From assembly GCF_003122325.1 (NCBI RefSeq), contig NZ_QFBC01000010.1:1-64000 (forward strand): a DNA stretch of 64,000 bases, in the 5' to 3' direction. Source of the stretch: Rhizobium album. GTDB lineage: Bacteria > Pseudomonadota > Alphaproteobacteria > Rhizobiales > Rhizobiaceae. Both the position numbers and the translations under genes were made by a program. Shown piece by piece: positions 1 through 64,000 of this stretch. Every line of letters starts with the position of its first letter. The first letter of the stretch is position 1. The notes beneath the pieces were generated by a model that did no database searches, was not told the DNA's origin, and saw only the letters and a list, made by a program, of their open reading frames with translations.

Positions 1-1
1 T

Positions 2-97
2 CCCGCCAGAATGGGACGCCTGCGCGCCTACGGCAATGCCATCGTCCCGCAAGTCGCGGCCGAAGTGATCGGCGCCTACATGGAGATCGCAGCATGA
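2..97 (+). CDS. DNA (cytosine-5-)methyltransferase, C-terminal end (partial)
   Basis: Only the last 31 codons are in the window. They read through a segment containing GRLRAYGNAIVPQVAAE, which matches motif X at the C-terminus of C5-cytosine methyltransferases, where the helix closes the SAM-binding domain. The enzyme would methylate cytosine in DNA, in phage usually as protection against host restriction. The stop codon overlaps the start of the next gene (ATGA), so the two are probably translated together. The target sequence cannot be inferred from this fragment. The family call is good because of the YGNAIVP signature. Confidence 0.75.
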   Translation, partial: PARMGRLRAYGNAIVPQVAAEVIGAYMEIAA

Positions 98-600
98 CGA
101 ACCCTGAAACCCCCTCCCCCAAGAACAAAATGGCGCCGTCGCCCGTGGCCTATATCGCGCCGGACATATTCGAGCGCTTGAAGGCTGGCCAAGGCGGCAT
201 GTTTCCAATCTCAAACAGCAAGTTCAGAGACGAGGAACTAACGGTCCCCCTATACGCCGAAGCGCCACAAACGAATTTGGCGGGAGGGCAGGCCCTCGCG
301 GATATTGCTGCCGAACGCCGCCGGCAGATCGAAACGGAGGGCTGGAGTACCGCCCGCGACGACGAGCATACAAATGGCGAATTGGCTCTTGCAGCCGGCA
401 GCTACTGCGAAAGTGCGGCGCGATCGAAGCTATTGGCCCGCAAGCCCGGCGGCGCGTTCGCAGTTCCGAAGCTCTGGCCCCTGTCATGGAGCCGGGATTG
501 GTGGAAGCCGAAATCGCCCCGACAAGATTTGGTCCGGGCCGGTGCCCTTATCATCGCCGAGATCGAGCGCCTTGACCGCGCTGCCGCCAGGGGGAACTGA
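94..600 (+). CDS. Phage-associated protein of unknown function
   Basis: This 168-residue protein has a C-terminal half (about residues 68-160) typical of a small family common in alphaproteobacterial prophages. The family is recognised by an ERRRQIETEGW...DDEHTNGELALAA core, tryptophan-rich middle and a closing LVRAGALIIAEIERLDR helix. The function of that family is not known to me. The N-terminal 15 residues carry the TPSPKNK motif that recurs in six other places in this element. Its ATG overlaps the stop of the cytosine methyltransferase, indicating translational coupling. Confidence 0.75.
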   Translation: MTNPETPSPKNKMAPSPVAYIAPDIFERLKAGQGGMFPISNSKFRDEELTVPLYAEAPQTNLAGGQALADIAAERRRQIETEGWSTARDDEHTNGELALAAGSYCESAARSKLLARKPGGAFAVPKLWPLSWSRDWWKPKSPRQDLVRAGALIIAEIERLDRAAARGN

Positions 601-610
601 AATGTCTAAA

Positions 611-886
611 TTAGACTGCGCCAGCCCGAACCCATTGGAGCTCGCCATCCACCTCCGGTGCAATTTGAAGATCCGGAATAGCTTTGGGGTACGTCAACAT
701 TCTATCCATCGTCTCTTCTACCGTCGGCTTAAACTCCTCGTCATCGCGAACGTCATCCGTGATGCCATGTCGCTCCGAAAGCAAGGCCCGCAGCCTTCGA
801 AAGCCGAACGGCACGCCAATGGGCATGTCCCCTACAAGCGCGTGGACTGCGTCCGTGACGCTGGCCTTCTCCAACTCAGAAAGCAT
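611..886 (-). CDS. Small protein of unknown function on the opposite strand
   Basis: A 91-residue acidic protein with no recognised domain, the only minus-strand gene of the element. It is called because a strong Shine-Dalgarno sequence (AGGGGAG) sits seven bases before the ATG and the composition is protein-like, with charged helices and no long low-complexity run. The plus strand is also open here (from an ATG at 602), but that reading is rich in unlikely Arg/Ser/Cys. Its inverted orientation among co-directional phage genes suggests an independently expressed extra gene. Function unknown. Confidence 0.5.
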   Translation of the reverse strand: MLSELEKASVTDAVHALVGDMPIGVPFGFRRLRALLSERHGITDDVRDDEEFKPTVEETMDRMLTYPKAIPDLQIAPEVDGELQWVRAGAV

Positions 887-950
887 TGTCTCGCTCCCCT
901 ACAATCCGAGACCGCACGCTACAACCAAGGCTTGATGAAGGGAAGCTCCG

Positions 951-1310
951 ATGCGTAGCTTGGATCATTACCCGAACTGCAAACGCGAGTTTTATGCCAA
1001 CGCGCAGGACGCCTACTGCGAAGAGTGCTGGCGCGCATGGTGCAAAAATGACGGGACGTTCGAACAGCGCACCAAGCCATGGGCCTCGTTGATCGAAACA
1101 CCCTCCCCCAAGAACAATGTGGTTGGATGGGTCACCGTCCGCGTCGAGGACACTGGCGACGGTCTCATCATCAACGCAGATGACGCGAAAGAGTGGCGTC
1201 TTGCGTCTGACCAGCATTACGAGGGCAGCTTTTTGCCGGATGGCAGGTATCGGATCGCCATCCCGTGCCGCGCCGCCTGCGCCACCACGGAGGGCTCCGA
1301 CCGTGGATGA
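951..1310 (+). CDS. Phage-associated protein with a Cys-rich N-terminus
   Basis: This 119-residue protein has an N-terminal Cys-rich stretch (a CEEC pair near residues 23-26, with other Cys nearby) that could bind zinc. The TPSPKNN motif follows around residues 51-57, then a beta-rich part ending PDGRYRIAIPCRA. The start is taken at 951, preceded by a GAAGGGAAG ribosome site. Its end overlaps the next gene's GTG start. I do not recognise the family. The motif in the middle makes it look like a join of two small modules. Confidence 0.6.
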   Translation: MRSLDHYPNCKREFYANAQDAYCEECWRAWCKNDGTFEQRTKPWASLIETPSPKNNVVGWVTVRVEDTGDGLIINADDAKEWRLASDQHYEGSFLPDGRYRIAIPCRAACATTEGSDRG

Positions 1311-1974
1311 TAGCAAATTCCCCACCTGGATAATCCATCAGCGCTACGGAATGGTGCCAGATAAAAAAGGCCCGTTCCACGAGACAAAGCGGATCGAGGA
1401 ATTCCTTCGCGACCTATACAGCCTTTATCCCGGCAGCATTTGCATCGTGGTCAACGACCTCGGCGCGGCCGGATGGCACCCACAACATGGTTTCGAGTGG
1501 CTGGATGAGTTTGGCGACAAGCGCCGCCGGCATCCTCGAAAAGATGCGCATGACGGTCAGACTATGCCGATTGGATACCTGCGTGGTAGCGACCGCGAGA
1601 TGCTCAAGACGGGGTCAGTGTGCCTCTACAAGCGCCGGGACTGGCAAGCCCATATTCCTGTCTACGCCTATCCCTCCCCTGAGACGAACGAGACCTTTAC
1701 CCGCGAGCAGATGCTTGCCGAGGTTGAACGCCGGGTTGATCGCGCCCTGGCTGCGCAACAGGCTCTGTCGTCGCCCAAGGTTAATATGGATGCAAAGGTC
1801 AGCCTACAGCAGCAGTTGGCCGAAATGCGAGCTGAGCGCGACTTACTGCAAGACATCCTTGATAGCCGTCCCGCGATCAATGCTGCTCTTCCTGAAAGCT
1901 ACAATCGGTGGTCGCAAGCCATCTATTCCGGCGATGTGGTTCGCGCCGCCGGGGGAGGCTCTGATGCTCCGTAA
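1303..1974 (+). CDS. Phage-associated protein with C-terminal coiled coil
   Basis: The reading frame is open from 1117, but the first 62 codons read as a shadow of the previous gene. I place the start at GTG 1303, eight to nine bases after a GGAGGG ribosome site, giving 223 residues. The N-terminal half is a small globular region (WIIHQRYGMVPDK onward). The C-terminal part contains SSPKVN, another copy of the recurrent motif, followed by a helix with heptad-like leucines (SLQQQLAEMRAERDLLQDIL). No family recognised. Confidence 0.6.
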   Translation: MDDSKFPTWIIHQRYGMVPDKKGPFHETKRIEEFLRDLYSLYPGSICIVVNDLGAAGWHPQHGFEWLDEFGDKRRRHPRKDAHDGQTMPIGYLRGSDREMLKTGSVCLYKRRDWQAHIPVYAYPSPETNETFTREQMLAEVERRVDRALAAQQALSSPKVNMDAKVSLQQQLAEMRAERDLLQDILDSRPAINAALPESYNRWSQAIYSGDVVRAAGGGSDAP

Positions 1975-2089
1975 GCTCCTCTGCTGGATTGGCTGGCACG
2001 ACTTCCAGCCGACCCGTTTCCTCACCTGCAATCCCAGAGACCGGGGCCGGGTCTGCCGGCACTGCTACACGGAGGACTCCGATGTCTGA
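1964..2089 (+). CDS. 41-residue Trp/Cys-rich phage small protein
   Basis: A 41-codon gene with start ATG 1964, directly after a GGGGGAGG ribosome site and overlapping the previous gene by 11 bases. The product begins MLRKLLCWIGWHDF and ends with a C-R-H-C pair, a layout seen in many tiny phage proteins with possible zinc-ribbon character (Cys at about 7, 24, 32 and 35). It ends inside the start region of the next gene. Function unknown. Confidence 0.6.
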   Translation: MLRKLLCWIGWHDFQPTRFLTCNPRDRGRVCRHCYTEDSDV

Positions 2090-2351
2090 CCACGAGCACC
2101 TTTATAGTTTCTGCCGTGTCAGCTTTTGGAAAGACTGGACGGCGTGCAAGGGCGGCGATGACTGGACCCGGTGCACGGTCAGTCCTCTCGGCATGTACAC
2201 CTACGGCGAGCAGTCTTTCGAAAACAATGACCAAGGCATAGCAGCCCGCGACGCACTCATCGCCTTTCTTGACAAGGCCTACGAGATTGGTCGGTCCCAC
2301 GCGAAACGCGAGATCCGCGAAGTCCTCGGCGTGAAGGAGCCCCGCTCATGA
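2082..2351 (+). CDS. Small phage protein of unknown function
   Basis: This 89-residue protein starts at ATG 2082, five to six bases after a GGAGGA ribosome site and eight bases before the stop of the previous gene. It contains a Cys/Trp-containing N-terminal half (CRVSFWKDWTACKGGDDW) and a helical C-terminus with GRSHAKREIREVLG. It ends with an ATGA overlap to the next gene. No domain recognised. The tight packing in the phage operon supports expression. Confidence 0.6.
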   Translation: MSDHEHLYSFCRVSFWKDWTACKGGDDWTRCTVSPLGMYTYGEQSFENNDQGIAARDALIAFLDKAYEIGRSHAKREIREVLGVKEPRS

Positions 2352-2776
2352 CCGACACACCCAAGGACAATGTAACCGGTAGCCCATTCGTGGCAAGCCT
2401 TTCGGCCGACCAGTTACGCATCCACGAGGCGCTTTGCGACAGCCAGTTTATTGCCGGGGCAAAGGCCGGGTGGAATGCCGGGTGCATTGCTGATCCAGAA
2501 GCGGCAACAGCAGCGTTCGGTGCGCTCATCAAATCACGCGACGGCCATCTCGAAGGATTTGCCGACGCGAAAGCCGCCTTGGCTGCGCAGCAGGCACCCA
2601 AGGATAATTTGCGGGTGGACGTTGACCGCCTTGCCGCTCGTATTGTGACTGCCGCTTGCGAACTGGACGGCCCTGCCGATCCGGCCAGCGACGACACGAT
2701 CTCTATCACCATGAAAGATTTAGAAGCCGTCGTGCATCGCCACGTCACGGCAGCTGTGGAGGGCGACAAGCTATGA
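2348..2776 (+). CDS. Phage-associated protein carrying two SPK-type motifs
   Basis: This 142-residue protein opens with MTDTPKDNV and carries a second copy of the same motif (APKDNLRV) near residue 84. The two copies divide it into two domains of roughly 75 and 55 residues. The first contains FIAGAKAGWNAG, a Gly/Ala/Trp pattern seen in small prophage proteins. The second is helical. It overlaps both neighbours by ATGA junctions. The duplicated motif inside one gene supports the idea that the motif marks module borders. Function unknown. Confidence 0.65.
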   Translation: MTDTPKDNVTGSPFVASLSADQLRIHEALCDSQFIAGAKAGWNAGCIADPEAATAAFGALIKSRDGHLEGFADAKAALAAQQAPKDNLRVDVDRLAARIVTAACELDGPADPASDDTISITMKDLEAVVHRHVTAAVEGDKL

Positions 2777-3495
2777 AGCTCATGCTCGGCGACTGCCTGC
2801 AGCGCATGCACGAGATCGAAGACGCCAGCGTCGATATGATCCTCTGCGATCTGCCATATGAGACGACCCGGAACGAATGGGATTTCGAAGTCCATCTTCC
2901 TGCGTTATGGGCACACTATCGACGCATCTGCAAAGGCGCGATCGTCCTGACGGCGCAGACGCCATTCGACAAGACCCTTGGCGCGTCGAACCTGCGCATG
3001 CTGCGTTATGAGTGGATTTGGGAAAAAGGTAACGCGACGGGGCACCTAAACGCGAAGAAGATGCCGATGAAAGCCCATGAGAATGTGCTGGTCTTCTATG
3101 ATCGCTTGCCGACCTACAACCCGCAGAAGACATTCGGGCACCCGCGAAAGACAGCCCTGCGTGAGGTCAGCGCCAAACAGAGCACCAACTATGGGCGCGT
3201 TGAAACCAAGACGCCCTACGACTCAACAGAGCGATATCCGCGCAGCGTCCTGTTCTTCTCGAGCGACAAGCAACGGTCGAAACTGCACCCGACTCAGAAG
3301 CCGGTCGCGCTCATGGAATATTTCATCAGCACCTACACCAATCCCGGCGATGTGGTTCTCGATAACTGCATGGGCAGCGGCACAACGGGCGTTGCTTGCA
3401 AGCTGACCGGGCGCCAGTTCATCGGCATCGAAAAGGACGCCGAATTTTTCGCAATCGCAGAACAGCGACTTATGGCCGAAAGCGAGGCAGCATGA
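2773..3495 (+). CDS. DNA N4-cytosine/N6-adenine methyltransferase
   Basis: A 240-residue amino-methyltransferase that would transfer a methyl group from SAM to an exocyclic amine in DNA. Motif IV is DLPY at residues 26-29 (DPPY in most relatives) and the SAM-binding motif DNCMGSGTTG lies at about 197-206. The catalytic motif therefore precedes the SAM site, which is the beta-class order. HPTQKPVALMEYF just before the SAM motif is typical of the family. The start at 2773 is chosen because the ATG overlaps the upstream stop. In a prophage it probably protects phage DNA from restriction. The target base cannot be decided by eye. Confidence 0.88.
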   Translation: MKLMLGDCLQRMHEIEDASVDMILCDLPYETTRNEWDFEVHLPALWAHYRRICKGAIVLTAQTPFDKTLGASNLRMLRYEWIWEKGNATGHLNAKKMPMKAHENVLVFYDRLPTYNPQKTFGHPRKTALREVSAKQSTNYGRVETKTPYDSTERYPRSVLFFSSDKQRSKLHPTQKPVALMEYFISTYTNPGDVVLDNCMGSGTTGVACKLTGRQFIGIEKDAEFFAIAEQRLMAESEAA

Positions 3496-3674
3496 CCGAC
3501 ACACCCAAGAACATTGTGGCGCGCGGCACTCCTGAATACGCTGCAGCCGAAGCTGCCTTCACCGAATACTTCGTCCGGAACTATCCCGGCCCCGACACCA
3601 TCATCTTCGATCCACGTTGGCACGCACCGAAGCTTTTCGCGGCGGCTGTCCAGGCCGTGCGGGAGGCGCGATGA
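3492..3674 (+). CDS. 60-residue phage small protein with N-terminal TPKN motif
   Basis: The gene starts at ATG 3492, overlapping the methyltransferase stop. It begins MTDTPKNIV, nearly identical in its first six codons to the gene at 2348. The remainder is a single small domain with an aromatic-rich helix (YAAAEAAFTEYFVRNYPG). It ends with an overlap of the next start. The N-terminal motif shared with unrelated neighbours is its most notable feature. Function unknown. Confidence 0.6.
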   Translation: MTDTPKNIVARGTPEYAAAEAAFTEYFVRNYPGPDTIIFDPRWHAPKLFAAAVQAVREAR

Positions 3675-4354
3675 CGATCCACCATCATGGCCTGCCGCTG
3701 ACGCCCGAAGTGATGTTGCTCGACCTCGCCGGCCGACATGTCTGCATCTCGTTTGCCACCAAGAGGGATCCGCAGGTCGAAATGTCCTTGCGGATGATGC
3801 AGTCGATCATGTTCGATTGTGGCGAGTTCACGCACTTCCAGCAAGGTGGGACCGTCGATCGGGAGGCCTATTACAATTGGCTTCGGCCGATGCTGCGCCC
3901 TCCACATTGGGCAGTAGTGCCGGATCGGATCGACGGCACGGTCGAAGAGCAGCGTGCGCTTGTCGCGACTTGGCCATTCCCAAAGTCCCGAGGAGCGCCC
4001 GTCTGGCACTTGGGGCTGCCGATCTCCTATCTGATCGAGCTTGCGCGCCAATGGACGCGCATCTGCTTCGGTTCCAGCCAGCAATATTGGAAAGTCGGCT
4101 CGCCGGTCTGGAAAGGGCGCATGCACGAAGCCTTCGCGGCTCTCGAAGATGCGGGCCTCCAGCCGGAAATCCACGGCCTCCGGATGATGAATGAGGCAGG
4201 CAACTGGCCGTTCGCCTCGGTCGATAGCGTCAACATCGCCAGAAATTACAAGGACCGCGAGGATATGCCCGGCCGGATGGCCGACCGGCTGGACCGCGTC
4301 AACCCGCCAAAAATCTTTGTCCCTCAGAGGAGGCTCATCACCGATGTCGCTTAA
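3671..4354 (+). CDS. TGT/DpdA-like protein, candidate 7-deazaguanine DNA base-exchange enzyme
   Basis: This 227-residue phage protein has the layout of a shortened tRNA-guanine transglycosylase barrel. IMFDCGEF near residue 53 resembles the TGT active-site stretch (DSGGF, where Asp is catalytic). VPDRIDGT follows, then PVWHLGLPISYL, a Gly-rich strand RICFGSS, and an IHGLRMM...FASVDS end. Members of the DpdA branch swap guanine in DNA for a 7-deazaguanine such as preQ0. That assignment is inference from pattern, not a search. Support comes from the next gene, a queuosine-precursor transporter, overlapping by 11 bases. The zinc-binding Cys cluster of tRNA TGTs is absent, as in DpdA proteins. 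It could instead be an uncharacterised phage family with a similar fold. Confidence 0.5.
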   Translation: MTIHHHGLPLTPEVMLLDLAGRHVCISFATKRDPQVEMSLRMMQSIMFDCGEFTHFQQGGTVDREAYYNWLRPMLRPPHWAVVPDRIDGTVEEQRALVATWPFPKSRGAPVWHLGLPISYLIELARQWTRICFGSSQQYWKVGSPVWKGRMHEAFAALEDAGLQPEIHGLRMMNEAGNWPFASVDSVNIARNYKDREDMPGRMADRLDRVNPPKIFVPQRRLITDVA

Positions 4355-4877
4355 AACCATCGTTTTGACGGCCGCCTTTGCGGCAACCATCCCGCTCGCA
4401 AATTGGATGATCGGCAATGTCGGCACGGTCTGCATTCCTGACGGCCCGTGCCTGTTGCCGGTCGGCTTTGGACTCACCGCCCCAAGCGGCGTGCTTGTCG
4501 TCGGCGCATCGCTGGTCTTGCGTGACATGGTGCACGAGGCCGGCGGCGCCAAGGCAGCGCTAATCGCCATCGGTATCGGCGGTGTCCTTTCCGCGCTGTT
4601 CGCCGCGCCGGCATTGCTGGTCGCCTCTGTCCTGGCATTCGTGCTGGCCGAACTGGCAGACCTCGCTGTCTATGCCCCGCTGCGCGAGCGCCGCCTGTGG
4701 CTCGCCGTGCTCCTCAGTGGTATGGCCGGCGCCGTTGTCGATAGCGCGGTCTTCCTGTGGCTGGCCTTCGGCTCGCTTGACTATCTGGCCGGTCAGACCC
4801 TCGGGAAACTCTGGATGACGCTCGCCGCGCTGCCGATCCTCTGGCTCGCCAGCAGCCGTCGGAGGATCGCAGCATGA
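4344..4877 (+). CDS. VUT/YhhQ-type queuosine-precursor transporter
   Basis: This 177-residue integral membrane protein has about five or six hydrophobic segments. Signatures seen are APSGVLVVGASLVLRDMVHE, an ELADLAVYAPLRER loop and AGAVVDSAVFLWLAFGS, the pattern of the VUT (YhhQ) family. These inner-membrane proteins import preQ0/preQ1, precursors of queuosine and of deazaguanine DNA bases. The start at 4344 follows an AGAGGAGG ribosome site and lies within the end of the TGT-like gene, so the two are coupled. A phage-borne copy makes sense as a supplier of base to the upstream enzyme. It is slightly shorter than cellular YhhQ (about 220 residues). Confidence 0.75.
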   Translation: MSLKTIVLTAAFAATIPLANWMIGNVGTVCIPDGPCLLPVGFGLTAPSGVLVVGASLVLRDMVHEAGGAKAALIAIGIGGVLSALFAAPALLVASVLAFVLAELADLAVYAPLRERRLWLAVLLSGMAGAVVDSAVFLWLAFGSLDYLAGQTLGKLWMTLAALPILWLASSRRRIAA

Positions 4878-4939
4878 CCACCTCTCCCAAGGATAAACTG
4901 CTGGTGTCTGCCGATACGGCGGAGAGGAGCGGAGGATGA
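4874..4939 (+). CDS. 21-residue micro-ORF consisting largely of the SPK motif
   Basis: The ATG overlaps the transporter stop (ATGA) and its own TGA overlaps the next ATG, so it is wedged between two coupled genes. The predicted peptide starts MTTSPKDKL and ends after 21 residues. The end of the ORF includes GGAGGA, the ribosome site for the following gene. It may act mainly as a translational bridge, or be the leftover N-terminus of a lost gene. It is too short for composition-based support. Confidence 0.35.
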   Translation: MTTSPKDKLLVSADTAERSGG

Positions 4940-5142
4940 GCCGAGCTAGGGTATACACGAAGTCCGAAATCTCCGACGCCGCCGCCGCTGCCGCCTTGCA
5001 TGGCGTCAGGGTCATCATGCATCCTAGCGGCGAGATCGAATTCTCCCCCAAAAGGTTTCCGGCTCGCGAAGGACAAGACGACAGCGCCGAAGCTGCGCTC
5101 GATAGGTGGGTAAATGGAAGGCAAGCTGGTCGGCGTGCATAA
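4936..5142 (+). CDS. Small pre-integrase phage protein
   Basis: This 68-residue protein starts just after a GAGCGGAGG ribosome site and overlaps the integrase start by 29 bases. Its pattern (KSEISDAAAAAALHGVRVIMHPSGEIEF) matches small proteins often found just upstream of integrases in rhizobial phages, in which a helix is followed by a short beta hairpin. It is sometimes assumed to be a recombination-directionality or DNA-binding helper, but nothing in the sequence proves that. Confidence 0.65.
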   Translation: MSRARVYTKSEISDAAAAAALHGVRVIMHPSGEIEFSPKRFPAREGQDDSAEAALDRWVNGRQAGRRA

Positions 5143-6151
5143 GTTGAGGGTGAAATTGGCCGATGGCAGTTTCGCAACATACTACTACGCATGGCGGGGC
5201 AAAGGCGCTCCCCGCATCATGTCGAAGCCCGGCACCAAGGCCTTCACTCAAGAATTCCTCCGACTTACGAAGGACCGGCAGAAAGACGTCCGAGAAGGCA
5301 CGATCGGTTCGCTGATCGAGGATTTTCGGAAAACGGCTGGCTACGGGAAATTAGCCCCATCCACCAGGCGCGACTACGAACGGCAGTTGGCAACGATACG
5401 GTTGGAATATGAGACATTTCCTATTCGTGCGGTCGAAGCCCGCGGGAGCCGCATGATCTTCATGAACTGGCGCGATGGGATGAAGGAGGCGCCGCGGTCT
5501 GCTGACATGCATCTTGCTCTCCTTGCACGCGTTTTTGCCTGGGCCAAGAGCAATGAGATAATCCTGCGCAATCCGCTCGAACGGATCGAACGCCTTCACG
5601 AGGGCAGCAGACGCGACATTATTTGGTCGAACGAGCAACTGCGTAAGGTTCTGGACCATGCAGCGCCCCACATTCGAGACGTCGCCAAAATCGCGCTTTG
5701 GACTATGCAGCGCCAAACCGACATCTTGTCCATGCCTACCCTTGCCTTCGACGGAGAGAGAGTTTCCATCAGACAAGCAAAGACCGGCGCCAAGGTTCGC
5801 GTGGTAGCAGCCATGGATATTTTGCCTATCCTTCGAAAAGCTAAGGAGGCGCAAAGGCAGAGAATCCTCGTGAACTCTTTCGGGCAGAACTGGACGCCAA
5901 GTGGGTTCAGGGCCTCATGGAGGAAGGAAATGGCCCGGCTCGGAATCAAGGGCGTCACATTTCACGATCTGCGGGGGACTGCCATTACCTACGCCTACGC
6001 TCACCTAGACAGGTCGCACGACGAAAAAATCAAGCTGATCGCCGAGATATCAGGTCACTCCCAGGATGAGGCTGAAGTGATAATACGGAAGCACTATTTG
6101 GCAGGCCAGGAGGTGATAGACGCGATTGGTCGAGGAACAAAAAGAAAATGA
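5114..6151 (+). CDS. Phage-type tyrosine integrase
   Basis: This 345-residue site-specific recombinase would integrate and excise the element. The catalytic set is visible: Arg200 in QRQTDIL, His284-x-x-Arg287 in HDLRG, His315 in SGHS and the nucleophile Tyr328 in RKHYLAG. An N-terminal arm-binding part and a core-binding helical region (about 60-160, SLIEDFRKTAGY onward) precede the catalytic domain. It starts inside the previous small gene and stops 61 bp before the 3' end of tRNA-Lys, its likely target. All catalytic residues are present, so it may be functional. Confidence 0.92.
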   Translation: MEGKLVGVHKLRVKLADGSFATYYYAWRGKGAPRIMSKPGTKAFTQEFLRLTKDRQKDVREGTIGSLIEDFRKTAGYGKLAPSTRRDYERQLATIRLEYETFPIRAVEARGSRMIFMNWRDGMKEAPRSADMHLALLARVFAWAKSNEIILRNPLERIERLHEGSRRDIIWSNEQLRKVLDHAAPHIRDVAKIALWTMQRQTDILSMPTLAFDGERVSIRQAKTGAKVRVVAAMDILPILRKAKEAQRQRILVNSFGQNWTPSGFRASWRKEMARLGIKGVTFHDLRGTAITYAYAHLDRSHDEKIKLIAEISGHSQDEAEVIIRKHYLAGQEVIDAIGRGTKRK

Positions 6152-6190
6152 AATTGTAAAATATCGTGGAACTGTAAAATGAGGCATCAG

Positions 6191-6208
6191 AACCGCCTCT
6201 AAGCGGTT
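6191..6208. other. Short inverted repeat between integrase and tRNA-Lys
   Basis: AACCGC and GCGGTT form a six-base stem with a six-base loop (CTCTAA). It lies 39 bases after the integrase stop and 4 bases beyond the tRNA-Lys 3' end. It could be a weak terminator for either transcript or part of the recombination site. No T-run follows on either strand. Confidence 0.3.
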
Positions 6209-6212
6209 GATT

Positions 6213-6288
<76 letters not shown>

Positions 6289-6417
6289 GTTCCGTCCGCC
6301 CCGTTCCGGTGGCGTGATGCGGCGTATAAACAGGATCCGGAGGATTGTCCAGCGGCCTGGCAAAAAAACTTCACAAATTGCCGAAAAAAATTGGGATGAC
6401 CAAAAAGGCGAGGAAAA

Positions 6418-7335
6418 TCAGAGATCCAGAACGCCGGCCGCGACGCGCACCGCCTGTCCGCCGATGCGTGCCGCAGCGATATCCTGGGCTTCGACGTCGA
6501 TATGAAGGTGAATGAAAGACGCGCGCCCCATCTCGACGCCCTGCTCGATCACAAGGGCATGATGGCCGTCCGGCAAGGCATCGAAATGATGGATGGGACC
6601 GGACAGGGCCGCCACCGCCGAGCCCGTCGCCGGATCCTCCGGAATGCCCATCTCGGGCGAAAACATCCGCGCGTGGAACTTCGCGCCGTGATGGACCCCG
6701 CCGCGGCAATAGACATAGGCGGATGCCAGGCGGCCTTCGACGAAGGGCACGGTGCGCTCCCACAGGTGCGCGTCGAATTCCAGGCGCTGCGCCGCACTGA
6801 GGTCGTGAACGGGGATCATCAAAAAGGGGAAGCCGGCGCTCCAGACGGAAGGCACGTGGTTTTCAAAACCGATTTCCGTCGACTTCAGGCTCAATGCATC
6901 GGCAAGCGCCTGCCGGTCCAGTTTTGCGGCGATCTTCACCGATTTGCGCGGCAGGTCGAATTCCGCGAAACTCGCCTCCTCCGGCTTCAGGCGAACGGCG
7001 CAGCGCACCGGCCCGACTTTTTCGTCCAGCACGGACACCAGGTCCAGCGCGCCGGACCGGCCGGAATGCGCCCGCTCGGCAAGGGCGATCGCCGCGCCCA
7101 CCGTCGGATGCCCGGCGAAGGGCAGTTCCCGCGCCGGCGTGAAGATGCGGATCGTCGCCGCGTGGCCGGGATTGGCAGGCGCTAGACAGAAGACCGTCTC
7201 CGACAGGTTCATCTCGGCGGCAATCGCCTGCATGGCCGCATCGCTGAGTCCATCGGCGTCGAAGACCACGGCAAGCGGATTGCCGGCCAGCCTGACATCC
7301 GTGAAAACATCATAGATGCTGTAGTCGCGCGCCAT
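6418..7335 (-). CDS. PhzF-family isomerase-like protein
   Basis: This 305-residue protein of the PhzF/diaminopimelate-epimerase fold has two similar halves. N-terminal signatures are DVFTDVRLAGNPLAVV and NLSETVF, where the Glu at about residue 46 is the catalytic acid/base of PhzF. RIFTPARELPFAGHPTVG and the second-half EDPATGSAVAAL are also diagnostic. These proteins isomerise small substrates. The phenazine role applies only to pseudomonads, and here the substrate is unknown. The start is placed at ATG 7335, preceded by GGGAGAG, rather than eight codons earlier. It stands alone, convergent with no neighbour. Confidence 0.85.
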   Translation of the reverse strand: MARDYSIYDVFTDVRLAGNPLAVVFDADGLSDAAMQAIAAEMNLSETVFCLAPANPGHAATIRIFTPARELPFAGHPTVGAAIALAERAHSGRSGALDLVSVLDEKVGPVRCAVRLKPEEASFAEFDLPRKSVKIAAKLDRQALADALSLKSTEIGFENHVPSVWSAGFPFLMIPVHDLSAAQRLEFDAHLWERTVPFVEGRLASAYVYCRGGVHHGAKFHARMFSPEMGIPEDPATGSAVAALSGPIHHFDALPDGHHALVIEQGVEMGRASFIHLHIDVEAQDIAAARIGGQAVRVAAGVLDL

Positions 7336-7386
7336 GCCGCTCTCCCTTGAATCATTCATCGGCAGTGGCTCAACCTGCCCCAGCCA

Positions 7387-8148
7387 TCAGCTTGGCGCAA
7401 CAGGCTTTTCTTCCGGCAGCCCCTCGTCGAAAAACAGCCGCAGGATCGGCAGCATCATGGCGTTGTAAGCATGGGCGTCGGCATCAGCGGAACGGATCGC
7501 CACCGCCCCGTCTATTTCCTTTTCTTCATCGACCAGCATATGCGCGGCGATGCGCTCCAGCATCTCCTCCGCCGAAAGATCGAAGCGGAAAAAGCGGAAG
7601 ATGGTGATGCGCCGGTGGCGATGCAGGGCATGGTATCCGGAGAGCGGCTCGGCGACGGCGAGGTCGAGCCCCGTCTCCTCCAGGACCTCGCGCCGCATGT
7701 TGCCGGCGATATCGCAGCGGCCGTCGAAGACATCGCTGGCATCGAGCGAGCCTGCGGCGCAATAGACCTGCCCGGGATTGGCCGTATGGCGCCCCATGCG
7801 GATGGCGATCACCGCACCGTCGCGCGACACCGGGATCGCCCAGGTGAAAAGATGGACGCCGTCCGGCCGCGGCTTCTTGCGCCACCACATGAAGGTCGAG
7901 AACGGCACCATGTGCCCCTGCCCGCGCATGCGCCCGCCCTCAAGCGCCATGCGGGAAAAGAACACCATGGAGCCGTCGTAGAGCGCCGGGTTGGCGGCGA
8001 TCTCGTCGCGCCAGTTGCGGGCGGCCGCGCCTTTTTCGGCAGCGTGGAACGGATGCTCGCCGGGCAGAACGGCAAGCTCGGCATCGGCGAGCGGGAAAAT
8101 GGCGTCTTCCGGCGGCCAGCCGTGCGGGTAGTCCGCGGATGCCGGCAT
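7387..8148 (-). CDS. Nudix hydrolase
   Basis: This 253-residue protein has a Nudix box in the middle: GSLDASDVFDG followed by REVLEETGLDL, with the REVLEE core that binds Mg2+. Such enzymes cleave nucleoside diphosphates linked to another group. The N-terminal 100 residues are an extra domain also found in other long Nudix proteins. The start at 8148 overlaps the stop of the upstream nuclease (TGATG), so the two genes are translationally coupled. The natural substrate is not readable from the sequence. Confidence 0.85.
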   Translation of the reverse strand: MPASADYPHGWPPEDAIFPLADAELAVLPGEHPFHAAEKGAAARNWRDEIAANPALYDGSMVFFSRMALEGGRMRGQGHMVPFSTFMWWRKKPRPDGVHLFTWAIPVSRDGAVIAIRMGRHTANPGQVYCAAGSLDASDVFDGRCDIAGNMRREVLEETGLDLAVAEPLSGYHALHRHRRITIFRFFRFDLSAEEMLERIAAHMLVDEEKEIDGAVAIRSADADAHAYNAMMLPILRLFFDEGLPEEKPVAPS

Positions 8149-9254
8149 CAGACGAGGTCCAGGGTCATGACCACGGGGCAATGATCGGAGGCCTTGGGGC
8201 GGTCCCAGCCGGTGCGCGGATACCGCTCCACCTCCTGCCCCGGCGGAAACACCGTGCGGAACGGCTGGCCGCCGCGGATGATCTGCGGCACATGGGTGGC
8301 ATTGCTGGCCGCCAGCGATGGCGACAGCCAGATGTAGTCTAGCTGGCAGAGATGCTGCTCCTGCGGCCCGCGCGCATGATACAGCGTCCAGCGATCCATG
8401 ACGTCGCGGCGGCGCATGACGTTTTCGGCAAAGCCGTCATGGCTGAAGACGTCCAGCGCGCTTTCGGGCTCGTCGTGATGAACGAAGCGATAGCCGGTGC
8501 GCCGGGTGCCGATCACTTCGATGCGCTCCTGGTAATCGTTCATGTCACCGCAGATGACAAAGCGTTTGTTGGCCGTGTGCCCCTTGCCGAAGCGCCGCTC
8601 GATGATGTGGCGCACGGCAAGCGCCTCCGCCCTGCGGATGGGCATGGTCGATTCACGGCCGTCCAGCCCGTCGCGGCTGGAGCCCATCGACTTGAAATGC
8701 ACCACATAGAGGGTCAGTGGCTGGCCGCCGATGCGCAGGTCCAACTCCAGGCAGTCACGCTTGAAGATCTTGTCGCCGAGGTTTTCCGCCGGGAAAGGAC
8801 CCAGTTCCGACGGCATGTCGAGAAAGGTCATCATCGCATGGCTCTGCAGGTCGACGAGCTCGATCTTCTGGCCATCGATCGTTTCCTCGCGCATGAGCAC
8901 CGCGACGTCGATGCCGCGGCTGTCGTTTCCCTGCACCAGGTATTTCTGGCGATAGCCGTTGCCGACCATGCGGAACAGGTAGCCGTATTCGAAGGCCTGC
9001 AGGGCGCCCATGTTGTCCACCTCCTGCAAGCAGATGATGTCGGCATCGGCCTCGGCGATCGCCAGCGCGCTGAGCTGGCGGGTATCGTCGGTCGAGGCGA
9101 TCGTCCGCGCTTCCTCCAGCCGGCGATACTGCTCCTCGCCATTGACCTCGAACAGTTTTAACACGCGGTCCTGCCGCAGCTGGTTGCGAAAGCCGGTGAA
9201 ATCGAACCGGGTCATGAGGTTTTCGATGTTGAAGGTGGCAAGACGAAGCGACAT
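8148..9254 (-). CDS. Endonuclease/exonuclease/phosphatase-family protein
   Basis: This 368-residue protein belongs to the DNase I-like EEP superfamily. It starts MSLRLATFNIENLM (the Asn that binds metal), followed by ICLQEVDN (catalytic Glu), a VICGDMNDYQERI Asp/Asn motif, QLDYIWLS and the final SDHCPVVM His. These are the Mg-dependent phosphodiesterase residues in correct order. No signal peptide is seen, so it is probably cytoplasmic. It forms a two-gene operon with the Nudix hydrolase, which suggests nucleotide clean-up, but the substrate is unknown. Confidence 0.85.
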   Translation of the reverse strand: MSLRLATFNIENLMTRFDFTGFRNQLRQDRVLKLFEVNGEEQYRRLEEARTIASTDDTRQLSALAIAEADADIICLQEVDNMGALQAFEYGYLFRMVGNGYRQKYLVQGNDSRGIDVAVLMREETIDGQKIELVDLQSHAMMTFLDMPSELGPFPAENLGDKIFKRDCLELDLRIGGQPLTLYVVHFKSMGSSRDGLDGRESTMPIRRAEALAVRHIIERRFGKGHTANKRFVICGDMNDYQERIEVIGTRRTGYRFVHHDEPESALDVFSHDGFAENVMRRRDVMDRWTLYHARGPQEQHLCQLDYIWLSPSLAASNATHVPQIIRGGQPFRTVFPPGQEVERYPRTGWDRPKASDHCPVVMTLDLV

Positions 9255-9495
9255 GAATCAATTCCGATTGAAGCTCCGGCAGTCTAACGGCAGGCGACAG
9301 GCCGGGAAAGGCCAACGTCCTGCCGAAAGAGAGAAGGCAAAGCCTCCCAAAAATAGTCGCCTCGCCGCGTTTAACGACCGATTATTTCCATTTCTCCAGA
9401 CGTCTTTCAGACATATCGTGACAGGTGTCGGGGGACGCCGCCTGCCGCGACACCTGCAACCCATATTCCCTCCTCGGCTGATCAAGGACTCCACC

Positions 9496-9870
9496 ATGAA
9501 GATTGGAATTCGCTCCCTTACACTGCTGATGACGCTGGCAGTCGCCGCCACATCCCTCCCGGAGCTGGCTTTCGCGGAAAGCTATGGCGCCATCGCCTAT
9601 TCGCGCCGCACCGGCGCCCTCGGCTGGTCCTATGACCATCCCTCGCGCCGCAGCGCGGAACGTGCCGCCATGGGCAATTGCGGACGCGGCGACTGCAAGG
9701 TCCTGTGGTTCCGCGATGCCTGCGGCGCCGTAGCGGCCGGCCCGGATGGCTGGGGTTCCGGCTGGGGCACGAACCGCCGCCGCGCCGAGCGCGAAGCGAT
9801 CAACAGCTGCTCGCAATATTCCTACGACTGCGAAGTCATCCGCTGGCAGTGCTCGGGCGCCCGTCCCTGA
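9496..9870 (+). CDS. Exported DUF4189-domain protein
   Basis: This 124-residue protein has a signal peptide (positive start, hydrophobic LTLLMTLAVAATS, cleavage near LAFA-ES). The mature part begins SYGAIAYSRRTGALGWSYD and shows the DUF4189 pattern, with regularly spaced AERAA and AEREAIN helices and six cysteines that would form disulfides in the periplasm. DUF4189 proteins are small secreted proteins, and their role is unknown in rhizobia. An AAGGA ribosome site precedes the ATG. Confidence 0.8.
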   Translation: MKIGIRSLTLLMTLAVAATSLPELAFAESYGAIAYSRRTGALGWSYDHPSRRSAERAAMGNCGRGDCKVLWFRDACGAVAAGPDGWGSGWGTNRRRAEREAINSCSQYSYDCEVIRWQCSGARP

Positions 9871-9943
9871 TCGGCAGGGTTTTGCGAGCTGCCATCGGCA
9901 CATCCGGGCGGAAATGGCCGTCCGACATGCGTCGTAGAAAGGG

Positions 9944-10972
9944 TCAAGCAAGGCGCCAGGCCGACAGGATGGCGACCGCCAGCTTCTCGCCGGGCGAAAC
10001 CCTGGCGGCGCTGAACGCCCGCAGGATCTGGCCGTCCGGCAGCGCCAGCCGCAACGCGTAGCGCTCGCCCTCGTAAAGGGCCGAAACGACACGGCACGCG
10101 ATGCCCTCGGGATCGACCACCACATGCTGCGGGCGGACGAGGATATCCGCGCAAGCGCCGGCGGCATGGCCCTGGAAGAGCGGCCGGAGGGCCGCCCAGT
10201 CGAGCAGCCGGGGCGTTCCCTCCGGCAGCGGTAGCTGCAGGATGGCGCCCTGCCCGATCAGGGCACCCGCCATCCGCCCTTCCGGCCTGGCATAGATCTC
10301 CTCGGGCGGCGCCAGCTGCACCAGCCTGCCCTCCGACATCACGGCGACCTCGGTCGCCAGCGCCATCGCCTCGCTCTGGTCATGCGTCACGTAGATCATC
10401 GTGGCGCCGGAGCGATTGTGAAAATCGCGGAACGTCTCCTCCATTTCCTGCTTCAGGTGGCGGTCGAGATTGGCCAACGGCTCGTCCAGCAGCACTACGT
10501 CCGGCGACGTCACCAGGCAGCGCGCCAGCGCCACCCGCTGCCGCTGGCCGCCGGAGAGGTCCGCCGGCTGCCGCTCGGCATGCTCGTGCAGCCGCACCGC
10601 CTCCAGCGCGTCGGCAACGGCCTTGCGCCAGCGCTCGCCGGAAATGCCGCGCACCTTCAAAGGATAACCGACGTTTTCGGCCACCGACATATGCGGCCAC
10701 AGGGCATAGGACTGGAACACCATCGCCATGTTGCGCCGTTCCGGCGGCACCATCGAGGCCGCGTCGGCGAGCAGCCGGTCGCCAAGCAGGATGGAGCCGT
10801 CGCTCGGCTGCTCGAAGCCGGCGATCATGCGCAGCACGGTCGTCTTGCCGCAGCCGGACGGCCCGAGCAAAGCGAGGAAACCGCCGGCCCGCACATCGAT
10901 CGACAAGGACGAAACGGCCGGGCGGCTGCCGCCAAAATCCTTGCCGACATGGTTGAGGATCAGCTTCGCCAC
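9944..10972 (-). CDS. ABC transporter ATP-binding protein, iron/phosphonate type
   Basis: This 342-residue ATPase of the FbpC/PotA/MalK class has Walker A GPSGCGKTT, Q-loop MVFQSYALWPHM, signature LSGGQRQRVALARC, Walker B VVLLDEPLANLD and a switch His in THDQSEA. The last 100 residues form a TOBE-like regulatory domain. The start is a GTG at 10972, after an AAGGGG ribosome site and overlapping the permease stop by 13 bases. Reading further upstream only gives permease shadow. It would energise import through the two-domain permease next to it. Confidence 0.9.
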   Translation of the reverse strand: MAKLILNHVGKDFGGSRPAVSSLSIDVRAGGFLALLGPSGCGKTTVLRMIAGFEQPSDGSILLGDRLLADAASMVPPERRNMAMVFQSYALWPHMSVAENVGYPLKVRGISGERWRKAVADALEAVRLHEHAERQPADLSGGQRQRVALARCLVTSPDVVLLDEPLANLDRHLKQEMEETFRDFHNRSGATMIYVTHDQSEAMALATEVAVMSEGRLVQLAPPEEIYARPEGRMAGALIGQGAILQLPLPEGTPRLLDWAALRPLFQGHAAGACADILVRPQHVVVDPEGIACRVVSALYEGERYALRLALPDGQILRAFSAARVSPGEKLAVAILSAWRLA

Positions 10973-12651
10973 GGCAGCACCCCTTTTGGCAGGCGTTTTC
11001 CGAAAAATTCCAGCGCCAGCATCATGGCCACCACCATCACCACCACCAGCACGGACAGCGCCGAAGCCAGATCGGAGCCGCCGCTGTCGTCGAGATTGTA
11101 GATGACGACGCCGAGCGTCTGGGTGCCGGCCGTCCACAGAAGCGCCGAGACGGTGAGTTCGTTGCAGGCGATCAGGAACACCAGGATGACGGAGGCCCCG
11201 GCCGCCGGCGCTACCAGCGGCACGACGATATCGGCAAGCCGCCGGTAGAAACCGGCGCCGGACAGCCGCGCCGCCTCCTCCAGCGCCGGATCGAGCTGCC
11301 GGAAGGCACTGACCACCGGTTTCAGGCTGACGGCGAAGAAGCTGGAGAAATAAGCGATCAGGATGATCCAGATCGTGCCGTACAGCGTGACGTTCAGCAC
11401 CGGCAGGGGGCCGGCAAAAACCAGGATGAAGGCGACGGCAAGCACGATGCCGGGCAAGGCGTAGGGGATCTCCACCAGCGCCGTCAGCACCCGCGCCAGC
11501 ACGCCGCGTCGCGATGCCAGCTGATAGCCGACCAGCAGCGTCAGCAGAAGCAGGCCGAACGCCGTCGCCGCCGACAGGAAGAGCGAATTGGCGAAGGCCG
11601 TGCGTGTCGCCGACTGGCGGAACAGCACTTCCTCGAAAGCATGGAACGACAGGGTCGAAAAGGTCAGCGGCACGCCGTAGGCGGGCACGAGGGCGCCGGC
11701 GAGCAACGCCATGAACGGCGCCACCAGCACGAAGAACAACAGCAGCCATAAAAGCGGCGCCACCAGTAGCCCGAGGCCCCCGAGCCGAAACGTCGCGACA
11801 GCACCGGCAAGGCCGATGACGCGGTAATCCCGCCCGCGCAGCACCCGTTCCTGGACGGCGAGCCCCACCACCGAAATCAGGGCGATGGCGGTCGACAGCA
11901 GCGCCACTTCGCCGAAGGTCCGGCTGCTGAAGGCGGAAAACTTCGAAAAGATCAGCGTCGGCAGCGTGTAGATCGACGCCGGGATGCCGAGGATGGCCGG
12001 TATGCCGAAATTGCCGACGCAGGACACGAAGGCGATGGCCGCGCCGGCGATCAGGCCCGGCATCGACAGCGGCAGGACGATATGGCGAAACACCTGCAGG
12101 CTGGAGGCGCCGGAAAGCCTCGCAGCCTCGATGCCGTCGCGCGGCAGCGCCATCAACCCGGCCCGCAAGGCAAGATAGACGAGCGGCGCATGCTGGACGC
12201 CGAACAGCAGCGCGATGCCGCCGACGGAATAGAGCGGTTGCGGCGACCCGAGCGGCGGGGCGATGTGCAGTGCCTTGAGCAGCGGGCTGGAAGGCCCGGA
12301 CATCTGCACCCAGGCAAGCGCCGTCACCTGCGGCGGGATCATCATCGGCAGGACGAAGAGGAAACCAAGGACCGAGCGCCCCCTGAGGTCGGTCAGCGTC
12401 AGCAGGAAGGCGAAGGCCGCGCCGAGCAGCACGGAGATCGCCGTGCCGAAAAGCGCCGTCTCCAGCGTGTAGCGCAGCGACGACCAGAGGGCGGGGTCAG
12501 CCAGAAGCCCGCCGAGATCGCCGCGCCACAAGGCAACAAAACCGGCGACGGCAAGCCGCGACAGCGGCAGGACGCTCAACAGGGCAACGGCAAGGATGAC
12601 GAAGGGAAGCAGCCAGCGGGGCTGGCTGCTTCCCGAAGCGGATCGGGTCAT
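10960..12651 (-). CDS. ABC transporter permease, fused two-domain FbpB/ThiP type
   Basis: This 563-residue membrane protein has about twelve hydrophobic segments arranged as two similar permease halves. Each half has an EAA-type loop (IEAARLSGASSLQVFRHIVLP in the first, EEAARLSGAGFYRRLADIVVP in the second), where the ATPase docks. This fused form is typical of Fe(III), thiamine and aminoethylphosphonate importers. It follows the binding-protein gene by 7 bases and overlaps the ATPase gene, forming a three-gene operon. Confidence 0.9.
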   Translation of the reverse strand: MTRSASGSSQPRWLLPFVILAVALLSVLPLSRLAVAGFVALWRGDLGGLLADPALWSSLRYTLETALFGTAISVLLGAAFAFLLTLTDLRGRSVLGFLFVLPMMIPPQVTALAWVQMSGPSSPLLKALHIAPPLGSPQPLYSVGGIALLFGVQHAPLVYLALRAGLMALPRDGIEAARLSGASSLQVFRHIVLPLSMPGLIAGAAIAFVSCVGNFGIPAILGIPASIYTLPTLIFSKFSAFSSRTFGEVALLSTAIALISVVGLAVQERVLRGRDYRVIGLAGAVATFRLGGLGLLVAPLLWLLLFFVLVAPFMALLAGALVPAYGVPLTFSTLSFHAFEEVLFRQSATRTAFANSLFLSAATAFGLLLLTLLVGYQLASRRGVLARVLTALVEIPYALPGIVLAVAFILVFAGPLPVLNVTLYGTIWIILIAYFSSFFAVSLKPVVSAFRQLDPALEEAARLSGAGFYRRLADIVVPLVAPAAGASVILVFLIACNELTVSALLWTAGTQTLGVVIYNLDDSGGSDLASALSVLVVVMVVAMMLALEFFGKRLPKGVLPWRS

Positions 12652-12658
12652 CTCGGTC

Positions 12659-13639
12659 TTAGTTCGAGCCGTAAATGCCGGAGAAGGTCTTGAGATCGTC
12701 GTCGGTGTTCTTCAGCGCCTCGGCGGCGTCGATCGGCAGGACCTTGATGCTGTCGCGGGCCGGGAAACCGTCCGGCAGCGCCATGCCGTTGCGGGCCGGG
12801 ATGTAACCGAGCTTGACGAAACCGTTCTGGCCCTTCTCGGACAGGACGTAATCGACGAATTTCTGCGCAGCCTCGGCGTTCTTGGTGGAGGCGAGGATGC
12901 CGACCGGTTCGGTCACCGCCGATACGCCTTCCTTCGGGAAGACGAATTCGACGGGCGCGCCCTTGGCCTTCTCGCGGATCGGCATGTAGTCGACGACCAT
13001 GCCGTAAGCCTTCTCGCCGGAAGCGACCGACTTCAGCACGGCGCCGTTGCCGCCGGCGGCGATCGCGCCGTTGGCAGCGAGGTTCTTGTAGAGATCCCAG
13101 CCGAGACCTTCGACGCCGGCCAGCGTCTGGGCGTGGATCAGGGCGGCACCCGAGGTCAACGGGCTCGGCATCGTCACCAGGCCCTTGGCTTCCGGCTTGG
13201 TCAGGTCGAGCCAGCTTTCCGGCTTCATGCCGGCCGCCGTGTTGTAGACGATGCCGGTGGTGATCAGCTTGGTGGAGTAATAATAACCGTCGGCATCATA
13301 AAGAGCGGCATCATGGTTTGCTGCTTCCGGCGATTTGTAGGCCAGCAGCTGGCCGGCCTGCTTCATGCGCTCCAGCGTCACGGTGTCGGCAATCAGCAGC
13401 ACGTCGGCGACCGGATTGCCGGCCTCGATTTCGGCCATCAGCTTGGCCATGATCTTCGGCGTGCCGTCGCGCACCCAATCGACCTTGATGTCGGGATTGA
13501 CGGCCATGAAGCCGTCGACGGTCGCCTGCGCGTCCTCGTTGGGCTGGCTGGTGTAGAGCACCAGATTGGCGGCGTTGGCCGAAAAAGCCATCAGGCCGAA
13601 GGCGGCGGCTGCGGTCAGGGCGGAAAGCAAGGTCTTCAT
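12659..13639 (-). CDS. Periplasmic substrate-binding protein (iron(III)/2-aminoethylphosphonate class)
   Basis: This 326-residue protein has a clear signal peptide (MKTLLSALTAAAAFG... cut near SANA-AN). The mature N-terminus NLVLYTSQPNEDAQ and the WVRDGTPKIMAKL and PVADVLLIAD segments are typical of the AfuA/FbpA and aminoethylphosphonate binding-protein group. The paired iron-binding tyrosines of FbpA near residue 195 are not evident (a YYY lies near 120), so the ligand may not be iron. It is the first gene of the importer operon, with its promoter in 13640-13867. Confidence 0.85.
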   Translation of the reverse strand: MKTLLSALTAAAAFGLMAFSANAANLVLYTSQPNEDAQATVDGFMAVNPDIKVDWVRDGTPKIMAKLMAEIEAGNPVADVLLIADTVTLERMKQAGQLLAYKSPEAANHDAALYDADGYYYSTKLITTGIVYNTAAGMKPESWLDLTKPEAKGLVTMPSPLTSGAALIHAQTLAGVEGLGWDLYKNLAANGAIAAGGNGAVLKSVASGEKAYGMVVDYMPIREKAKGAPVEFVFPKEGVSAVTEPVGILASTKNAEAAQKFVDYVLSEKGQNGFVKLGYIPARNGMALPDGFPARDSIKVLPIDAAEALKNTDDDLKTFSGIYGSN

Positions 13640-13685
13640 GGCGGCGATCCTGTTTTTTGCAAGAAGAGAAGCCGCTAAACCACGG

Positions 13686-13707
13686 TCAGTTTACATCCAT
13701 GTGACAG
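13686..13707 (-). promoter_or_regulatory. Possible PhoB box upstream of the ABC importer
   Basis: On the minus strand CTGTCAC, four bases, then ATGTAAA lie about 50 bases before the binding-protein start. PhoB boxes are two 7-base CTGTCAT-like repeats with a 4-base gap. Here 10 of 14 positions agree, with the second repeat weak. If real, it would fit a phosphonate substrate. It is a suggestion only. Confidence 0.28.
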
Positions 13708-13867
13708 GCGTCACGGACGAGAGCCGTCCGCCGGGTCGCACCATCGCCAAATTGGCGCATGCTGTGACTTTTTCAGGTATCGGCCAAGCGCCAACTCGCT
13801 AACCTCGTTGCCAAATTCCGGTCGATCTGCGATTCGGACAAAAAGGAAACATTGATTTGGACTGCCT

Positions 13868-15769
13868 ATGAGCAAGACTACGGGTTGGGGTGCGCGCCTG
13901 CGCTACGAGTTCGACAAGAGCATGGCCGCCGGCGCCATCGCGCTGATCGGATGGCTGGCGCTGATATCGGTCATCGTCATCATTCTCGCCGGCGCCTTCC
14001 TGGCGATCACGCAGATCGCCCCGGAGGGCGGCTCGCCCGTCAGCTTCATCGAAGGCGCCTGGGAATCGCTGATGCGCACCATGGACGCCGGCACCATGGG
14101 CGGCGATGCCGGCTGGGGTTTCCGTGGCGTCTCGCTCGTCGTCACCATCGCCGGCATTTTCGTCTTCTCCGCCTTGATCGGCGTGCTCAGCGCCGGCATC
14201 GAGGACAAGCTCGGCGAGTTGCGAAAGGGCCGTTCGCTGGTGCTCGAAAAGGACCAGACCATCATCCTCAACTGGTCGCCGTCGATCTTCGACGTCATTT
14301 CCGAACTCGTCATCGCCAACCAGAGCCGAAAGCATCCGCGCATCGTCATCATGGCGAACAAGGACAAGGTGGAGATGGAGGACGAGATCGCCGACAAGAT
14401 CGAAGACCTCAAGAACACCAAGATCATCTGCCGCAGCGGCGACCCGACCGACCTCTACGACCTCGGCATCGTCAATCCGCAGACCTCGCGGTCGATCATC
14501 GTGCTGTCCCCGGAAGGCGAGGATGCGGATTCGCAGGTGATCAAGTCGGTGCTCGCCCTGGTCAACGATCCGAAGCGGCGCGAAAAACCCTACCAGATCG
14601 CCGCGGAAATCCGCGAGTCGCGCAACGCCGAAGTCGCCCGCATGGTCGGCAGCAAGGAATTGCAGCTGGTGCTCGCCGACAATCTCATTTCGCGCATCGT
14701 CGTGCATTCCAGCCGCCAGTCGGGCCTGAGCGCCGTCTATTCCGAACTGCTCGACTTCGACGGCTGCGAGATCTACACGATCGACCAGCCCGCCATCGTC
14801 GGCAAGCCGTTCGGCGCCGCCGCCATGACCTACGAGAAATGCACGCTGATCGGGCTTTGCGATGCCGAAGGCGCGGTGCATCTCAACCCACCGCCGAGCC
14901 GCATCATCGTTGCCGGTGAGAAGGCGATCATCATCGCCGAAGACGACGCGGCGATCAAATCAGCCTCGATGGAACTGCGCATCGAAAAGCAGGCCGTCCT
15001 GCCGGCCGTCAAACATACGCCCGGCCCGGAACGGACGTTGCTGCTCGGCTGGAACCGGCGCGGCCCGATCATCGCCACCGAACTCTCGCGCTACGTGGCG
15101 CCGGGGTCGCTGCTGACGATCGCCGCCGACACGCCGGAACTCGAAGCGGATATGGCAGCCCTGAAAGACATCAGCGGCAACCTGACGATCGACTACCGGA
15201 TCATCGACACCGGCAGCCGCGCGGCGCTCGACGCGCTCGATATCCCGCAATACGACCACGTGCTGGTGCTCGGCTACAGCGACCACCTGGCGCCGCAGAC
15301 GGCAGACACGCGCACGCTGGTGACGCTCCTGACCATTCGCCGCATCGCCGAAAAAGCCGGCCGCCACATCAGCGTTGTCAGCGAAATGACCGACGTGCGC
15401 AACCGCGAACTCGCCGAAGTCACCCGCGCCGACGATTTCGTCGTCAGCAACAAGCTGGTCAGCCTGATGCTCGCCCAGGCCTCGGAAAACGAGACGATGG
15501 CGGCGATCTTCGACGAGTTGCTGGATGAGGAAGGGTCGGAAATCTACATGCGGCCGATTTCCGACTATGTCGCCATCGATGCGCCGCGCGATTTCTACAC
15601 CGTCAGCTATTCCGCCCTGCGGCGCGGCGAGATCGCGCTGGGCTACCGACGCCAGCGCCCGGAAGATGCCGATACCCGCAATCTCGGCGGCGTGGTCGTC
15701 AATCCGCCGAAAGGCAAAAAGGTATCGTTTCTCGAAACCGACCGCGTCATCGTCCTGGCGCGGGATTGA
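13868..15769 (+). CDS. CASTOR/POLLUX-like ion channel with RCK domains
   Basis: This 633-residue protein has two N-terminal membrane helices (about residues 22-48 and 90-112) flanking a pore-loop region with SLMRTMDAGTMGGD. Two RCK-type Rossmann domains follow (first around DQTIILNWSPSIFDVISELV, second around ERTLLLGWNRRGPIIATEL). This is the architecture of the bacterial relatives of plant CASTOR/POLLUX nuclear cation channels. It probably passes cations across the inner membrane under control of a ligand bound to the RCK ring. It ends at a strong terminator. Its physiological ion is unknown. Confidence 0.85.
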   Translation: MSKTTGWGARLRYEFDKSMAAGAIALIGWLALISVIVIILAGAFLAITQIAPEGGSPVSFIEGAWESLMRTMDAGTMGGDAGWGFRGVSLVVTIAGIFVFSALIGVLSAGIEDKLGELRKGRSLVLEKDQTIILNWSPSIFDVISELVIANQSRKHPRIVIMANKDKVEMEDEIADKIEDLKNTKIICRSGDPTDLYDLGIVNPQTSRSIIVLSPEGEDADSQVIKSVLALVNDPKRREKPYQIAAEIRESRNAEVARMVGSKELQLVLADNLISRIVVHSSRQSGLSAVYSELLDFDGCEIYTIDQPAIVGKPFGAAAMTYEKCTLIGLCDAEGAVHLNPPPSRIIVAGEKAIIIAEDDAAIKSASMELRIEKQAVLPAVKHTPGPERTLLLGWNRRGPIIATELSRYVAPGSLLTIAADTPELEADMAALKDISGNLTIDYRIIDTGSRAALDALDIPQYDHVLVLGYSDHLAPQTADTRTLVTLLTIRRIAEKAGRHISVVSEMTDVRNRELAEVTRADDFVVSNKLVSLMLAQASENETMAAIFDELLDEEGSEIYMRPISDYVAIDAPRDFYTVSYSALRRGEIALGYRRQRPEDADTRNLGGVVVNPPKGKKVSFLETDRVIVLARD

Positions 15770-15794
15770 TCTGCGTTACGGATCAGGCACTTGA

Positions 15795-15827
15795 GGCGGC
15801 GGTCTCTCGACCGCCGCCGTTTCTTTT
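15795..15827 (+). terminator. Rho-independent terminator after the channel gene
   Basis: GGCGGCGGTC pairs perfectly with GACCGCCGCC around a TCTC loop (ten-base stem, 15795-15818), followed by GTTTCTTTT. It lies 26 bases after the channel stop. The convergent aminotransferase ends 8 bases beyond, so the hairpin may serve both directions, although the T-run favours the plus strand. Confidence 0.85.
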
Positions 15828-15834
15828 ACCGCAA

Positions 15835-17058
15835 TCAGGCTGCGGCGATTTCCGAAGCGATGAGGTTTCCGAGGCGCTTGATGCCTTCCTCGATCATCTC
15901 GTCATTGGCGCAGGAGAAGCTGACCCGCAGCGTGTTGGCGCCCGATCCGTCGGCAAAGAAGGCCTGTCCGGGCACGAAGGCGACCTTGGCGGTCTCCAGC
16001 GACTTCGCCAGCAGCTTGGCGCCGTCGAGGCTCTTCGGCAGCGTCACCCAGACGAACATGCCGCCTTCCGGCTTCGTCCATTCGACGCCGGCCGGCATGT
16101 ACTTCTGCAGGGCGGACAGCATGCTGTTGCGGCGCTGGCTATAGGCAGCCTTGATCTTGGCGACCTGGGCATCGAAGCCGTGTTCGGCGACATGGGCGAT
16201 GGCCATCTGGTTTATGGTCGAGGAATGCAGGTCGGCCGCCTGCTTCATCAGCACCAGCTTGCGGATAACCTGGGCGTTGCCGACGATGAAACCGACGCGC
16301 AGGCCCGGCGCCAGCGTCTTGGAGAAGCTGCCGCAATAGATGGTGCGGGTTTCCTCGATGCTGCCCTTCCGGGCGATTTCCAGCGCAAGGATCGGCGGCA
16401 CCGGCTCGCCATCGTAACGCAGCGACTGGTAGGCGGCGTCCTCGATGACGGCGATGTCGAGTTCCTCGGCCAGCGCCAGCAGTTTTTCACGGTCTTCGCG
16501 GTTGACGGTCTCGCCGGTCGGATTGGCGAAGTCGGCGGAGAGATAGGCGAACTTCACCTTGCCGCCGTTCTGTTCGGCCGTGGCGCGGTAGGACTCCGGC
16601 GTGCGGTTGCCGCCCGGCGTCAGTTGGTCGTAGGACGGCTCGTAGGCGTTGAATGCCTGAAGCGCGCCGAGATAGGTCGGCCAGGTGACGAGCGCCGTAT
16701 CCTTCGGCGACAGGAACAGCTTGCCAAGATAATCCAGCCCCTGCTGCGAGCCGGACACGATGAAGACGTTGTCGAGGCCGGCCGGAATGCCGAGCTTCGC
16801 CAACTCCTTGATCAGCCATTCGCGCAGCGGCTTATAGCCTTCGCTGACCGAATATTGCAGGGCGGAATTGACCGCGGTGCTGTCGAAGATCTCGGCATAG
16901 GCCTGCTTGAAATCCTTGTCGGGAAACAAGGCGGGATCGGGGATGCCACCGGCGAACGAAATGATGTCCGGGCGGTCGAGAAGTTTCAGAAGTTCGCGGA
17001 TTTCGGAGGCGCGCATGCGCAGCGAGCGCGTGGCGAAGATATTGTCCCAATTCAGCAT
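15835..17058 (-). CDS. PLP-dependent aminotransferase, class I (2-aminoadipate/aromatic type)
   Basis: This 407-residue fold-type I aminotransferase contains ISFAGGIPDPALFP, the substrate-side signature of the LysN/aminoadipate group. FANPTGETV and the Schiff-base Lys in GSFSKTLAPGLRVG are present, as is the C-terminal RVSFS Arg. It would transfer an amino group between an amino acid and a 2-oxo acid. The exact donor is uncertain among aminoadipate, branched and aromatic substrates. A GAGGAAA ribosome site precedes the ATG. A palindrome at 17136 may control it. Confidence 0.85.
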   Translation of the reverse strand: MLNWDNIFATRSLRMRASEIRELLKLLDRPDIISFAGGIPDPALFPDKDFKQAYAEIFDSTAVNSALQYSVSEGYKPLREWLIKELAKLGIPAGLDNVFIVSGSQQGLDYLGKLFLSPKDTALVTWPTYLGALQAFNAYEPSYDQLTPGGNRTPESYRATAEQNGGKVKFAYLSADFANPTGETVNREDREKLLALAEELDIAVIEDAAYQSLRYDGEPVPPILALEIARKGSIEETRTIYCGSFSKTLAPGLRVGFIVGNAQVIRKLVLMKQAADLHSSTINQMAIAHVAEHGFDAQVAKIKAAYSQRRNSMLSALQKYMPAGVEWTKPEGGMFVWVTLPKSLDGAKLLAKSLETAKVAFVPGQAFFADGSGANTLRVSFSCANDEMIEEGIKRLGNLIASEIAAA

Positions 17059-17135
17059 GGGGTTTCCTCAGTGTGTTCTTATGAAGAGAAGAGAAACACG
17101 CCGCCCAATTTATGTCAACAATACTGACCTATTTT

Positions 17136-17152
17136 CTTGTCACCGTGACAAG
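17136..17152. promoter_or_regulatory. Perfect palindrome upstream of the aminotransferase gene
   Basis: CTTGTCAC and GTGACAAG are perfect inverted 8-base arms around a single C, 78 bases before the start codon. A TTGACA-like element (complement of 17113-17118) lies between it and the gene. The size and symmetry fit an operator for a dimeric regulator. No regulator gene is adjacent. Confidence 0.5.
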
Positions 17153-17240
17153 TGACCGGCAAGCCGTTGCCCGGGCGAAGCATCGGCTGACCTGAAGTCA
17201 CGACGTTTTCACACCAATCCGGCGGAAAAACGAAGTCTTA

Positions 17241-17269
17241 CGACAAAGGCCGGAGCTTTCGCCCCGGCC
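17241..17269 (-). terminator. Rho-independent terminator after ilvC
   Basis: On the minus strand GGCCGGGGC pairs with GCTCCGGCC (one G-T pair) around a GAAA loop, followed by TTTGTCG. It starts 25 bases after the ilvC stop codon. The GAAA tetraloop makes the stem especially stable. Confidence 0.75.
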
Positions 17270-17293
17270 CGATTTTCACTTTCGGCGACGATC

Positions 17294-19019
<1,726 letters not shown>

Positions 19020-19037
19020 GGCGCCTCTCCTCGATAA

Positions 19038-19051
19038 GTACCGTACGGTAC
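19038..19051. promoter_or_regulatory. TetR-type operator palindrome
   Basis: GTACCGTACGGTAC is a perfect 14-base palindrome 18 bases before the TetR TTG start, so it overlaps the probable promoter. TetR regulators commonly bind palindromes of this kind (TACCGTACGGTA-like) in their own promoters. Confidence 0.7.
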
Positions 19052-19287
19052 GGTTCGTGGTCGTTATGCAGCAGGGACGCGCAGCGGTCAAGCGGGATTC
19101 TCGAGGGCAAGAAAAATTTCCGAACCGGTTCTGCCGCAACGAAGAAAATCTTGCCCCGGAACGTCTTGAAGAAGACCCAAAAATGAACAGCGAGCGAACG
19201 GGGCAGTATCGGCTTTGTTCCCTCACGCCGGATCCGCAACAGGTCTATAAGTCTTCACATATTCAGCTTTATCGTCTCGGAGGTTTT

Positions 19288-19731
19288 ATGAGACATTTCG
19301 TCGCCGCGGCCCTGATTGCAGTTGCCGCTGTCTTCTCCAGCCTGCCCGCGCATGCCGACCAGGATACCGATGTCTTCAATCGGATCGAGGAGTTGCACGG
19401 CAATGCGCAGGCCTTCGAGGAGGCGTTCTACCGCCTGACGCAAGCGCTGAACAACGACGATGCGGCGGAACTGGCCGGCATCAGCAATTTCCCGCTACGG
19501 GTCCAGGCCAACGGCGAGAGCTACGACGTGCTGGAAGCGCAGGACCTGATCGACAATTACGGTTCGCTGATCATGCAGGAAACCAAGGATGCCGTCGCCA
19601 ACCAGCGCTACGGCGATCTCTTCGTCAACAGCGAGGGCGTGATGGTCGGCAATGCCGTCTGGCTGAGCGCCGTCTGCGACAACAATTCCTGCAGCAGAAG
19701 CCACTGGGCGGTCATCGCCATCAACAATTGA
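19288..19731 (+). CDS. Small exported protein
   Basis: This 147-residue protein has a signal peptide (RHFVAAALIAVAAVFSSLPAHA-DQ). The mature part is helical, then alpha/beta, with SNFPLRVQANGESYDV, GSLIMQETKDAV and a C-terminal Cys pair (CDNNSC), resembling NTF2-like periplasmic proteins. A CGGAGG ribosome site precedes the ATG at 19288. The longer open frame upstream is not used. First of three consecutive small exported proteins. Function unknown. Confidence 0.75.
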   Translation: MRHFVAAALIAVAAVFSSLPAHADQDTDVFNRIEELHGNAQAFEEAFYRLTQALNNDDAAELAGISNFPLRVQANGESYDVLEAQDLIDNYGSLIMQETKDAVANQRYGDLFVNSEGVMVGNAVWLSAVCDNNSCSRSHWAVIAINN

Positions 19732-19743
19732 CAGGGGAACATC

Positions 19744-20058
19744 ATGAAACGGACTTCTAAACTCGTGGCCGGCCTGCTGGTCCTGTCGGCAAGCGGCATC
19801 CCGCCGGCCAAAGCCACCGTCCTGCCCTCCTACGCCGGATCGTGGGATTGCGGCGTCGGCGTCTTCACCTTCACCCGCAACACCTACGACGCCGGCGAAG
19901 GCCCGCTGACGGCGCAGAGGGTGGATGTCGAGGACGGCAGCTATCATTTCATCTTCGACGACGGCTACAGCTTCTGGGTGTCGGTGAACGGCCGCGAGAT
20001 GCAGTGGCTTTCCGATGCCTCGGGCGATTCCTTCACCTGCTCGCGCGTAACGAACTGA
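19744..20058 (+). CDS. Small exported protein
   Basis: This 104-residue protein has a signal peptide ending near PPAKA-TV and a mature beta-rich domain (SYAGSWDCGVGVFTFT...YHFIFDDGYSFWV) with two cysteines (DCG and FTC) positioned for a disulfide. An AGGGGA ribosome site precedes the ATG, 13 bases after the previous stop, so it is probably co-transcribed. The fold resembles small lipocalin-like lysozyme-inhibitor barrels, but that is only an impression. Confidence 0.72.
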   Translation: MKRTSKLVAGLLVLSASGIPPAKATVLPSYAGSWDCGVGVFTFTRNTYDAGEGPLTAQRVDVEDGSYHFIFDDGYSFWVSVNGREMQWLSDASGDSFTCSRVTN

Positions 20059-20069
20059 AAGCGACGACG

Positions 20070-20432
20070 ATGAAAATGCTCAAGACCATCCTGGCTGCCG
20101 CCGTCATCATCGCTGCCGCCGCGCCCGCCATGGCCAAGAACCGCTGCGGCTGGATCCAGAACCCGACGCCGGGCAACTGGTCGCTGTCCGACAAGGACGG
20201 GACATGGGTGATCATGTCGCAGGGCGCTGGCGACGAACCGCCCGGCATGGACAACATCCCCGACATCTCCGCCCGCCAATACGTGCGCACCAACGGCAAT
20301 TACGGTTATGCCTGCGCCTGCATGGAAGTGGATACCGACTGGAACGAAGGCCGGATCACCGAGATCTACTCCTTCCGCCAGTTGTCGCTGAACAAGTGCA
20401 ACAACGACCCGGCACTCTCTTCGCCCGAATAG
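20070..20432 (+). CDS. Exported DUF4087-family protein
   Basis: This 120-residue protein has a signal peptide (KTILAAAVIIAAAAPAMA-KN) followed by RCGWIQNPTPGNWSL. The GMDNIPD and ACACMEVDTD elements are also the DUF4087 pattern. Cysteines suggest disulfide bonding in the periplasm. It begins 12 bases after the previous gene, completing a cluster of three small exported proteins. A small hairpin (GGAGG/CCTCC near 20505) beyond it may end the transcript. Function unknown. Confidence 0.78.
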   Translation: MKMLKTILAAAVIIAAAAPAMAKNRCGWIQNPTPGNWSLSDKDGTWVIMSQGAGDEPPGMDNIPDISARQYVRTNGNYGYACACMEVDTDWNEGRITEIYSFRQLSLNKCNNDPALSSPE

Positions 20433-20618
20433 GATTTTCGGGCGATCCACAAACAACTTCGTGATCGAAACAGCTCTGTCTTTTTCGTCCGCCCCGTCGT
20501 AAAAGGAGGACGCCTCCGGTTTAGCCTTTCCCATGCTGACCGCTATTTTGGGCGCCCTGCCTTCTGCGGCGCGGATCTGCGCCGAATACATCAAGACATT
20601 TCATCACGGAGACTGACC

Positions 20619-21659
20619 ATGCCTATCGCCAAGGGATATGCAGCAACCGACGCATCCAAACCGTTGACGCCCTTCACCTTCGACCGTCGCGAGCCCAACG
20701 AGGACGACGTCGTCATTTCGATCCAGTATTGCGGTGTCTGCCACTCCGACATCCACCAGGCCCGCAACGAATGGGGCAATTCGATGTTCCCGATGGTGCC
20801 GGGCCATGAAGTCGCCGGCACCGTCACTGCCGTCGGTGCCAAGGTGACGAAATTCAAGGTCGGCGACCGCGTCGGCGTCGGCTGCTTCGTCGATTCCTGC
20901 ACCACATGCGCCAACCGCGACCTCGACTACGAACATTACATGCCCGGCCTGATCGGCACCTACAACGCCGTGGAAGCCGACGGCACGACGCCGACCTTTG
21001 GCGGTTATTCCGACTCGATCGTCGTTAGGGAAGGCTATGTTCTGAGCTTCCCGGACAACATCCCGCTCGATGCGGGCGCGCCTCTGCTGTGCGCCGGTAT
21101 CACGCTCTATTCGCCGCTGCGTCATTGGAACGCCGGCCCGGGCAAGAAGGTGGCGATCGTCGGCATGGGCGGCCTCGGCCACATGGGCGTCAAGCTCGCT
21201 GCTGCGATGGGCGCCGACGTGACCGTGCTCAGCCAGTCCCTGTCCAAGAAGGACGACGGCCTGAAGTTCGGCGCTAAGGATTATTATGCGACCAGCGACG
21301 CGGAAACATTCACGAAACTGGCCGGCAGCTTCGACCTGATCATCAACACCGTCGGCACCGCGATCGACTGGAATGCCTATCTCGGGCTTCTCAAGGTCGA
21401 CGGCTCGATGGTGCTGGTGGGGGTTCCCGAACATGCCGTGCCGGTGCACGCCTTCTCGCTGATCCCCGGCCGCCGCAGCCTCTCCGGCTCGATGATCGGC
21501 TCGATCAAGGAAACCCAGGAAATGCTGGATTTCTGCGGCGAACACGGCATCACCGCCGAAATCGAGACGATCAACATCCAGGACATCAACGAAGCCTTCG
21601 ACCGCGTCGTCAACAGCGACGTCCGTTACCGCTTCGTCATCGACATCGCCTCGCTCTGA
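20619..21659 (+). CDS. Zinc-dependent NAD(P) alcohol dehydrogenase (YahK/cinnamyl type)
   Basis: This 346-residue medium-chain dehydrogenase has the catalytic zinc ligand Cys in [16 protein letters not shown] and the GHEVAGTV motif (His, Glu). The Rossmann element is [21 protein letters not shown]. The structural-zinc loop has [14 protein letters not shown], the reduced set seen in the YahK/cinnamyl group. It would interconvert alcohols and aldehydes in the cytoplasm. GGAG precedes the ATG by eight bases. It stands convergent to the LysR gene. Confidence 0.9.
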
Positions 21660-21706
21660 GGATCGGGCGTCATGCCGAGGGCAGGCCCCGCCCTCGGCGA
21701 ACTCCT

Positions 21707-22573
21707 TTATGACGTCCGCGGCGCCGCCAGCCGGAAGGCGTCGCGGATGGCGTTGGCCATGCCGTCGACGACCCCGTCACTGCCGCGGGCCCCGACCAGC
21801 AGCACGACGTTGGAAAAATCGATGATCGGATAGCCGTCGGCCACGGTCAGTTCCCGGCACGCTTCCGGAATGCCGCTGCGCGATAGCGGCGCGATCGCCA
21901 GGCCCGATGTCGCCGCCGCCGCGAGGCCGGTGTGATTGTCGCTGACATAGGCGATACGGTAGGGCTCGGTGCGATCGTCGAGGCCGGACATGGCGCTGCT
22001 GCGGAACCAGCCGGTAGCAGCGAACATGGCGACCGGCACCGGGCTGCGCCGATGCGTTTCATGGATCGTCGACGTCACCCAGACCGTCGGATCGGTCATC
22101 AACACTTCATGATGCGTGTTGCTCGCCTGCTCGAAGACGACGGCGATATCCAGTTCTCCCTTGGCCAGGGCAGCGGCATTGGCACGCGAACTGCCATATT
22201 GCACCGTCACCTCGACATCCGGGTGCATCATGTCGAAGCGGCCGAGCACTTTTGGCAGGATCGAATGGCCATATTCCTCGGGAATGCCGATCCGCACCAT
22301 GCCGTGCAACCGCGGCGCCTTCAGCGATGCCGCCGCCTCGTCCAGCATTGCCATGACGCGGCGGGCATAACCGAGCAGCTGCCGTCCCTTGGCCGTCAAC
22401 GTCACGCCGCGTGATCCCCGCTCGAACAAAAGGTCACCGATCGTCTCTTCCAGTTTCTTGATCTGGATGCTGACCGCCGATTGCGTCCGCCCGGAAAGAT
22501 CGGCGGCACGGGTAAAATTGCCGGTTTCGGCCACTGCCACGAAGGTGCGCAGCATATCGCTTTCAAGCCGCAT
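21707..22573 (-). CDS. LysR-family regulator
   Basis: About 288 residues, with an N-terminal winged helix-turn-helix (LRTFVAVAETGNFTRAADLSGRTQSAVSIQIKKLE in segments) and a substrate-binding domain beginning GMVRIGIPEEYG. The start is uncertain between 22573 (MRLESDML) and 22591. It is divergent from the DUF1127 gene, and the roughly 110-base shared spacer is AT-rich, where LysR proteins usually bind. The effector is unknown. Confidence 0.88.
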   Translation of the reverse strand: MRLESDMLRTFVAVAETGNFTRAADLSGRTQSAVSIQIKKLEETIGDLLFERGSRGVTLTAKGRQLLGYARRVMAMLDEAAASLKAPRLHGMVRIGIPEEYGHSILPKVLGRFDMMHPDVEVTVQYGSSRANAAALAKGELDIAVVFEQASNTHHEVLMTDPTVWVTSTIHETHRRSPVPVAMFAATGWFRSSAMSGLDDRTEPYRIAYVSDNHTGLAAAATSGLAIAPLSRSGIPEACRELTVADGYPIIDFSNVVLLVGARGSDGVVDGMANAIRDAFRLAAPRTS

Positions 22574-22683
22574 GGAAGATGATCTCATCATTAAAAATTA
22601 TTATGACAGACATATTTTCTATTCGTTTGTCGAATGTCAACTGCCGCCTCATACTGGTCTGGTTCGCAAGCGGGAGAAAGGTC

Positions 22684-22905
22684 ATGGCGCAGTCGTTCAA
22701 GACTATCGGGTTTCTGGACATGTTGAAAGGATTGCCATCGAGGCTGTTTCGTAGCCAGGCGGAGACCGAGCGCGACAAGGCCCTGAACGAATTGTTCGCC
22801 CGCAACGATCCGCACCTTCTCGACGATATCGGCCTGTCGGCATGCAACAGCAACCAGCCAGACCTGGAGGAGGAACGGCGAAGACATCGGCCCTGGCAAC
22901 TCTGA
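22684..22905 (+). CDS. DUF1127-like small protein
   Basis: This 73-residue protein ends with a DUF1127-style segment (NELFARNDPHLLDDIGLSAC) followed by a charged tail. DUF1127 proteins are small, Arg-rich and often stress- or RNA-related in rhizobia. ATG 22684 is preceded by GGGAGAAAGG. It is divergent from the LysR gene and probably its target. A broken acetyltransferase tail follows. Confidence 0.7.
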   Translation: MAQSFKTIGFLDMLKGLPSRLFRSQAETERDKALNELFARNDPHLLDDIGLSACNSNQPDLEEERRRHRPWQL

Positions 22906-22917
22906 TGGCATTTTAAT

Positions 22918-23022
22918 GCCGGGCATATCTACGTCAAAGCCGGATTCCGGCTCGTCGCGGAGGAACAGCATCACATGTTCGGTCCTGAACTCAACGGCCA
23001 GACCTGGGTGCTGGACCTCTAG
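22918..23022 (+). pseudogene. Remnant of a GNAT acetyltransferase C-terminus
   Basis: In frame, the 34 codons before the stop at 23020 read AGHIYVKAGFRLVAEE..., then FG.EL.GQTW.LDL. This closely matches the C-terminus of MarR-GNAT acetyltransferases (usually GFRLV.EE.H..FG..L.GQTWELDL). No start codon or upstream domain is present, because a stop (the DUF1127 gene's) lies 13 bases upstream. The rest of the gene has been lost by deletion. It abuts the flavin monooxygenase gene end. Confidence 0.7.
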
Positions 23023-24257
23023 CCACCCCTTTCCAGCCAACGACATTCGCGCAGCCCGGCGGCCTCGAACGGATCGACCAGCGTACCGGAGACGATCGAC
23101 GCCAGTAGCCATGGCGCCGGGGGCACGCGGGCGATGGTGGCGACCAGCCGGTCGCGCAGCCAGGCAAGTGCTGCGGAATCCGACTGGTAGAAAGGCGTGA
23201 ACATCAGCGACAACATCTGGAAGAGGCGCACATGCGTGCGCCGCGCCGCGGCATAACTCGCCAGCGCCTGCCCCAGATCGTCGTGTCGCTCCAGCGCATG
23301 GGCGAGAGCGGCGACGTCGAGCAGGGCCATGTTCGCCCCCTGCCCCAGCTGCGGACTGGTGGAATGAAAACTATCGCCGACAAAGACCAGCCGGCCGCTA
23401 TGGGGCGTTGCCATGGTCCGGTGCATATAGCGGGCGAGTGTCAGTTGCTCCCAGTCCTGCACCTGGTCGAGCAGCGGCGCGCAGGCCGGCCAGTAGCCCA
23501 GCACATCGACCTTCCAGCGATCGAGGCCGCGCCGGCGCACCTCATCGGCCTCGCCGACCTTGACGCTCCAGAAGAAGGCGGCGCGTGCCGGGCTGTCGGC
23601 AGACAGACGCCCGACCGGCAGCACGCCGATCATCACCCGCGCCTGATCGTAACGCTGCGTCAGCGCATGCGTATCGAAATGCCCTTCGGCGTGCTCGACG
23701 GTCGTCCAGAAGGCGCCGTAGGCCAGGTCGCGCACCGATGGCGCCACCGCAGAACCGGCTGCAAGTGCCGAACGGGCGCCGCTGGCATCGATGACCAGAT
23801 CGTAAGGACCGCGCTCCTCGCCCTCGGCGCACGACAGGAAGACGCCGTCAGCGTTTTCCCGGGCACCGGTGACGTGGCAACCGGTCGTGATCGGCAAGTG
23901 CAATGCGGCGACCGCATCGTGCAGCACGGTGAACAGCGCGGCCCGGTGCACAGCCAGCCCATACCGCCCGCCCGGCCCGGCATCGTAACGGACATCGAGC
24001 ACGGCGCGTCCGCTTGTGGCATCCGCGCCGTAGAGCCGGTCGATGCGGTTGCCGGCGGCATGGATCGCCGCCCCCAACCCCAGCGTATCGAGAACGGTCA
24101 ACCCGGTCGGCTGCAGCATCAGCCCGGAGCCCACGGGCGCCGGCGCGTCAAAACGCTCGATCAGCTCGATCCCGTGCCCGGCGCGTGAGAGGAAAAGCGC
24201 CGCCGCAAGGCCTGCAGGCCCGGCACCGATAATGGCGACACGACATGGTTTCATCAC
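23019..24257 (-). CDS. FAD-dependent monooxygenase (PHBH-like)
   Basis: This 412-residue flavoprotein has the dinucleotide-binding GAGPAGLAAALFLSRAGH at the N-terminus, a DG-like mid motif (PYDLVIDASGARSAL) and the second FAD motif FVGDSFHSTSPQLGQGANMAL. These define the p-hydroxybenzoate-hydroxylase-like family, which hydroxylates aromatic or similar compounds with NAD(P)H and oxygen. The substrate is unknown. It lies 12 bases downstream of the HxlR regulator gene on the same strand. Confidence 0.85.
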   Translation of the reverse strand: MMKPCRVAIIGAGPAGLAAALFLSRAGHGIELIERFDAPAPVGSGLMLQPTGLTVLDTLGLGAAIHAAGNRIDRLYGADATSGRAVLDVRYDAGPGGRYGLAVHRAALFTVLHDAVAALHLPITTGCHVTGARENADGVFLSCAEGEERGPYDLVIDASGARSALAAGSAVAPSVRDLAYGAFWTTVEHAEGHFDTHALTQRYDQARVMIGVLPVGRLSADSPARAAFFWSVKVGEADEVRRRGLDRWKVDVLGYWPACAPLLDQVQDWEQLTLARYMHRTMATPHSGRLVFVGDSFHSTSPQLGQGANMALLDVAALAHALERHDDLGQALASYAAARRTHVRLFQMLSLMFTPFYQSDSAALAWLRDRLVATIARVPPAPWLLASIVSGTLVDPFEAAGLRECRWLERGG

Positions 24258-24269
24258 TGAACTTCTGGA

Positions 24270-24689
24270 TCAGAGGCTGATAGCATCGAAGCGGGCGCGG
24301 GCATGACGCACGGCCTCGTGATTGGCCTCCGCCCAATTCAGGAGTTTCGCCAGCGGCTCGTAGAGCGAATAACCGAGATCGGTCAGGCGGTATTCGACGC
24401 TCGGCGGTTTGGTGGGAAAAACCTCACGCTCGATATAGCCGTCGCGCTGCAGTTCCCGCAGCGTCTGGGTCAGCATCCGCTGCGAAATATCCGGGATCAT
24501 CCGCCGCAATTCACCGAAGCGATAAGGTTTCGTCGCCAGTGCCTCGATCAGCAGCGTCGACCACTTGCCGCTGATCTGGTTCAGCATGTCCCGAACCGGG
24601 CAGTTGGCGAAATCCAGCTTCGACATGTCGATCTGCCGTTCCGGCTTGCCGGCCTTGTTCGGTTTCAGGCTGAAGATGGAGGCACCCAT
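24270..24689 (-). CDS. HxlR-family transcriptional regulator
   Basis: A 139-residue winged-helix protein with [22 protein letters not shown] followed by [26 protein letters not shown], the HxlR core with its conserved Cys that may sense redox or electrophiles. The start is set at 24689, preceded by AAGGGAA. It is divergent from the QorB-like gene, an arrangement that matches the ytfG/ytfH pair of enterobacteria. It probably controls that gene and perhaps the monooxygenase. Confidence 0.88.
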
Positions 24690-24830
24690 GATGGTTCCCT
24701 TTTGGTAACGTATGGCGAAAAAACTGCCTTCTTTACAGACGCCTGTCAATTCCTATTCTAGTGCTGGTCTCTTTTTGAGACCGCAACGCAGTGGCCGCCG
24801 ATCCGCCGGCCCGTCGAACAGGATTAGACC

Positions 24831-25718
24831 ATGAGTGAGACCATTCTCGTTACCGGTGCAGCTGGCCAGCTTGGACAGCGCGTGCTTCACCACCTGACGG
24901 AAACCTACGGCGTCGCCCCGGCCAGCATCGTCGCCGCCAGCCGCGATCCGCAGAAACTCGCCGCTTTCGCCGCCAAGGGCATCGCCACGCGCAAGGTCGA
25001 TTTCGACGACACCGCTGGTATGGCTGAAGCCTTTGCGGGCGTCGATCGCCTGCTGCTGATCTCGACCGACGAGCTGGCCACGCCCGGCAAGCGTCTTATC
25101 CAGCACAAGGCAGCCGTCGAAGCCGCCGTCCGCGCCGACGTCAAGCATATCGCCTACACCTCGATGCCTTCGCCGGACGATTCGCTGGTGAGCTTTGCCG
25201 GCGACCACGCGGGCACGGAGCAGGCGATCAAGGCCAGCGGCCTCGCCTACACAATCCTGCGCGATGCCTGGTATCACGACAACTACCTGCATACGATGCC
25301 GCACAACCTGCAGGTCGGCACCTGGTACAGCGCCTCCGGCGACGGCCGTGTGGCTACGATCTCGCGTGACGATTGCGCCAGGGCAATTGCCGCGGCGCTG
25401 GCTTCGGGCAAGACCGAAAGCGCGACCTACACGCTGACCGGCACGAAATCGCTGACCGACAAGGAAATCGCCGCGGTAGCCGCCGACGTCACCGGCAAGC
25501 CGCTCGCCGTCGTCACCGTGACCGACGAGCAGTTGCATCAGGGCCTGACCGGCGCCGGCCTGCCCGAGTTCGTTGCCAATATGCTCGTCTCAGCCGACGC
25601 CAATACGCGCGCCGGCAAGTTCGACATCGTCACCGACGATTTCAAGCGCCTCACCGGCGGCGAACCGCAGCCGCTGCGCGACTTCTTCGCCGCCAACAAG
25701 GCTGCCTTGCTCGGCTAA
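24831..25718 (+). CDS. NAD(P)H:quinone oxidoreductase 2-like, NmrA/QorB family
   Basis: This 295-residue atypical short-chain dehydrogenase starts MSETILVTGAAGQLGQRV (the NADP-binding GxxGxxG). Catalytic-region elements AYTSMPSPDDS and ILRDAWYHDNYLHT resemble E. coli QorB (YtfG). It would reduce quinones with NADPH, protecting against redox cycling. It is divergent from the HxlR regulator across 141 bases. Confidence 0.87.
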   Translation: MSETILVTGAAGQLGQRVLHHLTETYGVAPASIVAASRDPQKLAAFAAKGIATRKVDFDDTAGMAEAFAGVDRLLLISTDELATPGKRLIQHKAAVEAAVRADVKHIAYTSMPSPDDSLVSFAGDHAGTEQAIKASGLAYTILRDAWYHDNYLHTMPHNLQVGTWYSASGDGRVATISRDDCARAIAAALASGKTESATYTLTGTKSLTDKEIAAVAADVTGKPLAVVTVTDEQLHQGLTGAGLPEFVANMLVSADANTRAGKFDIVTDDFKRLTGGEPQPLRDFFAANKAALLG

Positions 25719-25721
25719 TCG

Positions 25722-26474
25722 TCAGATCGTCTCGCCGCAGGCACGGCGGAAGCGACGCACCGTTTCCGCCATGCCGTATTCCAGCGCATCGGCCGTCAGC
25801 GCATGGCCGATCGACACTTCGGCAAGATCGGGTATCCGCACCGCAAGCGCCGGCAGGTTACCCACCGTCAGGTCATGGCCGGCATTGACGCCGAGTCCGA
25901 CGGCAAACGCTGCGTCTGCCGTCTCTCCCAGCTTCTCCAAAATCGCCTTGCCGCGCACCGGATCGTCGTAGCAGCCGCCATAGGGGCCGGTGTAAAGCTC
26001 GATCCGGTCGGCGCCGAGGTCGCGGACGATCTTCACCGCCTCGGCATCGCCGTCGCCATCGGCAAACAGCGAGACGCGGCATCCCTTCTTCTTGAGCTTG
26101 CCGACCGCCGTTTCCAGGAACGACCGATGCTTGCGGAAATCCCAGCCATGGTCGGAGGTCGCCTGCGACGGATCGTCGGGCACTAGCGTCACCTGCTCCG
26201 GCTCGCTTGCTTCGCACAGCGCCAGGAAATCATCGGTCGGATATCCCTCGATGTTAAACTCCGCCTGCGGAAACTCGTCGTCGATCAGGGCACGGATCAC
26301 CGGCAGGTCCGAAAAGCGGATATGGCGCTGGTCCGGGCGGGGATGGACCGTCAAGCCGTAGGCACCCGCCTGCAGCGCGATCCGCCCGAGGGCCTCCAGA
26401 TTCGGCCAGGGCAGGTCCCGGCGATTGCGAAGCATGGCGATGGCGTTGATATTGACGGAAAGCTTGGCGGGCAT
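25722..26474 (-). CDS. pdxJ: Pyridoxine 5'-phosphate synthase
   Basis: This 250-residue TIM-barrel enzyme condenses 3-amino-2-oxopropyl phosphate with deoxyxylulose 5-phosphate, the last ring-forming step of vitamin B6 synthesis. [15 protein letters not shown], the catalytic Glu/His region [18 protein letters not shown] and [12 protein letters not shown] are all PdxJ hallmarks. The length matches the family. It is convergent with the QorB gene, with three bases between stops. Confidence 0.95.
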
Positions 26475-26731
26475 GGATCTCTTCCGGGTAACGGGACGAA
26501 TTTCATCCTTCTATGCCAAGCGCCGCCATAATACCAACGCCTTTGCCGTATGAATATATTCGCGAAATTGATAAGCCTTGCCGGCCCGAACAAACCCGAC
26601 AGATCGTCGCATAAGCAGCTGCGGATGGTGATGCCGGTTGCGTTGGGCCGGTAAACCGGTGTAATTCTCTGATACTTTGGGTGAGATGAGATTCACCCTC
26701 AGGGCCGTAGGGAGGCCTTCTGCAAGACAAG

Positions 26732-27907
26732 ATGACACATCCCCGAACCATCGACGGCGAACTGGTCAGATCCAGCCTGAGCAAGATCCTTGGAAGCGAG
26801 ACGTTTTCTCGCTCGGAACGACTGCGGACTTTTCTCGATTACGTGGTCAAGAAAGAGCAGGAAGGGCTGGGCCACCAGCTGAAGGGCTACACGATCGGCG
26901 TCGACGTCTTCGCCCGCACGGAATCCTTCGACCCGGGCGGCGATCCGCTGGTGCGCGTCCAGGCCGGCAAGCTGCGCAAGCTGCTGCAGCAGTATTACGC
27001 AAACGAAGGCGCCGAAGACACGATTCGCATCCAGGTTCCGGTGGGCGGCTATGTTCCTGTCTACGAATGGCAGGAACAGCAGGACGGCGGCTTGGAAAAC
27101 CCGGCCGAAAGCCATGATGGGGATTCCGGAACGATCGGCATTCCCGCAGCGGACATTGCCGGGAATGCCGCAAGTGCAGGCCCGTGGGGGCGGTATCGTC
27201 TCGCCTCGGCGGGACTGCTGGCAGTCACCGTGCTCAATATCACCGCACTCGGACTGCATGCCACCAGCCGTTATCTCGTGCCGAAGGAAGCCACAGCGAT
27301 CAGCAGCCCCTCGGGGTATTATCGGGAGGCCTCGGCCCTGCCCCGCATTGCCGTCGCCAACAATCATACGGCATCGCCGGTCTCCGCGCCGCTTGCCGAC
27401 GCCCTGCGCCACGCCACCATCCAGCTTTCATCCGTGGAACTGGTCAGCAGCTTCAGCCAGGCGGATGCCCTCGTGCGGCAGGACGAGCAACTCGATTTCA
27501 TCCTGTCGATCAGTCCCGTCGACGACCAGGGCGGTATCCTGCTGTCGCTGCACCACAAGCCGAGCGGCGAACTGGTCCATTCGGAAACGGTAGCGGAAAA
27601 AAGCCTGCATTCGGTCAGTGAGCGAGCCTTCGCGGCAAGCTCGTTTGCAAGCCATAGCCTCGCGGTCAACAGCTCGGTTTATGCTTATGCAGACCAGAAT
27701 GCGTCCTCAAGCCGCCTGATGCAGTGCCTGAAGGCAACGCAGGATTACCATCTCGAGAAATCCCGCCAGACGTTCCAGGCCGCCTGGGGATGCCAGTCCG
27801 AGCTGGTGCCGACCGAGCATCCGGAACGCTTCATCAGCGAACTGGAAACCCTCACCTCGATGGCCCGCGAACGGGAAGCCGGACGCCTGCCGCTCACCGG
27901 CGCCTGA
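26732..27907 (+). CDS. Membrane-anchored protein with rhizobial regulator-like N-terminal domain
   Basis: This 391-residue protein has an N-terminal region (about 5-115) with the pattern RSERLRTFLDYVVKKE...LKGYTIGVDVF, then SFDPGGDPLVRVQAGKLRKLLQQYY and ending GGYVPVYEW. This occurs in many bacterial proteins annotated loosely as adenylate-cyclase or TolB-type regulators and looks like a DNA-binding fold. A single membrane helix follows near residues 155-175 (LASAGLLAVTVLNITALGL) and a periplasmic domain of about 200 residues. That suggests a CadC/ToxR-style one-component sensor, which is inference. No partner gene is adjacent. Confidence 0.65.
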   Translation: MTHPRTIDGELVRSSLSKILGSETFSRSERLRTFLDYVVKKEQEGLGHQLKGYTIGVDVFARTESFDPGGDPLVRVQAGKLRKLLQQYYANEGAEDTIRIQVPVGGYVPVYEWQEQQDGGLENPAESHDGDSGTIGIPAADIAGNAASAGPWGRYRLASAGLLAVTVLNITALGLHATSRYLVPKEATAISSPSGYYREASALPRIAVANNHTASPVSAPLADALRHATIQLSSVELVSSFSQADALVRQDEQLDFILSISPVDDQGGILLSLHHKPSGELVHSETVAEKSLHSVSERAFAASSFASHSLAVNSSVYAYADQNASSSRLMQCLKATQDYHLEKSRQTFQAAWGCQSELVPTEHPERFISELETLTSMAREREAGRLPLTGA

Positions 27908-28310
27908 TCGTCCGGACGCGCCCTGCCATCGACGAATACCGGTACAGCGCCTTGCTTCTTCTATTGTGTCATTCCGTTACATGCCGTATCCGGACGCATT
28001 TTTGCGCATCCTGTTTCAGGATGTGATTTACAGCTTAAATACATGAATTCTCTGATGAATTTTCCTTAAACCGGCAGTCTCCGGCAGCGCCGCGATGGTG
28101 AATAACTATCCGTTAAATCTTGGACTTACAATTTGGACAATAAACTCTACCGTAAGTCCCACGTAAAATTGACTTGTGTTGAAGGATGTCCGGAAGAGTT
28201 CATGCGGTTCGCGTTGCAACAAGGCAGTCGATCAAATCCTCCTTCTGCGTCTGAAGTACAATTTTCAGCGTATTGTTCGAAATACCGTCATGACCATGGA
28301 AGGGGTGTTC
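27908..28310. other. 403-base intergenic region upstream of the MerR-LuxR hybrid
   Basis: AT-richer than its surroundings and without a convincing gene. It holds a long inverted repeat (28122-28159), and a TTGACT element lies at about 28169. Short open frames near its end have no ribosome site and unlikely composition. It probably contains the promoter and operator of the downstream regulator. Confidence 0.5.
28122..28159. promoter_or_regulatory. Inverted repeat, candidate operator
   Basis: GGACTTAC (28122-28129) and GTAAGTCC (28152-28159) are perfect inverted 8-base arms 22 bases apart, about 150 bases before the regulator start and just before a TTGACT element. The spacing would place the arms about three helical turns apart, suitable for a DNA-bound dimer or loop. 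Confidence 0.4.
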
Positions 28311-29003
28311 ATGTCTGAAGATGCGGGGCGCTTGCGCAGCCTGGAACCATCGAAGAAGGGTCTCGCAGGTCAATATCGTTTCTTGCCGGATGTCGACCTG
28401 CCGCGAAACCTGCCGTCGGGAACCGTGGCCATCGCCGAGATGGCGAATGCCTTCGGCGTCACGCACCGCACGCTGCATTTCTATGAGGAAAAAGGCCTGA
28501 TCACCGCCAGCCGCATCGGGCCGATGCGCGTCTACGACCATCAGGACGTACTACAGATGTCGGTGATCAACATCTGCCGGGAAATCGGCATGCCGATTTC
28601 CGTCATCCAGGAACTGATGGAGGAATTGCAGCAGGCGGAAACCCAGGAGGATGCCGACAGGATTTTCCGGGAGGCCCTGTCGATCCGCAAGCGGGAACTG
28701 GTTTCCGGCCTGTCCACGGTGCACCGCCAGATGCAGCAGGTGACGATCCTGCTCGACCGCCAGCCGGCCGAACCCGGCATGGCAACCAACGACAACCGCG
28801 AGATATCGCTGTTTTCCGCCGACGAGCAGACGTGCCTGCAACTGATGGCCGAAGGATACACGCCCCATCGGCTCGCCCGCGCATTCGACACCACCGTCAA
28901 GGCGATCACCGCGATGGAAACCGGCATCATCCAGAAGCTCAATGCCAACAACCGCTTCCAGGCGATTGCCAAGGCCGTGCTTCTCGGAATTGTCCACTCC
29001 TGA
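28311..29003 (+). CDS. Hybrid regulator: MerR-type N-terminus with LuxR-type C-terminal HTH
   Basis: A 230-residue protein. Residues about 45-115 form a MerR winged helix (AIAEMANAFGVTHRTLHFYEEKGLI then RVYDHQDVLQMS), followed by a helical linker typical of MerR dimerisation. The last 60 residues have the LuxR/GerE pattern: LFSADEQTCLQLMAEGYTPH, then ITAMETGIIQKL and an NNRFQAIAKAVLLGIV end. Two DNA-binding domains in one chain is unusual. The start is set at 28311, after GGAAGGGG. The tyrosine that replaces Ser/Thr residues of classic LuxR helices is not diagnostic. Function unknown. Confidence 0.75.
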   Translation: MSEDAGRLRSLEPSKKGLAGQYRFLPDVDLPRNLPSGTVAIAEMANAFGVTHRTLHFYEEKGLITASRIGPMRVYDHQDVLQMSVINICREIGMPISVIQELMEELQQAETQEDADRIFREALSIRKRELVSGLSTVHRQMQQVTILLDRQPAEPGMATNDNREISLFSADEQTCLQLMAEGYTPHRLARAFDTTVKAITAMETGIIQKLNANNRFQAIAKAVLLGIVHS

Positions 29004-29015
29004 GAAAAATCGCGG

Positions 29016-30143
29016 TCAGCGCACGATGGTCAGCGTTTCCGCCGCACGGGTGACGGCCGTATAGAGCCAGCGTTCCCTCGTATCGCGAAAAGCCCAGCTT
29101 TCATCGAAGAGCACGACGTCGTTCCATTGCGAGCCCTGCGCCTTGTGAACCGTCAGCGCATAACCGTAGTCGAACTCGTCGTAACGCTTGCGTGTCGACC
29201 AGGGAATTTCGCCCTCGACATCCTCGAAGGCGGCTTTCAGCAGCTTGATCTTCGCCGCGCCGCGATCCATGTCGTCGTCCTCGGGGCGGATCATCAGGTT
29301 GATGCCAGGCTTCACGGTTTCTTTCGACGAACTCATCACCTGCCAGAGCGAGCCGTTGAGCAGGCCCTTGGCTGGGTCGTTGCGCAGGCAGACCAGCTTG
29401 TCGCCGGATTGCGGATAATCCGCCGTGAACCCCTTCAGTTCGCGAAGACGCTGGTTGTAGCGCCGGCGGGTCTTGTTCGTCCCCACCAGCACCTGGTCGG
29501 CCTCGAGCACCAGCGGCTGCGTCACCTCGTTCTTGGAAATCACCTTCGCCGTGCCGTAGTCGCCGTAGAGGATTTCCTTGCCTTCGCGCACATGCATGGC
29601 AAGCTGGATGATCGGGTTGTCGCGTGCCTGGCGATGGATGTCCGTCAGCAGGTAGTCCGGCTCCTGCTCGGTAAAATAACCGCCGCCCGAAACCGGCGGC
29701 AACTGGCCGGGATCGCCGAGCACGAGGATCGGCGTGCCGAAACTCATGAGGTCGCGGCCGAGCTGCTCGTCCACCATCGAGCATTCGTCGATGACGATCA
29801 GCGCCGCCTTGGCGACCGGGCTCTGGCGGTTGATGGAGAACATCGGCGCGATGGAAGTCTTGCCGGTCTCCTCGTTTGCCACTTCCTCCTCGCCGCGCGG
29901 ACGATAGATCAGCGAATGGATCGTCTTGGCATTGCTGGCGCCGCGCGAGCGCAGCACCTGCGCCGCCTTGCCGGTGAAGGCGGCAAACAGCACCTCGCCG
30001 TCGACATGCTCGGCAAAATAGCGTGCAAGCGTCGTCTTGCCGGTGCCGGCATAACCGAACAGCCGGAAGACCGGTTGCCGCCCTTCCTTCAGCCAGCGCG
30101 AAACGGCCTTCAGGGCTTCGTCTTGTTGCGGAGCAAATTGCAT
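29016..30143 (-). CDS. RecD/Dda-like ATP-dependent DNA helicase
   Basis: This 375-residue superfamily 1 helicase has Walker A GYAGTGKTTLARYF, Walker B LIVIDECSMVDE and motif III ILVLGDPGQLPPV. Also seen are a C-terminal UvrD-like YALTVHKAQGSQW (motif V) and LYTAVTRA (motif VI). Short RecD2/Dda-type helicases move 5' to 3' on single-stranded DNA. The start at 30143 (MQFAPQQDEAL) is preferred over a start 20 codons upstream. It lies downstream of the nitrile hydratase operon, probably by chance. Confidence 0.9.
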   Translation of the reverse strand: MQFAPQQDEALKAVSRWLKEGRQPVFRLFGYAGTGKTTLARYFAEHVDGEVLFAAFTGKAAQVLRSRGASNAKTIHSLIYRPRGEEEVANEETGKTSIAPMFSINRQSPVAKAALIVIDECSMVDEQLGRDLMSFGTPILVLGDPGQLPPVSGGGYFTEQEPDYLLTDIHRQARDNPIIQLAMHVREGKEILYGDYGTAKVISKNEVTQPLVLEADQVLVGTNKTRRRYNQRLRELKGFTADYPQSGDKLVCLRNDPAKGLLNGSLWQVMSSSKETVKPGINLMIRPEDDDMDRGAAKIKLLKAAFEDVEGEIPWSTRKRYDEFDYGYALTVHKAQGSQWNDVVLFDESWAFRDTRERWLYTAVTRAAETLTIVR

Positions 30144-30248
30144 GGCGGCGACTTGGCAGGATTCGGCGGCGATAGGCAAGCCGGAAAAGCCGCATGGCGG
30201 CAATCGTCCCTCGCCTCTTTCAGATCGGACGCCAGCGAAGCTCGGAGA

Positions 30249-30647
30249 TCAGCAGCCCTGGCGCTCGGGATCATTGGCAAGCTCGATCGGCTGCCCGTGC
30301 GGCGTTGCCTCGGCTGCCCTTTGCCAGCTTGCCTGCAGCCTGGCGATATCGGCTTCGTGCATAACCCCAAGCCGGACGAGCAGCGCCGAAAGCGCCGCCA
30401 CCCAGCATTCGAAATAATCGCTGCCATCTTCGGCCCGTCCCGGGCGATGAACCTCCGTCGCCAGCGCCCCGGCCCATTCGCTCCAGGCAAACAGGCCACG
30501 TTCGTGAAGATGCACCGTCAGCGCAAAAGCCTCCGCCATCCAGGGCTCGGGAAAGACCGGATCGCCCTCAGCCGACTTCGGCAGGCCCGGAGATTGCGTC
30601 AGGACGGAGCGCGGCTCACAAAGGCTCAAGGTAGCTCTCCCAGGCAT
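30249..30647 (-). CDS. Nitrile hydratase accessory protein (P14K/NhlE-like)
   Basis: This 132-residue protein shares the pattern of the nitrile hydratase accessory family (PVFPEPWMAEAFALTVHLHERGLFAWSEWAGAL), which is itself related to the beta subunit N-terminus. In cobalt enzymes such proteins help insert the metal and oxidise the active-site cysteines by subunit exchange. It overlaps the end of the beta-subunit gene by 32 bases and completes the alpha-beta-accessory operon. Confidence 0.88.
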   Translation of the reverse strand: MPGRATLSLCEPRSVLTQSPGLPKSAEGDPVFPEPWMAEAFALTVHLHERGLFAWSEWAGALATEVHRPGRAEDGSDYFECWVAALSALLVRLGVMHEADIARLQASWQRAAEATPHGQPIELANDPERQGC

Positions 30648-31275
30648 CGATCGAAATCGTCAGCGTCGGATCGGCGCCCTCGCCCCAGATCTCCGGGCCA
30701 TCGAAGACCACGGTATAGAGCCATTGCGGGTTTTCGCCGCGGCCGTGGGCATTGTCGTCGGGAAACACGAAAGAGCCCTGCACCACTTCGACGATGCCCT
30801 GTTTTGCCCGGGCATAACGCGGCAGGCGAGTGTGGCCGGTCGGGTTGAAATTACGGGTCCGCACCCGGTCCCCGACGGCAAAGGCCGGCTTCGTCCCGGT
30901 CGGCCGCTCGCACGGTCCGCCACGCGCCAGCGTCGCCGGCACGTTTTCAGCCTGCAGCACACGTTTGGGCGCCGTGCCGGCACCGGACATGCGGCCGGAG
31001 AACAATTCCTCGCGTGTCGCAAAACCATGGCGCTCCAGCAACATGTCGATGCCACGGATCCAGATCTCGTAATAACTCGCCGAAAGATAGTTGGCGGGCG
31101 GGATGTTTTCGCGGGCATGACGGCTTTCGTCGATGGTCCAGTGGCCCATCGCGCCGCAGCACAGCGTCAGTCCGAGCGCCCGCTTCTCCCAGTCCGCATG
31201 AAAGATCGGCTCGTTGTTTTCCGGCGCAATGGGACCGAAACCCATCTGGCCGCCAAGATCGTGCGGGCCGTTCAT
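30616..31275 (-). CDS. Nitrile hydratase beta subunit
   Basis: This 219-residue subunit starts [15 protein letters not shown], the family signature. It has the mid-protein [15 protein letters not shown] helix, and the C-terminal half ([23 protein letters not shown]) forms the beta barrel. Conserved arginines that contact the claw-setting sulfenates are expected here. With the alpha subunit it hydrates nitriles to amides. Its start overlaps the alpha stop by four bases. Confidence 0.95.
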
Positions 31276-31922
31276 GCCTGTTCCTCCGGCGCGCGCACCA
31301 CGCCGGTGCCGATCATCGCGTCGCGGCTGACCAGATCGGCAAGCGCCTCGTCATCGAGGTGCTCGGTGCCGGCCGGCCGCTCGGGGATGACGAGGTACCG
31401 CAGTTCCGCCGTCGAATCCCAGACGCGGATACGGGTCTGCTCCGGCAGCGCCACGCCGAATTCGGCAAGCACGCCGCGCGGATCGATGACTGCCCGCGAG
31501 CGATAGGCGGGCGCCTTGTACCAGACGGGCGGCAGGCCCAGCACCGACCACGGATAACAGGAACACAGGGTGCAGACGACGAGATTGTGGATGTCCGGCG
31601 TGTTGAAGACGGCCCGCATGTGTTCGCCCTGCCGGCCGGTAAAACCAAGGCTGGCGATCGCCGCCGTGGCATCCCGCTTCAGCCAGTCGGCAAATGCCGG
31701 ATCGCTCCAGGCCTTTGCCACCACCTTGGCGCCGTTGCGCGGCCCGACCCTGGTTTCATACGTCTCGACGATCGCGTCGATGGCGGCCGGATCGATCAGC
31801 CCCTTTTCCGACAACAGGCTTTCCAGCGCTTTTACGCGCGCCTGCATATCGGAATAATGGTTTTCCGGATGATCGTGTCCCTGGTCGTGATCGTGCCCAT
31901 GGTGGTGATGATGGTCGGCCAT
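31272..31922 (-). CDS. Nitrile hydratase alpha subunit, cobalt type
   Basis: This 216-residue catalytic subunit holds the metal claw [10 protein letters not shown], where three Cys and two backbone amides bind the ion. Thr and Tyr in this motif mark the Co(III) type rather than the Fe type (which has CSLCSCT). The N-terminus begins [18 protein letters not shown], a natural His-rich tail that could collect cobalt. First gene of the operon. The product is cytoplasmic. Confidence 0.95.
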
Positions 31923-31949
31923 GCCCTGCTCCCGATGTTCGAACCGATC

Positions 31950-32543
31950 CTACTTGAGCATCGGCCACAAACTCAACACCAGCAGCACGGCCATGGTGAT
32001 ATTGAACCATTTGAGCCGCACCGGCACCGACAGCCACTCCCGCAGCGCCGAACCGAAACCTGCCCATGTCGAGACGCTCGGCAGGTTGACTATTCCGAAG
32101 GCCAGGCCGACAACCGTGACGGTGAAGAAATACCGCTCGGTGTCGGTATAGGTCGCCATGGCCGTCACGGCCATCACCCAGGCCTTCGGGTTGACCCATT
32201 GAAACGCCGCAGCGCCGAGAAACGTCATCGGCCGCGCACCCGCTTCGGCCTCGCCGATCGCCCGCGACGTGCCGATCTTCCAGGCGATCCAGACGAGGTA
32301 GATACCACCGGCGAATTTCAGGACTGTATAGAGCAACGGCACCGTGTGCAGCAGCGCCCCGAGCCCGAAGCCGACGCCGAGCAGCAGCGAGAAGAAACCG
32401 GCACCGATGCCCAGCATATGCGGAATGGTGCGCCGGAAGCCGAAATTCACACCGGAGGCAAACAGCATCATGTTGTTCGGCCCGGGGGTGATCGAGGTGG
32501 TGAAGGCAAACAAAACCAGTGCAAGCAGCGTCTCGAACGGCAT
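31950..32543 (-). CDS. LysE/RhtB-family amino-acid exporter
   Basis: This 197-residue membrane protein has six hydrophobic segments and the family signature FTTSITPGPNNMMLFASGVNFG near its start. FQWVNPKAWVMAV is the conserved mid motif. These proteins export amino acids or their analogues from the cytoplasm. The start is set at 32543, after GCGGAGAA, rather than nine codons upstream. Substrate unknown. Confidence 0.9.
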   Translation of the reverse strand: MPFETLLALVLFAFTTSITPGPNNMMLFASGVNFGFRRTIPHMLGIGAGFFSLLLGVGFGLGALLHTVPLLYTVLKFAGGIYLVWIAWKIGTSRAIGEAEAGARPMTFLGAAAFQWVNPKAWVMAVTAMATYTDTERYFFTVTVVGLAFGIVNLPSVSTWAGFGSALREWLSVPVRLKWFNITMAVLLVLSLWPMLK

Positions 32544-32735
32544 TCCATTCTCCGCAAAGAAATTCGGCATACTGAAGTCGTTCCGGTTGCGCCAGACGGA
32601 AACTTGTCATTGTGACAAACCGCCTGGCCATTCCGTGGTTTCGTCGCGCTGAGGGCGGCCGCAAATCGCTGGCTGCATCAGGGGAAACCGGATATCGTCA
32701 CCGCGCCTGCCCGAACGGCGCAACGGAGGAGTTTC

Positions 32736-33581
32736 ATGCACGATCCCATCCCCACCGTCACCTTGCCTTCCGGCATCAGCGTGCCCGCCCTCGGCCAGGG
32801 CACCTGGAACATGGGCGAAAACGCCGCCGATGCCGCAAGGGAGATCGAAAGCCTTCAGGCGGGGCTTTCCCTGGGGCTGACCCTGATCGATACCGCCGAG
32901 ATGTATGCCGAAGGCGGCGCCGAAAAAGTCACCGGTAGCGCCATCGCCGGCCGGCGCGACGAGGTCTTCCTGGTCAGCAAGGTCTATCCCTGGAATGCCA
33001 GCCGGCGCGGAACGATCGAGGCCTGCGACCGCAGCCTGCAGCGCCTTGGCACCGATCGAATCGACCTCTACCTTCTTCACTGGCGCGGCGATCATCCGCT
33101 TGCCGATACCGTCGCCGCTTTCGAGGAACTGCAGCGGGCCGGAAAGATCGGCGCCTGGGGCGTCTCGAATTTCGACGTCGACGACATGCAGGAACTGCTC
33201 GCTGTGCCCGGCGGCGAAAACGTCGCGGCCAACCAGGTTCTCTACAATCTCGGCCGCCGCGGCATCGAATACGATCTCCTGCCGTTCTGCCAGGAGCGCA
33301 ACATCCCGATCATGGCCTACTCGCCGATCGAACAGGGCCGGCTGCTGCACCACCCTGATCTCATCGACATCGCCAAGGCCTATCAGGCGACGCCGGCACA
33401 GGTGGCCCTCGCCTTCGTCCTCGAACGCGAGGGCGTGATCGCCATTCCGAAGACCAGCCATCCGCATCGCGTCGAGGAAAACCGCGCCGCGCTCGATCTT
33501 GACATCACCGACGAGGATTGGGCCGTGCTCGACGCCGCCTTTCCGCCGCCGGCGAGGAAGACTTCGCTGGCGATGCTTTAA
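32736..33581 (+). CDS. Aldo/keto reductase
   Basis: This 281-residue NADPH-dependent TIM-barrel oxidoreductase has the catalytic tetrad: Asp in [14 protein letters not shown] (Asp and Tyr), Lys in [11 protein letters not shown] and His in LYLLHWRG. The cofactor-binding end [14 protein letters not shown] is also present. It reduces carbonyl compounds, with unknown natural substrate. GGAGGAG precedes the ATG. It is convergent with ilvH, with six bases between stops. Confidence 0.93.
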
Positions 33582-33587
33582 GCATTG

Positions 33588-34160
33588 TTACATGCCCTGC
33601 GGGCCGCGGTTCATCGCCGCGATCCCAGTGCGGCAAACTTCGATCAGTCCCAGCGGCTTCACGATCGCCACGAACTGATCGATCTTCGACGATTTGCCGG
33701 TGAGTTCGAAGATGAAATGCTCGACGGTGGCGTCGATGACCTTGGCATGGAACGCGTCGGCCAGGCGCAGGGCTTCCGCGCGGCTCTCGCCGGTGCCGGC
33801 CACCTTGATAAGCGCCACTTCGCGCTCGATCGGCCGCTCCTGCTTGAGATCGCGTGCACGTACCGTCAGGTCGACAACACGGTGGACCGGCACGATGCGC
33901 TCCAGCTGCGTCTTGATCTGCTCCAGAACGATCGGCGTGCCGCGGGTGACGATGGTGATGCGCGACAGATGCGATTCGTGCTCGGTTTCGGAAACCGTCA
34001 GGCTCTCGATGTTGTAGCCCCGGCCGGAAAACAGGCCGATGACACGGGCAAGGACGCCCGGCTCGTTGTCGACCAGCACCGAAAGCGTGTGGCTTTCGAC
34101 CTTGGCGGTTTCGGGCGAGATGAAGTAGGCGGAGCCCGTGGGTTGAAGGTGTGCGTTCAT
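33588..34160 (-). CDS. ilvH: Acetolactate synthase small (regulatory) subunit
   Basis: This 190-residue subunit has an N-terminal ACT domain (HTLSVLVDNEPGVLARVIGLFSGRGYNI) that senses valine and activates the large subunit. A second ferredoxin-like domain (FELTGKSSKIDQFVAIVKPLGLIEVCRTG) follows. The length is typical. Its position downstream of ilvB on the same strand indicates a shared transcript, but an antitoxin gene is interposed. Confidence 0.96.
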   Translation of the reverse strand: MNAHLQPTGSAYFISPETAKVESHTLSVLVDNEPGVLARVIGLFSGRGYNIESLTVSETEHESHLSRITIVTRGTPIVLEQIKTQLERIVPVHRVVDLTVRARDLKQERPIEREVALIKVAGTGESRAEALRLADAFHAKVIDATVEHFIFELTGKSSKIDQFVAIVKPLGLIEVCRTGIAAMNRGPQGM

Positions 34161-34253
34161 GTCGTTTCTATCCGTTGTTTCAGGAATTAGGGTTTCAGGA
34201 CGCCAGCTCGATGGCGGCGTCGGAATGCAGACAGGCGGGCGAAAATATTCGTA

Positions 34254-34541
34254 TCAGCGGCCGTTTTCCTCATCCCAGCGCCGGCGCGCTTCCTCCTCTA
34301 TGCCCTTTCGGATCATTTCGTCGGTTAGCGGTGGTCCTTTGTAGACAGGCCGCATCGCGAGAAACTCCTCCACCGTCAGCGTCTTCTTCGGCGGTTCCGC
34401 TTTCGCCTCCGCCGGCCGCAGCGTGATCTCCCTGCCGCCGTCGATGACCTCGAATTCGGTGCCTTCGGAAAAGCCATGCGCATCGCGAACCGCCTTCGGA
34501 AGCACCACGGCGCCCGCTTTCGACATCTTCGTTCTGCTCAT
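34254..34541 (-). CDS. Orphan AbrB/VapB-type antitoxin
   Basis: This 95-residue protein starts MSRTKMSKAGAVVLPKAVRD, a SpoVT-AbrB swapped-hairpin DNA-binding domain, followed by EGTEFEVIDGGREITLRP. The C-terminal tail (LTDEMIRKGIEEEARRRW) resembles the toxin-binding region of VapB antitoxins. No PIN-domain toxin gene follows: only 93 bases separate it from ilvH. It sits within the ilvB-ilvH transcript, so it may be a relic of a toxin pair or a local regulator. Confidence 0.72.
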   Translation of the reverse strand: MSRTKMSKAGAVVLPKAVRDAHGFSEGTEFEVIDGGREITLRPAEAKAEPPKKTLTVEEFLAMRPVYKGPPLTDEMIRKGIEEEARRRWDEENGR

Positions 34542-34597
34542 GACATTTCTCCGAAAAAGAGGGGACACGATCAAAGTAACCGCATCCCCCGCGCCGA

Positions 34598-36373
34598 TCA
34601 AACCAGCTGCCGCCCCTTCGCGTCGATGGCGTTGGCGACGGCCTCGTCGGTGGCTTCGTCGGGCAGCAGCATCTCGTTGTGGGCCTTGCCCGAGGGGATC
34701 ATCGGGAAGCAGTTGGCGAGGTTGGCGACGCGGCAATCGAAGATCACCGGCTTCTTGACCTCGATCATCTCCTGGATCTTGTCGTCGAGCTCGCCCGGCT
34801 TTTCGCAGCGCAGGCCGACGGCGCCGTAGGCTTCCGCCAGCTTGACGAAGTCGGGCATGGCTTCCGTATAGGAGTTCGACAGGCGGTTGCCGTGCAGCAG
34901 CTGCTGCCACTGGCGCACCATGCCCATGTACTGGTTGTTGAGAATGAAGATCTTCACCGGCAGACCGTACTGGATCGCCGTCGACATTTCCTGGATGCAC
35001 ATCTGGATCGAGGCGTCGCCGGCGATATCGATGACGAGGGCGTCGGGATGGGCAACCTGCACGCCGAGCGCCGCCGGCAGGCCGTAACCCATGGTGCCGA
35101 GACCACCCGAGGTCATCCAGCGATTGGGCTGCTCGAAACCGAAGAACTGCGCCGCCCACATCTGGTGCTGGCCGACTTCCGTGGTGATGTAGGTGTCGCG
35201 GCCCTTGCTGAATTCATACAGACGCTGCAGCGCGTATTGCGGCATGATGACATCGTTGCTCGGCGCATAGGCAAAAGAATTGCGGGCCCGCCAGCGCTGG
35301 ATGCTCGTCCACCAGTCCTGCGTCTGCGCCTTTTCCGGCTTCTTCGGCAGCGCCCGCCACAGGCGGACCATGTCTTCCAGGACATGGCCGACATCGCCGG
35401 TGATCGGCACGTCGACACGAACGTTCTTGTTGATCGACGACGGATCGATGTCGATGTGGATCTTCTTGGAGTTTGGCGAGAAGGCGTTGAGGCGGCCGGT
35501 AATGCGGTCGTCGAAACGGGCGCCGACACAGACCATGACGTCGCAATCATGCATCGCCATGTTGGCTTCGTAGGAACCGTGCATGCCGAGCATGCCGAGC
35601 CAGTTCGAACCGGAGGCCGGATAGCAGCCGAGGCCCATCAGCGTCGAGGTAATCGGGAAATTGGTGAGCTCGACCAGCTCGCGCAGCAGCTTGGAGGCCT
35701 CCGGGCCGGAATTGACGACGCCGCCGCCGGTGTAGAAGATCGGCCGGCGCGCCGTCGCCATCAGCTCGATTGCGGCGCGGATGCTGTTCAGGTTGCCCTG
35801 AACCTTCGGCTGGTAGCTCTGCTGCGTCAGGTGCTCGGACGGCGGCTCGTAGAAGCCGGTCGCAAACTGCACGTCCTTCGGAATATCGACGACGACCGGG
35901 CCGGGACGGCCGGACTGGGCGATGCGGAAGGCCTCATGGATGACGTGGGCCAGGTCGTTGACGTCCTTGACCAGCCAGTTGTGCTTGGTGCAGGGGCGGG
36001 TGATGCCGACGGTGTCGCATTCCTGGAAGGCGTCGGAGCCGATCAGCGAGGTGGGAACCTGGCCGCTGAGGCAGACGAGCGGCACCGAATCCATCAGCGC
36101 GTCCTGCAGCGGCGTGACGGCGTTGGTCGCGCCCGGACCCGACGTCACCAGCATGACGCCGACCTTGCCGGTCGAGCGGGCATACCCTTCGGCCGCATGG
36201 CCGGCGCCCTGCTCGTGACGCACGAGGATGTGCTGGATATCGTCCTGCTGGAAGATTTCGTCGTAGATCGGCAGCACGGCGCCGCCGGGATAGCCGAAGA
36301 TATGCTCGACTCCATTGTCCTTCAGCGCCTTGAGAACGATCTCCGCGCCCGTCATCTGTTCTTTGCCCGTCAT
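34598..36373 (-). CDS. ilvB: Acetolactate synthase large (catalytic) subunit
   Basis: This 591-residue thiamine-diphosphate enzyme joins two pyruvates, or pyruvate and 2-oxobutyrate, in branched-chain amino acid synthesis. It shows an N-terminal GYPGGAVLPIYDEI, the catalytic Glu in RHEQGAGHAAEGYARS and the FAD region. The ThDP-binding motif is GDASIQMCIQEM...NNQYM. It is first in the ilvB-vapB-ilvH transcript and preceded by a leader-peptide attenuator. Confidence 0.97.
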   Translation of the reverse strand: MTGKEQMTGAEIVLKALKDNGVEHIFGYPGGAVLPIYDEIFQQDDIQHILVRHEQGAGHAAEGYARSTGKVGVMLVTSGPGATNAVTPLQDALMDSVPLVCLSGQVPTSLIGSDAFQECDTVGITRPCTKHNWLVKDVNDLAHVIHEAFRIAQSGRPGPVVVDIPKDVQFATGFYEPPSEHLTQQSYQPKVQGNLNSIRAAIELMATARRPIFYTGGGVVNSGPEASKLLRELVELTNFPITSTLMGLGCYPASGSNWLGMLGMHGSYEANMAMHDCDVMVCVGARFDDRITGRLNAFSPNSKKIHIDIDPSSINKNVRVDVPITGDVGHVLEDMVRLWRALPKKPEKAQTQDWWTSIQRWRARNSFAYAPSNDVIMPQYALQRLYEFSKGRDTYITTEVGQHQMWAAQFFGFEQPNRWMTSGGLGTMGYGLPAALGVQVAHPDALVIDIAGDASIQMCIQEMSTAIQYGLPVKIFILNNQYMGMVRQWQQLLHGNRLSNSYTEAMPDFVKLAEAYGAVGLRCEKPGELDDKIQEMIEVKKPVIFDCRVANLANCFPMIPSGKAHNEMLLPDEATDEAVANAIDAKGRQLV

Positions 36374-36423
36374 GCCTGTTTCCGTTCTGCTGCTTTTTCG
36401 GGTTGGATGGAAAATTTGGACAT

Positions 36424-36446
36424 AAAAAAAGGCCCCTTAGGAGCCT
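36424..36446 (-). terminator. Attenuator terminator before ilvB
   Basis: On the minus strand AGGCTCC pairs with GGGGCCT (one G-T pair) around TAA, directly followed by seven T. It lies about 50 bases before the ilvB start and 34 bases after the leader-peptide stop. A competing 9-base stem (GCGCATGGG with CCCATGCGC, 36454-36462 and 36493-36501) lies upstream, as required for attenuation. Confidence 0.85.
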
Positions 36447-36479
36447 GTCTGTCGCGCATGGGTGGCTACCGCCGGATGG

Positions 36480-36536
36480 TTACACCACCCTGCCCATGCG
36501 CGTTCCCACCACAATAAGGTTGCCAAAAATCTTCAT
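36480..36536 (-). CDS. ilv operon leader peptide
   Basis: This 18-codon ORF encodes MKIFGNLIVVGTRMGRVV, rich in Leu, Ile and Val, upstream of ilvB. Low branched-chain aminoacyl-tRNA would stall the ribosome on the L-I-V-V or final V-V codons. That would change pairing downstream and prevent the terminator at 36424-36446. The stop codon falls between the two arms of the upstream stem. This matches classical leader-peptide attenuation of ilv operons. Confidence 0.82.
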   Translation of the reverse strand: MKIFGNLIVVGTRMGRVV

Positions 36537-36793
36537 AGCGCGAAGTGATAGACAGAAATATTCGGCACGTCAACGCGCTTCTTCATAAAACGATGCTGCG
36601 CCGCAGCCCGAAACCCGCACAACTGCCTACACCAGTTGTTAAGCCGGCACCGATATGGTCTGCCATGAGGAAGAAGGCCCGCGGCTTACCAATCCGCCCA
36701 CCAAGCCTTCCTGTTTCCGTATCGGGAGCGACGTTGCTTAATAATGACCTCCAGACATCCGGCAAGGCCGGAGAAAGCGATCGCCGTGACGGG

Positions 36794-38830
36794 ATGCACC
36801 CCGGCAACCGCTTTCTCGGAAGGGTCATTGCGTGCAACGGTTCGCGCGCCACCATTGCGGCGGTCGCCGAAGGCGGCGGCACCGATCTCACTGAACTCTG
36901 GTCGGTCGGCAGGCTGATCTCCATCTCCGTCGGCAAGAACCGCGTCGTGGCGCTTGCTTATGCCATGGCCGTCGGCGAAAAAAGCTGGGGCGAGCAGCAG
37001 GACAACCACTTCCAGATCGAGGTGGAGCTTCTCGGCGAAGTCCAGGTCCATCCCGACGGCAAGGAGCAATTCTCCACCGGCATTTCACGCTATCCCTATC
37101 TCGGCGCCATCGCCCACCGCATCCGCGCCAAAGACCTCATCCGCATCTACGACACCGGCAAGACCGATACCTGCGTCGTCGGCAAGCTGACCCAGGACGA
37201 GAGCATCGACGCGACGATCCACATCCCGTCGATGCTGTCGAAACATTTTGCCGTCGTCGGCTCGACAGGCGTCGGAAAATCCACGGCCGTCTCGCTGCTC
37301 CTGCACCGCGCCATCGCTTCCGATCCGAAGCTGCGCGTGCTGATCCTCGACCCGCACAACGAATTCGCCGCCGCCTTCCCGGATCATGCCGTCGTCATCG
37401 ATACCGACACGCTCGACCTGCCCTTCTGGCTGATGCGCCTCGAAGAATTCGCCGAAGTGCTGTTTCGCGGCCGGCCGCCGGTGGCGGAAGAGCTGGACAT
37501 GCTGCGCGACCTGATCCCGGAGGCCAAGCGCGCCTTTCGCGGCAGCGACTCGCCCTTGATGCGCCGCCAGACGGAGAAGAGTTCGGTCACTGCCGACACA
37601 CCCGTTCCCTACCGCATTGCCGACCTTCTCGCCCTCATCGACGACCGTATCGGCAAACTGGAAGGCCGTAGCGAAAAACCGTTCCTGCGCTCGCTGAAGA
37701 TCCGCGTCATCTCGGCGATCAACGATCCGCGCTACCACTTCATGTTCTCCAACAATACGATCAGCGACACGATCATGGAGACGATCGCCCATATCTTCCG
37801 CATCCCGGGCGACAGCAGGCCGATCAGCACGTTCCAGCTGTCGGGCATTCCGTCCGAAGTGGTCAATTCGGTCGCTTCGGTGCTCTGCCGCATGGCGTTC
37901 GAACTGGCGCTGTGGAGCAATGGTGCGGTCCACATGCTCGTCGTCTGCGAAGAAGCGCACCGCTACGTGCCGTCCGATCCGACACTCGGTTTCATCCCGA
38001 CCCGCCAGGCCATCGCCCGCATCGCCAAGGAAGGCCGCAAGTACGGGGTGTCGCTCGGCATCATCACCCAGCGGCCCGGAGAGCTCGACCAGACGATCCT
38101 GTCGCAGTGCTCGACGCTGTTTGCCATGCGGCTCGCCAACGACCGAGACCAGGAAATCATCCGCTCGGCGATCCCCAATTCGTCGATCTCGACCACCAAA
38201 TTCATTTCTTCGATCGGCAACGGCGAAGCCATCGCTTTCGGCGAGGCCATTGCCGTTCCGATGCGCATGCGGTTTACCCGCGTCGAGGAAAACCTGCTGC
38301 CGAAAGCCAACGGCGCAACGGCCAAGTCGACCGACGAGACGCCCGACACGGTCGATCTGCGCGGCATCGTCAGCCGCATGCGGGCCATTTCCGGGCCCGA
38401 CATCTCGGCATTCCAGCAAAGCTACTCGGCAACGCTGGACGGCGACGATTTCGACGGCGACTATACAATGCCGATGCGCGAGACGTCGGCCCATTCCCCG
38501 GGTCGTTCCATTGAGCGCAGCTTGACGCCGCCGGAGCCCTACCGGGCCGACATGCTGCCCCGTGCCGGCTCGCCCGCATCGCCGGAGCCATCGACAGGCT
38601 ACGACCAGCGCCGGCGGTCCATGGACGAACCGCTCGCCGGGCAACGCCCGGCTTCAACAGCCTATCCCGAGACAAGGCGCATGGTGCCGGATTCCCCGCC
38701 GGCGCCCTACCGGGCGGCCCAGCCGGAACCAGACGCCGCCTCCGGCAGCTCGCTTCGCCGCGATCCGGGCATGTCGCTGCGCGAAAGCATCCTGAAGAAG
38801 CCGCTCAGCAGCCTCTATCGCAAGGACTGA
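36794..38830 (+). CDS. HerA-like ATPase (DUF87/FtsK-HerA superfamily)
   Basis: This 678-residue protein has an N-terminal HAS-barrel-like domain (FLGRVIACNGSRATIAAVAEGG) and Walker A VVGSTGVGKST. The Walker B region is VVCEEAHRYVP, and the sensor-like motif RIAKEGRKYGVSLGIITQRPGE is also present. HerA proteins form hexameric DNA translocases, usually paired with a NurA nuclease, which is not nearby. The C-terminal 150 residues are Pro/Arg-rich and disordered-looking. The start is uncertain. The frame opens at 36545, but those codons overlap the ilv promoter, so 36794 is preferred. Confidence 0.82.
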   Translation: MHPGNRFLGRVIACNGSRATIAAVAEGGGTDLTELWSVGRLISISVGKNRVVALAYAMAVGEKSWGEQQDNHFQIEVELLGEVQVHPDGKEQFSTGISRYPYLGAIAHRIRAKDLIRIYDTGKTDTCVVGKLTQDESIDATIHIPSMLSKHFAVVGSTGVGKSTAVSLLLHRAIASDPKLRVLILDPHNEFAAAFPDHAVVIDTDTLDLPFWLMRLEEFAEVLFRGRPPVAEELDMLRDLIPEAKRAFRGSDSPLMRRQTEKSSVTADTPVPYRIADLLALIDDRIGKLEGRSEKPFLRSLKIRVISAINDPRYHFMFSNNTISDTIMETIAHIFRIPGDSRPISTFQLSGIPSEVVNSVASVLCRMAFELALWSNGAVHMLVVCEEAHRYVPSDPTLGFIPTRQAIARIAKEGRKYGVSLGIITQRPGELDQTILSQCSTLFAMRLANDRDQEIIRSAIPNSSISTTKFISSIGNGEAIAFGEAIAVPMRMRFTRVEENLLPKANGATAKSTDETPDTVDLRGIVSRMRAISGPDISAFQQSYSATLDGDDFDGDYTMPMRETSAHSPGRSIERSLTPPEPYRADMLPRAGSPASPEPSTGYDQRRRSMDEPLAGQRPASTAYPETRRMVPDSPPAPYRAAQPEPDAASGSSLRRDPGMSLRESILKKPLSSLYRKD

Positions 38831-38837
38831 ACGATTT

Positions 38838-39737
38838 TCAGGGCGTCGAAAGACGCTCCCAGCTGTCATCCATCTGGTTGCGGAACCACGTCATCTGCCG
38901 CTTGGCATATTGCCGCGTTGCCGCCGCGCCGCTTTCGATCACCGCCGCCCTGTCCAGCTCCCCGCGCAACAGGCCGGCGATCTGCGACACGCCGATCGCC
39001 TTCATCACCGGCACATCGGCCGGCAGGTCGAGCGCAAGCAGGGCGCGAACCTCATCCACCGCCCCTTCCTCCAGCATCCGCTCGAACCGGCGGTTGATAC
39101 GATCGTGCAGCACGGTCCGGTCGGGCAGGACGACGATTTTTCGCGCCCGGTCGGGATCGATCACCATTGGCCCCGCTGTCTGCTGGAATGTCGAGATCGA
39201 GCGGCCGGTGCTGTCCAGCACCTCGATGGCCCGCACGATGCGCTGCCCGTCCTGCGGATTGAGCGTCCCTGCCACCTGCGGATCCCGCTCCATGAGGTCG
39301 CGGAACAACGCCTCCGGGCCGAGATCGCGCAGCTTCAGCCGCACGCTGCAGCGGACATCCTGATCGACCTCCGGCATCTGCGAGAGACCGCCGGTCAGCG
39401 CCTTGAAATACAGGCCGGTGCCGCCGACGAAGACGGGCAGACGGCCTTGCGCGCGCAGGCGCGGCAGCAAGGCCGTCACATCCCGCAGCCACGCACCGGT
39501 GGAATAGGTTTCGCGCGCCGGAACATGGCCGTAGAGAAGATGCGGAACACCACCCATTTCGTCTTCGGAGGGACGTGCCGTCAGGATGCGCAGCGTGTCA
39601 TAGACCTGCATGCTGTCGGCATTGATCACCACGCCGCCGTGCTCCCGCGCCAGCCTGACGGCAAGCGCGGACTTGCCGCTGGCGGTCGGCCCGGTTATCA
39701 GGATCGCGTCCCTATCGTTTTCAAGGTTCTTCATCAT
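38838..39737 (-). CDS. miaA: tRNA dimethylallyltransferase
   Basis: This 299-residue enzyme adds a dimethylallyl group to A37 of tRNAs reading UNN codons. P-loop GPTASGKSALAVRLA lies near residue 15, then NADSMQVYDTLRILTARP, VGGTGLYFKALTGG and a C-terminal TRQYAKRQMTWFRNQ, all MiaA signatures. The start at 39737 overlaps the start codon of the divergent serB gene. It is convergent with the HerA-like gene. Confidence 0.96.
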   Translation of the reverse strand: MMKNLENDRDAILITGPTASGKSALAVRLAREHGGVVINADSMQVYDTLRILTARPSEDEMGGVPHLLYGHVPARETYSTGAWLRDVTALLPRLRAQGRLPVFVGGTGLYFKALTGGLSQMPEVDQDVRCSVRLKLRDLGPEALFRDLMERDPQVAGTLNPQDGQRIVRAIEVLDSTGRSISTFQQTAGPMVIDPDRARKIVVLPDRTVLHDRINRRFERMLEEGAVDEVRALLALDLPADVPVMKAIGVSQIAGLLRGELDRAAVIESGAAATRQYAKRQMTWFRNQMDDSWERLSTP

Positions 39738-40626
39738 GGCTTTCGTTGCCACGCTTATGGCCAATCCGTCAAATCCCGTCCTGTCCCCGTCCATCGCGGA
39801 ACAGGCCGCAGCCACCGTCGAGGCCGCCGGCCTCTATTGGCTGGCGGACGGGATCGCCTGCGACATCGTGCTTCGCGACGGCAGCGATACGACGGCAGGG
39901 GAAGCGGCGATCCGCGCAGTGATCGCCGGCGCCCCCATCGACGTGGCGTTGCAGGATGCCGACGGGCGCCGCAAGCGCTTCCTCATCGCCGACATGGATT
40001 CGACGATGATCCAGCAGGAATGCATCGACGAGCTGGCCGCCGAAGCCGGGTTGAAGGACAAGGTCGCCGCGATCACCGCCCGGGCAATGAACGGCGAGAT
40101 CGCCTTCGAACCGGCGTTGCGCGAGCGCGTCGCCCTGCTGAAGGGCCTGCCGCTCTCGGTGGTCGACGATGTCATTCGCAAGCACATCACCCTAATGCCC
40201 GGTGGTCCGGAACTCATCGCCACCATGCGGGCGCGCGGCCACTATACGGCCCTGGTTTCCGGTGGCTTCACGGTGTTCACCGGGCCCATCGCCGCCCGTC
40301 TCGGCTTCGACGAAAACCGCGCCAACGTGCTGCTGCAGGAGAACGGTTTCCTGAGCGGCTTCGTCGCCGAGCCGATCCTCGGAAAGCAGGCGAAGGTGGA
40401 TGCACTGATCGACATCACCAACAAACTCGGCCTCTCGCCGCAGGAGGCGATTGCGGTCGGCGACGGCGCCAACGATCTCGGCATGCTGCAACTGGCCGGC
40501 ACCGGCGTCGCCCTGCATGCCAAACCGGTGGTTTCGGCACAGGCGAAGATCCGCATCGACCATGGCGACCTGACCGCCCTGCTTTACCTGCAGGGGTATC
40601 GCAAGCATGAATTCGTCACCAGCTGA
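39736..40626 (+). CDS. serB: Phosphoserine phosphatase
   Basis: This 296-residue HAD phosphatase performs the last step of serine synthesis. The nucleophile motif is ADMDSTMIQQECIDELA, motif II is LVSGGFTVF, and motifs III/IV end in VGDGANDLGML. The N-terminal extension (FVATLMANPSNPVL) is characteristic of rhizobial SerB and supports the start at 39736. That ATG shares two bases with the miaA start on the other strand. The frame stays open upstream inside miaA but is not used. Confidence 0.95.
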   Translation: MAFVATLMANPSNPVLSPSIAEQAAATVEAAGLYWLADGIACDIVLRDGSDTTAGEAAIRAVIAGAPIDVALQDADGRRKRFLIADMDSTMIQQECIDELAAEAGLKDKVAAITARAMNGEIAFEPALRERVALLKGLPLSVVDDVIRKHITLMPGGPELIATMRARGHYTALVSGGFTVFTGPIAARLGFDENRANVLLQENGFLSGFVAEPILGKQAKVDALIDITNKLGLSPQEAIAVGDGANDLGMLQLAGTGVALHAKPVVSAQAKIRIDHGDLTALLYLQGYRKHEFVTS

Positions 40627-40653
40627 AACGTTCTCCTTCGAAAGCGAGCCGCC

Positions 40654-41226
40654 ATGCGCATTCTTGACGCTGAAAGAGTGCTGTTACGCAACTGGAAAGA
40701 AGCCGACCGCGACCTCTTCCACGAGATCAACGCCGACCGCAAGGTGATGGAATTCTTCCCCTTTCGCCGTACCAAGGCGGAATCGGACGCGCTGTTCGAC
40801 AAGGTCAGGGGAATGATCGATGACACGGGCCTGGGCTTCTATGCCCTCGCCGACAAGGCGACCGACGAACCGATGGGCTTTTGCGGCCTTTCGCGCCCCA
40901 ATCTCGAACCGCAGCTTGAAACGACGGGCGTCGAGATCGGCTGGCGGCTGGCGACCCGCTTCTGGGGCAAGGGTTATGTAACCGAAGCGGCAGCGGCATT
41001 GATCGACCACGGTTTCAGCACCGTCGGCCTTCCGGAGATCGTCTCGTTTGCCGTCAGCGCCAACCGCCGCTCGACGGCGGTGATGGAACGGCTCGGCATG
41101 CATCGCGCCCCCGAACGCGATTTCGATCATCCGCGCGTGCCCGACATCCATCCACAATTAAAGCGCCACGTCGTTTACGTCATAAGGGCGGATGAATGGC
41201 GCGCCCGCCAGCCGGGAAAGCCCTGA
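40654..41226 (+). CDS. GNAT-family N-acetyltransferase (RimJ/RimL-like)
   Basis: A 190-residue acetyltransferase that starts with LDAERVLLRNWKEADRDLF. It contains GVEIGWRLATRFWGKGYVTEAAAAL, the acetyl-CoA-binding loop, and SANRRSTAVMERLGM, the pattern of RimJ/RimL-type enzymes. These acetylate N-termini or small amines, with unknown substrate. It lies 27 bases downstream of serB and is probably co-transcribed. Confidence 0.9.
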   Translation: MRILDAERVLLRNWKEADRDLFHEINADRKVMEFFPFRRTKAESDALFDKVRGMIDDTGLGFYALADKATDEPMGFCGLSRPNLEPQLETTGVEIGWRLATRFWGKGYVTEAAAALIDHGFSTVGLPEIVSFAVSANRRSTAVMERLGMHRAPERDFDHPRVPDIHPQLKRHVVYVIRADEWRARQPGKP

Positions 41227-41246
41227 ACCGGAAACGCAGCCGTTCG

Positions 41247-42800
41247 TCACTCCAACGGCAAGGCGACGAAACGCAGGTCGCCGCTGGCGCCGGCGATCAT
41301 CAGGTGAGCATTGCGCCGGCCTTCGTTTTTCAACTGGGCCAGCTTCTGGGCGACGGCTGCGGGCGTCTCCATGAAGCTTTGAGCCACTTCGACGATGACC
41401 TCGCCCTTCTTGACGCCCTTCTGGGCCGCCACGGAACCGTCGGCCACCTCGGTGATCAGGACACCTTCCACACCTTCGGAAATACCGAAGGACTTGCGCC
41501 CCTCCGCATCCAGCGCGCCGAGCGTCATGCCGAGAGCCGTAGCCGGCGTCACGTCACCATCCTGCTGCGGCGTGTCGGGAGTCGCCTGCTCATTGTCACC
41601 CGTATCCGGAACAGCCTCTTCTTCGCCTTCGGGAACGATGACGGGATCGGTCTGCGCCGCCGCCGTGTCGACACTGTCTTCCAGGCGGCCGAGCGTCACC
41701 TTGACGGTCTCTTCCTTGCCGTCGCGCAGGATGATCACGTCGACCGCCTTGCCGACCGGGCTTTCCGCCACGACGCGCGGCAGGTCGCGCACCTCGGCCA
41801 CCGACTTGCCGTCGAATGTCAAGATCACGTCACCGGTCTTGATCGGGCCGTTCTCGACCGGCCCGCCCTTGACGATGCCGGCGACCAGCGCGCCGCGCGC
41901 CCGGTCGAGGCCGAGGCTCTCGGCGATGTCGTCGGTGACCGGCTGGATGCGCACGCCGAGCCAGCCGCGGCGCGTCTCGCCGAATTCGATCAGCTGCTTG
42001 ACGACATTTTCCGCCAGTTCCGTCGGAACGGCGAAACCGATGCCGATCGAACCGCCGCTCGGCGAGATGATCGCCGTGTTGATGCCGATGACCTCACCCT
42101 TCATGTTGAAGAGCGGACCGCCGGAATTGCCCTTGTTGATCGCCGCATCGGTCTGGATGAAATTGTCGTAGGGGCCGGCATTGATGTTGCGCCCGCGGGC
42201 GGAAATGATGCCGACCGTCACCGAGCCGCCGAGGCCGAACGGGTTACCGATCGCCATCACCCAGTCGCCGATGCGCATGACTTTCGAATCGCCGAATTTG
42301 ACCGCCTTGAGCGGCGCCTTCGGCTCGACCTTGAGCACCGAAAGGTCGGTCTTCGGATCGGTGCCGATCAGCTTGGCCTTGAGCTTCGAGCCGTTTGGAA
42401 ACACCACCTCGATATCGTCGGCGCCTTCGATGACGTGGTTGTTGGTGACGATGAAGCCGGCGGGGTCGATGACGAAGCCGGAGCCCAGCGAATTGACCTT
42501 GTGGCTGCCGCTGCCGTCATTGTCGCCCTTGAAGAAATCGTTGAAGAATTCCTGGAATGGCGATCCTTCCGGGATCTGCGGCAGCGGTCCGCTTTCGTCC
42601 TTCTCCTTGACGTTCTGCGACGTCGCGATGTTGACGACGGCGTCGAGCAGCCCTTCGGCAAGGTCGGCGACCGAAGCCGGCCCGGTGCCGGGCGCCATCC
42701 CCTGTGCCTGCACGCCGGGCACCACAGCGCCGGCAATCAGGCTCGCAGTCGCCAGCATCGCCAGTGAACGTTTCAGGGATGATCGTATCGTCAGCGCCAT
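41247..42800 (-). CDS. degP: Periplasmic serine protease/chaperone of the Do family
   Basis: This 517-residue exported protease has a signal peptide that ends near GVQA-QG. The catalytic triad is His in IVTNNHVIEGAD, Asp in KTDLSVLK and Ser in NKGNSGGPLFN. Two PDZ domains follow (GWLGVRIQPV onward and the C-terminal 90 residues), separated by a Glu/Asp/Pro-rich acidic linker around residues 395-425. It degrades or refolds damaged envelope proteins. It lies downstream of hflK-hflC, separated by a terminator. Confidence 0.93.
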   Translation of the reverse strand: MALTIRSSLKRSLAMLATASLIAGAVVPGVQAQGMAPGTGPASVADLAEGLLDAVVNIATSQNVKEKDESGPLPQIPEGSPFQEFFNDFFKGDNDGSGSHKVNSLGSGFVIDPAGFIVTNNHVIEGADDIEVVFPNGSKLKAKLIGTDPKTDLSVLKVEPKAPLKAVKFGDSKVMRIGDWVMAIGNPFGLGGSVTVGIISARGRNINAGPYDNFIQTDAAINKGNSGGPLFNMKGEVIGINTAIISPSGGSIGIGFAVPTELAENVVKQLIEFGETRRGWLGVRIQPVTDDIAESLGLDRARGALVAGIVKGGPVENGPIKTGDVILTFDGKSVAEVRDLPRVVAESPVGKAVDVIILRDGKEETVKVTLGRLEDSVDTAAAQTDPVIVPEGEEEAVPDTGDNEQATPDTPQQDGDVTPATALGMTLGALDAEGRKSFGISEGVEGVLITEVADGSVAAQKGVKKGEVIVEVAQSFMETPAAVAQKLAQLKNEGRRNAHLMIAGASGDLRFVALPLE

Positions 42801-42935
42801 AGGGCTTCCTCGTGCTGGATCTTCGGGACGCGGAGGCGCCACCATAGTTCGGAATGATCACAGGTTAAATGGCCTTTTCAGGGCAGCGGCATCATATTGC
42901 CGCGAGCGGCAGGCTGCGGCGCCCAAGCCATCCAA

Positions 42936-42961
42936 ACGAAAGAGGCCGGAAAACCGGCCTC
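42936..42961 (-). terminator. Rho-independent terminator after hflC
   Basis: On the minus strand GAGGCCGG and CCGGCCTC form a perfect 8-base stem around TTTT, followed by TTTCGTTT. It lies 30 bases after the hflC stop and ahead of degP, so degP needs its own promoter or read-through. Confidence 0.8.
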
Positions 42962-42990
42962 CTCAGGGATCGTCTGATGGTCGTCCGGCC

Positions 42991-43935
42991 TCAGTTCGCC
43001 GGGACGGCCGCTCCGCCCGTCACCGGCACGGCACCCTCCGTCGACTGAGCCGCGGCACCGGCCGAGTTTTCGAAGAAGCGGAAGAACTCCGAATTGGGCG
43101 AAAGCACCATCGTCGTATCCGGGTTGGCAATGGCGGCGACGTAGGCGCGCATCGAGCGGTAGAACTCGAAGAAGGACGGATCCCGCTGGAAAGCATCGGC
43201 AAAGACGCGGTTGCGCTCGGCGTCGCCCTCGCCTCGCAGGATTTCCGAATCGCGCTGGGCTCCGGCGATCAGCTCGACCACCTGGCGGTCGGCAATCGCC
43301 CGGCGCCGCTGGCCTTCTTCGTTACCGCGGGCACGAATCAGCTCGGCCTCGGCAAGACGCTCGGCCTTCATGCGCTCAAAGGTCTGCTGCGAGACTTCCT
43401 GGGTAAGGTCCGTGCGGCGGATACGCACGTCCTCGATGCGCAGGCCGAGCGATTCGGCATCCGGACGCAGGTCGTCGCCGACCTCCTTCATCATCGAGGC
43501 GCGGGCATCCGACAGCGCCGCTTCGAAGCCGCGCAGACCGTAGACCCGGCGCAGCGAAGCGTCGAGGCGGGTGCGCAGGCGCGACTCAGCGGCCTCCCGG
43601 TCACCCGACACGGTCTCGCGGAACCGGCGCGCGTCGGTGATCTTGTAGACCACGAAAGCGTCGACCTCGTAGAACTTGCCGCCCGAAACCTGGACACGGA
43701 TATTGTCCAGATCGAAACGCAAGGCCTGGTCCTGTAGGTACTGGACGCGGTCGGCATCCATGAAGGCGAAGGGCAGCTTGAAATACAGGCCGGGCTCCGT
43801 CTTGACGTCGCGGATCTGACCGAAGCGGACGACGATCGCCTGCTCGCGCTCGTTGACCACGAAAACCGACGAATAGATGATCCCGAGAACGACGGCGAGG
43901 CCGATCAGGAAAGCGGGCAAACGGCCGGACATCAT
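42991..43935 (-). CDS. hflC: HflC, FtsH-protease modulator
   Basis: This 314-residue inner-membrane protein has an N-terminal membrane helix (LPAFLIGLAVVLGIIYSSVFVV). It carries an SPFH/band-7 domain starting NEREQAIVVRFGQI and a long helical region. With HflK it forms a cage around FtsH that limits its proteolysis of membrane proteins. Its start overlaps the hflK stop. The C-terminus is Ala/Gly-rich. Confidence 0.94.
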   Translation of the reverse strand: MMSGRLPAFLIGLAVVLGIIYSSVFVVNEREQAIVVRFGQIRDVKTEPGLYFKLPFAFMDADRVQYLQDQALRFDLDNIRVQVSGGKFYEVDAFVVYKITDARRFRETVSGDREAAESRLRTRLDASLRRVYGLRGFEAALSDARASMMKEVGDDLRPDAESLGLRIEDVRIRRTDLTQEVSQQTFERMKAERLAEAELIRARGNEEGQRRRAIADRQVVELIAGAQRDSEILRGEGDAERNRVFADAFQRDPSFFEFYRSMRAYVAAIANPDTTMVLSPNSEFFRFFENSAGAAAQSTEGAVPVTGGAAVPAN

Positions 43936-45035
43936 TGCGTCCCTCCCTGCTGCGACTGCGGACGGGTGATCTCGTTGAGCGGCAGGTAAGGCAACACGCC
44001 TTGCTTTTCGTCGATGATGATCTTCTTGGAATTCTTCAGCACGTTTTCCATCGTTTCAAGGAAGAGCCGCTTGCGGGTGACGTCGGGCGCCTTGGAATAT
44101 TCGTCGTAGATGGCGACGAAGCGTTGCGCTTCACCCTCGGCTTCCTTGACGACACGGTCCTTGTAGGCGGCCGCCTCTTCGCGGTTCTGCGCCGCCTGGC
44201 CGCGCGCCTGGCCGAGCTTCTGGTTGGCGTACTGGTTGGCTTCCTCGACGAAGCGGTCCTCGTCCTGCTCGGCACGCTGCACTTCGTCGAAGGCGTCGGC
44301 GACTTCGCGCGGCGGTGCCGCATCCTCGATCGCCACCGCATTGACCGAGATGCCCGAACCGTAATGATCCATGGTCGTCTGGATGGTGCTCTTCACTTCT
44401 GCCGCGATCTGCTGGCGGTTGTCGCGGAAGATGTCCTGCGCCGGACGGCGGCCGACCACTTCGCGCATCGCGCTCTCGGACACCTGTTGCAGGGTCTCGG
44501 CCGGATTTTCGAGATTGAAGAGATAGGATTTCGGGTCGCTCACCGTATAGAGCACGGAGAACTGCACGTTAACGATGTTCTGGTCGCCGGACAGCATCAG
44601 GCCGGAATTCGACGAGGACGACGCCTTCGAGCCGATATTCTGCTGCTGCTCGGTCACCTTGACGATCTCGACGGTCTCGAACGGCCAAATGTGGAAGTGC
44701 AGGCCCGGCATGGCGATTTCCTGCTTCGGCTTGCCGAAGCGCAGTTCGACGCCGCGCTCGTCGGGCTGCACGGTATAGATCGACTGGATGAGCCAGAAGA
44801 TGACGAGGACACCGGCGAGAATGACGAGCACGCCGCCATTGAAACCACCGGGAATGATGTTCTTCAACTGGTCCTGACCCCGCCGGATGATATCTTCGAG
44901 ATCCGGAGGGCCGCCATTGTTGCCGCCACCGCCGCCACGCGGGCGGTTCGGTCCCTGGCCCCAAGGCCCCTGATTATTGCCGCCGCCGCCCCCCCAAGGG
45001 CCGCCGCCGCCACCATTCTGATTGCTCCAGGGCAT
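43932..45035 (-). CDS. hflK: HflK, FtsH-protease modulator
   Basis: This 367-residue partner of HflC has a glycine-rich N-terminal tail of about 60 residues, the HflK hallmark, then a membrane helix (GVLVILAGVLVIFWLIQSIY). The SPFH domain opens VQPDERGVELRFGK. The start at 45035 follows GAGG. An in-frame start 21 codons upstream is not needed. The gene lies in the folA-hflK-hflC-degP order typical of rhizobia. Confidence 0.94.
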   Translation of the reverse strand: MPWSNQNGGGGGPWGGGGGNNQGPWGQGPNRPRGGGGGNNGGPPDLEDIIRRGQDQLKNIIPGGFNGGVLVILAGVLVIFWLIQSIYTVQPDERGVELRFGKPKQEIAMPGLHFHIWPFETVEIVKVTEQQQNIGSKASSSSNSGLMLSGDQNIVNVQFSVLYTVSDPKSYLFNLENPAETLQQVSESAMREVVGRRPAQDIFRDNRQQIAAEVKSTIQTTMDHYGSGISVNAVAIEDAAPPREVADAFDEVQRAEQDEDRFVEEANQYANQKLGQARGQAAQNREEAAAYKDRVVKEAEGEAQRFVAIYDEYSKAPDVTRKRLFLETMENVLKNSKKIIIDEKQGVLPYLPLNEITRPQSQQGGTQ

Positions 45036-45177
45036 CAAAACCTCATCTGTAAGACTTGCGCAAACCGACGCACCGGTAACCCAAACAGCCACCGGCACCC
45101 GTTATCCACCTTATAGGTATCGCAGCCAGTGCTTTCAACGCGACATGCTAAACTTGCGGCCAATTAACGGAAAATAG

Positions 45178-45702
45178 TTAAGCTTCGCGGGTCCGGCGCC
45201 GGTAGATGGCAAAGCGGGTGGCATAGCTGTCGCGCTCGCCGGCGGGCACGGCTTCTTCGCTGACCTTTTCCCAGAGCCCCGGATCGATGGCCGGGAACCG
45301 CGTGTCGCCGTCCACCGCATGGTCCACGTGGGTGACATAAAGGATATCAGTGCGCCCGATCGCCTGGCGATAGATTTCGCCGCCGCCGATCACCGCGATT
45401 TCCGTAGCCCCAACGTCGAGTGCAAGCGTCCCCGCCAGATCGATCGCTGCATCGATATCGTGCACCACGTGGACGCCGGGAAAGACAAAACCCGCATCAC
45501 GGGTAATGACGATGTTCGGCCGCCCCGGCAGTGGCCTGCCGATCGACTGCAATGTCTTGCGCCCCATGATCACCGGCTTGCCGAGCGTCAGCGCCTTGAA
45601 GCGCATCAGGTCCGTCGACAACCGCCACGGCATGTCGCCGTCACGGCCGATGATGCCGTTCTCCGAAACGGCGACGACGATGGAGATGGGAATTGAAGAC
45701 AT
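45178..45702 (-). CDS. folA: Dihydrofolate reductase
   Basis: This 174-residue enzyme regenerates tetrahydrofolate with NADPH. It contains ISIVVAVSENGIIGRDGDMPWRL (Met20 loop with the active-site acidic residue nearby), then VIMGRKTLQSIGRPLPGRPNIV and EIAVIGGGEIYRQA. It works with ThyA, whose gene lies 2 kb upstream on the same strand. The two are separated by an inserted cassette on the opposite strand, so folA must have its own promoter here. Confidence 0.95.
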   Translation of the reverse strand: MSSIPISIVVAVSENGIIGRDGDMPWRLSTDLMRFKALTLGKPVIMGRKTLQSIGRPLPGRPNIVITRDAGFVFPGVHVVHDIDAAIDLAGTLALDVGATEIAVIGGGEIYRQAIGRTDILYVTHVDHAVDGDTRFPAIDPGLWEKVSEEAVPAGERDSYATRFAIYRRRTREA

Positions 45703-45771
45703 AACCCGCCCTCACCAGGAAAACCATTTATAGACTACGAGACCGCGAGCTTAAGAACAAGGAAACCAAAA

Positions 45772-45930
45772 ATGCAAAAGAAAGCTTTCCACAAAAAGAA
45801 TTCCTCAAAAATGCGTTCCGGAATAAATAAATCGCAAGGAAAAACAGTAATCATGGCCATGAAGCGCGACAGATATGAACGTGCATTGAGAAATATACAT
45901 TTTATAAACCAAATATCGACGGGTGGATGA
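45772..45930 (+). CDS. 52-residue basic protein, first gene of an inserted cassette
   Basis: This small gene in AT-rich DNA between folA and the large unknown gene encodes a Lys/Arg-rich peptide (starts MQKKAFHKKNSSKMRSG, later MKRDRYERALRNIHFINQ). AAGGAA lies 8 bases before the ATG. The stop TGA is one base from the next gene's ATG, so the two would be translationally coupled. Its base composition differs strongly from the host. It could be a regulator, immunity protein or toxin part. No family is recognised. Confidence 0.45.
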   Translation: MQKKAFHKKNSSKMRSGINKSQGKTVIMAMKRDRYERALRNIHFINQISTGG

Positions 45931-45931
45931 C

Positions 45932-47653
45932 ATGAGCCGCGAGACCAGATGGCAGCAAATTGAAAGTGGATTTAAGGCAGCGGGCATTTCAGTACCGACA
46001 ATACAGCAGTTGAAGCTGAAGCTCGATACGAACCAGAGCCGGGCCAACGATTTCTACAATAAATCGATCTTCGCGCTGCTGCGCCCGACTGAGCGTGAAA
46101 ACCTCGCACGCGCCTTGACCTACCTGCAATATGTCAACGGCATGCTGGCCGCTGATACGGTCGAAGAACTATTCAAGACCAACAAAGGCAAACCGGATCA
46201 GGAACTGAACCAGCACATACGCCAGCTTGCCGCGCCTCAGCCCTCCGCGGCTGCCGTACCCATGAGAGAACCTCTGAAGCCCGCCGTGATCAGCGAGGCA
46301 TCGCCGCCACGCAACCCGGTGATCGTCATGCCCGAGTTGGAGGCGAAGCTCAACAAGGTGATTGGCGCCAAAAGCCTCGTGTCGCGCATGGCCAAAGAGA
46401 ACGGCGATTTTCTGTTCAAGGAAATCAGCCTGCTGCTGATCGATTTTAACAAGCATCTTGCAAACAACGCGGAAGCCGTCGCGACGATGGGACGCGTCTC
46501 CGACGAGGTGCATGAGAACTTCGCCAATGCCTATCGCGCTATCGGCAAGGCGGGCAATGCTCGGCTAGCCCTGATTACCAAGATCGCCGGCTCGAGCGTG
46601 GAAATGATCCCCATCATCGGCAAGGTCATCAGTGGTCCCCTGACGGCCGCACTTGAAAAATTCCACTACGATACGGAAATCACATCGGAATTCGAGCGAC
46701 GGATCAAGACGCAGCGAGACGAGGTAAAGGCGAACAAAGGTGTTGCCGGCCTGATCGCCACGATCGAAGACCGCATTGCAGACGCCACGACACTCGGGCT
46801 CAGCGGCGACCAACTGCCAACCAACTTCCAGTTGCATGACTGGCTGGTGTTGCGCATGAAGCAAGCCAGGACGCTCGCCGAGCAGGAACTCAAGGAAGCA
46901 TTGGTCAAGATGTTTTCGTTCGAGGGGACGCAGACGTCGGGTTTTAACGCGCGGGTCGTGCACAACAACATGATGTCCAACATGCATGCAACGCTTGCGC
47001 ACCAGAGGGGTGGGCCGGCACCGCACCTCCAGCAAACTTTCCGCGACGGTATGCAACGCGACGTCACCCAACTCCGGGAAGCGATGTCGAATTACTTCAA
47101 CAGGACAGTGATAACGGATCCGCTCAAATTGCGGCCTTACATCGAGCTTACGCTCTGGGCCGATTACATGAAGCAGAAGATAACACCGGAAAAATTCAAT
47201 GGCTCCTTCCGGGAGATCCAGAAATTGTCCATCGACATTCCAGACGCCATGGTAACCTCCCTGACCGCGCTGAACGTGATCAGAAAGAAGGCCAGCGGCG
47301 AGAAGTCGGCGCAGGTCTATCAGGCGAGCACCGCTTCCGCCGAAGGACACGCAAACCAGAAGGCTTACCAGGCGAACCGCATACCGTATGAAGGACACCC
47401 GAACCATAAGATCGGCGTTCTTCTGTTCCTGCAATGGTATGATACAATCAACCCGTTCAACATGTTGTGCAATACAAAATTCACCCCAGAATTGCTGCAG
47501 CAACACATGAACAGCTACATTTCCGCCATTGGCACGGCAATCGAAGCTTCGAAGGTCGTTCATATGATCGGTCACAATACGATCAGCGATCCGAGCCGCA
47601 TTATCGCTGCCCGTGACAACCAGATATCTCAGTTCAACAAGGCTATCGCCTGA
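45932..47653 (+). CDS. Unknown 573-residue protein inserted between folA and thyA
   Basis: The protein is mostly helical, with a Pro/Ala linker near residue 105. Residues around 210-235 (AGSSVEMIPIIGKVISGPLTAALEKF) form a hydrophobic, glycine-containing amphipathic stretch of the kind found in membrane-active proteins. The C-terminal part holds a two-copy 16-residue repeat (47318-47413). The start is set at 45932, with GGTGG upstream and coupling to the 52-residue gene. Orientation is opposite to the thyA-folA transcript it interrupts, a sign of gene transfer. I cannot assign a function. A defence or toxin role is only a guess. Confidence 0.7.
   Translation: MSRETRWQQIESGFKAAGISVPTIQQLKLKLDTNQSRANDFYNKSIFALLRPTERENLARALTYLQYVNGMLAADTVEELFKTNKGKPDQELNQHIRQLAAPQPSAAAVPMREPLKPAVISEASPPRNPVIVMPELEAKLNKVIGAKSLVSRMAKENGDFLFKEISLLLIDFNKHLANNAEAVATMGRVSDEVHENFANAYRAIGKAGNARLALITKIAGSSVEMIPIIGKVISGPLTAALEKFHYDTEITSEFERRIKTQRDEVKANKGVAGLIATIEDRIADATTLGLSGDQLPTNFQLHDWLVLRMKQARTLAEQELKEALVKMFSFEGTQTSGFNARVVHNNMMSNMHATLAHQRGGPAPHLQQTFRDGMQRDVTQLREAMSNYFNRTVITDPLKLRPYIELTLWADYMKQKITPEKFNGSFREIQKLSIDIPDAMVTSLTALNVIRKKASGEKSAQVYQASTASAEGHANQKAYQANRIPYEGHPNHKIGVLLFLQWYDTINPFNMLCNTKFTPELLQQHMNSYISAIGTAIEASKVVHMIGHNTISDPSRIIAARDNQISQFNKAIA
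47318..47413 (+). repeat. Two tandem 48-base coding repeats
   Basis: The repeat units encode YQASTASAEGHANQKA and YQANRIPYEGHPNHKI. The pattern YQA....xEGHxNxK is shared, with 8 of 16 residues identical. The nucleotide sequence has partly diverged, so this is an old duplication inside the unknown gene. Confidence 0.8.
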
Positions 47654-47686
47654 ACACAACTACAATGCCTATAGGCGGCGCCTCTT

Positions 47687-48481
<795 letters not shown>

Positions 48482-48589
48482 CGGATTGCCGCCGTCGATT
48501 CCAGTGTCGCCTCAGTCTAGCCGCCAAAGGCGGCCAAACCAAGCAGCCATGCCGGGTATCCCCATCTTCGCCGGCGGCGACGGCTGCCG

Positions 48590-48901
48590 TTACAGCGAGC
48601 CGAGCTTTCCGAGTTCCTTGGCGACCAGGTAGTAGAAGGTCACGCGCGATTTCGAGCGGTCGGCGGCCATTGCCTTGCATGTGGCGTCGATCGCCTTGTC
48701 GGCGTCGTCACCGCCGATGCCGAGCTTCTTTTCGCACCATTTTTCCTTGACGCGGGCAAGTTCCGTCGGGTCGGAGGCCGAGACCAGCGAGGAATCGCGG
48801 TTGCGCAGCGCAATACCCAGGTGCCGTACGATCTTCTGCACGATGGCCTCGTCGGCATTGCCGTCGTACTTCTTCACGTCTGCGAGATAGTCGGTCGTCA
48901 T
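48590..48901 (-). CDS. DUF2853-family protein
   Basis: This 103-residue cytoplasmic protein starts MTTDYLADVKKYDGNADEAIVQKIVRHLGIAL, matching DUF2853. These are small helical proteins with no established role. It contains three conserved basic/aromatic segments (KEKWCEKKLG, RVTFYYLVAKELGKL). GGAGAG precedes the ATG. It marks the last conserved chromosomal gene before the accessory region. Confidence 0.88.
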   Translation of the reverse strand: MTTDYLADVKKYDGNADEAIVQKIVRHLGIALRNRDSSLVSASDPTELARVKEKWCEKKLGIGGDDADKAIDATCKAMAADRSKSRVTFYYLVAKELGKLGSL

Positions 48902-49233
48902 GTGCTCTCCTTCCTTCGGGGTACATCATTGGCGGCACCCGCGCCGCGAGAATGGTGGAAGCGTTTCCCGACGTCAAGCGGCAGCAAAATCCACATGCGC
49001 CCCCCTTCCTTTAGCGAACGGAACCTCCTATATGAGGGGTGCCGGCTTTCGGGCCGGCTATGGCAATAAACGGTCGGTGTAATAAACCTATTGGACCCGG
49101 GGGCGTTATACAGACAACCCCTGTCAGTTAGTCGACCAGCCAAGTCCCCCCAGATTGAAGCATGCGCGCAGATCGCCCCTAGGCGATCGAACAGCGCGCA
49201 TTCCGCTTAGAAGACAAGGCCGAGGAGCGGAGC
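48902..49233. other. 332-base gene-poor junction with strong hairpins
   Basis: No convincing coding sequence is seen here. It holds a GCCGGCTTTCGGGCCGGC hairpin near 49042. A compound hairpin follows in which ATGCGCGC (49162-49169) pairs with GCGCGCAT (49194-49201) and, inside it, GATCGCC pairs with GGCGATC around CCTA. Such structure suggests a non-coding RNA, a terminator or the scar of an insertion. It does not match tmRNA, SRP RNA, RNase P RNA or a tRNA as far as can be seen. Confidence 0.4.
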
Positions 49234-49371
49234 CTACTTCGCAGCGGACGAGGTCTTGTCGTCAAATTTGACACAATAAGCCGGCCGGCAGGCCGTCATT
49301 TTCGGCGAAGCCGACTTGGACCCCGACCGAAGGGAGGGGCTTTGAGCGCCCGACCATAGCCATACTGGCAT
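49234..49371 (-). CDS. 45-residue ORF coupled to the XRE regulator
   Basis: The ATG shares a base with the stop of the XRE gene (TGATG). The peptide is Ser/Pro-rich at first (GAQSPSLRSGSKSASPK) and then has MTACRPAYCVKFDD with two Cys. Overlap with the regulator suggests coupling, but there is no independent ribosome site and the composition is borderline. It may be a small partner or only chance. Confidence 0.3.
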   Translation of the reverse strand: MPVWLWSGAQSPSLRSGSKSASPKMTACRPAYCVKFDDKTSSAAK

Positions 49372-49634
49372 CAATTCCCTAGGCGTTCATCATCATAATA
49401 ACCGACCACAAAATTGGCTCGAATACCCCAGCCTTCGGCGCCATTCGGCGCGAGAAAAATTACGCCGCGTTTGCTGTAATAGCGGACCAACTTTTCGACG
49501 CTTGCAATCCCGGCTGCCCCCTTTTCGATCATGTAGATCGTACGCGGACTGATGCCAGAATCCGCCGCTACCTCGGCCTGAGTTTGACCGAGGATTAGTC
49601 GAGCGACAGCAAGCATTCGTGACGGAGGCCTCAT
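49371..49634 (-). CDS. Small XRE-family helix-turn-helix regulator
   Basis: This 87-residue protein is a single Cro/CI-type DNA-binding domain (ARLILGQTQAEVAADSGISPRTIYMIEKG) with a short tail (VIFLAPNGAEGWGI). The tail resembles the VxFxxENGxGxGVRL ending of many small rhizobial XRE proteins. AAGG precedes the ATG. A perfect 13-base palindrome lies in its 158-base promoter region, between it and a divergent small gene, suggesting autoregulation. Confidence 0.8.
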   Translation of the reverse strand: MRPPSRMLAVARLILGQTQAEVAADSGISPRTIYMIEKGAAGIASVEKLVRYYSKRGVIFLAPNGAEGWGIRANFVVGYYDDERLGN

Positions 49635-49728
49635 GACGCCTTGGTGTCATCAAATGTAACGCTCCGCAAAAGAAATGTTGACAATAGCGATCGAGTCGCG
49701 AAAAAGTGCGATAGAAACGCTAAATTGT

Positions 49729-49741
49729 GCGAAATTTTCGC
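49729..49741. promoter_or_regulatory. Palindrome, candidate XRE operator
   Basis: GCGAAATTTTCGC is a perfect inverted repeat around a central T, between the divergent XRE and 42-residue genes. Related half-sites (TCGCGAAAA at 49696, GGTTCGCGAA near 49761) flank it. Several half-sites in one spacer are typical of Cro/CI-like control. Confidence 0.55.
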
Positions 49742-49792
49742 TAATTATTTGCGAGGCCGCGGTTCGCGAATCACCACGAGAGGATGCAACAG

Positions 49793-49921
49793 ATGAAGTT
49801 CGTCTACTTAAGTTCAGAAGACGCGCGGAGACTTTCCGCTGATCTGCACTCAGTTGAATCTGAATTGATTGAGACAATGTCTCTCGATACCGCTCCAATC
49901 CTCCAGGCTCATCAAATGTAG
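49793..49921 (+). CDS. 42-residue protein divergent from the XRE regulator
   Basis: This short gene encodes an amphipathic acidic peptide beginning MKFVYLSSEDARRLSADL and ending ILQAHQM. GAGAGGA lies about eight bases before the ATG. It lies across a likely operator from the XRE gene and ends overlapping the truncated DUF2357 gene. Composition is protein-like. It could be the target of XRE control, such as an antitoxin or small regulator, but the function is unknown. Confidence 0.5.
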   Translation: MKFVYLSSEDARRLSADLHSVESELIETMSLDTAPILQAHQM

Positions 49922-51147
49922 ACGAGTTGTACTCGTGCCTGCAGAACGGAGACGGCCAGAGGTATGGTCCACCCAGCATCTTGCGGTAGCACCCACCCGA
50001 GACCCTCGTTCGACGGCAATCCCTTCAGACCCGCGCGGATTGCATCATGCGACGCGGAGAAGTTATTTGCCACCGCCATCAAAAAACCTCCGAGGCACCA
50101 CATCTCGTAAAGTAGAGGAGTTTCGGCGATTGGCAGGGAAACCTGCAACCCGTTTTCGCCCAACCCCTGCCGCAGCTTCATCGCTATCGTGAAGGCAGAT
50201 TTGTAGCTAGGCTTCATCGTGAAGATGTTAGTCGGCCTCAGACTTCGGTCGGGTTCAATGCCGTGGAAGACATCACGGCGTCGCATTTTTTCGATCTTTG
50301 CTCGCCAGATTGTAATGTCGGAAAGCAGCATATTGCGGTTGCTACGACCCTCAGCAATGAGGGCAATTGTCAAGCGATTGCAAACACTGTCGAGCCAGTT
50401 CAAGAATCCAAGCAGAGCCCGGTGTTCATAGATTGAAGAATGCCTGCTTTGTCGGGGTTGCTGAATCCTTTCGACCAGATGCCCGCCTAACGCAACCACC
50501 AGGGCAGGCGCTGCTGCCATCTCCGCGCTCGTGGCGCGGCGGATGCGGGGACTGCGAAGTGCCTTCAAAAGCCCTGCGTTTGTCACCTTCCTTGCGCGGA
50601 ACAGAGACACTTCCTCGTGCTCTGACGAGTACCGGTTCACGGGGCGGTCAGCGATCCTGTGAATTGCTGTGTCCAGCAGGTCAATGTAGCAGCTTATGAG
50701 ATTGAAGGTCACAAGCCGGTTGCTTTCCCCAACGGCGGCGCTGGCCGGAATCGTCGCTCCTACCAGACGGTATATGGCCCTCGTCCAACCAGTGAGATCT
50801 TCCAGCATCGCGGAATATTGTTCGACGGTCAGTTTGGCGAGAACTGGACTGACAACAACGTTCGCGCTAGCGACAACCTTGTCCTTCCTCATCACCTTGA
50901 ATGCGAGGGATCCGGCATAAAACCCCAAGTCCAGTACGAAGTACGTCTGGCCGCGGATGATATGGCGCTCCATCGAGAGTGCGCCCACCCGTACCTCCCA
51001 GTCCCAAGGGATTTCCGCATCGTCCAGCCTGATGTCGAAGTGGTACTGCCTGTTCTCGCGGATGGCATCGGGCGCCAAGGCATTTCTTGGATAGAGATTT
51101 ACCAAAGCGCCGGTGTCGGGATCGACGAGGCGAATAGTTACTCCCAA
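49912..51147 (-). pseudogene. Truncated DUF2357 protein, McrC-like partner without nuclease
   Basis: About 411 residues of a DUF2357 protein, the partner of McrB-like GTPases/ATPases in McrBC-type restriction loci. It begins near TTG 51147 (GGGAAG nine bases upstream) with GVTIRLVDPDTGALVNLYPRNAL, includes LTGWTRAIYRLVG and PLLYEMWCLGGFL, and ends ARVQLVYI then stop. Full-length relatives continue after a similar LVY with a PD-(D/E)XK nuclease domain, which is missing here. The frame is open to 51267, but that part overlaps the McrB remnant. It is a broken restriction subunit, unless the short form has another use. Confidence 0.6.
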
Positions 51148-51494
51148 AACTGGAAGCTTCCCAACTTGCCATGATCCGAGATCATTCGTTCCAAGATTTT
51201 GAGCGACCTCGAATTTTTCGGGAGCTTTGAGATCGTGGCCTTTATCGAATTCAACGTCGCTGACCATTGATCGCCCTCTCCACGGAGCTTTACGAGCACC
51301 TTTTGAGCCAATTGAGCGTCCAAAGCCGCGGCGGCGTCGAGTATTCCGTCGGAGCTGGCGACCGCTTCGTCAATGAAACGGACGATTGCCTTAGCGGTAC
51401 GGAAGCCGAAGTGCCGATGAACATCTCGAAGGGATTCCCATACGGCGATAAGGGTCGATGCAATCAAAGCCCTGTCCAGATTTTGATCGTCCCC
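51138..51494 (-). pseudogene. C-terminal remnant of an McrB-like AAA+ ATPase
   Basis: Reading from an in-frame stop at 51497, about 118 residues match the C-terminal lid of McrB-type AAA+ proteins: a FGFRTAKAIVRFIDEA helix, then ALDAQLAQKVLVKLRGEG and a closing GSFQFWE. Walker A, Walker B and the GTP-binding part are absent, because the sequence breaks at about 51500. Its stop overlaps the DUF2357 start by 10 bases, the natural operon arrangement. The system has thus lost both its motor and its nuclease. Confidence 0.6.
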
Positions 51495-51537
51495 TCAGCA
51501 TCAGTCTTTGCGAACAAACTTAATAAAATGCGAATGA

Positions 51538-51747
51538 TCAGGTTGCCGCAGGCCAATCGTTAGCAGGCTCTTCGATCACGCTGTCGTCTTCCGCCGGATC
51601 TGGATCACGTTCTTTAGCCTTGCGGCGATTTTCGATCTCCTCGCCGATTGCCTTCAGAATGTCCTCGTGTTCGACCCCTTTGGTGACGAACTTGTCGACC
51701 AGATCCTCGAACATGAGCCGGAGATCGGCTCTCCATTCATCACTCAT
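51538..51747 (-). CDS. Small acidic protein downstream of the ExoIII-like nuclease
   Basis: This 69-residue protein (EWRADLRLMFEDLVDKFVTKGVEHEDILKAIGEEI) has an N-terminal helix-rich half and a C-terminal acidic tail. The ATG overlaps the nuclease stop and follows GGAGGAA, so it is co-translated with it. It ends near the break point of the McrB remnant, so its last few residues may be foreign. Function unknown. Confidence 0.6.
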   Translation of the reverse strand: MSDEWRADLRLMFEDLVDKFVTKGVEHEDILKAIGEEIENRRKAKERDPDPAEDDSVIEEPANDWPAAT

Positions 51748-52544
51748 CACTTCCTCCTTTTTCTGACAGGCTTTTCAGCGAGTTCAATCCAGACCGGTGC
51801 ATGGTCGCTCGTGTGCTCCCAGCCGCGCACGTGCTTGTCGACCTCGGCCTTGACGAGCCGGTCCGCGAGATCGTTACTGAGCAGGATGTGATCCAGGCGA
51901 AGTCCGGCATCGCGGCCGTAGGCATTCCGGAAGTAGTCCCAGAAGGTGTAGATCCGCTCGTCCGGGTGGAGCGCCCGGACGGCATCCGTCCACCCCTGCC
52001 CTACAAGTGCGCGGAATGCTTCGCGCACCTCAGTGCGGAAAAGGGCATCGTCCTTCCAGCGCTCTGGCTTGTAGACGTCGAGATCAGTCGGCATGACGTT
52101 GTAGTCGCCCGCCAGAATGACAGGGACCTCGAGATCCAGAAGCTCGGCAGCGTAGGAATGAAGACGCTGGAACCAGCGGAGCTTGTAGTCGAACTTGGGT
52201 CCGGGATACGGATTGCCGTTCGGCAGGTAGAGACCGCCGATGACGATGCCGTCGATTACCGCTTCAATATAACGGCTCTGCTCGTCCTCATGTTCGCCGG
52301 GAAGCCCTTTGCGCGTCAGGAGCGGCTCAGAGCCACGGGCGAGCATCGCGACGCCATTCCATGACTTCTGACCGTGCCAGACAGCTCCATACCCGGCCTT
52401 TTCGATCTCCCTCACAGGGAACTTGGCATCGGGAGCCTTCAGCTCCTGAAGCACCACGACATCGGGTTCGGCCTCGGTCAGCCATCGGAGAAGGACGTCC
52501 AGACGGCCGTTCACGCCGTTGACGTTATAGGTGGCGACCTTCAC
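51747..52544 (-). CDS. Exodeoxyribonuclease III-family AP endonuclease
   Basis: This 265-residue DNase I-like enzyme contains MKVATYNVNGVNGRL (metal-binding Asn), VVVLQELKAPD (catalytic Glu), GLYLPNGNP, ILAGDYNVMPTDLDV, RLDHILLS and the terminal TSDHAPVWIEL His. It cleaves DNA at abasic sites and removes 3' blocks. It begins with GTG overlapping the stop of the preceding small gene. Location next to two Ku genes suggests a DNA-repair island. It is additional to any main-chromosome xthA. Confidence 0.92.
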   Translation of the reverse strand: MKVATYNVNGVNGRLDVLLRWLTEAEPDVVVLQELKAPDAKFPVREIEKAGYGAVWHGQKSWNGVAMLARGSEPLLTRKGLPGEHEDEQSRYIEAVIDGIVIGGLYLPNGNPYPGPKFDYKLRWFQRLHSYAAELLDLEVPVILAGDYNVMPTDLDVYKPERWKDDALFRTEVREAFRALVGQGWTDAVRALHPDERIYTFWDYFRNAYGRDAGLRLDHILLSNDLADRLVKAEVDKHVRGWEHTSDHAPVWIELAEKPVRKRRK

Positions 52545-52720
52545 TTGCGCTTGTGATCGCCCTTATCGCCCTCACCCGGCTTCGCATCATGCTTGGCTTC
52601 GTGACGCTTGTCGGCGGACAGCGATCTGCCGACATCGACGGACTCCTTGAACTTGCCCTCATCGTCACGGCGGACGTAGCGCTTGTCGGTTCCTGTATCG
52701 ATCAGTTCACGCTTGCTCAT
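52541..52720 (-). CDS. 59-residue Lys/Asp-rich protein of the Ku/nuclease region
   Basis: MSKRELIDTGTDKRYVRRDD followed by GKFKESVDVGRSLSAD and a Lys/His/Asp-rich tail. This is a small family often seen beside Ku or ligase genes in rhizobia, with unknown function. GGAGAG precedes the ATG, and its stop overlaps the nuclease start (GTGA). The charged, low-complexity tail suggests nucleic-acid binding. Confidence 0.7.
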   Translation of the reverse strand: MSKRELIDTGTDKRYVRRDDEGKFKESVDVGRSLSADKRHEAKHDAKPGEGDKGDHKRK

Positions 52721-52920
52721 GAGACTCTCCTGCGGTTGCGGTACGCAGATAACTCGCGACACCGCGAAAAGATGCATCGATTCCAGCATCTTGATCCGAC
52801 TCCTCAGGTTGCAGTGGAAAACTGAATCAAGTCATTGAAAAAGAGTCGCTTTTCGCGCCGGAACGATTCGCACGGTGATTCGGTTGAATCGCCAAAGTTG
52901 CGTTCAGTATGGAGAGTTCG

Positions 52921-53826
52921 ATGGCTGGCATGCGCGCTCAATGGAAAGGGTTCATTAAGTTTGGCGAAGTCTCGGCGGGTGTCGCACTCTACACGGCGGC
53001 ATCGACCTCCGACCGCATAACATTCAACACCATCAACACGGCGACCGGAAACAGGGTCAACCGCGTATTCATCGACAGCGAAACTGAGGAGCGGGTCGAG
53101 AAGGAGCAGCAGACCAAGGGCTTCGAGATCGAGAACGGTCAATACATCATCATCGACCCCGATGAGGTGGCCGCCACAATCCCTGAGAGCAACAAGACGC
53201 TCGAGATCGAGGCGTTCATACCCTGCTCCGATGTCGACGATGTCTACTTCGACAAGCCCTACTATCTGACACCGGACAAGATGGGGTCGGACGCCTTCGC
53301 AGCACTGCGCGACGGGATGCGGAAATCGAAAGTCGCCGCCATCGCCAGGACGGTGCTCTTCCGCCGTATGCGGACTGTCCTGATCCGCCCGCACGGAAAG
53401 GGTCTGATCGCGACCACCCTGAACTACGACTACGAGGTTCGCTCGTCGAAGAAGGCCTTCGAGGAAATGCCGAAGATCAAGATCGAGGGCGAGATGCTCG
53501 ATCTGGCGAAGCACATCATTTCGACGAAGAAGGGCGACTTCGATCCGGCCACTTTCGACGACCGCTACGAGGCCGCACTGGAGGAACTCGTCAAGGCGAA
53601 GATCGAAGGCAAATCCCTGCCGAAGCGCAAGAAGGTTGAGGTCTCGAAACCAAACGATCTGCTGGCCGCCCTCCGGGAGAGCGCTGGCATGATGAAGGCT
53701 GCCGACGAAAAACCGAAACGCACTGCGGCCAATGCCAACAAGGGCACAGGCCGTCAGAGCGCCGCGCGCGGGGCTGCCGCGAAGTCCGCCGCTTCGAAGG
53801 CGGCCCCGCAGCGCAAGTCGGCATGA
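52921..53826 (+). CDS. ku: Ku DNA-end-binding protein (first copy)
   Basis: This 301-residue bacterial Ku begins with RAQWKGFIKFGEVSAGVALY and has ring-forming beta-barrel elements (FNTINTATGNRVNRVF, KPYYLTPDKMGSDAFAALRDGM). The C-terminal tail is Lys/Ala-rich and could touch DNA. Ku homodimers slide onto double-strand-break ends and recruit LigD for end joining. The start at 52921 follows GGAGAG. It is followed by a second, divergent Ku 10 bases on. LigD is not in the window. Confidence 0.95.
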   Translation: MAGMRAQWKGFIKFGEVSAGVALYTAASTSDRITFNTINTATGNRVNRVFIDSETEERVEKEQQTKGFEIENGQYIIIDPDEVAATIPESNKTLEIEAFIPCSDVDDVYFDKPYYLTPDKMGSDAFAALRDGMRKSKVAAIARTVLFRRMRTVLIRPHGKGLIATTLNYDYEVRSSKKAFEEMPKIKIEGEMLDLAKHIISTKKGDFDPATFDDRYEAALEELVKAKIEGKSLPKRKKVEVSKPNDLLAALRESAGMMKAADEKPKRTAANANKGTGRQSAARGAAAKSAASKAAPQRKSA

Positions 53827-53836
53827 GGAGGACACA

Positions 53837-54649
53837 ATGGCACTCCGTCCCTATTGGAAAGGCTACCTCAAGCTCTCCCTCGTCACGTGTCCCGTGAACA
53901 TGACCCCCGCGACGTCGGAATCGGAGAAGGTTCGCTTCCACACCCTTAATAAGGACACGGGCAACCGCGTGGTTTCGCAGTACATCGACTCCGTCACTGG
54001 CAAACCCGTGAAGGACGAGAACGAGGCCAAGGGTTATGCCCGGGGTGAGAACGACTACGTGATCCTGACCGAAGACGACCTCGATAACGTCGCGCTCGAT
54101 ACGGTGAAGACTATCGACATCGAGAAGTTCGCGCCTGCCGACAGCATCGAGTGGGTCTACCTGGAGAAGCCGCACTATCTGATGCCCGACAACGCCGTCG
54201 GAAACGAGGCCTTCGCGGTCATCCGTGACGCGATGAAGGCAGACAAGGTTGTCGGGATATCGAAGCTTGTGATCGGCCGCCGGGAGAAAGCCGTCGTCCT
54301 CGAACCCCGGGACGACGGCATCGTGCTTTGGTCACTTCGTTTTGGAGACGAGGTCCGGCCGGAAGAAAACTATTTCGAAGACATCGACGACGAGGCCGAC
54401 CCGGACCTTGTCCCCCTCGTCCAGAAGCTCATCAAGCAGAAGACGAAGCGGTGGTCGCCGGAGATGGTCAGCGACCCGATCCAGGAGAGCCTCCTGAAGC
54501 TGATCGAGGAGAAGAAGAAGGCATTGAAGCCGAGAAAGAAGACCGCGAAGACCAAAGATGGTCCGGCACCTGCCTCGAATGTTGTGAACATCATGGACGC
54601 CCTACGGAAGAGCGTCGCGGACGAACTGAGGAGCAGGAAGGCGGGTTGA
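53837..54649 (+). CDS. ku: Ku DNA-end-binding protein (second copy)
   Basis: A 270-residue Ku protein that begins with LRPYWKGYLKLSLVTCPVNM and contains FHTLNKDTGNRVVSQYIDSVTGKPV and a Lys-rich C-terminus. It differs clearly from the first copy (for example SLVTCPV against GEVSAGV), so the pair is an old duplication that could form a heterodimer. GAGGAGG precedes the ATG. Tandem Ku genes occur in several rhizobia. Confidence 0.95.
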   Translation: MALRPYWKGYLKLSLVTCPVNMTPATSESEKVRFHTLNKDTGNRVVSQYIDSVTGKPVKDENEAKGYARGENDYVILTEDDLDNVALDTVKTIDIEKFAPADSIEWVYLEKPHYLMPDNAVGNEAFAVIRDAMKADKVVGISKLVIGRREKAVVLEPRDDGIVLWSLRFGDEVRPEENYFEDIDDEADPDLVPLVQKLIKQKTKRWSPEMVSDPIQESLLKLIEEKKKALKPRKKTAKTKDGPAPASNVVNIMDALRKSVADELRSRKAG

Positions 54650-55245
54650 TGTCCGGTCGGCACGAAATTGAGATCTGCGAGCCCTCCCCGTTCATCTACT
54701 ACGAGAACGGCCAGATCGCCGTCACCGATGGTGTATCGGTCTGGCTGATCATTGTGACCTGCGAAGCCATGAGAGCTACCGCGCCGCCCCCAGAAAAGTC
54801 CCTCAGGAGGCTCGTCCGTTTTGCGGAGTACTATCGCGACATCGCCGCGGCCGCGCTTCATCGTGGCGAAGACGTAGATGGCAGGATCTGGGTGACGGAG
54901 GCGATGGTGCTCGCCTCGCCTCCACCAGTCTCCGGACGTAGGGCCGTGATCACGTCGCGAGTAGCTTGCGGCATGAAGGCGGGAAAGAGGTCGGACATGC
55001 CCAGCATGGTGCGTGAGTTCGAAGGCTATCGCATCGCGATCTATAGCCCAGGAGGGCACTTCGCGGTCATCACCGCGCCAGCTAACAATCGCGTCTTGGA
55101 CCTGAAGGAGAAGCAACCCCGGTCCACGGTTGTCGAAGGTCCTCTCGTATGCCTGCAGCGCGCCGAAGCGTTGGTCCAGATTCTCGCGCAAACGGCGGCG
55201 GCCGAAAGCAATGGGAACCAAAATCTTGAGAGAGCCGTTTCTTAG
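54649..55245 (+). CDS. Unknown protein coupled to Ku
   Basis: This 198-residue protein has a first half (EPSPFIYYENGQIAVTDGVSVWLIIVTCEAMRAT) similar in outline to small DUF1488-like domains and a second half with a beta-rich piece (FEGYRIAIYSPGGHFAVITAPA). The ATG overlaps the Ku stop, giving coupled translation. Its role in end joining, if any, is unknown. No domain is confidently assigned. Confidence 0.6.
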   Translation: MSGRHEIEICEPSPFIYYENGQIAVTDGVSVWLIIVTCEAMRATAPPPEKSLRRLVRFAEYYRDIAAAALHRGEDVDGRIWVTEAMVLASPPPVSGRRAVITSRVACGMKAGKRSDMPSMVREFEGYRIAIYSPGGHFAVITAPANNRVLDLKEKQPRSTVVEGPLVCLQRAEALVQILAQTAAAESNGNQNLERAVS

Positions 55246-55270
55246 ACAATTCTAAAGATCGGTTACTTCA

Positions 55271-55600
55271 ATGCACAGCGTCGTCAAGTTCGCCTCCATT
55301 GCCTCGATCTGCGGCCTCGTCCTGGGATCATCATTGTCCTCAGCTAGCGCCTTCCAGATCCGGGAACCTGCCTGGAAGGTCAACGCGAGTAGTAGTCAGG
55401 GGGCGTCCGCATTCGCCGAAGATGGTCAAGGTTTGGCAAATGCAGGATCCTCAGTTCTGTCCGCTCGCGAGGTCAGGCACATCACGTGGTGCGCTACCGA
55501 ATATGGGCTGGGATACGATGCCGTGAACAACACTTACCTCGGTCGCGGTGGTGTCAACTTCAAATGCGTCTCCCCGCGTCAGCATGTCGCCGAACCTTGA
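55271..55600 (+). CDS. Small exported BA14K-like protein
   Basis: This 109-residue protein has a signal peptide (KFASIASICGLVLGSSLSSASA-FQ). The C-terminal segment HITWCATEYGLGYDAVNNTYLGRGG...C resembles the BA14K-type motif WCxxRYxSYdxxxNTYxxxxGxxxxC, with two Cys. BA14K proteins of rhizobia and brucellae are envelope proteins of uncertain function. Ribosome site weak. Confidence 0.65.
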   Translation: MHSVVKFASIASICGLVLGSSLSSASAFQIREPAWKVNASSSQGASAFAEDGQGLANAGSSVLSAREVRHITWCATEYGLGYDAVNNTYLGRGGVNFKCVSPRQHVAEP

Positions 55601-55631
55601 CGATCGTGGTGCCGGCACCATTCTCTTTTCG

Positions 55632-55859
55632 ATGAAAGCAATCGTGCCCCCTCCTGCCGGAACCGCTCCGGACAGATTTCTCAGATGCCAGGAAGCGATC
55701 GCCGACGGCGTGTCCGATGTCGCGCTCGCGGCTGTCTCTGCGGGCTGGCGCCCTGAGGAGGTTGCTGCAGCGCTTGTGGAACTGTCCGACAACATCATGC
55801 TGGGCATGATCGCCAACCGAGATGTCGAGCGGGATCTTTCAATCCTGAAACGACGCTAA
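55632..55859 (+). CDS. Small rhizobial protein of unknown function
   Basis: This 75-residue helical protein shows RCQEAIADGVSDVALAAVSAGWRPEEVAAALVELSDNIMLGMIAN, a pattern common in rhizobial genomes without known function. The start is uncertain, since 55584 is another in-frame ATG. It follows the exported protein on the same strand. Confidence 0.6.
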   Translation: MKAIVPPPAGTAPDRFLRCQEAIADGVSDVALAAVSAGWRPEEVAAALVELSDNIMLGMIANRDVERDLSILKRR

Positions 55860-55874
55860 TAACGAGTACAGGGA

Positions 55875-56744
55875 TTAGTCCTGGCGCTTCGCACTCCGAC
55901 GACTCGCAATCCGTCGAGCCGGTCGCAGTTCCTCGATCGTCGGCGGCCACCATTCCGCCTTCTCCAGTGCAGCCGCTTTCGATGGCCATGCATGGACAAG
56001 CTCCTCCAGCGTCGGCTTTCTCCAAACGCCCCAGACGTGATCGTCCGTGACTCCGGGGTAGAATTCCGCGACCACTTCTGGATCAACGAGTTCACCGGTG
56101 ACCTCTTCGAAGACCACCAGCCCGTATTGAACCGCGACAACCCGGCCGATGGGCGGGAGAGCGTCACTCGCCACTGGATATCGTCGCCGCTTCCGTTCGG
56201 CCGCCCGGGCTTTCGACTTCGCTTCCTCCTCGGTACCCTTGCGCTCCTCGGCGCGTCGCCGTCGCTCCTGGGGTTCGTTGCGACGTGCTGCCTGTTCGAT
56301 TTCAGGCCAACGATCACGGAGTTCTTGGAAGGATCGGAATGGGACGTGCCAGAGCTTCATTTCCCCATCCCATCGCGAGTATCGGATCTCCCGAAGTTTC
56401 TCGACAACCGTCCGTGAGAAAGGCGTCTTGATTCGGAATCCGGCCCTCCCGACTTCGAGATAGGCGCTTTCGATGGGATCGAATTCGAACGCGTCCCGGC
56501 CTTTCGCGTCGGCGAATGCGTCCGCCTCAGCCTCGAGTTCGGCGAGCCATCGGGTAAACCGCTGAGGCGCTGTCCGGCCGGGCACGAACCAGGCCTGGCG
56601 AGAGTCACTCCACCGGGCGCGCGGAAATCTTTTCCGGAACTGGTCGACGGTCATCCGGTCGAACGGGAAGGTCACGTCTGCGCCAGGCCGGGCAGCTTCT
56701 ACAGCCGTTGGTTTGTTAGTATCGGTCTTCGTCTCGTCGGTCAT
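55875..56744 (-). CDS. Unknown protein with HARP-like N-terminal domain
   Basis: This 289-residue protein has residues 25-70 (VTFPFDRMTVDQFRKRFPRARWSDSRQAWFVP) resembling a HARP/annealing-helicase accessory motif. A similar segment recurs later (IRYSRWDGEMKLWHVPF, near 120). The C-terminus is Arg/Lys-rich. The two similar parts suggest a duplicated small domain. DNA binding is a guess. No helicase motor is present. Confidence 0.55.
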   Translation of the reverse strand: MTDETKTDTNKPTAVEAARPGADVTFPFDRMTVDQFRKRFPRARWSDSRQAWFVPGRTAPQRFTRWLAELEAEADAFADAKGRDAFEFDPIESAYLEVGRAGFRIKTPFSRTVVEKLREIRYSRWDGEMKLWHVPFRSFQELRDRWPEIEQAARRNEPQERRRRAEERKGTEEEAKSKARAAERKRRRYPVASDALPPIGRVVAVQYGLVVFEEVTGELVDPEVVAEFYPGVTDDHVWGVWRKPTLEELVHAWPSKAAALEKAEWWPPTIEELRPARRIASRRSAKRQD

Positions 56745-56894
56745 TTGTGCATAACGTCATCAACTCGACGGAGTTCAACCGCCCATTCGAAGCGCGTAAG
56801 AGCCGCGCCGAGGACTTCGACGTCGCGGTAACAAGGAACAACACCGCCACTATCGGGTTCACACATCGAAGTTCAACGCAGGGGTCGCGATCGG

Positions 56895-57296
56895 ATGAAA
56901 ACACTTGGTGTCGCCTACGCCGGAACGCTGTTGTCCTTCCTCCTTATCGATGCGATCTGGCTTGGTGTCGTTGCCAAGACCTTCTATCGCGAACAGCTTG
57001 GCGATCTGATGCTACCGTCTCCGAATTTCGCGGTGGCGTCGATCTTCTACCTCTTTTTCGCGGTCGCTATCGTTGTGCTGGCGGTTCGCCCTGGACTTGA
57101 GGCAGGTTCGCTCTGGACCGCGGTCGGCTACGGCGCGCTCCTCGGCCTGGCAGCATACGGCACCTACGACATGACGAACCTCTCGACCCTCAAGGGCTGG
57201 CCAGTACCGCTGACCGTCGTCGATCTGGTTTGGGGGACCGTCCTGACAGCGGCCGCGAGCGCATGCGGGTATGCAGCGGTTCGGCAATTCGGATAG
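56895..57296 (+). CDS. DUF2177-family membrane protein
   Basis: This 133-residue inner-membrane protein has four hydrophobic helices, with LLIDAIWLGVVAKTFYREQLGDLM, AYGTYDMTNLSTLKGWPVPLTVVDLVWGT and the rest matching DUF2177. These proteins are common in alphaproteobacteria with no proven function, possibly lipid- or pigment-related. It is followed 6 bases later by a metallophosphoesterase gene. Confidence 0.85.
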   Translation: MKTLGVAYAGTLLSFLLIDAIWLGVVAKTFYREQLGDLMLPSPNFAVASIFYLFFAVAIVVLAVRPGLEAGSLWTAVGYGALLGLAAYGTYDMTNLSTLKGWPVPLTVVDLVWGTVLTAAASACGYAAVRQFG

Positions 57297-57302
57297 AGCG
57301 GC

Positions 57303-57812
57303 GTGATTTTCTTCACAGGTGATACCCACTTTGGAGATCCACGCGTTCTCCGCATCGACCGCCGTCCATTTGCAGACATCGCGGAGCACGATGCCGCGCT
57401 CATCGAAAACTGGAACAGTGTCGTCGGCCAGGACGACGATGTGTGGCATCTCGGCGACTTCATGTTGTCGAAGGGCGGAGACTGTGCGGAGCTACTCGGC
57501 AGACTCAGTGGCCGAAAGCACCTGATTGTCGGCAACAACGATCCGACGACAACGTCAGGATCCGTGGGGTGGGCCAGCGTCCAGCATTACGCCGAAATCA
57601 AGGAGGACGGCTATCATCTCATCCTGTGCCATTACGCGTTCCGCACCTGGAACCAGATGGGCAAGGGGTCGATCAATTTGCACGGCCATTCGCACGGGAG
57701 ACTCAAACCGGTCCCTCGGCAGTTTGATGTTGGTGTCGATGCGCGATCATTGAAGCCTGTGGGCCTCGCCGATATCTTGTCGGCCAAAGTGAAGCGGCGG
57801 CCCGCTGAATGA
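57303..57812 (+). CDS. Calcineurin-like metallophosphoesterase
   Basis: This 169-residue phosphoesterase starts MIFFTGDTHFGDPRVL (metal ligands Asp and His). HLGDFML, LIVGNND (GNHD variant), LCHYAFRTW and HGHSHG complete the dimetal site. Small proteins of this class hydrolyse phosphodiesters such as cyclic nucleotides or capped ends. The start is GTG 57303, close behind the DUF2177 gene. It is likely active, with unknown substrate. Confidence 0.88.
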   Translation: MIFFTGDTHFGDPRVLRIDRRPFADIAEHDAALIENWNSVVGQDDDVWHLGDFMLSKGGDCAELLGRLSGRKHLIVGNNDPTTTSGSVGWASVQHYAEIKEDGYHLILCHYAFRTWNQMGKGSINLHGHSHGRLKPVPRQFDVGVDARSLKPVGLADILSAKVKRRPAE

Positions 57813-57856
57813 GGTGACCGTCCCCGCCCGGGTGAACGGACGGACATCCTAAACAC

Positions 57857-58456
57857 CTACCTGCGAAAAGCGCTTTGTAGGAACGCGAGCGCCTTGCCTG
57901 CCCCGGTCGTCGAGATCGTATGGCCGACGCGCGGCTCCACATCGAGTTCCACACGGAAACCCGCTGACCGAAGCTGTCCTGCCGCAATTGTCGATGCCGC
58001 CGATGGAATGGTCCGGTCGTCTGCGCCGTGGATAAGCAGTACTGGTGTCCGACCTCCATCTGGAGGCACCGGACCTGGGGGAAGAAGGCCGGAAAATGCC
58101 ACTAGAGCACCAATCTTCCAGCGAGCAGACGCGACACCATCCAGCGCTACGATGGCCCCCTGCGACACGCCCACGAACGCGACATGGTCAAGACGACCAT
58201 CGAATCCTTCCCGGGAGACGACATCGCGGATCTTTCGGTCGAAGGCCTCACGCGCTTGCCGGATCCGCCCAGGATCGAGCTGCATGCCGTCGACCTTGAA
58301 CCACTGGTGGCCTCCGTAGCTGTTCCGTACGGGAGCATCCGGGGTCGCGAACGCGAAATCTGGCAGGTGAGCGCGCCATGATGAGGCAAGCGGCGCAAGC
58401 TGCTCACCGGATGCCCCTATACCGTGGAGGAAGATGATGAGGTGCGACGCTGTCAT
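57857..58456 (-). CDS. Carboxylesterase/phospholipase-type alpha/beta hydrolase
   Basis: About 199 residues with LIIFLHGIGASGEQLAPLA (oxyanion region), the nucleophile elbow GVSQG (Ser), Asp in HGADDRTIP and a final His in GHTIS. This resembles the YpfH/carboxylesterase 2 group, which cleaves simple esters. The start is uncertain, with in-frame ATGs at 58456 and 58477. The former gives the usual N-terminus. Confidence 0.82.
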   Translation of the reverse strand: MTASHLIIFLHGIGASGEQLAPLASSWRAHLPDFAFATPDAPVRNSYGGHQWFKVDGMQLDPGRIRQAREAFDRKIRDVVSREGFDGRLDHVAFVGVSQGAIVALDGVASARWKIGALVAFSGLLPPGPVPPDGGRTPVLLIHGADDRTIPSAASTIAAGQLRSAGFRVELDVEPRVGHTISTTGAGKALAFLQSAFRR

Positions 58457-58614
58457 TGATCTCGGCTTCAGAAACATACAGAGGGCGCTCAACCCGCCAT
58501 GGGGAGCGCCCTCGTCACCCGCGACGGCGAACGCGCAACCATCATGGTCGCTGCAGGCCGTCGGCAATGTGGGTGGTGACCTTCAGATGAGCATTACCGA
58601 ACTCGTTTTCAAGA

Positions 58615-59064
58615 TCACATCGCTTTCGCGGTCGTCTCCATCCAGGCCCGGTGCCGCTCCTCGTCCTGGTGTGCCTTCAGGAAGAACGCCTTCGACTGCG
58701 GGATCGCATCTTCGTGGCGCGATGCACGCTCGTATGCCGTGACTGTGTCATCCTCGTTGGTCTTCATTGCCTTGAGGATGGCCGCGTCGCCCATGAGGTC
58801 GGCCAGCGCAATTTTGCCGGTCGTCAGCATCTGCTTCATGTCGCCTTCTGTTGGGGCCTCGATGCCGAGTTCGCGCGCCATCTCGTTCAGCACAACTACA
58901 TGCTGGAGATGATCCTGCTTGAATTCGGCGATCTTCGCGCTGAGTGTCTTGTCGTCCAGCCGTTCGATGCAGGAGTCATATGCGGCGATCGCGTCGTGCT
59001 CGAGATAGAGCAGATCCTTGACAAGCTTTTCGATGTTGCCTTCGTTGCCGACCATGGTGACCAT
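58615..59064 (-). CDS. Ferritin-like DUF2383 protein
   Basis: This 149-residue four-helix-bundle protein has paired EXXH-like motifs (LLYLEHDAIAAYDSCIERL, QDHLQHVVVLNEM, RASRHEDAI, KAHQDEERHRAW), the pattern of ferritin-like DUF2383 proteins that may bind iron or other metals. The start at 59064 follows GGAGAAG. It resembles stress-induced proteins of rhizobia. An oxidative or heat stress role is likely but unproven. Confidence 0.75.
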   Translation of the reverse strand: MVTMVGNEGNIEKLVKDLLYLEHDAIAAYDSCIERLDDKTLSAKIAEFKQDHLQHVVVLNEMARELGIEAPTEGDMKQMLTTGKIALADLMGDAAILKAMKTNEDDTVTAYERASRHEDAIPQSKAFFLKAHQDEERHRAWMETTAKAM

Positions 59065-59162
59065 AGAACTTCTCCGTTTACGTGGTTGGGAACCCGCTAA
59101 CGATCCGCCGGAAACAATGTTCCTGCGGGAGGACTTCAAGATGCCAAGACGGATCCAGGCTC

Positions 59163-59450
59163 TCAATGAACGGAGTGGCTTCGCATCCGGTAAGGATGAA
59201 CGGTTTCGAACTGACGGATAAGATCGGTTGCCTGCTGCATCACCCTTTGGGCGTGACGCGCATCTTCACGTGCGAGTTCATCCGCGTTCAGGCGGATCGC
59301 TTCGGCCATATTCTTCGAGAAGATCGCAAACTTTCGATTTCCCTCGATCATCGCTTCGAACGCGGCGCTATCGAGAAGGCGGGCAACGTCCGTGAAGGCC
59401 TCTTCCCGCTCTTCAACGGTCATGCTCTGCATGCTGGACTCGAGATACAT
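59163..59450 (-). CDS. Small helical protein of unknown function
   Basis: This 95-residue protein is almost all helical (EREEAFTDVARLLDSAAFEAMIEGNRKFAIFSKNMAEAIRLNADELA). The start is uncertain between 59450 and 59432. It lies between the DUF2383 and Hsp20 genes on the same strand, in a block of stress-type small genes. Similar small proteins occur in other rhizobial stress islands. No function is known. Confidence 0.55.
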   Translation of the reverse strand: MYLESSMQSMTVEEREEAFTDVARLLDSAAFEAMIEGNRKFAIFSKNMAEAIRLNADELAREDARHAQRVMQQATDLIRQFETVHPYRMRSHSVH

Positions 59451-59551
59451 TGGTAACTCAGCTTATGTTGGGGATGTTGCCGAAGTACGGACAGCCGCTG
59501 CCCTCCGCCCGGTACTGGGCGGAGGGCACTGCCGAATACGACGTCAGGTGA

Positions 59552-60022
59552 TCATGCGGCCTGCTGATCAGCCTCGATCTGGAGAACCTGCTTGTCCTGA
59601 CCGTGGCTGCCGATCTGGATCTTGCGCGGCTTCATGGCTTCCGGGATCTCGCGGCGAAGCGAAACGGTCAGAAGGCCGTTGATGAGGGTTGCATCCTCGA
59701 CGCGGACATGGTCGGCGAGTTCGAACCTGCGCTCGAAGCCCCGTCCTGCGATGCCGCGATGAAGGTACTCGCCCTGCTGCTCCTCCGAATTCCCGCCCTT
59801 CACGACCAGGACGTTGCGCTCCTGGGTGATGTCGAGATCGCCTTCACCGAAGCCTGCGACAGCCATCACGATGCGGTACTCGTCGTCACCGCTCTTGACG
59901 ATGTCATACGGCGGCCAGGTGTCGATTGCCTGGAGGCGCTGCGGGTTGTTGAGGAGATTGAACACACGGTCGAAGCCGATGCTGGACCGATACAGCGGTG
60001 CGAAGTCGAATTCAGTTCTCAT
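59552..60022 (-). CDS. Small heat-shock protein Hsp20
   Basis: This 156-residue alpha-crystallin-type chaperone has FDFAPLYRSSIGFDRVFNLL at the N-terminus, the core YDIVKSGDDEYRIVMAVAGF and LHRGIAGRGFERRFELADHVRVEDA. The conserved LINGLLTVSLRREIPE ends the core. It holds unfolding proteins in soluble form. AGGAGG precedes the ATG. Its 5' leader can fold as a ROSE-like RNA thermometer. Confidence 0.95.
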   Translation of the reverse strand: MRTEFDFAPLYRSSIGFDRVFNLLNNPQRLQAIDTWPPYDIVKSGDDEYRIVMAVAGFGEGDLDITQERNVLVVKGGNSEEQQGEYLHRGIAGRGFERRFELADHVRVEDATLINGLLTVSLRREIPEAMKPRKIQIGSHGQDKQVLQIEADQQAA

Positions 60023-60106
60023 GACCAAAACCTCCTTGAAGCGAGTTGGAAAGAGACGCGGAAACCTGCGTCTCCTGGTGCTGTCAGTCCCTTAGAGGCG
60101 ACTGAC
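60023..60106 (-). promoter_or_regulatory. ROSE-like RNA thermometer of hsp20
   Basis: The hsp20 leader on the minus strand has three consecutive hairpins. GTCAGTC/GACTGAC (60083-60106) comes first, then GAGACGC/GCGTCTC (60053-60074). The hairpin nearest the start is CTCGCTTCAAGGAG (60032-60045), in which the Shine-Dalgarno AGGAG pairs with CTCGCT with a bulged G. A SD-trapping hairpin with CGCT-like pairing is the core of ROSE elements found before rhizobial hsp20 genes. Heat would melt it and permit translation. Confidence 0.6.
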
Positions 60107-60263
60107 GGGAAATGATCTGGTTTCGGCAATTTTCTGATTCAAGACCTGACGTGAAAATTTTTCGAGGCTCGGATCTTCGACCTCTTGAACCCTGATATTG
60201 CAGGGACAATCTCTTTTGAACCTGAGAATTTTGACCACCGATTGAAGTTTTTGGGAGACATCC

Positions 60264-60578
60264 ATGAACAGTGACACCCTCATCTCGAAGTCCGGCAGCG
60301 GTGCGACCGAGGCCGTTGCCGTTTCGCATTTCGTCCGCCCCCACGACCACTTCGATGACCCCGGCGACATCTTGTCCGCACGTCACCTTTCCATTCAGGA
60401 GAAGCGTGCGATTCTCGCATCGTGGGCCTCTGACCTCTATGCCGTCGAATCCGTGCCGGCTCTGCGCCAGCCCCCTGGACTCGATCATCCGGTCCGCTAC
60501 GCAGACGTGATAGCCGCTTTGATGCAGTTGGACGATGATCGCGAACGGCCGCGGCATCGGGCACATTATCTCCTATGA
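60264..60578 (+). CDS. Small rhizobial protein of unknown function
   Basis: This 104-residue protein has HFVRPHDHFDDPGDILSARHLSIQEKRAILASWASDLYAVESVPALRQPPG. That pattern is common among rhizobial small proteins linked to stress loci, with unknown function. GGGAGA precedes the ATG. Its stop overlaps the next gene's ATG (ATGA). Confidence 0.7.
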   Translation: MNSDTLISKSGSGATEAVAVSHFVRPHDHFDDPGDILSARHLSIQEKRAILASWASDLYAVESVPALRQPPGLDHPVRYADVIAALMQLDDDRERPRHRAHYLL

Positions 60579-60892
60579 GGCGGACGATGAGCGAAAAACA
60601 GTTACGCGGTGAACTATACGGATCCTCGCTGGCAGAATCCGAGATCGGCAGCCGCCTTATAGTCGCGGAACGGTACGCAGACTGCCTAAGGCGGCTGGCC
60701 CGCGCTTCTTCCGAAATCGATCGTCGGCATCTTTCAGAGCAGCTCGAGGACACCGCAGGAAGCCTCGACCGCATGGCGGCGGACATCGCCTCAAGCGAGC
60801 ACGGAACGGAAATTCTGGCCCGTGCGGGTCGACTAATTCCCGTGGTGGAGAAGCTCGTCGAAAGCAGAAGGAAGGCGATGGCGCTACACTGA
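60575..60892 (+). CDS. Small helical protein of unknown function
   Basis: This 105-residue protein has heptad-like helices (RLIVAERYADCLRRLARASSEIDRRHLSEQLEDTAGSLDRMA). A second ATG at 60587 follows GAGGCGG and is equally possible. It overlaps the previous gene, so the pair is probably one transcript. Function unknown. Confidence 0.55.
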   Translation: MRRTMSEKQLRGELYGSSLAESEIGSRLIVAERYADCLRRLARASSEIDRRHLSEQLEDTAGSLDRMAADIASSEHGTEILARAGRLIPVVEKLVESRRKAMALH

Positions 60893-60987
60893 GGGCGGAT
60901 GAGGTTTCGGTCAGCACGGTGTTCGGGCTGAAGCCGCACGGTCCCTGCCTTGTTGACGCTCGACGGCCTAGGGCCCATCTAGTCGAG

Positions 60988-61614
60988 ATGCCGAAGAAAA
61001 CCACCATCGTCCCCACGCGTGTCCAGGCTTGGACACTGTCGCCGGAAGCTTCGTTCGGATCGGCGGTCCGCGCCAAGGGCATCCTCCTCGAGATCCGGGC
61101 GCGGCTTCCCGTCGCGGTCCGAAAGTCGCTTGATGTTGAAGGAATGATCCTGACGCTGGCCCTGCCGGAGGAGCAGGAGGATGATTTCGTGCGGACATCC
61201 TCGGCTGTCTCCACGGCACTGATCGGCATTGAAGAGCTTCAAGTCATCCCGCGCGAAATTCAGGACATCCTTGGGATGACAGCCAGCGAGCGGCACCGCT
61301 GGCTTGCGGACGGACGTCTCCAGAGTGCAGGTACCAGAACCGTGAGGCTTGCTGGACGCGCCCGGCAGATCACCTTCCATGTCTTCGATCCGAAGGTGGT
61401 CGAGGATCTCCTTGACCGTGGTGCTGTCGATGAGTGGCGTGTCGAGGATGCCGAGGCGAAGGCCGAGAAGAGAGCGAAGGCAGCCTACCAGGCGAAGCTG
61501 ACCCGGATGTCGAAGAAGAGCAAGAGGTCGAAGAAGTCAGGCAGTGGCACAGAGGATTCCGCGTCTGGCCTTCGGGGCTGGGAGGACTTCGACCTTGACG
61601 GGCTGCTTCGGTGA
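60988..61614 (+). CDS. Rhizobial protein of unknown function with basic tail
   Basis: About 208 residues: an N-terminal alpha/beta part (ILLEIRARLPVAVRKSLDVEGMILTLAL), a middle FHVFDPKVVEDLLDRGAVDEW and a Lys/Ser-rich tail (MSKKSKRSKKSGSG) that could bind nucleic acid. The start is uncertain, since the frame opens earlier with GTG 60919. It shows no domain I can name. It has the same orientation as the small genes around it. Confidence 0.55.
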   Translation: MPKKTTIVPTRVQAWTLSPEASFGSAVRAKGILLEIRARLPVAVRKSLDVEGMILTLALPEEQEDDFVRTSSAVSTALIGIEELQVIPREIQDILGMTASERHRWLADGRLQSAGTRTVRLAGRARQITFHVFDPKVVEDLLDRGAVDEWRVEDAEAKAEKRAKAAYQAKLTRMSKKSKRSKKSGSGTEDSASGLRGWEDFDLDGLLR

Positions 61615-61624
61615 TCGGGAGGAG

Positions 61625-62050
61625 ATGATGGACATGTCTGGAAACATCAACGAGTTTGAGCTGTATTGCCAAGGCAAGCCGCCGGAAGCCCGGGAAAGTC
61701 TTCGTCCCGTCCGACAGATCATATTGGACGCAGTTCCCAGTGTCAGCGAAGGTCGGGTCCACTTTTACCTGGTTTGCCATTTCGGTGGAGGATCAGTCGC
61801 CAAGCTTCATCTCGATGCCAAGCAGCAGGTGACCATCACCTTCGTAACAGGCGAAGACCTCACCGATCCTGCGAAGCTTCTCAAGGGATCGAGTTCCGTG
61901 CGCACCATCAAGGTCACCTCGGCTGCGGTCCTCGGAAAGCATCGCGACGCCATCGGCGATCTTCTGCGCCAGTCCTTTGCGCTGATCAGCGAGAGATTCG
62001 ACGGCTCTGAAAATTTCATCACGTTGCGACCTGACCAGCCAAGTCCCTGA
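61625..62050 (+). CDS. DUF1801-like protein
   Basis: About 141 residues. The opening NINEFELYCQGKPPEARESLRPVRQIILDAVPSV resembles DUF1801 (YdhG-like) proteins, in which a helix pair precedes a small beta domain. The rest is beta-rich (HFGGGSVAKLHLDAKQQVTITF). The start is one of three ATGs (61625, 61628, 61634) behind GGGAGGAG. Function unknown. Confidence 0.6.
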   Translation: MMDMSGNINEFELYCQGKPPEARESLRPVRQIILDAVPSVSEGRVHFYLVCHFGGGSVAKLHLDAKQQVTITFVTGEDLTDPAKLLKGSSSVRTIKVTSAAVLGKHRDAIGDLLRQSFALISERFDGSENFITLRPDQPSP

Positions 62051-62109
62051 ATGGTGCAGACCGCAACCTCGAATTTGAAACCAATTGAGTGCCGGGAAGT
62101 TCTCGCGGG

Positions 62110-62445
62110 ATGGCAGCGAAACGTTCTAGTCCGCAGTGCATCCCTGCCACGCCCGACGGCCGATATTTCGTCGTGCGCGGTAGGCTTTGGCGCAAGAGCA
62201 ATCCCGAACTCGGCAATGCCGAACGGGAAAGGCTGGTGAGAGAGTTGATGGCGGCTCGGCGCGCTGTCCGGAATGCCAAAGGCAACAGGGAGGCGATGGC
62301 CGAGGCGCGCAGGCGTGTCGATGAGGCGAAGGTCGATCTCGGCGAGCGCGGAGAGGTCTGGTGGACCGATGGATCGCCTGACTACAATCGACACATGGCC
62401 AAGAACACGCCTTATGCTGACTGGTTTGCAGGGCCGCCGAAGTAG
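62110..62445 (+). CDS. Conserved rhizobial protein of unknown function
   Basis: This 111-residue protein has ATPDGRYFVVRGRLWRKSNPEL, ERERLVRELMAARRAVRNAK and the closing NTPYADWFAG. It belongs to a widespread small family in Hyphomicrobiales, without known function. The first half is a beta hairpin with Trp, the second a long charged helix. The start is set at 62110. A longer form from 62089 is possible. Confidence 0.72.
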   Translation: MAAKRSSPQCIPATPDGRYFVVRGRLWRKSNPELGNAERERLVRELMAARRAVRNAKGNREAMAEARRRVDEAKVDLGERGEVWWTDGSPDYNRHMAKNTPYADWFAGPPK

Positions 62446-62452
62446 GTCGCAT

Positions 62453-63097
62453 TCAGAGGAGAAGCGGCGTTTCCGCTGCCGCCTTCTTTTTCGACCAAAG
62501 TTCCGTCGTGCGATCCATGACGATCAGCCCTGGCGGAAACGTCCGCTTCTGAAACGCGACCGCGTCATCGAAGCTTCCATGCAACCACCGCTCGTATTCG
62601 TCGCGATTAAGCAGGACAGGCATCCGGTTGTGGACCGGGGCGATCGCCTCGTTCGCGTCGGTCATGACACCGGAATACACCGGTCCCCACTCATCGCTGA
62701 CGCGCCAGAGCCCGGCCCAGGCGAAGATCGGGTCGTCGCGATGCGAGAACCATGTTCTCGTCATGCGACCTTTCTGTCCTTCCGCTTCCGCGAAGCCCGT
62801 CACTGGGATCAGGCAGCGCGCCTGCGGCTTCTTCGCAAGCCCCACCCACATACGACCGCCAAGATCGGCGATGTTATTGACGGGCTTTGGCTTGGCTTCC
62901 GGCTTCATGTCCTTCAGCCTCAATGGAAAACCCCAGACCATCGAACGCAGTTCGCGCACGCCATCGGCTTCCGTGACGACCATCCCCGGAGTTCCGGGGT
63001 AAACCTCCTCGGGGGCATTCGATGCAATCGGGTTCGCTACTCCAAAATGGGCGGCGACCTCGGCGGCCGATTTGCGGACGGTGTACAGGTTGCACAT
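62453..63097 (-). CDS. SRAP-family (YedK/HMCES) DNA-protein crosslinking protein
   Basis: This 214-residue protein has the catalytic Cys right after the initiator Met (MCNLYTV), which forms a thiazolidine link with abasic sites in single-stranded DNA. The supporting residues appear in VNNIADLGG (Asn), PVTGFAEAEG (Glu) and PVHNRMPVLL (His). It shields abasic sites during replication and has self-release activity. GAGGAAG precedes the ATG. It follows a second, degenerate SRAP gene in the same operon. Confidence 0.93.
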   Translation of the reverse strand: MCNLYTVRKSAAEVAAHFGVANPIASNAPEEVYPGTPGMVVTEADGVRELRSMVWGFPLRLKDMKPEAKPKPVNNIADLGGRMWVGLAKKPQARCLIPVTGFAEAEGQKGRMTRTWFSHRDDPIFAWAGLWRVSDEWGPVYSGVMTDANEAIAPVHNRMPVLLNRDEYERWLHGSFDDAVAFQKRTFPPGLIVMDRTTELWSKKKAAAETPLLL

Positions 63098-63121
63098 GCG
63101 GTCTTCCTCAAGCTGATTCGC

Positions 63122-63790
63122 CTACAACGTAGAGCGGGACGATTTCCGGGGAATGGATCGGGAGGGTGGAATGCCGCTCTGCCATCTGTCCATGGTCTCG
63201 AGCACGGAGAAGTCATCGGAGGGGATCGGCTCGCGGAACTGCAACTTGATGACCTCGTCTATTCCGCCATGAAGCCACCGCTCGTATTCGTCCGGCTTTA
63301 GGATGACGGGCATGCGGTCGTTCAGCGGACGGACAAGATCGTTCGCCTCGCCCGTCATCCCAGCAAAGACGGGGCCGAACTCCCTGGTGTTTCGGCAGAA
63401 GCCAGCCCATGTCATCAAGGGCTGCCGATGAAGCGAGAACCAGGTCCGCGTTTTCGAACCCTTGGGGCCGTCCGGGTTGGCAAAGTGCGTCATCGGGATC
63501 AGGCAGCGGTAACGGGGATCGATAACCGTTTGCTCCCACATCGGGTTCGTCAGGTCGGCGACGAGACCTATGCGGCCGGGAGGCTCGCCGCCTCTGCGCA
63601 TCTCGCTCGTCTGGCGCGGGAAGCCCCATGGGATAAGTTTCAGGCGGCGAAGGCCGTCCTTCTCGATGACAACGAGTCCATATGTGCCTTCGATCGTCTC
63701 GGGTGGCACCTCCAGCGGCGGCACGACATCGACACCGAAGTGGGCGACGATCTCCTCAAGCGATCTGCTGACCGAAAACAGGCGCGACAT
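63122..63790 (-). CDS. Degenerate SRAP paralogue lacking catalytic residues
   Basis: This 222-residue protein aligns along its whole length with the neighbouring SRAP protein, but position 2 is Ser (MSRLFSV instead of MCNLYTV). The Glu motif is HFANPDG instead of GFAEAEG, the His motif is PLNDRMP instead of PVHNRMP, and the Asn position is also changed. It cannot make the usual crosslink. The fold is otherwise kept (WGFPRQTSEM, RCLIPMTHF, TWAGFC). It could be a decoy, regulator or DNA-binding partner of its neighbour. Confidence 0.85.
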   Translation of the reverse strand: MSRLFSVSRSLEEIVAHFGVDVVPPLEVPPETIEGTYGLVVIEKDGLRRLKLIPWGFPRQTSEMRRGGEPPGRIGLVADLTNPMWEQTVIDPRYRCLIPMTHFANPDGPKGSKTRTWFSLHRQPLMTWAGFCRNTREFGPVFAGMTGEANDLVRPLNDRMPVILKPDEYERWLHGGIDEVIKLQFREPIPSDDFSVLETMDRWQSGIPPSRSIPRKSSRSTL

Positions 63791-63893
63791 CAATCCTCCG
63801 TTTCGTCATACCACCTTGGTTTCATACCAGTGCTCCGCGTGTCATTGGAAGTTTCTCGACTTCACCTTCAACGTATCGATATGGAGGTCCGGA

Positions 63894-63962
63894 ATGAAGA
63901 TGTCCCGCACCTTGTTCGGCGATGGCCTATCCCTCGCATCGCCTCCTCCGGTCGAGCCGTGA
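63894..63962 (+). CDS. 22-residue ORF before a partial gene
   Basis: MKMSRTLFGDGLSLASPPP, preceded by GGAGGTCCGGA in good position and overlapping the next gene's GTG at its stop. It may be a leader or a small protein. It is too short for further support. Confidence 0.3.
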   Translation: MKMSRTLFGDGLSLASPPPVEP

Positions 63963-64000
63963 GCGAACTCGTCGCCTCTGCCGGACGGGTTCTTGAACTC
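63959..64000 (+). CDS. Partial gene running off the right edge
   Basis: GTG 63959 overlaps the stop of the preceding short ORF (GTGA). The 14 codons visible read V/MSELVASAGRVLEL. Nothing more can be said about family or function. Confidence 0.35.
   Translation, partial: MSELVASAGRVLEL

Follow-up and report, generated by a model that had tools for sequence, protein, structure and literature searches.

A prophage of Rhizobium album carries, at its integrase end, two overlapping genes which probably form a small cassette for the modification of DNA with a salvaged 7-deazaguanine base. The first gene product (P0001) appears to be a short DpdA-like relative of the tRNA-guanine transglycosylases (TGT), and the second (P0002) a transporter of the Vut_1/QPTR (YhhQ) type, referred to below as VUT. 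Taken in favor of this reading were the family membership of P0001, its conserved active-site positions, its relative in phage MED16, the linkage of VUT with DpdA genes and the occurrence of VUT in bacterial Dpd islands. The window, a stretch of 64,000 nucleotides, opens at the first base of contig C2; the genome has 6.86 Mb in 62 contigs (Table 1).

The gene pair and its prophage

Both reading frames and the overlap between them were found on the plus strand exactly where the earlier note had placed them, and the overlap suggests that translation of the two genes is coupled. The pair is not a chance occurrence, given the match of P0001 to phrog_887 (E 5.9e-34), its homologs in 104 phage records and values of dN well below dS. 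For the enzyme, dS ranged from 1.65 to 2.8 against a dN of 0.18–0.43 (four homologs), and for the transporter from 1.2 to 2.8 against 0.10–0.31 (three homologs), dS being near saturation in both cases; both genes are under purifying selection. No match to a preQ1 riboswitch was found in positions 1–6400 of the window, and scans for promoters and terminators gave counts near those expected from shuffled sequence.

Table 1. Features at the integrase end of the prophage (positions in the window).
Feature	Position	Strand	Evidence
C-terminal tail at contig edge, 31 aa	2..97	+	No Pfam match
Phage-type N6/N4 DNA methyltransferase, 239 aa	2776..3495	+	PF01555 E 4.5e-28; phrog_67 E 4.5e-75
Small ORF, 60 aa, directly 5' of P0001 gene	3492..3674	+	No family match
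Short DpdA/TGT-like protein (P0001), 227 aa, phrog_887 family	3671..4354	+	phrog_887 E 5.9e-34, alignments, hhalign
AGAGGAGG, ribosome-binding-site-like, 5' of transporter ATG	4326..4333	+	Sequence
Overlap of P0001 and P0002 reading frames, 11 bases	4344..4354	+	
Vut_1/QPTR (YhhQ-type) transporter (P0002), 177 aa	4344..4877	+	PF02592 E 6.7e-14; phrog_4899 E 1.3e-39
Tyrosine integrase	5114..6151	+	PF00589 E 1.3e-6; phrog_1 E 1.6e-31
attR core, 48 bp, identical to C23:418744-418791 (attL)	6213..6260	.	
tRNA-Lys (CTT), integration target	6213..6288	-	Rfam tRNA

The prophage occupies the tRNA-Lys gene, with the gene pair at its integrase end. No tRNA gene was called around the second copy of the 48-bp core on contig C23, and the 50 kb between this copy and the contig end hold phage genes, including those for ERF, YqaJ, an SU10-type portal, terminase, toprim primase and muramidase. 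The two parts, whose join we infer, most likely belong to a single prophage of at least about 56 kb that is divided between C2 and C23. Searches among the ORFs of both parts, including the 50 kb on C23, revealed no second DpdA, no second VUT and none of QueC, QueD, QueE and DpdC; the earlier note had seen no synthesis genes in 6 kb. Neither a bacterial-type DpdA nor DpdC was matched among the prophage ORFs, which argues against a Dpd restriction-modification system of its own.

Two ordinary DNA methyltransferases had also been reported beside the pair, giving possibly three layers of protection. The N6/N4 enzyme upstream of the pair was upheld, while the other corresponds to the short tail at the contig edge, which from a motif seen by eye we take to be possibly the C-terminus of a C5 methyltransferase. 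With one methyltransferase confirmed and the other a fragment at the contig end, the count of three layers is not supported.

The enzyme and the transporter

The phrog_887 family, to which P0001 belongs, also includes phage DpdA proteins with an experimental link to DNA modification, that of MED16 matching at E 3e-70. In an alignment of 63 sequences of the P0001 family the invariant columns were H4, H6, G7, D49, G51, D85, H113, G134, S135, H168, D185, and S186. The motifs picked out in the earlier note (IMFDCGEF, VPDRIDGT, and RICFGSS) are present in P0001 and cover D49 G51, P84 D85 I87, and G134 S135, respectively, columns that are invariant or near-invariant in the alignment. D49, D85, and D185, the aspartates found within the motifs expected of TGT and DpdA enzymes, do not vary across the 63 sequences, and their catalytic roles in P0001 are presumed from those enzymes.

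The relationship to bacterial DpdA was seen at the level of profiles. A wider alignment of 19 sequences, which takes in gp050 of phage RHEph04 (phrog_887, E 1.4e-80; DSGAFS, HGFG, and SVDSSTW at the places of the P0001 motifs), was compared as a profile with 14 bacterial DpdAs using hhalign, giving E 3.9e-5 and a probability of 70.5. FDCGEF was paired with GDCGAF and ASVDS with SFDTTS, with D49 and D185 of the P0001 family aligned to the DCG and SFDTTS of bacterial DpdA. The bacterial DpdA profile itself matched PDB entry 7ui4, a "DNA-guanine transglycosylase," at 4.8e-125, compared with 3e-4 or weaker for tRNA TGTs. A further group of DpdAs, the StevieRay-type proteins, cross-matched the phrog_887-type profile at three loci (~2e-4).

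No family of Pfam, NCBIfam or PADLOC rose above noise for P0001. Pfam TGT (PF01702) had no match at E 0.1 in any of the 63 members, and the phage DpdA family PF23859, which does match the phiLM21-type protein, was not matched by P0001 and only weakly by 1 of the 63 members (E 0.047). Searches of PDB sequences with P0001 and the family alignments gave no relevant match, and hhalign, when used to compare the family directly with a single tRNA TGT of the host, gave no significant result. Two candidates were discarded as noise, namely EncB, the sole PDB match of the family alignment (E 1), and BLF1, a Pfam near-match of P0001 (E 0.17; 3 of the 63 members, best 0.048). Because the profiles lead to bacterial DpdA and 7ui4, and the comparisons with tRNA TGT and Pfam TGT were null, P0001 is best predicted to be a remote member of the TGT superfamily that stands closer to DpdA. 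The TGT-like kinship that had been proposed is backed by sequence, by the genomic context and by relatives in the literature.

The proposed VUT/YhhQ-type identity of P0002 is similarly favored, the protein scoring above the Pfam Vut_1 (PF02592) cut-off (53 vs. 27.2 bits) and so resembling the preQ0/preQ1 transporter YhhQ/QPTR (COG1738, Vut_1). It scored below the NCBIfam equivalog cut-off for queuosine-precursor transporters (TIGR00697; 47.0 vs. 50.95 bits), and reached 28.7 bits against the E. coli-type model, whose cut-off is 252. Hydropathy indicates about five to six hydrophobic segments in the 177 residues of P0002, compared with 221 positions in the E. coli-type model. In the VUT tree P0002 stands apart from the lone VUT on contig C60 of the host, the branch of which is very long and its placement unsure. 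A broad alignment of VUT proteins had no conserved stretch that could serve for a scan. The available text of one study has E. coli YhhQ taking part in preQ0 transport (PMC5372724).

Linkage of VUT and DpdA genes

From the enzyme side, we examined those 80 viral DpdA loci, out of 587 confirmed contigs, that were nearest to the P0001 family, and a VUT ORF was present in the flanks of 64, always on the same strand, lying downstream of DpdA in 54 and upstream in 10. Among 80 control loci (of 130 viral contigs with the neighboring methyltransferase) there was no VUT, and three had DpdA. Clustering of the DpdA proteins from the closest 80 loci left VUT with 33 of 45 clusters at 90% identity and 11 of 18 at 70%, and at three of the 16 loci without VUT the sequence breaks off no more than 0.5 kb past the DpdA gene on its downstream side. 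From the transporter side, DpdA was found beside 78 of the 80 viral VUT loci examined (of 145), always sharing the strand of VUT and separated from it by no more than 384 bp, these gaps being lower bounds as ORFs were taken from their earliest start; at the two remaining loci (L207 and L272) VUT is at the contig edge. With VUTs clustered at 90%, DpdA was beside 48 of 50.

The partners of these 78 VUTs were of three types: phrog_887 (66), StevieRay (10, at E 1e-24 or better) and phiLM21 (2). The VUTs of loci L225, L241, and L292, whose partners are of the phiLM21, StevieRay and phrog_887 type, respectively, form a supported clade (96/91) in the VUT tree, which was midpoint rooted and has many long branches, and so the transporter appears to stay where the enzyme differs.

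In a phage collection, DpdA was within 1 kb of VUT at 10 of 15 VUT-bearing loci opened, and in record PEAT2 the two genes are annotated side by side. In mycobacteriophages, a full-length VUT is overlapped by a StevieRay-type DpdA in all 12 records that have one, whereas VUT is truncated in 14 further records and this DpdA type is matched in none of them (duplicate records of one phage included); one shared deletion could account for this pattern. Phage mEp515 has a VUT for which no DpdA was detected in the whole record, and MagusPhagus and Erebus likewise showed none in the parts that were opened. MT837598 is filed as a phage and bears a VUT, but gave no DpdA match in 8.5 kb and was counted as a miss; its other ORFs look bacterial.

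Viewed from the enzyme, the coupling fades with distance and import is optional. VUT was in the flanks of 16 of 80 bacterial-genome loci with P0001-type DpdA and missing from those of the other 64, and 15 of the 60 phage records listed (of 104) with P0001 homologs were also among the VUT matches. DpdA of the phiLM21 type occurs in 399 phage records, 390 of them Mycobacterium, most of them without a VUT match, and VUT was matched in only 26 Mycobacterium records; phage RHph_TM3_3_3, with a DpdA of this type, had no VUT in the 6.8 kb opened. QueD was near DpdA at 8 of the 80 loci from genomes and 2 of the 80 from viruses, in no case together with VUT, and as 2 of 80 controls carry QueD too, an alternative supply of this kind is a lead only.

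Published relatives

A close parallel is MED16, whose phrog_887 DpdA is, in the available text, the only dpdA of that phage and is accompanied by no synthesis genes, as in the prophage. Its DNA is reported there to contain dADG at ~0.13% of G, and the restriction enzymes that were tried on it were not visibly affected (PMC8306585). The MED16 protein is longer than P0001 (261 vs. 227 aa), with 31–35% identity, and, unlike the prophage locus, no VUT is annotated in the 10.6 kb opened. The singleton DpdAs of MED16, SEN1 and SW9, and the DpdA-only group 3 of Hutinet et al. (2019), likewise pair a TGT-like enzyme with a lack of synthesis genes. In the sections of Hutinet et al. (2019) that were available (PMC6884629), DpdA-only phages are a group of 76 members, the largest group of phages suspected of 7-deazaguanine modification, with a modification status that is difficult to predict; dADG was present at about 0.02% in Salmonella phage 7-11 and was not found in Orion, and YhhQ is described as encoded by some phages without correlation with any group. 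YhhQ has also been reported in HCTV-1 and HCTV-16, according to the accessible part of PMC8651126.

Kleczkowskavirus RHEph04 resembles the prophage in having both a VUT and a phrog_887 DpdA (gp050), and differs from it in having annotated FolE, QueD, QueC, and QueE and a VUT ~10 kb from DpdA. Bacterial Dpd islands of the Salmonella Montevideo type share with the prophage pair a DpdA-family enzyme and, in this host and others, a VUT; by ORF search the prophage lacks their DpdC, bacterial-type DpdA and QueC/D/E. The literature searched, of incomplete coverage, yielded no paper on the phage VUT–DpdA pair as a conserved unit, and the available portions of PMC9837993 and PMC11130926 name no such pair. 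What is new is therefore the coupling of VUT and DpdA, whereas DpdA-only phages have been described before, as has YhhQ both in phages and in dpd islands.

The Dpd island of the host

Clear matches to host QueC and QueD were found at one place only (C6:47.9–49.0 kb), a second QueC match on contig C12 being partial and 0.1 bit over the cut-off. This place is a Dpd island, in which PADLOC identified DpdA (E 1e-168), two copies of DpdB, DpdC, and DpdJ (E 0), and which also holds a QueE-like radical-SAM gene and a VUT that follows QueC. QueA and TGT are adjacent on C23, and QueF had no match in the host genome. Of 14 further Dpd islands, two of them from one genome, 10 also contain a VUT, which in one island is on the other strand and away from QueC; these islands were chosen by the likeness of their DpdA to that of the host, unlike the survey giving about 9% of dpd islands with YhhQ in the available text of PMC11888242. 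Five of six VUTs from Dpd islands group together (99/93) inside a large group of phage VUTs, with a beta-island VUT placed elsewhere and the C60 VUT of the host outside.

Of 49 genomes with a phage DpdA, drawn from 50 of the 80 genome loci, 8 also had a Dpd-type DpdA: when sorted by record titles, 4 of the 17 alphaproteobacterial genomes and 4 of the 32 others. In the background samples near-full-length matches only were counted (weak partial ones of E 6.9e-7 to 9.4e-4, 4 in the class and 29 in the beta/gamma class, were dropped). These samples, with the own or center genome left out, gave 6 of 393 for the family, 0 of 386 for the class and 2 of 369 for the beta/gamma class, the corresponding Fisher p values of 3.7e-4, 2e-6, and 4.5e-4 being uncontrolled for genome size and ancestry. 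Judging from their identical match places, one genome in the set (G394, locus L286) and G045 of the family sample are apparently one and the same. In the family sample a phage DpdA was present in 4 of 394 genomes, two of which (the host's own and G045) have Dpd.

Proposed mechanism and alternative explanations

The VUT transporter would bring preQ0, or another 7-deazaguanine base close to it, into the cell, supplementing preQ0 made by the host, with the Dpd island as a possible supply. The short DpdA, as a compact TGT-type transglycosylase, would then exchange guanine in phage DNA for the imported base, as its relatives suggest, and the resulting dPreQ0 or dADG may hinder nucleases that read guanine. 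We infer each of these elements, namely preQ0 as the substrate, DNA as the target, the final base and the protection. Given QueC, QueD, and the QueE-like gene of the Dpd island, import would be one of two preQ0 supplies; as the only clear QueC and QueD sit in that island, this host would need import without it, and hosts that lack preQ0 synthesis may be the reason why a phage importer is carried. The "minimal salvage-based version" put forward in the earlier note can be retained for its salvage idea, which is backed by sequence, context and relatives, but it had left out these host genes.

A number of observations weigh against the cassette. Modification is low or nil in the DpdA-only phages MED16, 7-11, and Orion, as cited above; there are DpdA loci without VUT and VUT records without DpdA; the host has preQ0 synthesis of its own; and comparisons with Pfam TGT, PDB sequences and the host TGT were null. 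The mark can also cost a phage, since Vibrio GrwAB restricts 7-deazaguanine phages and escapers have changes in DpdA, according to the available part of PMC12137116.

The low levels of modification in relatives would also fit a P0001 that is a decayed or inactive TGT-like gene, as would its DCGEF in place of the usual DNGAF. This is highly improbable, however, with dN far below dS against four homologs and D49, D85, and D185 retained, and DCG is also seen in relatives L342 and L300 and in bacterial DpdA. It is unlikely, though less so, that the short enzyme acts on tRNA or another RNA, the transporter raising the supply of queuosine precursor and tuning translation during infection. The name of phrog_887, queuine tRNA-ribosyltransferase, points in this direction, and precursor import could serve host queuosine (Q), as QueA and TGT are present and QueF is unmatched; boosting of Q is also suggested, in the available text of Hutinet et al. 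(PMC6884629), for phages with pathway genes and no DpdA. Transfer RNA TGTs carry a C-terminal zinc site, however, and the 42 residues after D185 in P0001, taken as a gauge by length only, would leave little room for one; the nearest family of solved structure reached through profiles is a DNA-guanine transglycosylase, and Pfam TGT is unmatched throughout the 63 members. In that text, moreover, dpdA of phage 9g did not complement E. coli tgt. It is decidedly unlikely that VUT has another role in the phage, for example at the membrane in the course of exclusion, and lies close to DpdA through passive linkage. The VUT of mEp515, beside methyltransferases and without a detected DpdA, and that of RHEph04, away from DpdA, would agree with such a role; set against these are the 78 of 80 linked loci, the three DpdA subfamilies, both gene orders, and the presence of VUT in Dpd islands.

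Dpd islands act on DNA lacking 7-deazaguanine. As a special case of the cassette reading, and one that does not exclude its other uses, the cassette might serve mainly against Dpd, the same base in phage DNA causing virions to be read as self by Dpd hosts, a possibility we regard as doubtful. The host genome itself holds a Dpd island, Dpd is more common in genomes with a phage DpdA than in the background samples, and import would be needed here if the island were lost. The counts are small and drawn from part of the loci, however, with no control for the size of the genomes, their load of mobile elements or their common ancestry; Dpd hosts that simply supply preQ0 would give the same pattern, and only one of the three other family-sample genomes with a phage DpdA has Dpd.

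Significance

The salvage-fed cassette that we favor can be extended, speculatively and with the odds against it, to a portable self-mark common to phages and Dpd islands. Virions would be marked beforehand with an imported base, even in hosts without preQ0, and Dpd cells would take them as self; VUT would be the stable core into which three subfamilies of transglycosylase have been swapped, and many Dpd islands would have taken their VUT from the phage pool. If phage VUTs of this type do nearly always partner a DpdA of one subfamily or another, VUT would be a marker for salvage-type phages, and the modification status of DpdA-only phages would become directly testable. Since this genome holds a Dpd island as well as the putative cassette, evasion of Dpd restriction is open to testing too.

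Precursor genes beside DpdA in other loci

Two further TGT-like subfamilies were found to adjoin genes for the queuosine-precursor transporter VUT, represented by phiLM21 p025 (locus L025) and StevieRay gp54 (L029), the latter belonging to phrog_15826, which is of 'unknown function' in PHROGs, while the phage record names gp54 DpdA-like. Phages mEp515 (L039) and MagusPhagus (L041) form an exception to the VUT-DpdA pairing, as DpdA was not found with VUT in the whole record of the former or in the opened part of the latter; in both, the VUT gene adjoins DNA methyltransferases. A QueD-like gene lies near phrog_887-type DpdA, with VUT absent, in eight bacterial-genome loci (L290, L305, L306, L322, L329, L332, L333, and L352), and it is possible that QueD represents an alternative precursor supply there, although QueD also occurs in 2 of the 80 control loci.

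Genomic context in Rhizobium album

The prophage pair and a bacterial Dpd island occur in one and the same genome. A second region, on contig C23, is probably the remaining half of the prophage bearing the DpdA-VUT pair.

Dpd island and probable second prophage half of the R. album genome
Feature	Position	Loci	Genes
Bacterial Dpd (7-deazaguanine DNA restriction-modification) island	C6:34881-54113	L033, L034	DpdA, DpdB (two), DpdC, DpdJ, DndB-like protein, QueC, QueD, QueE-like gene, VUT
Probable second prophage half, at contig end	C23:418744-468715	L026-L028	ERF, YqaJ, SU10-type portal, terminase, muramidase

QueF was not found in this genome while QueA and TGT are present, which suggests that its tRNA queuosine depends on salvage.
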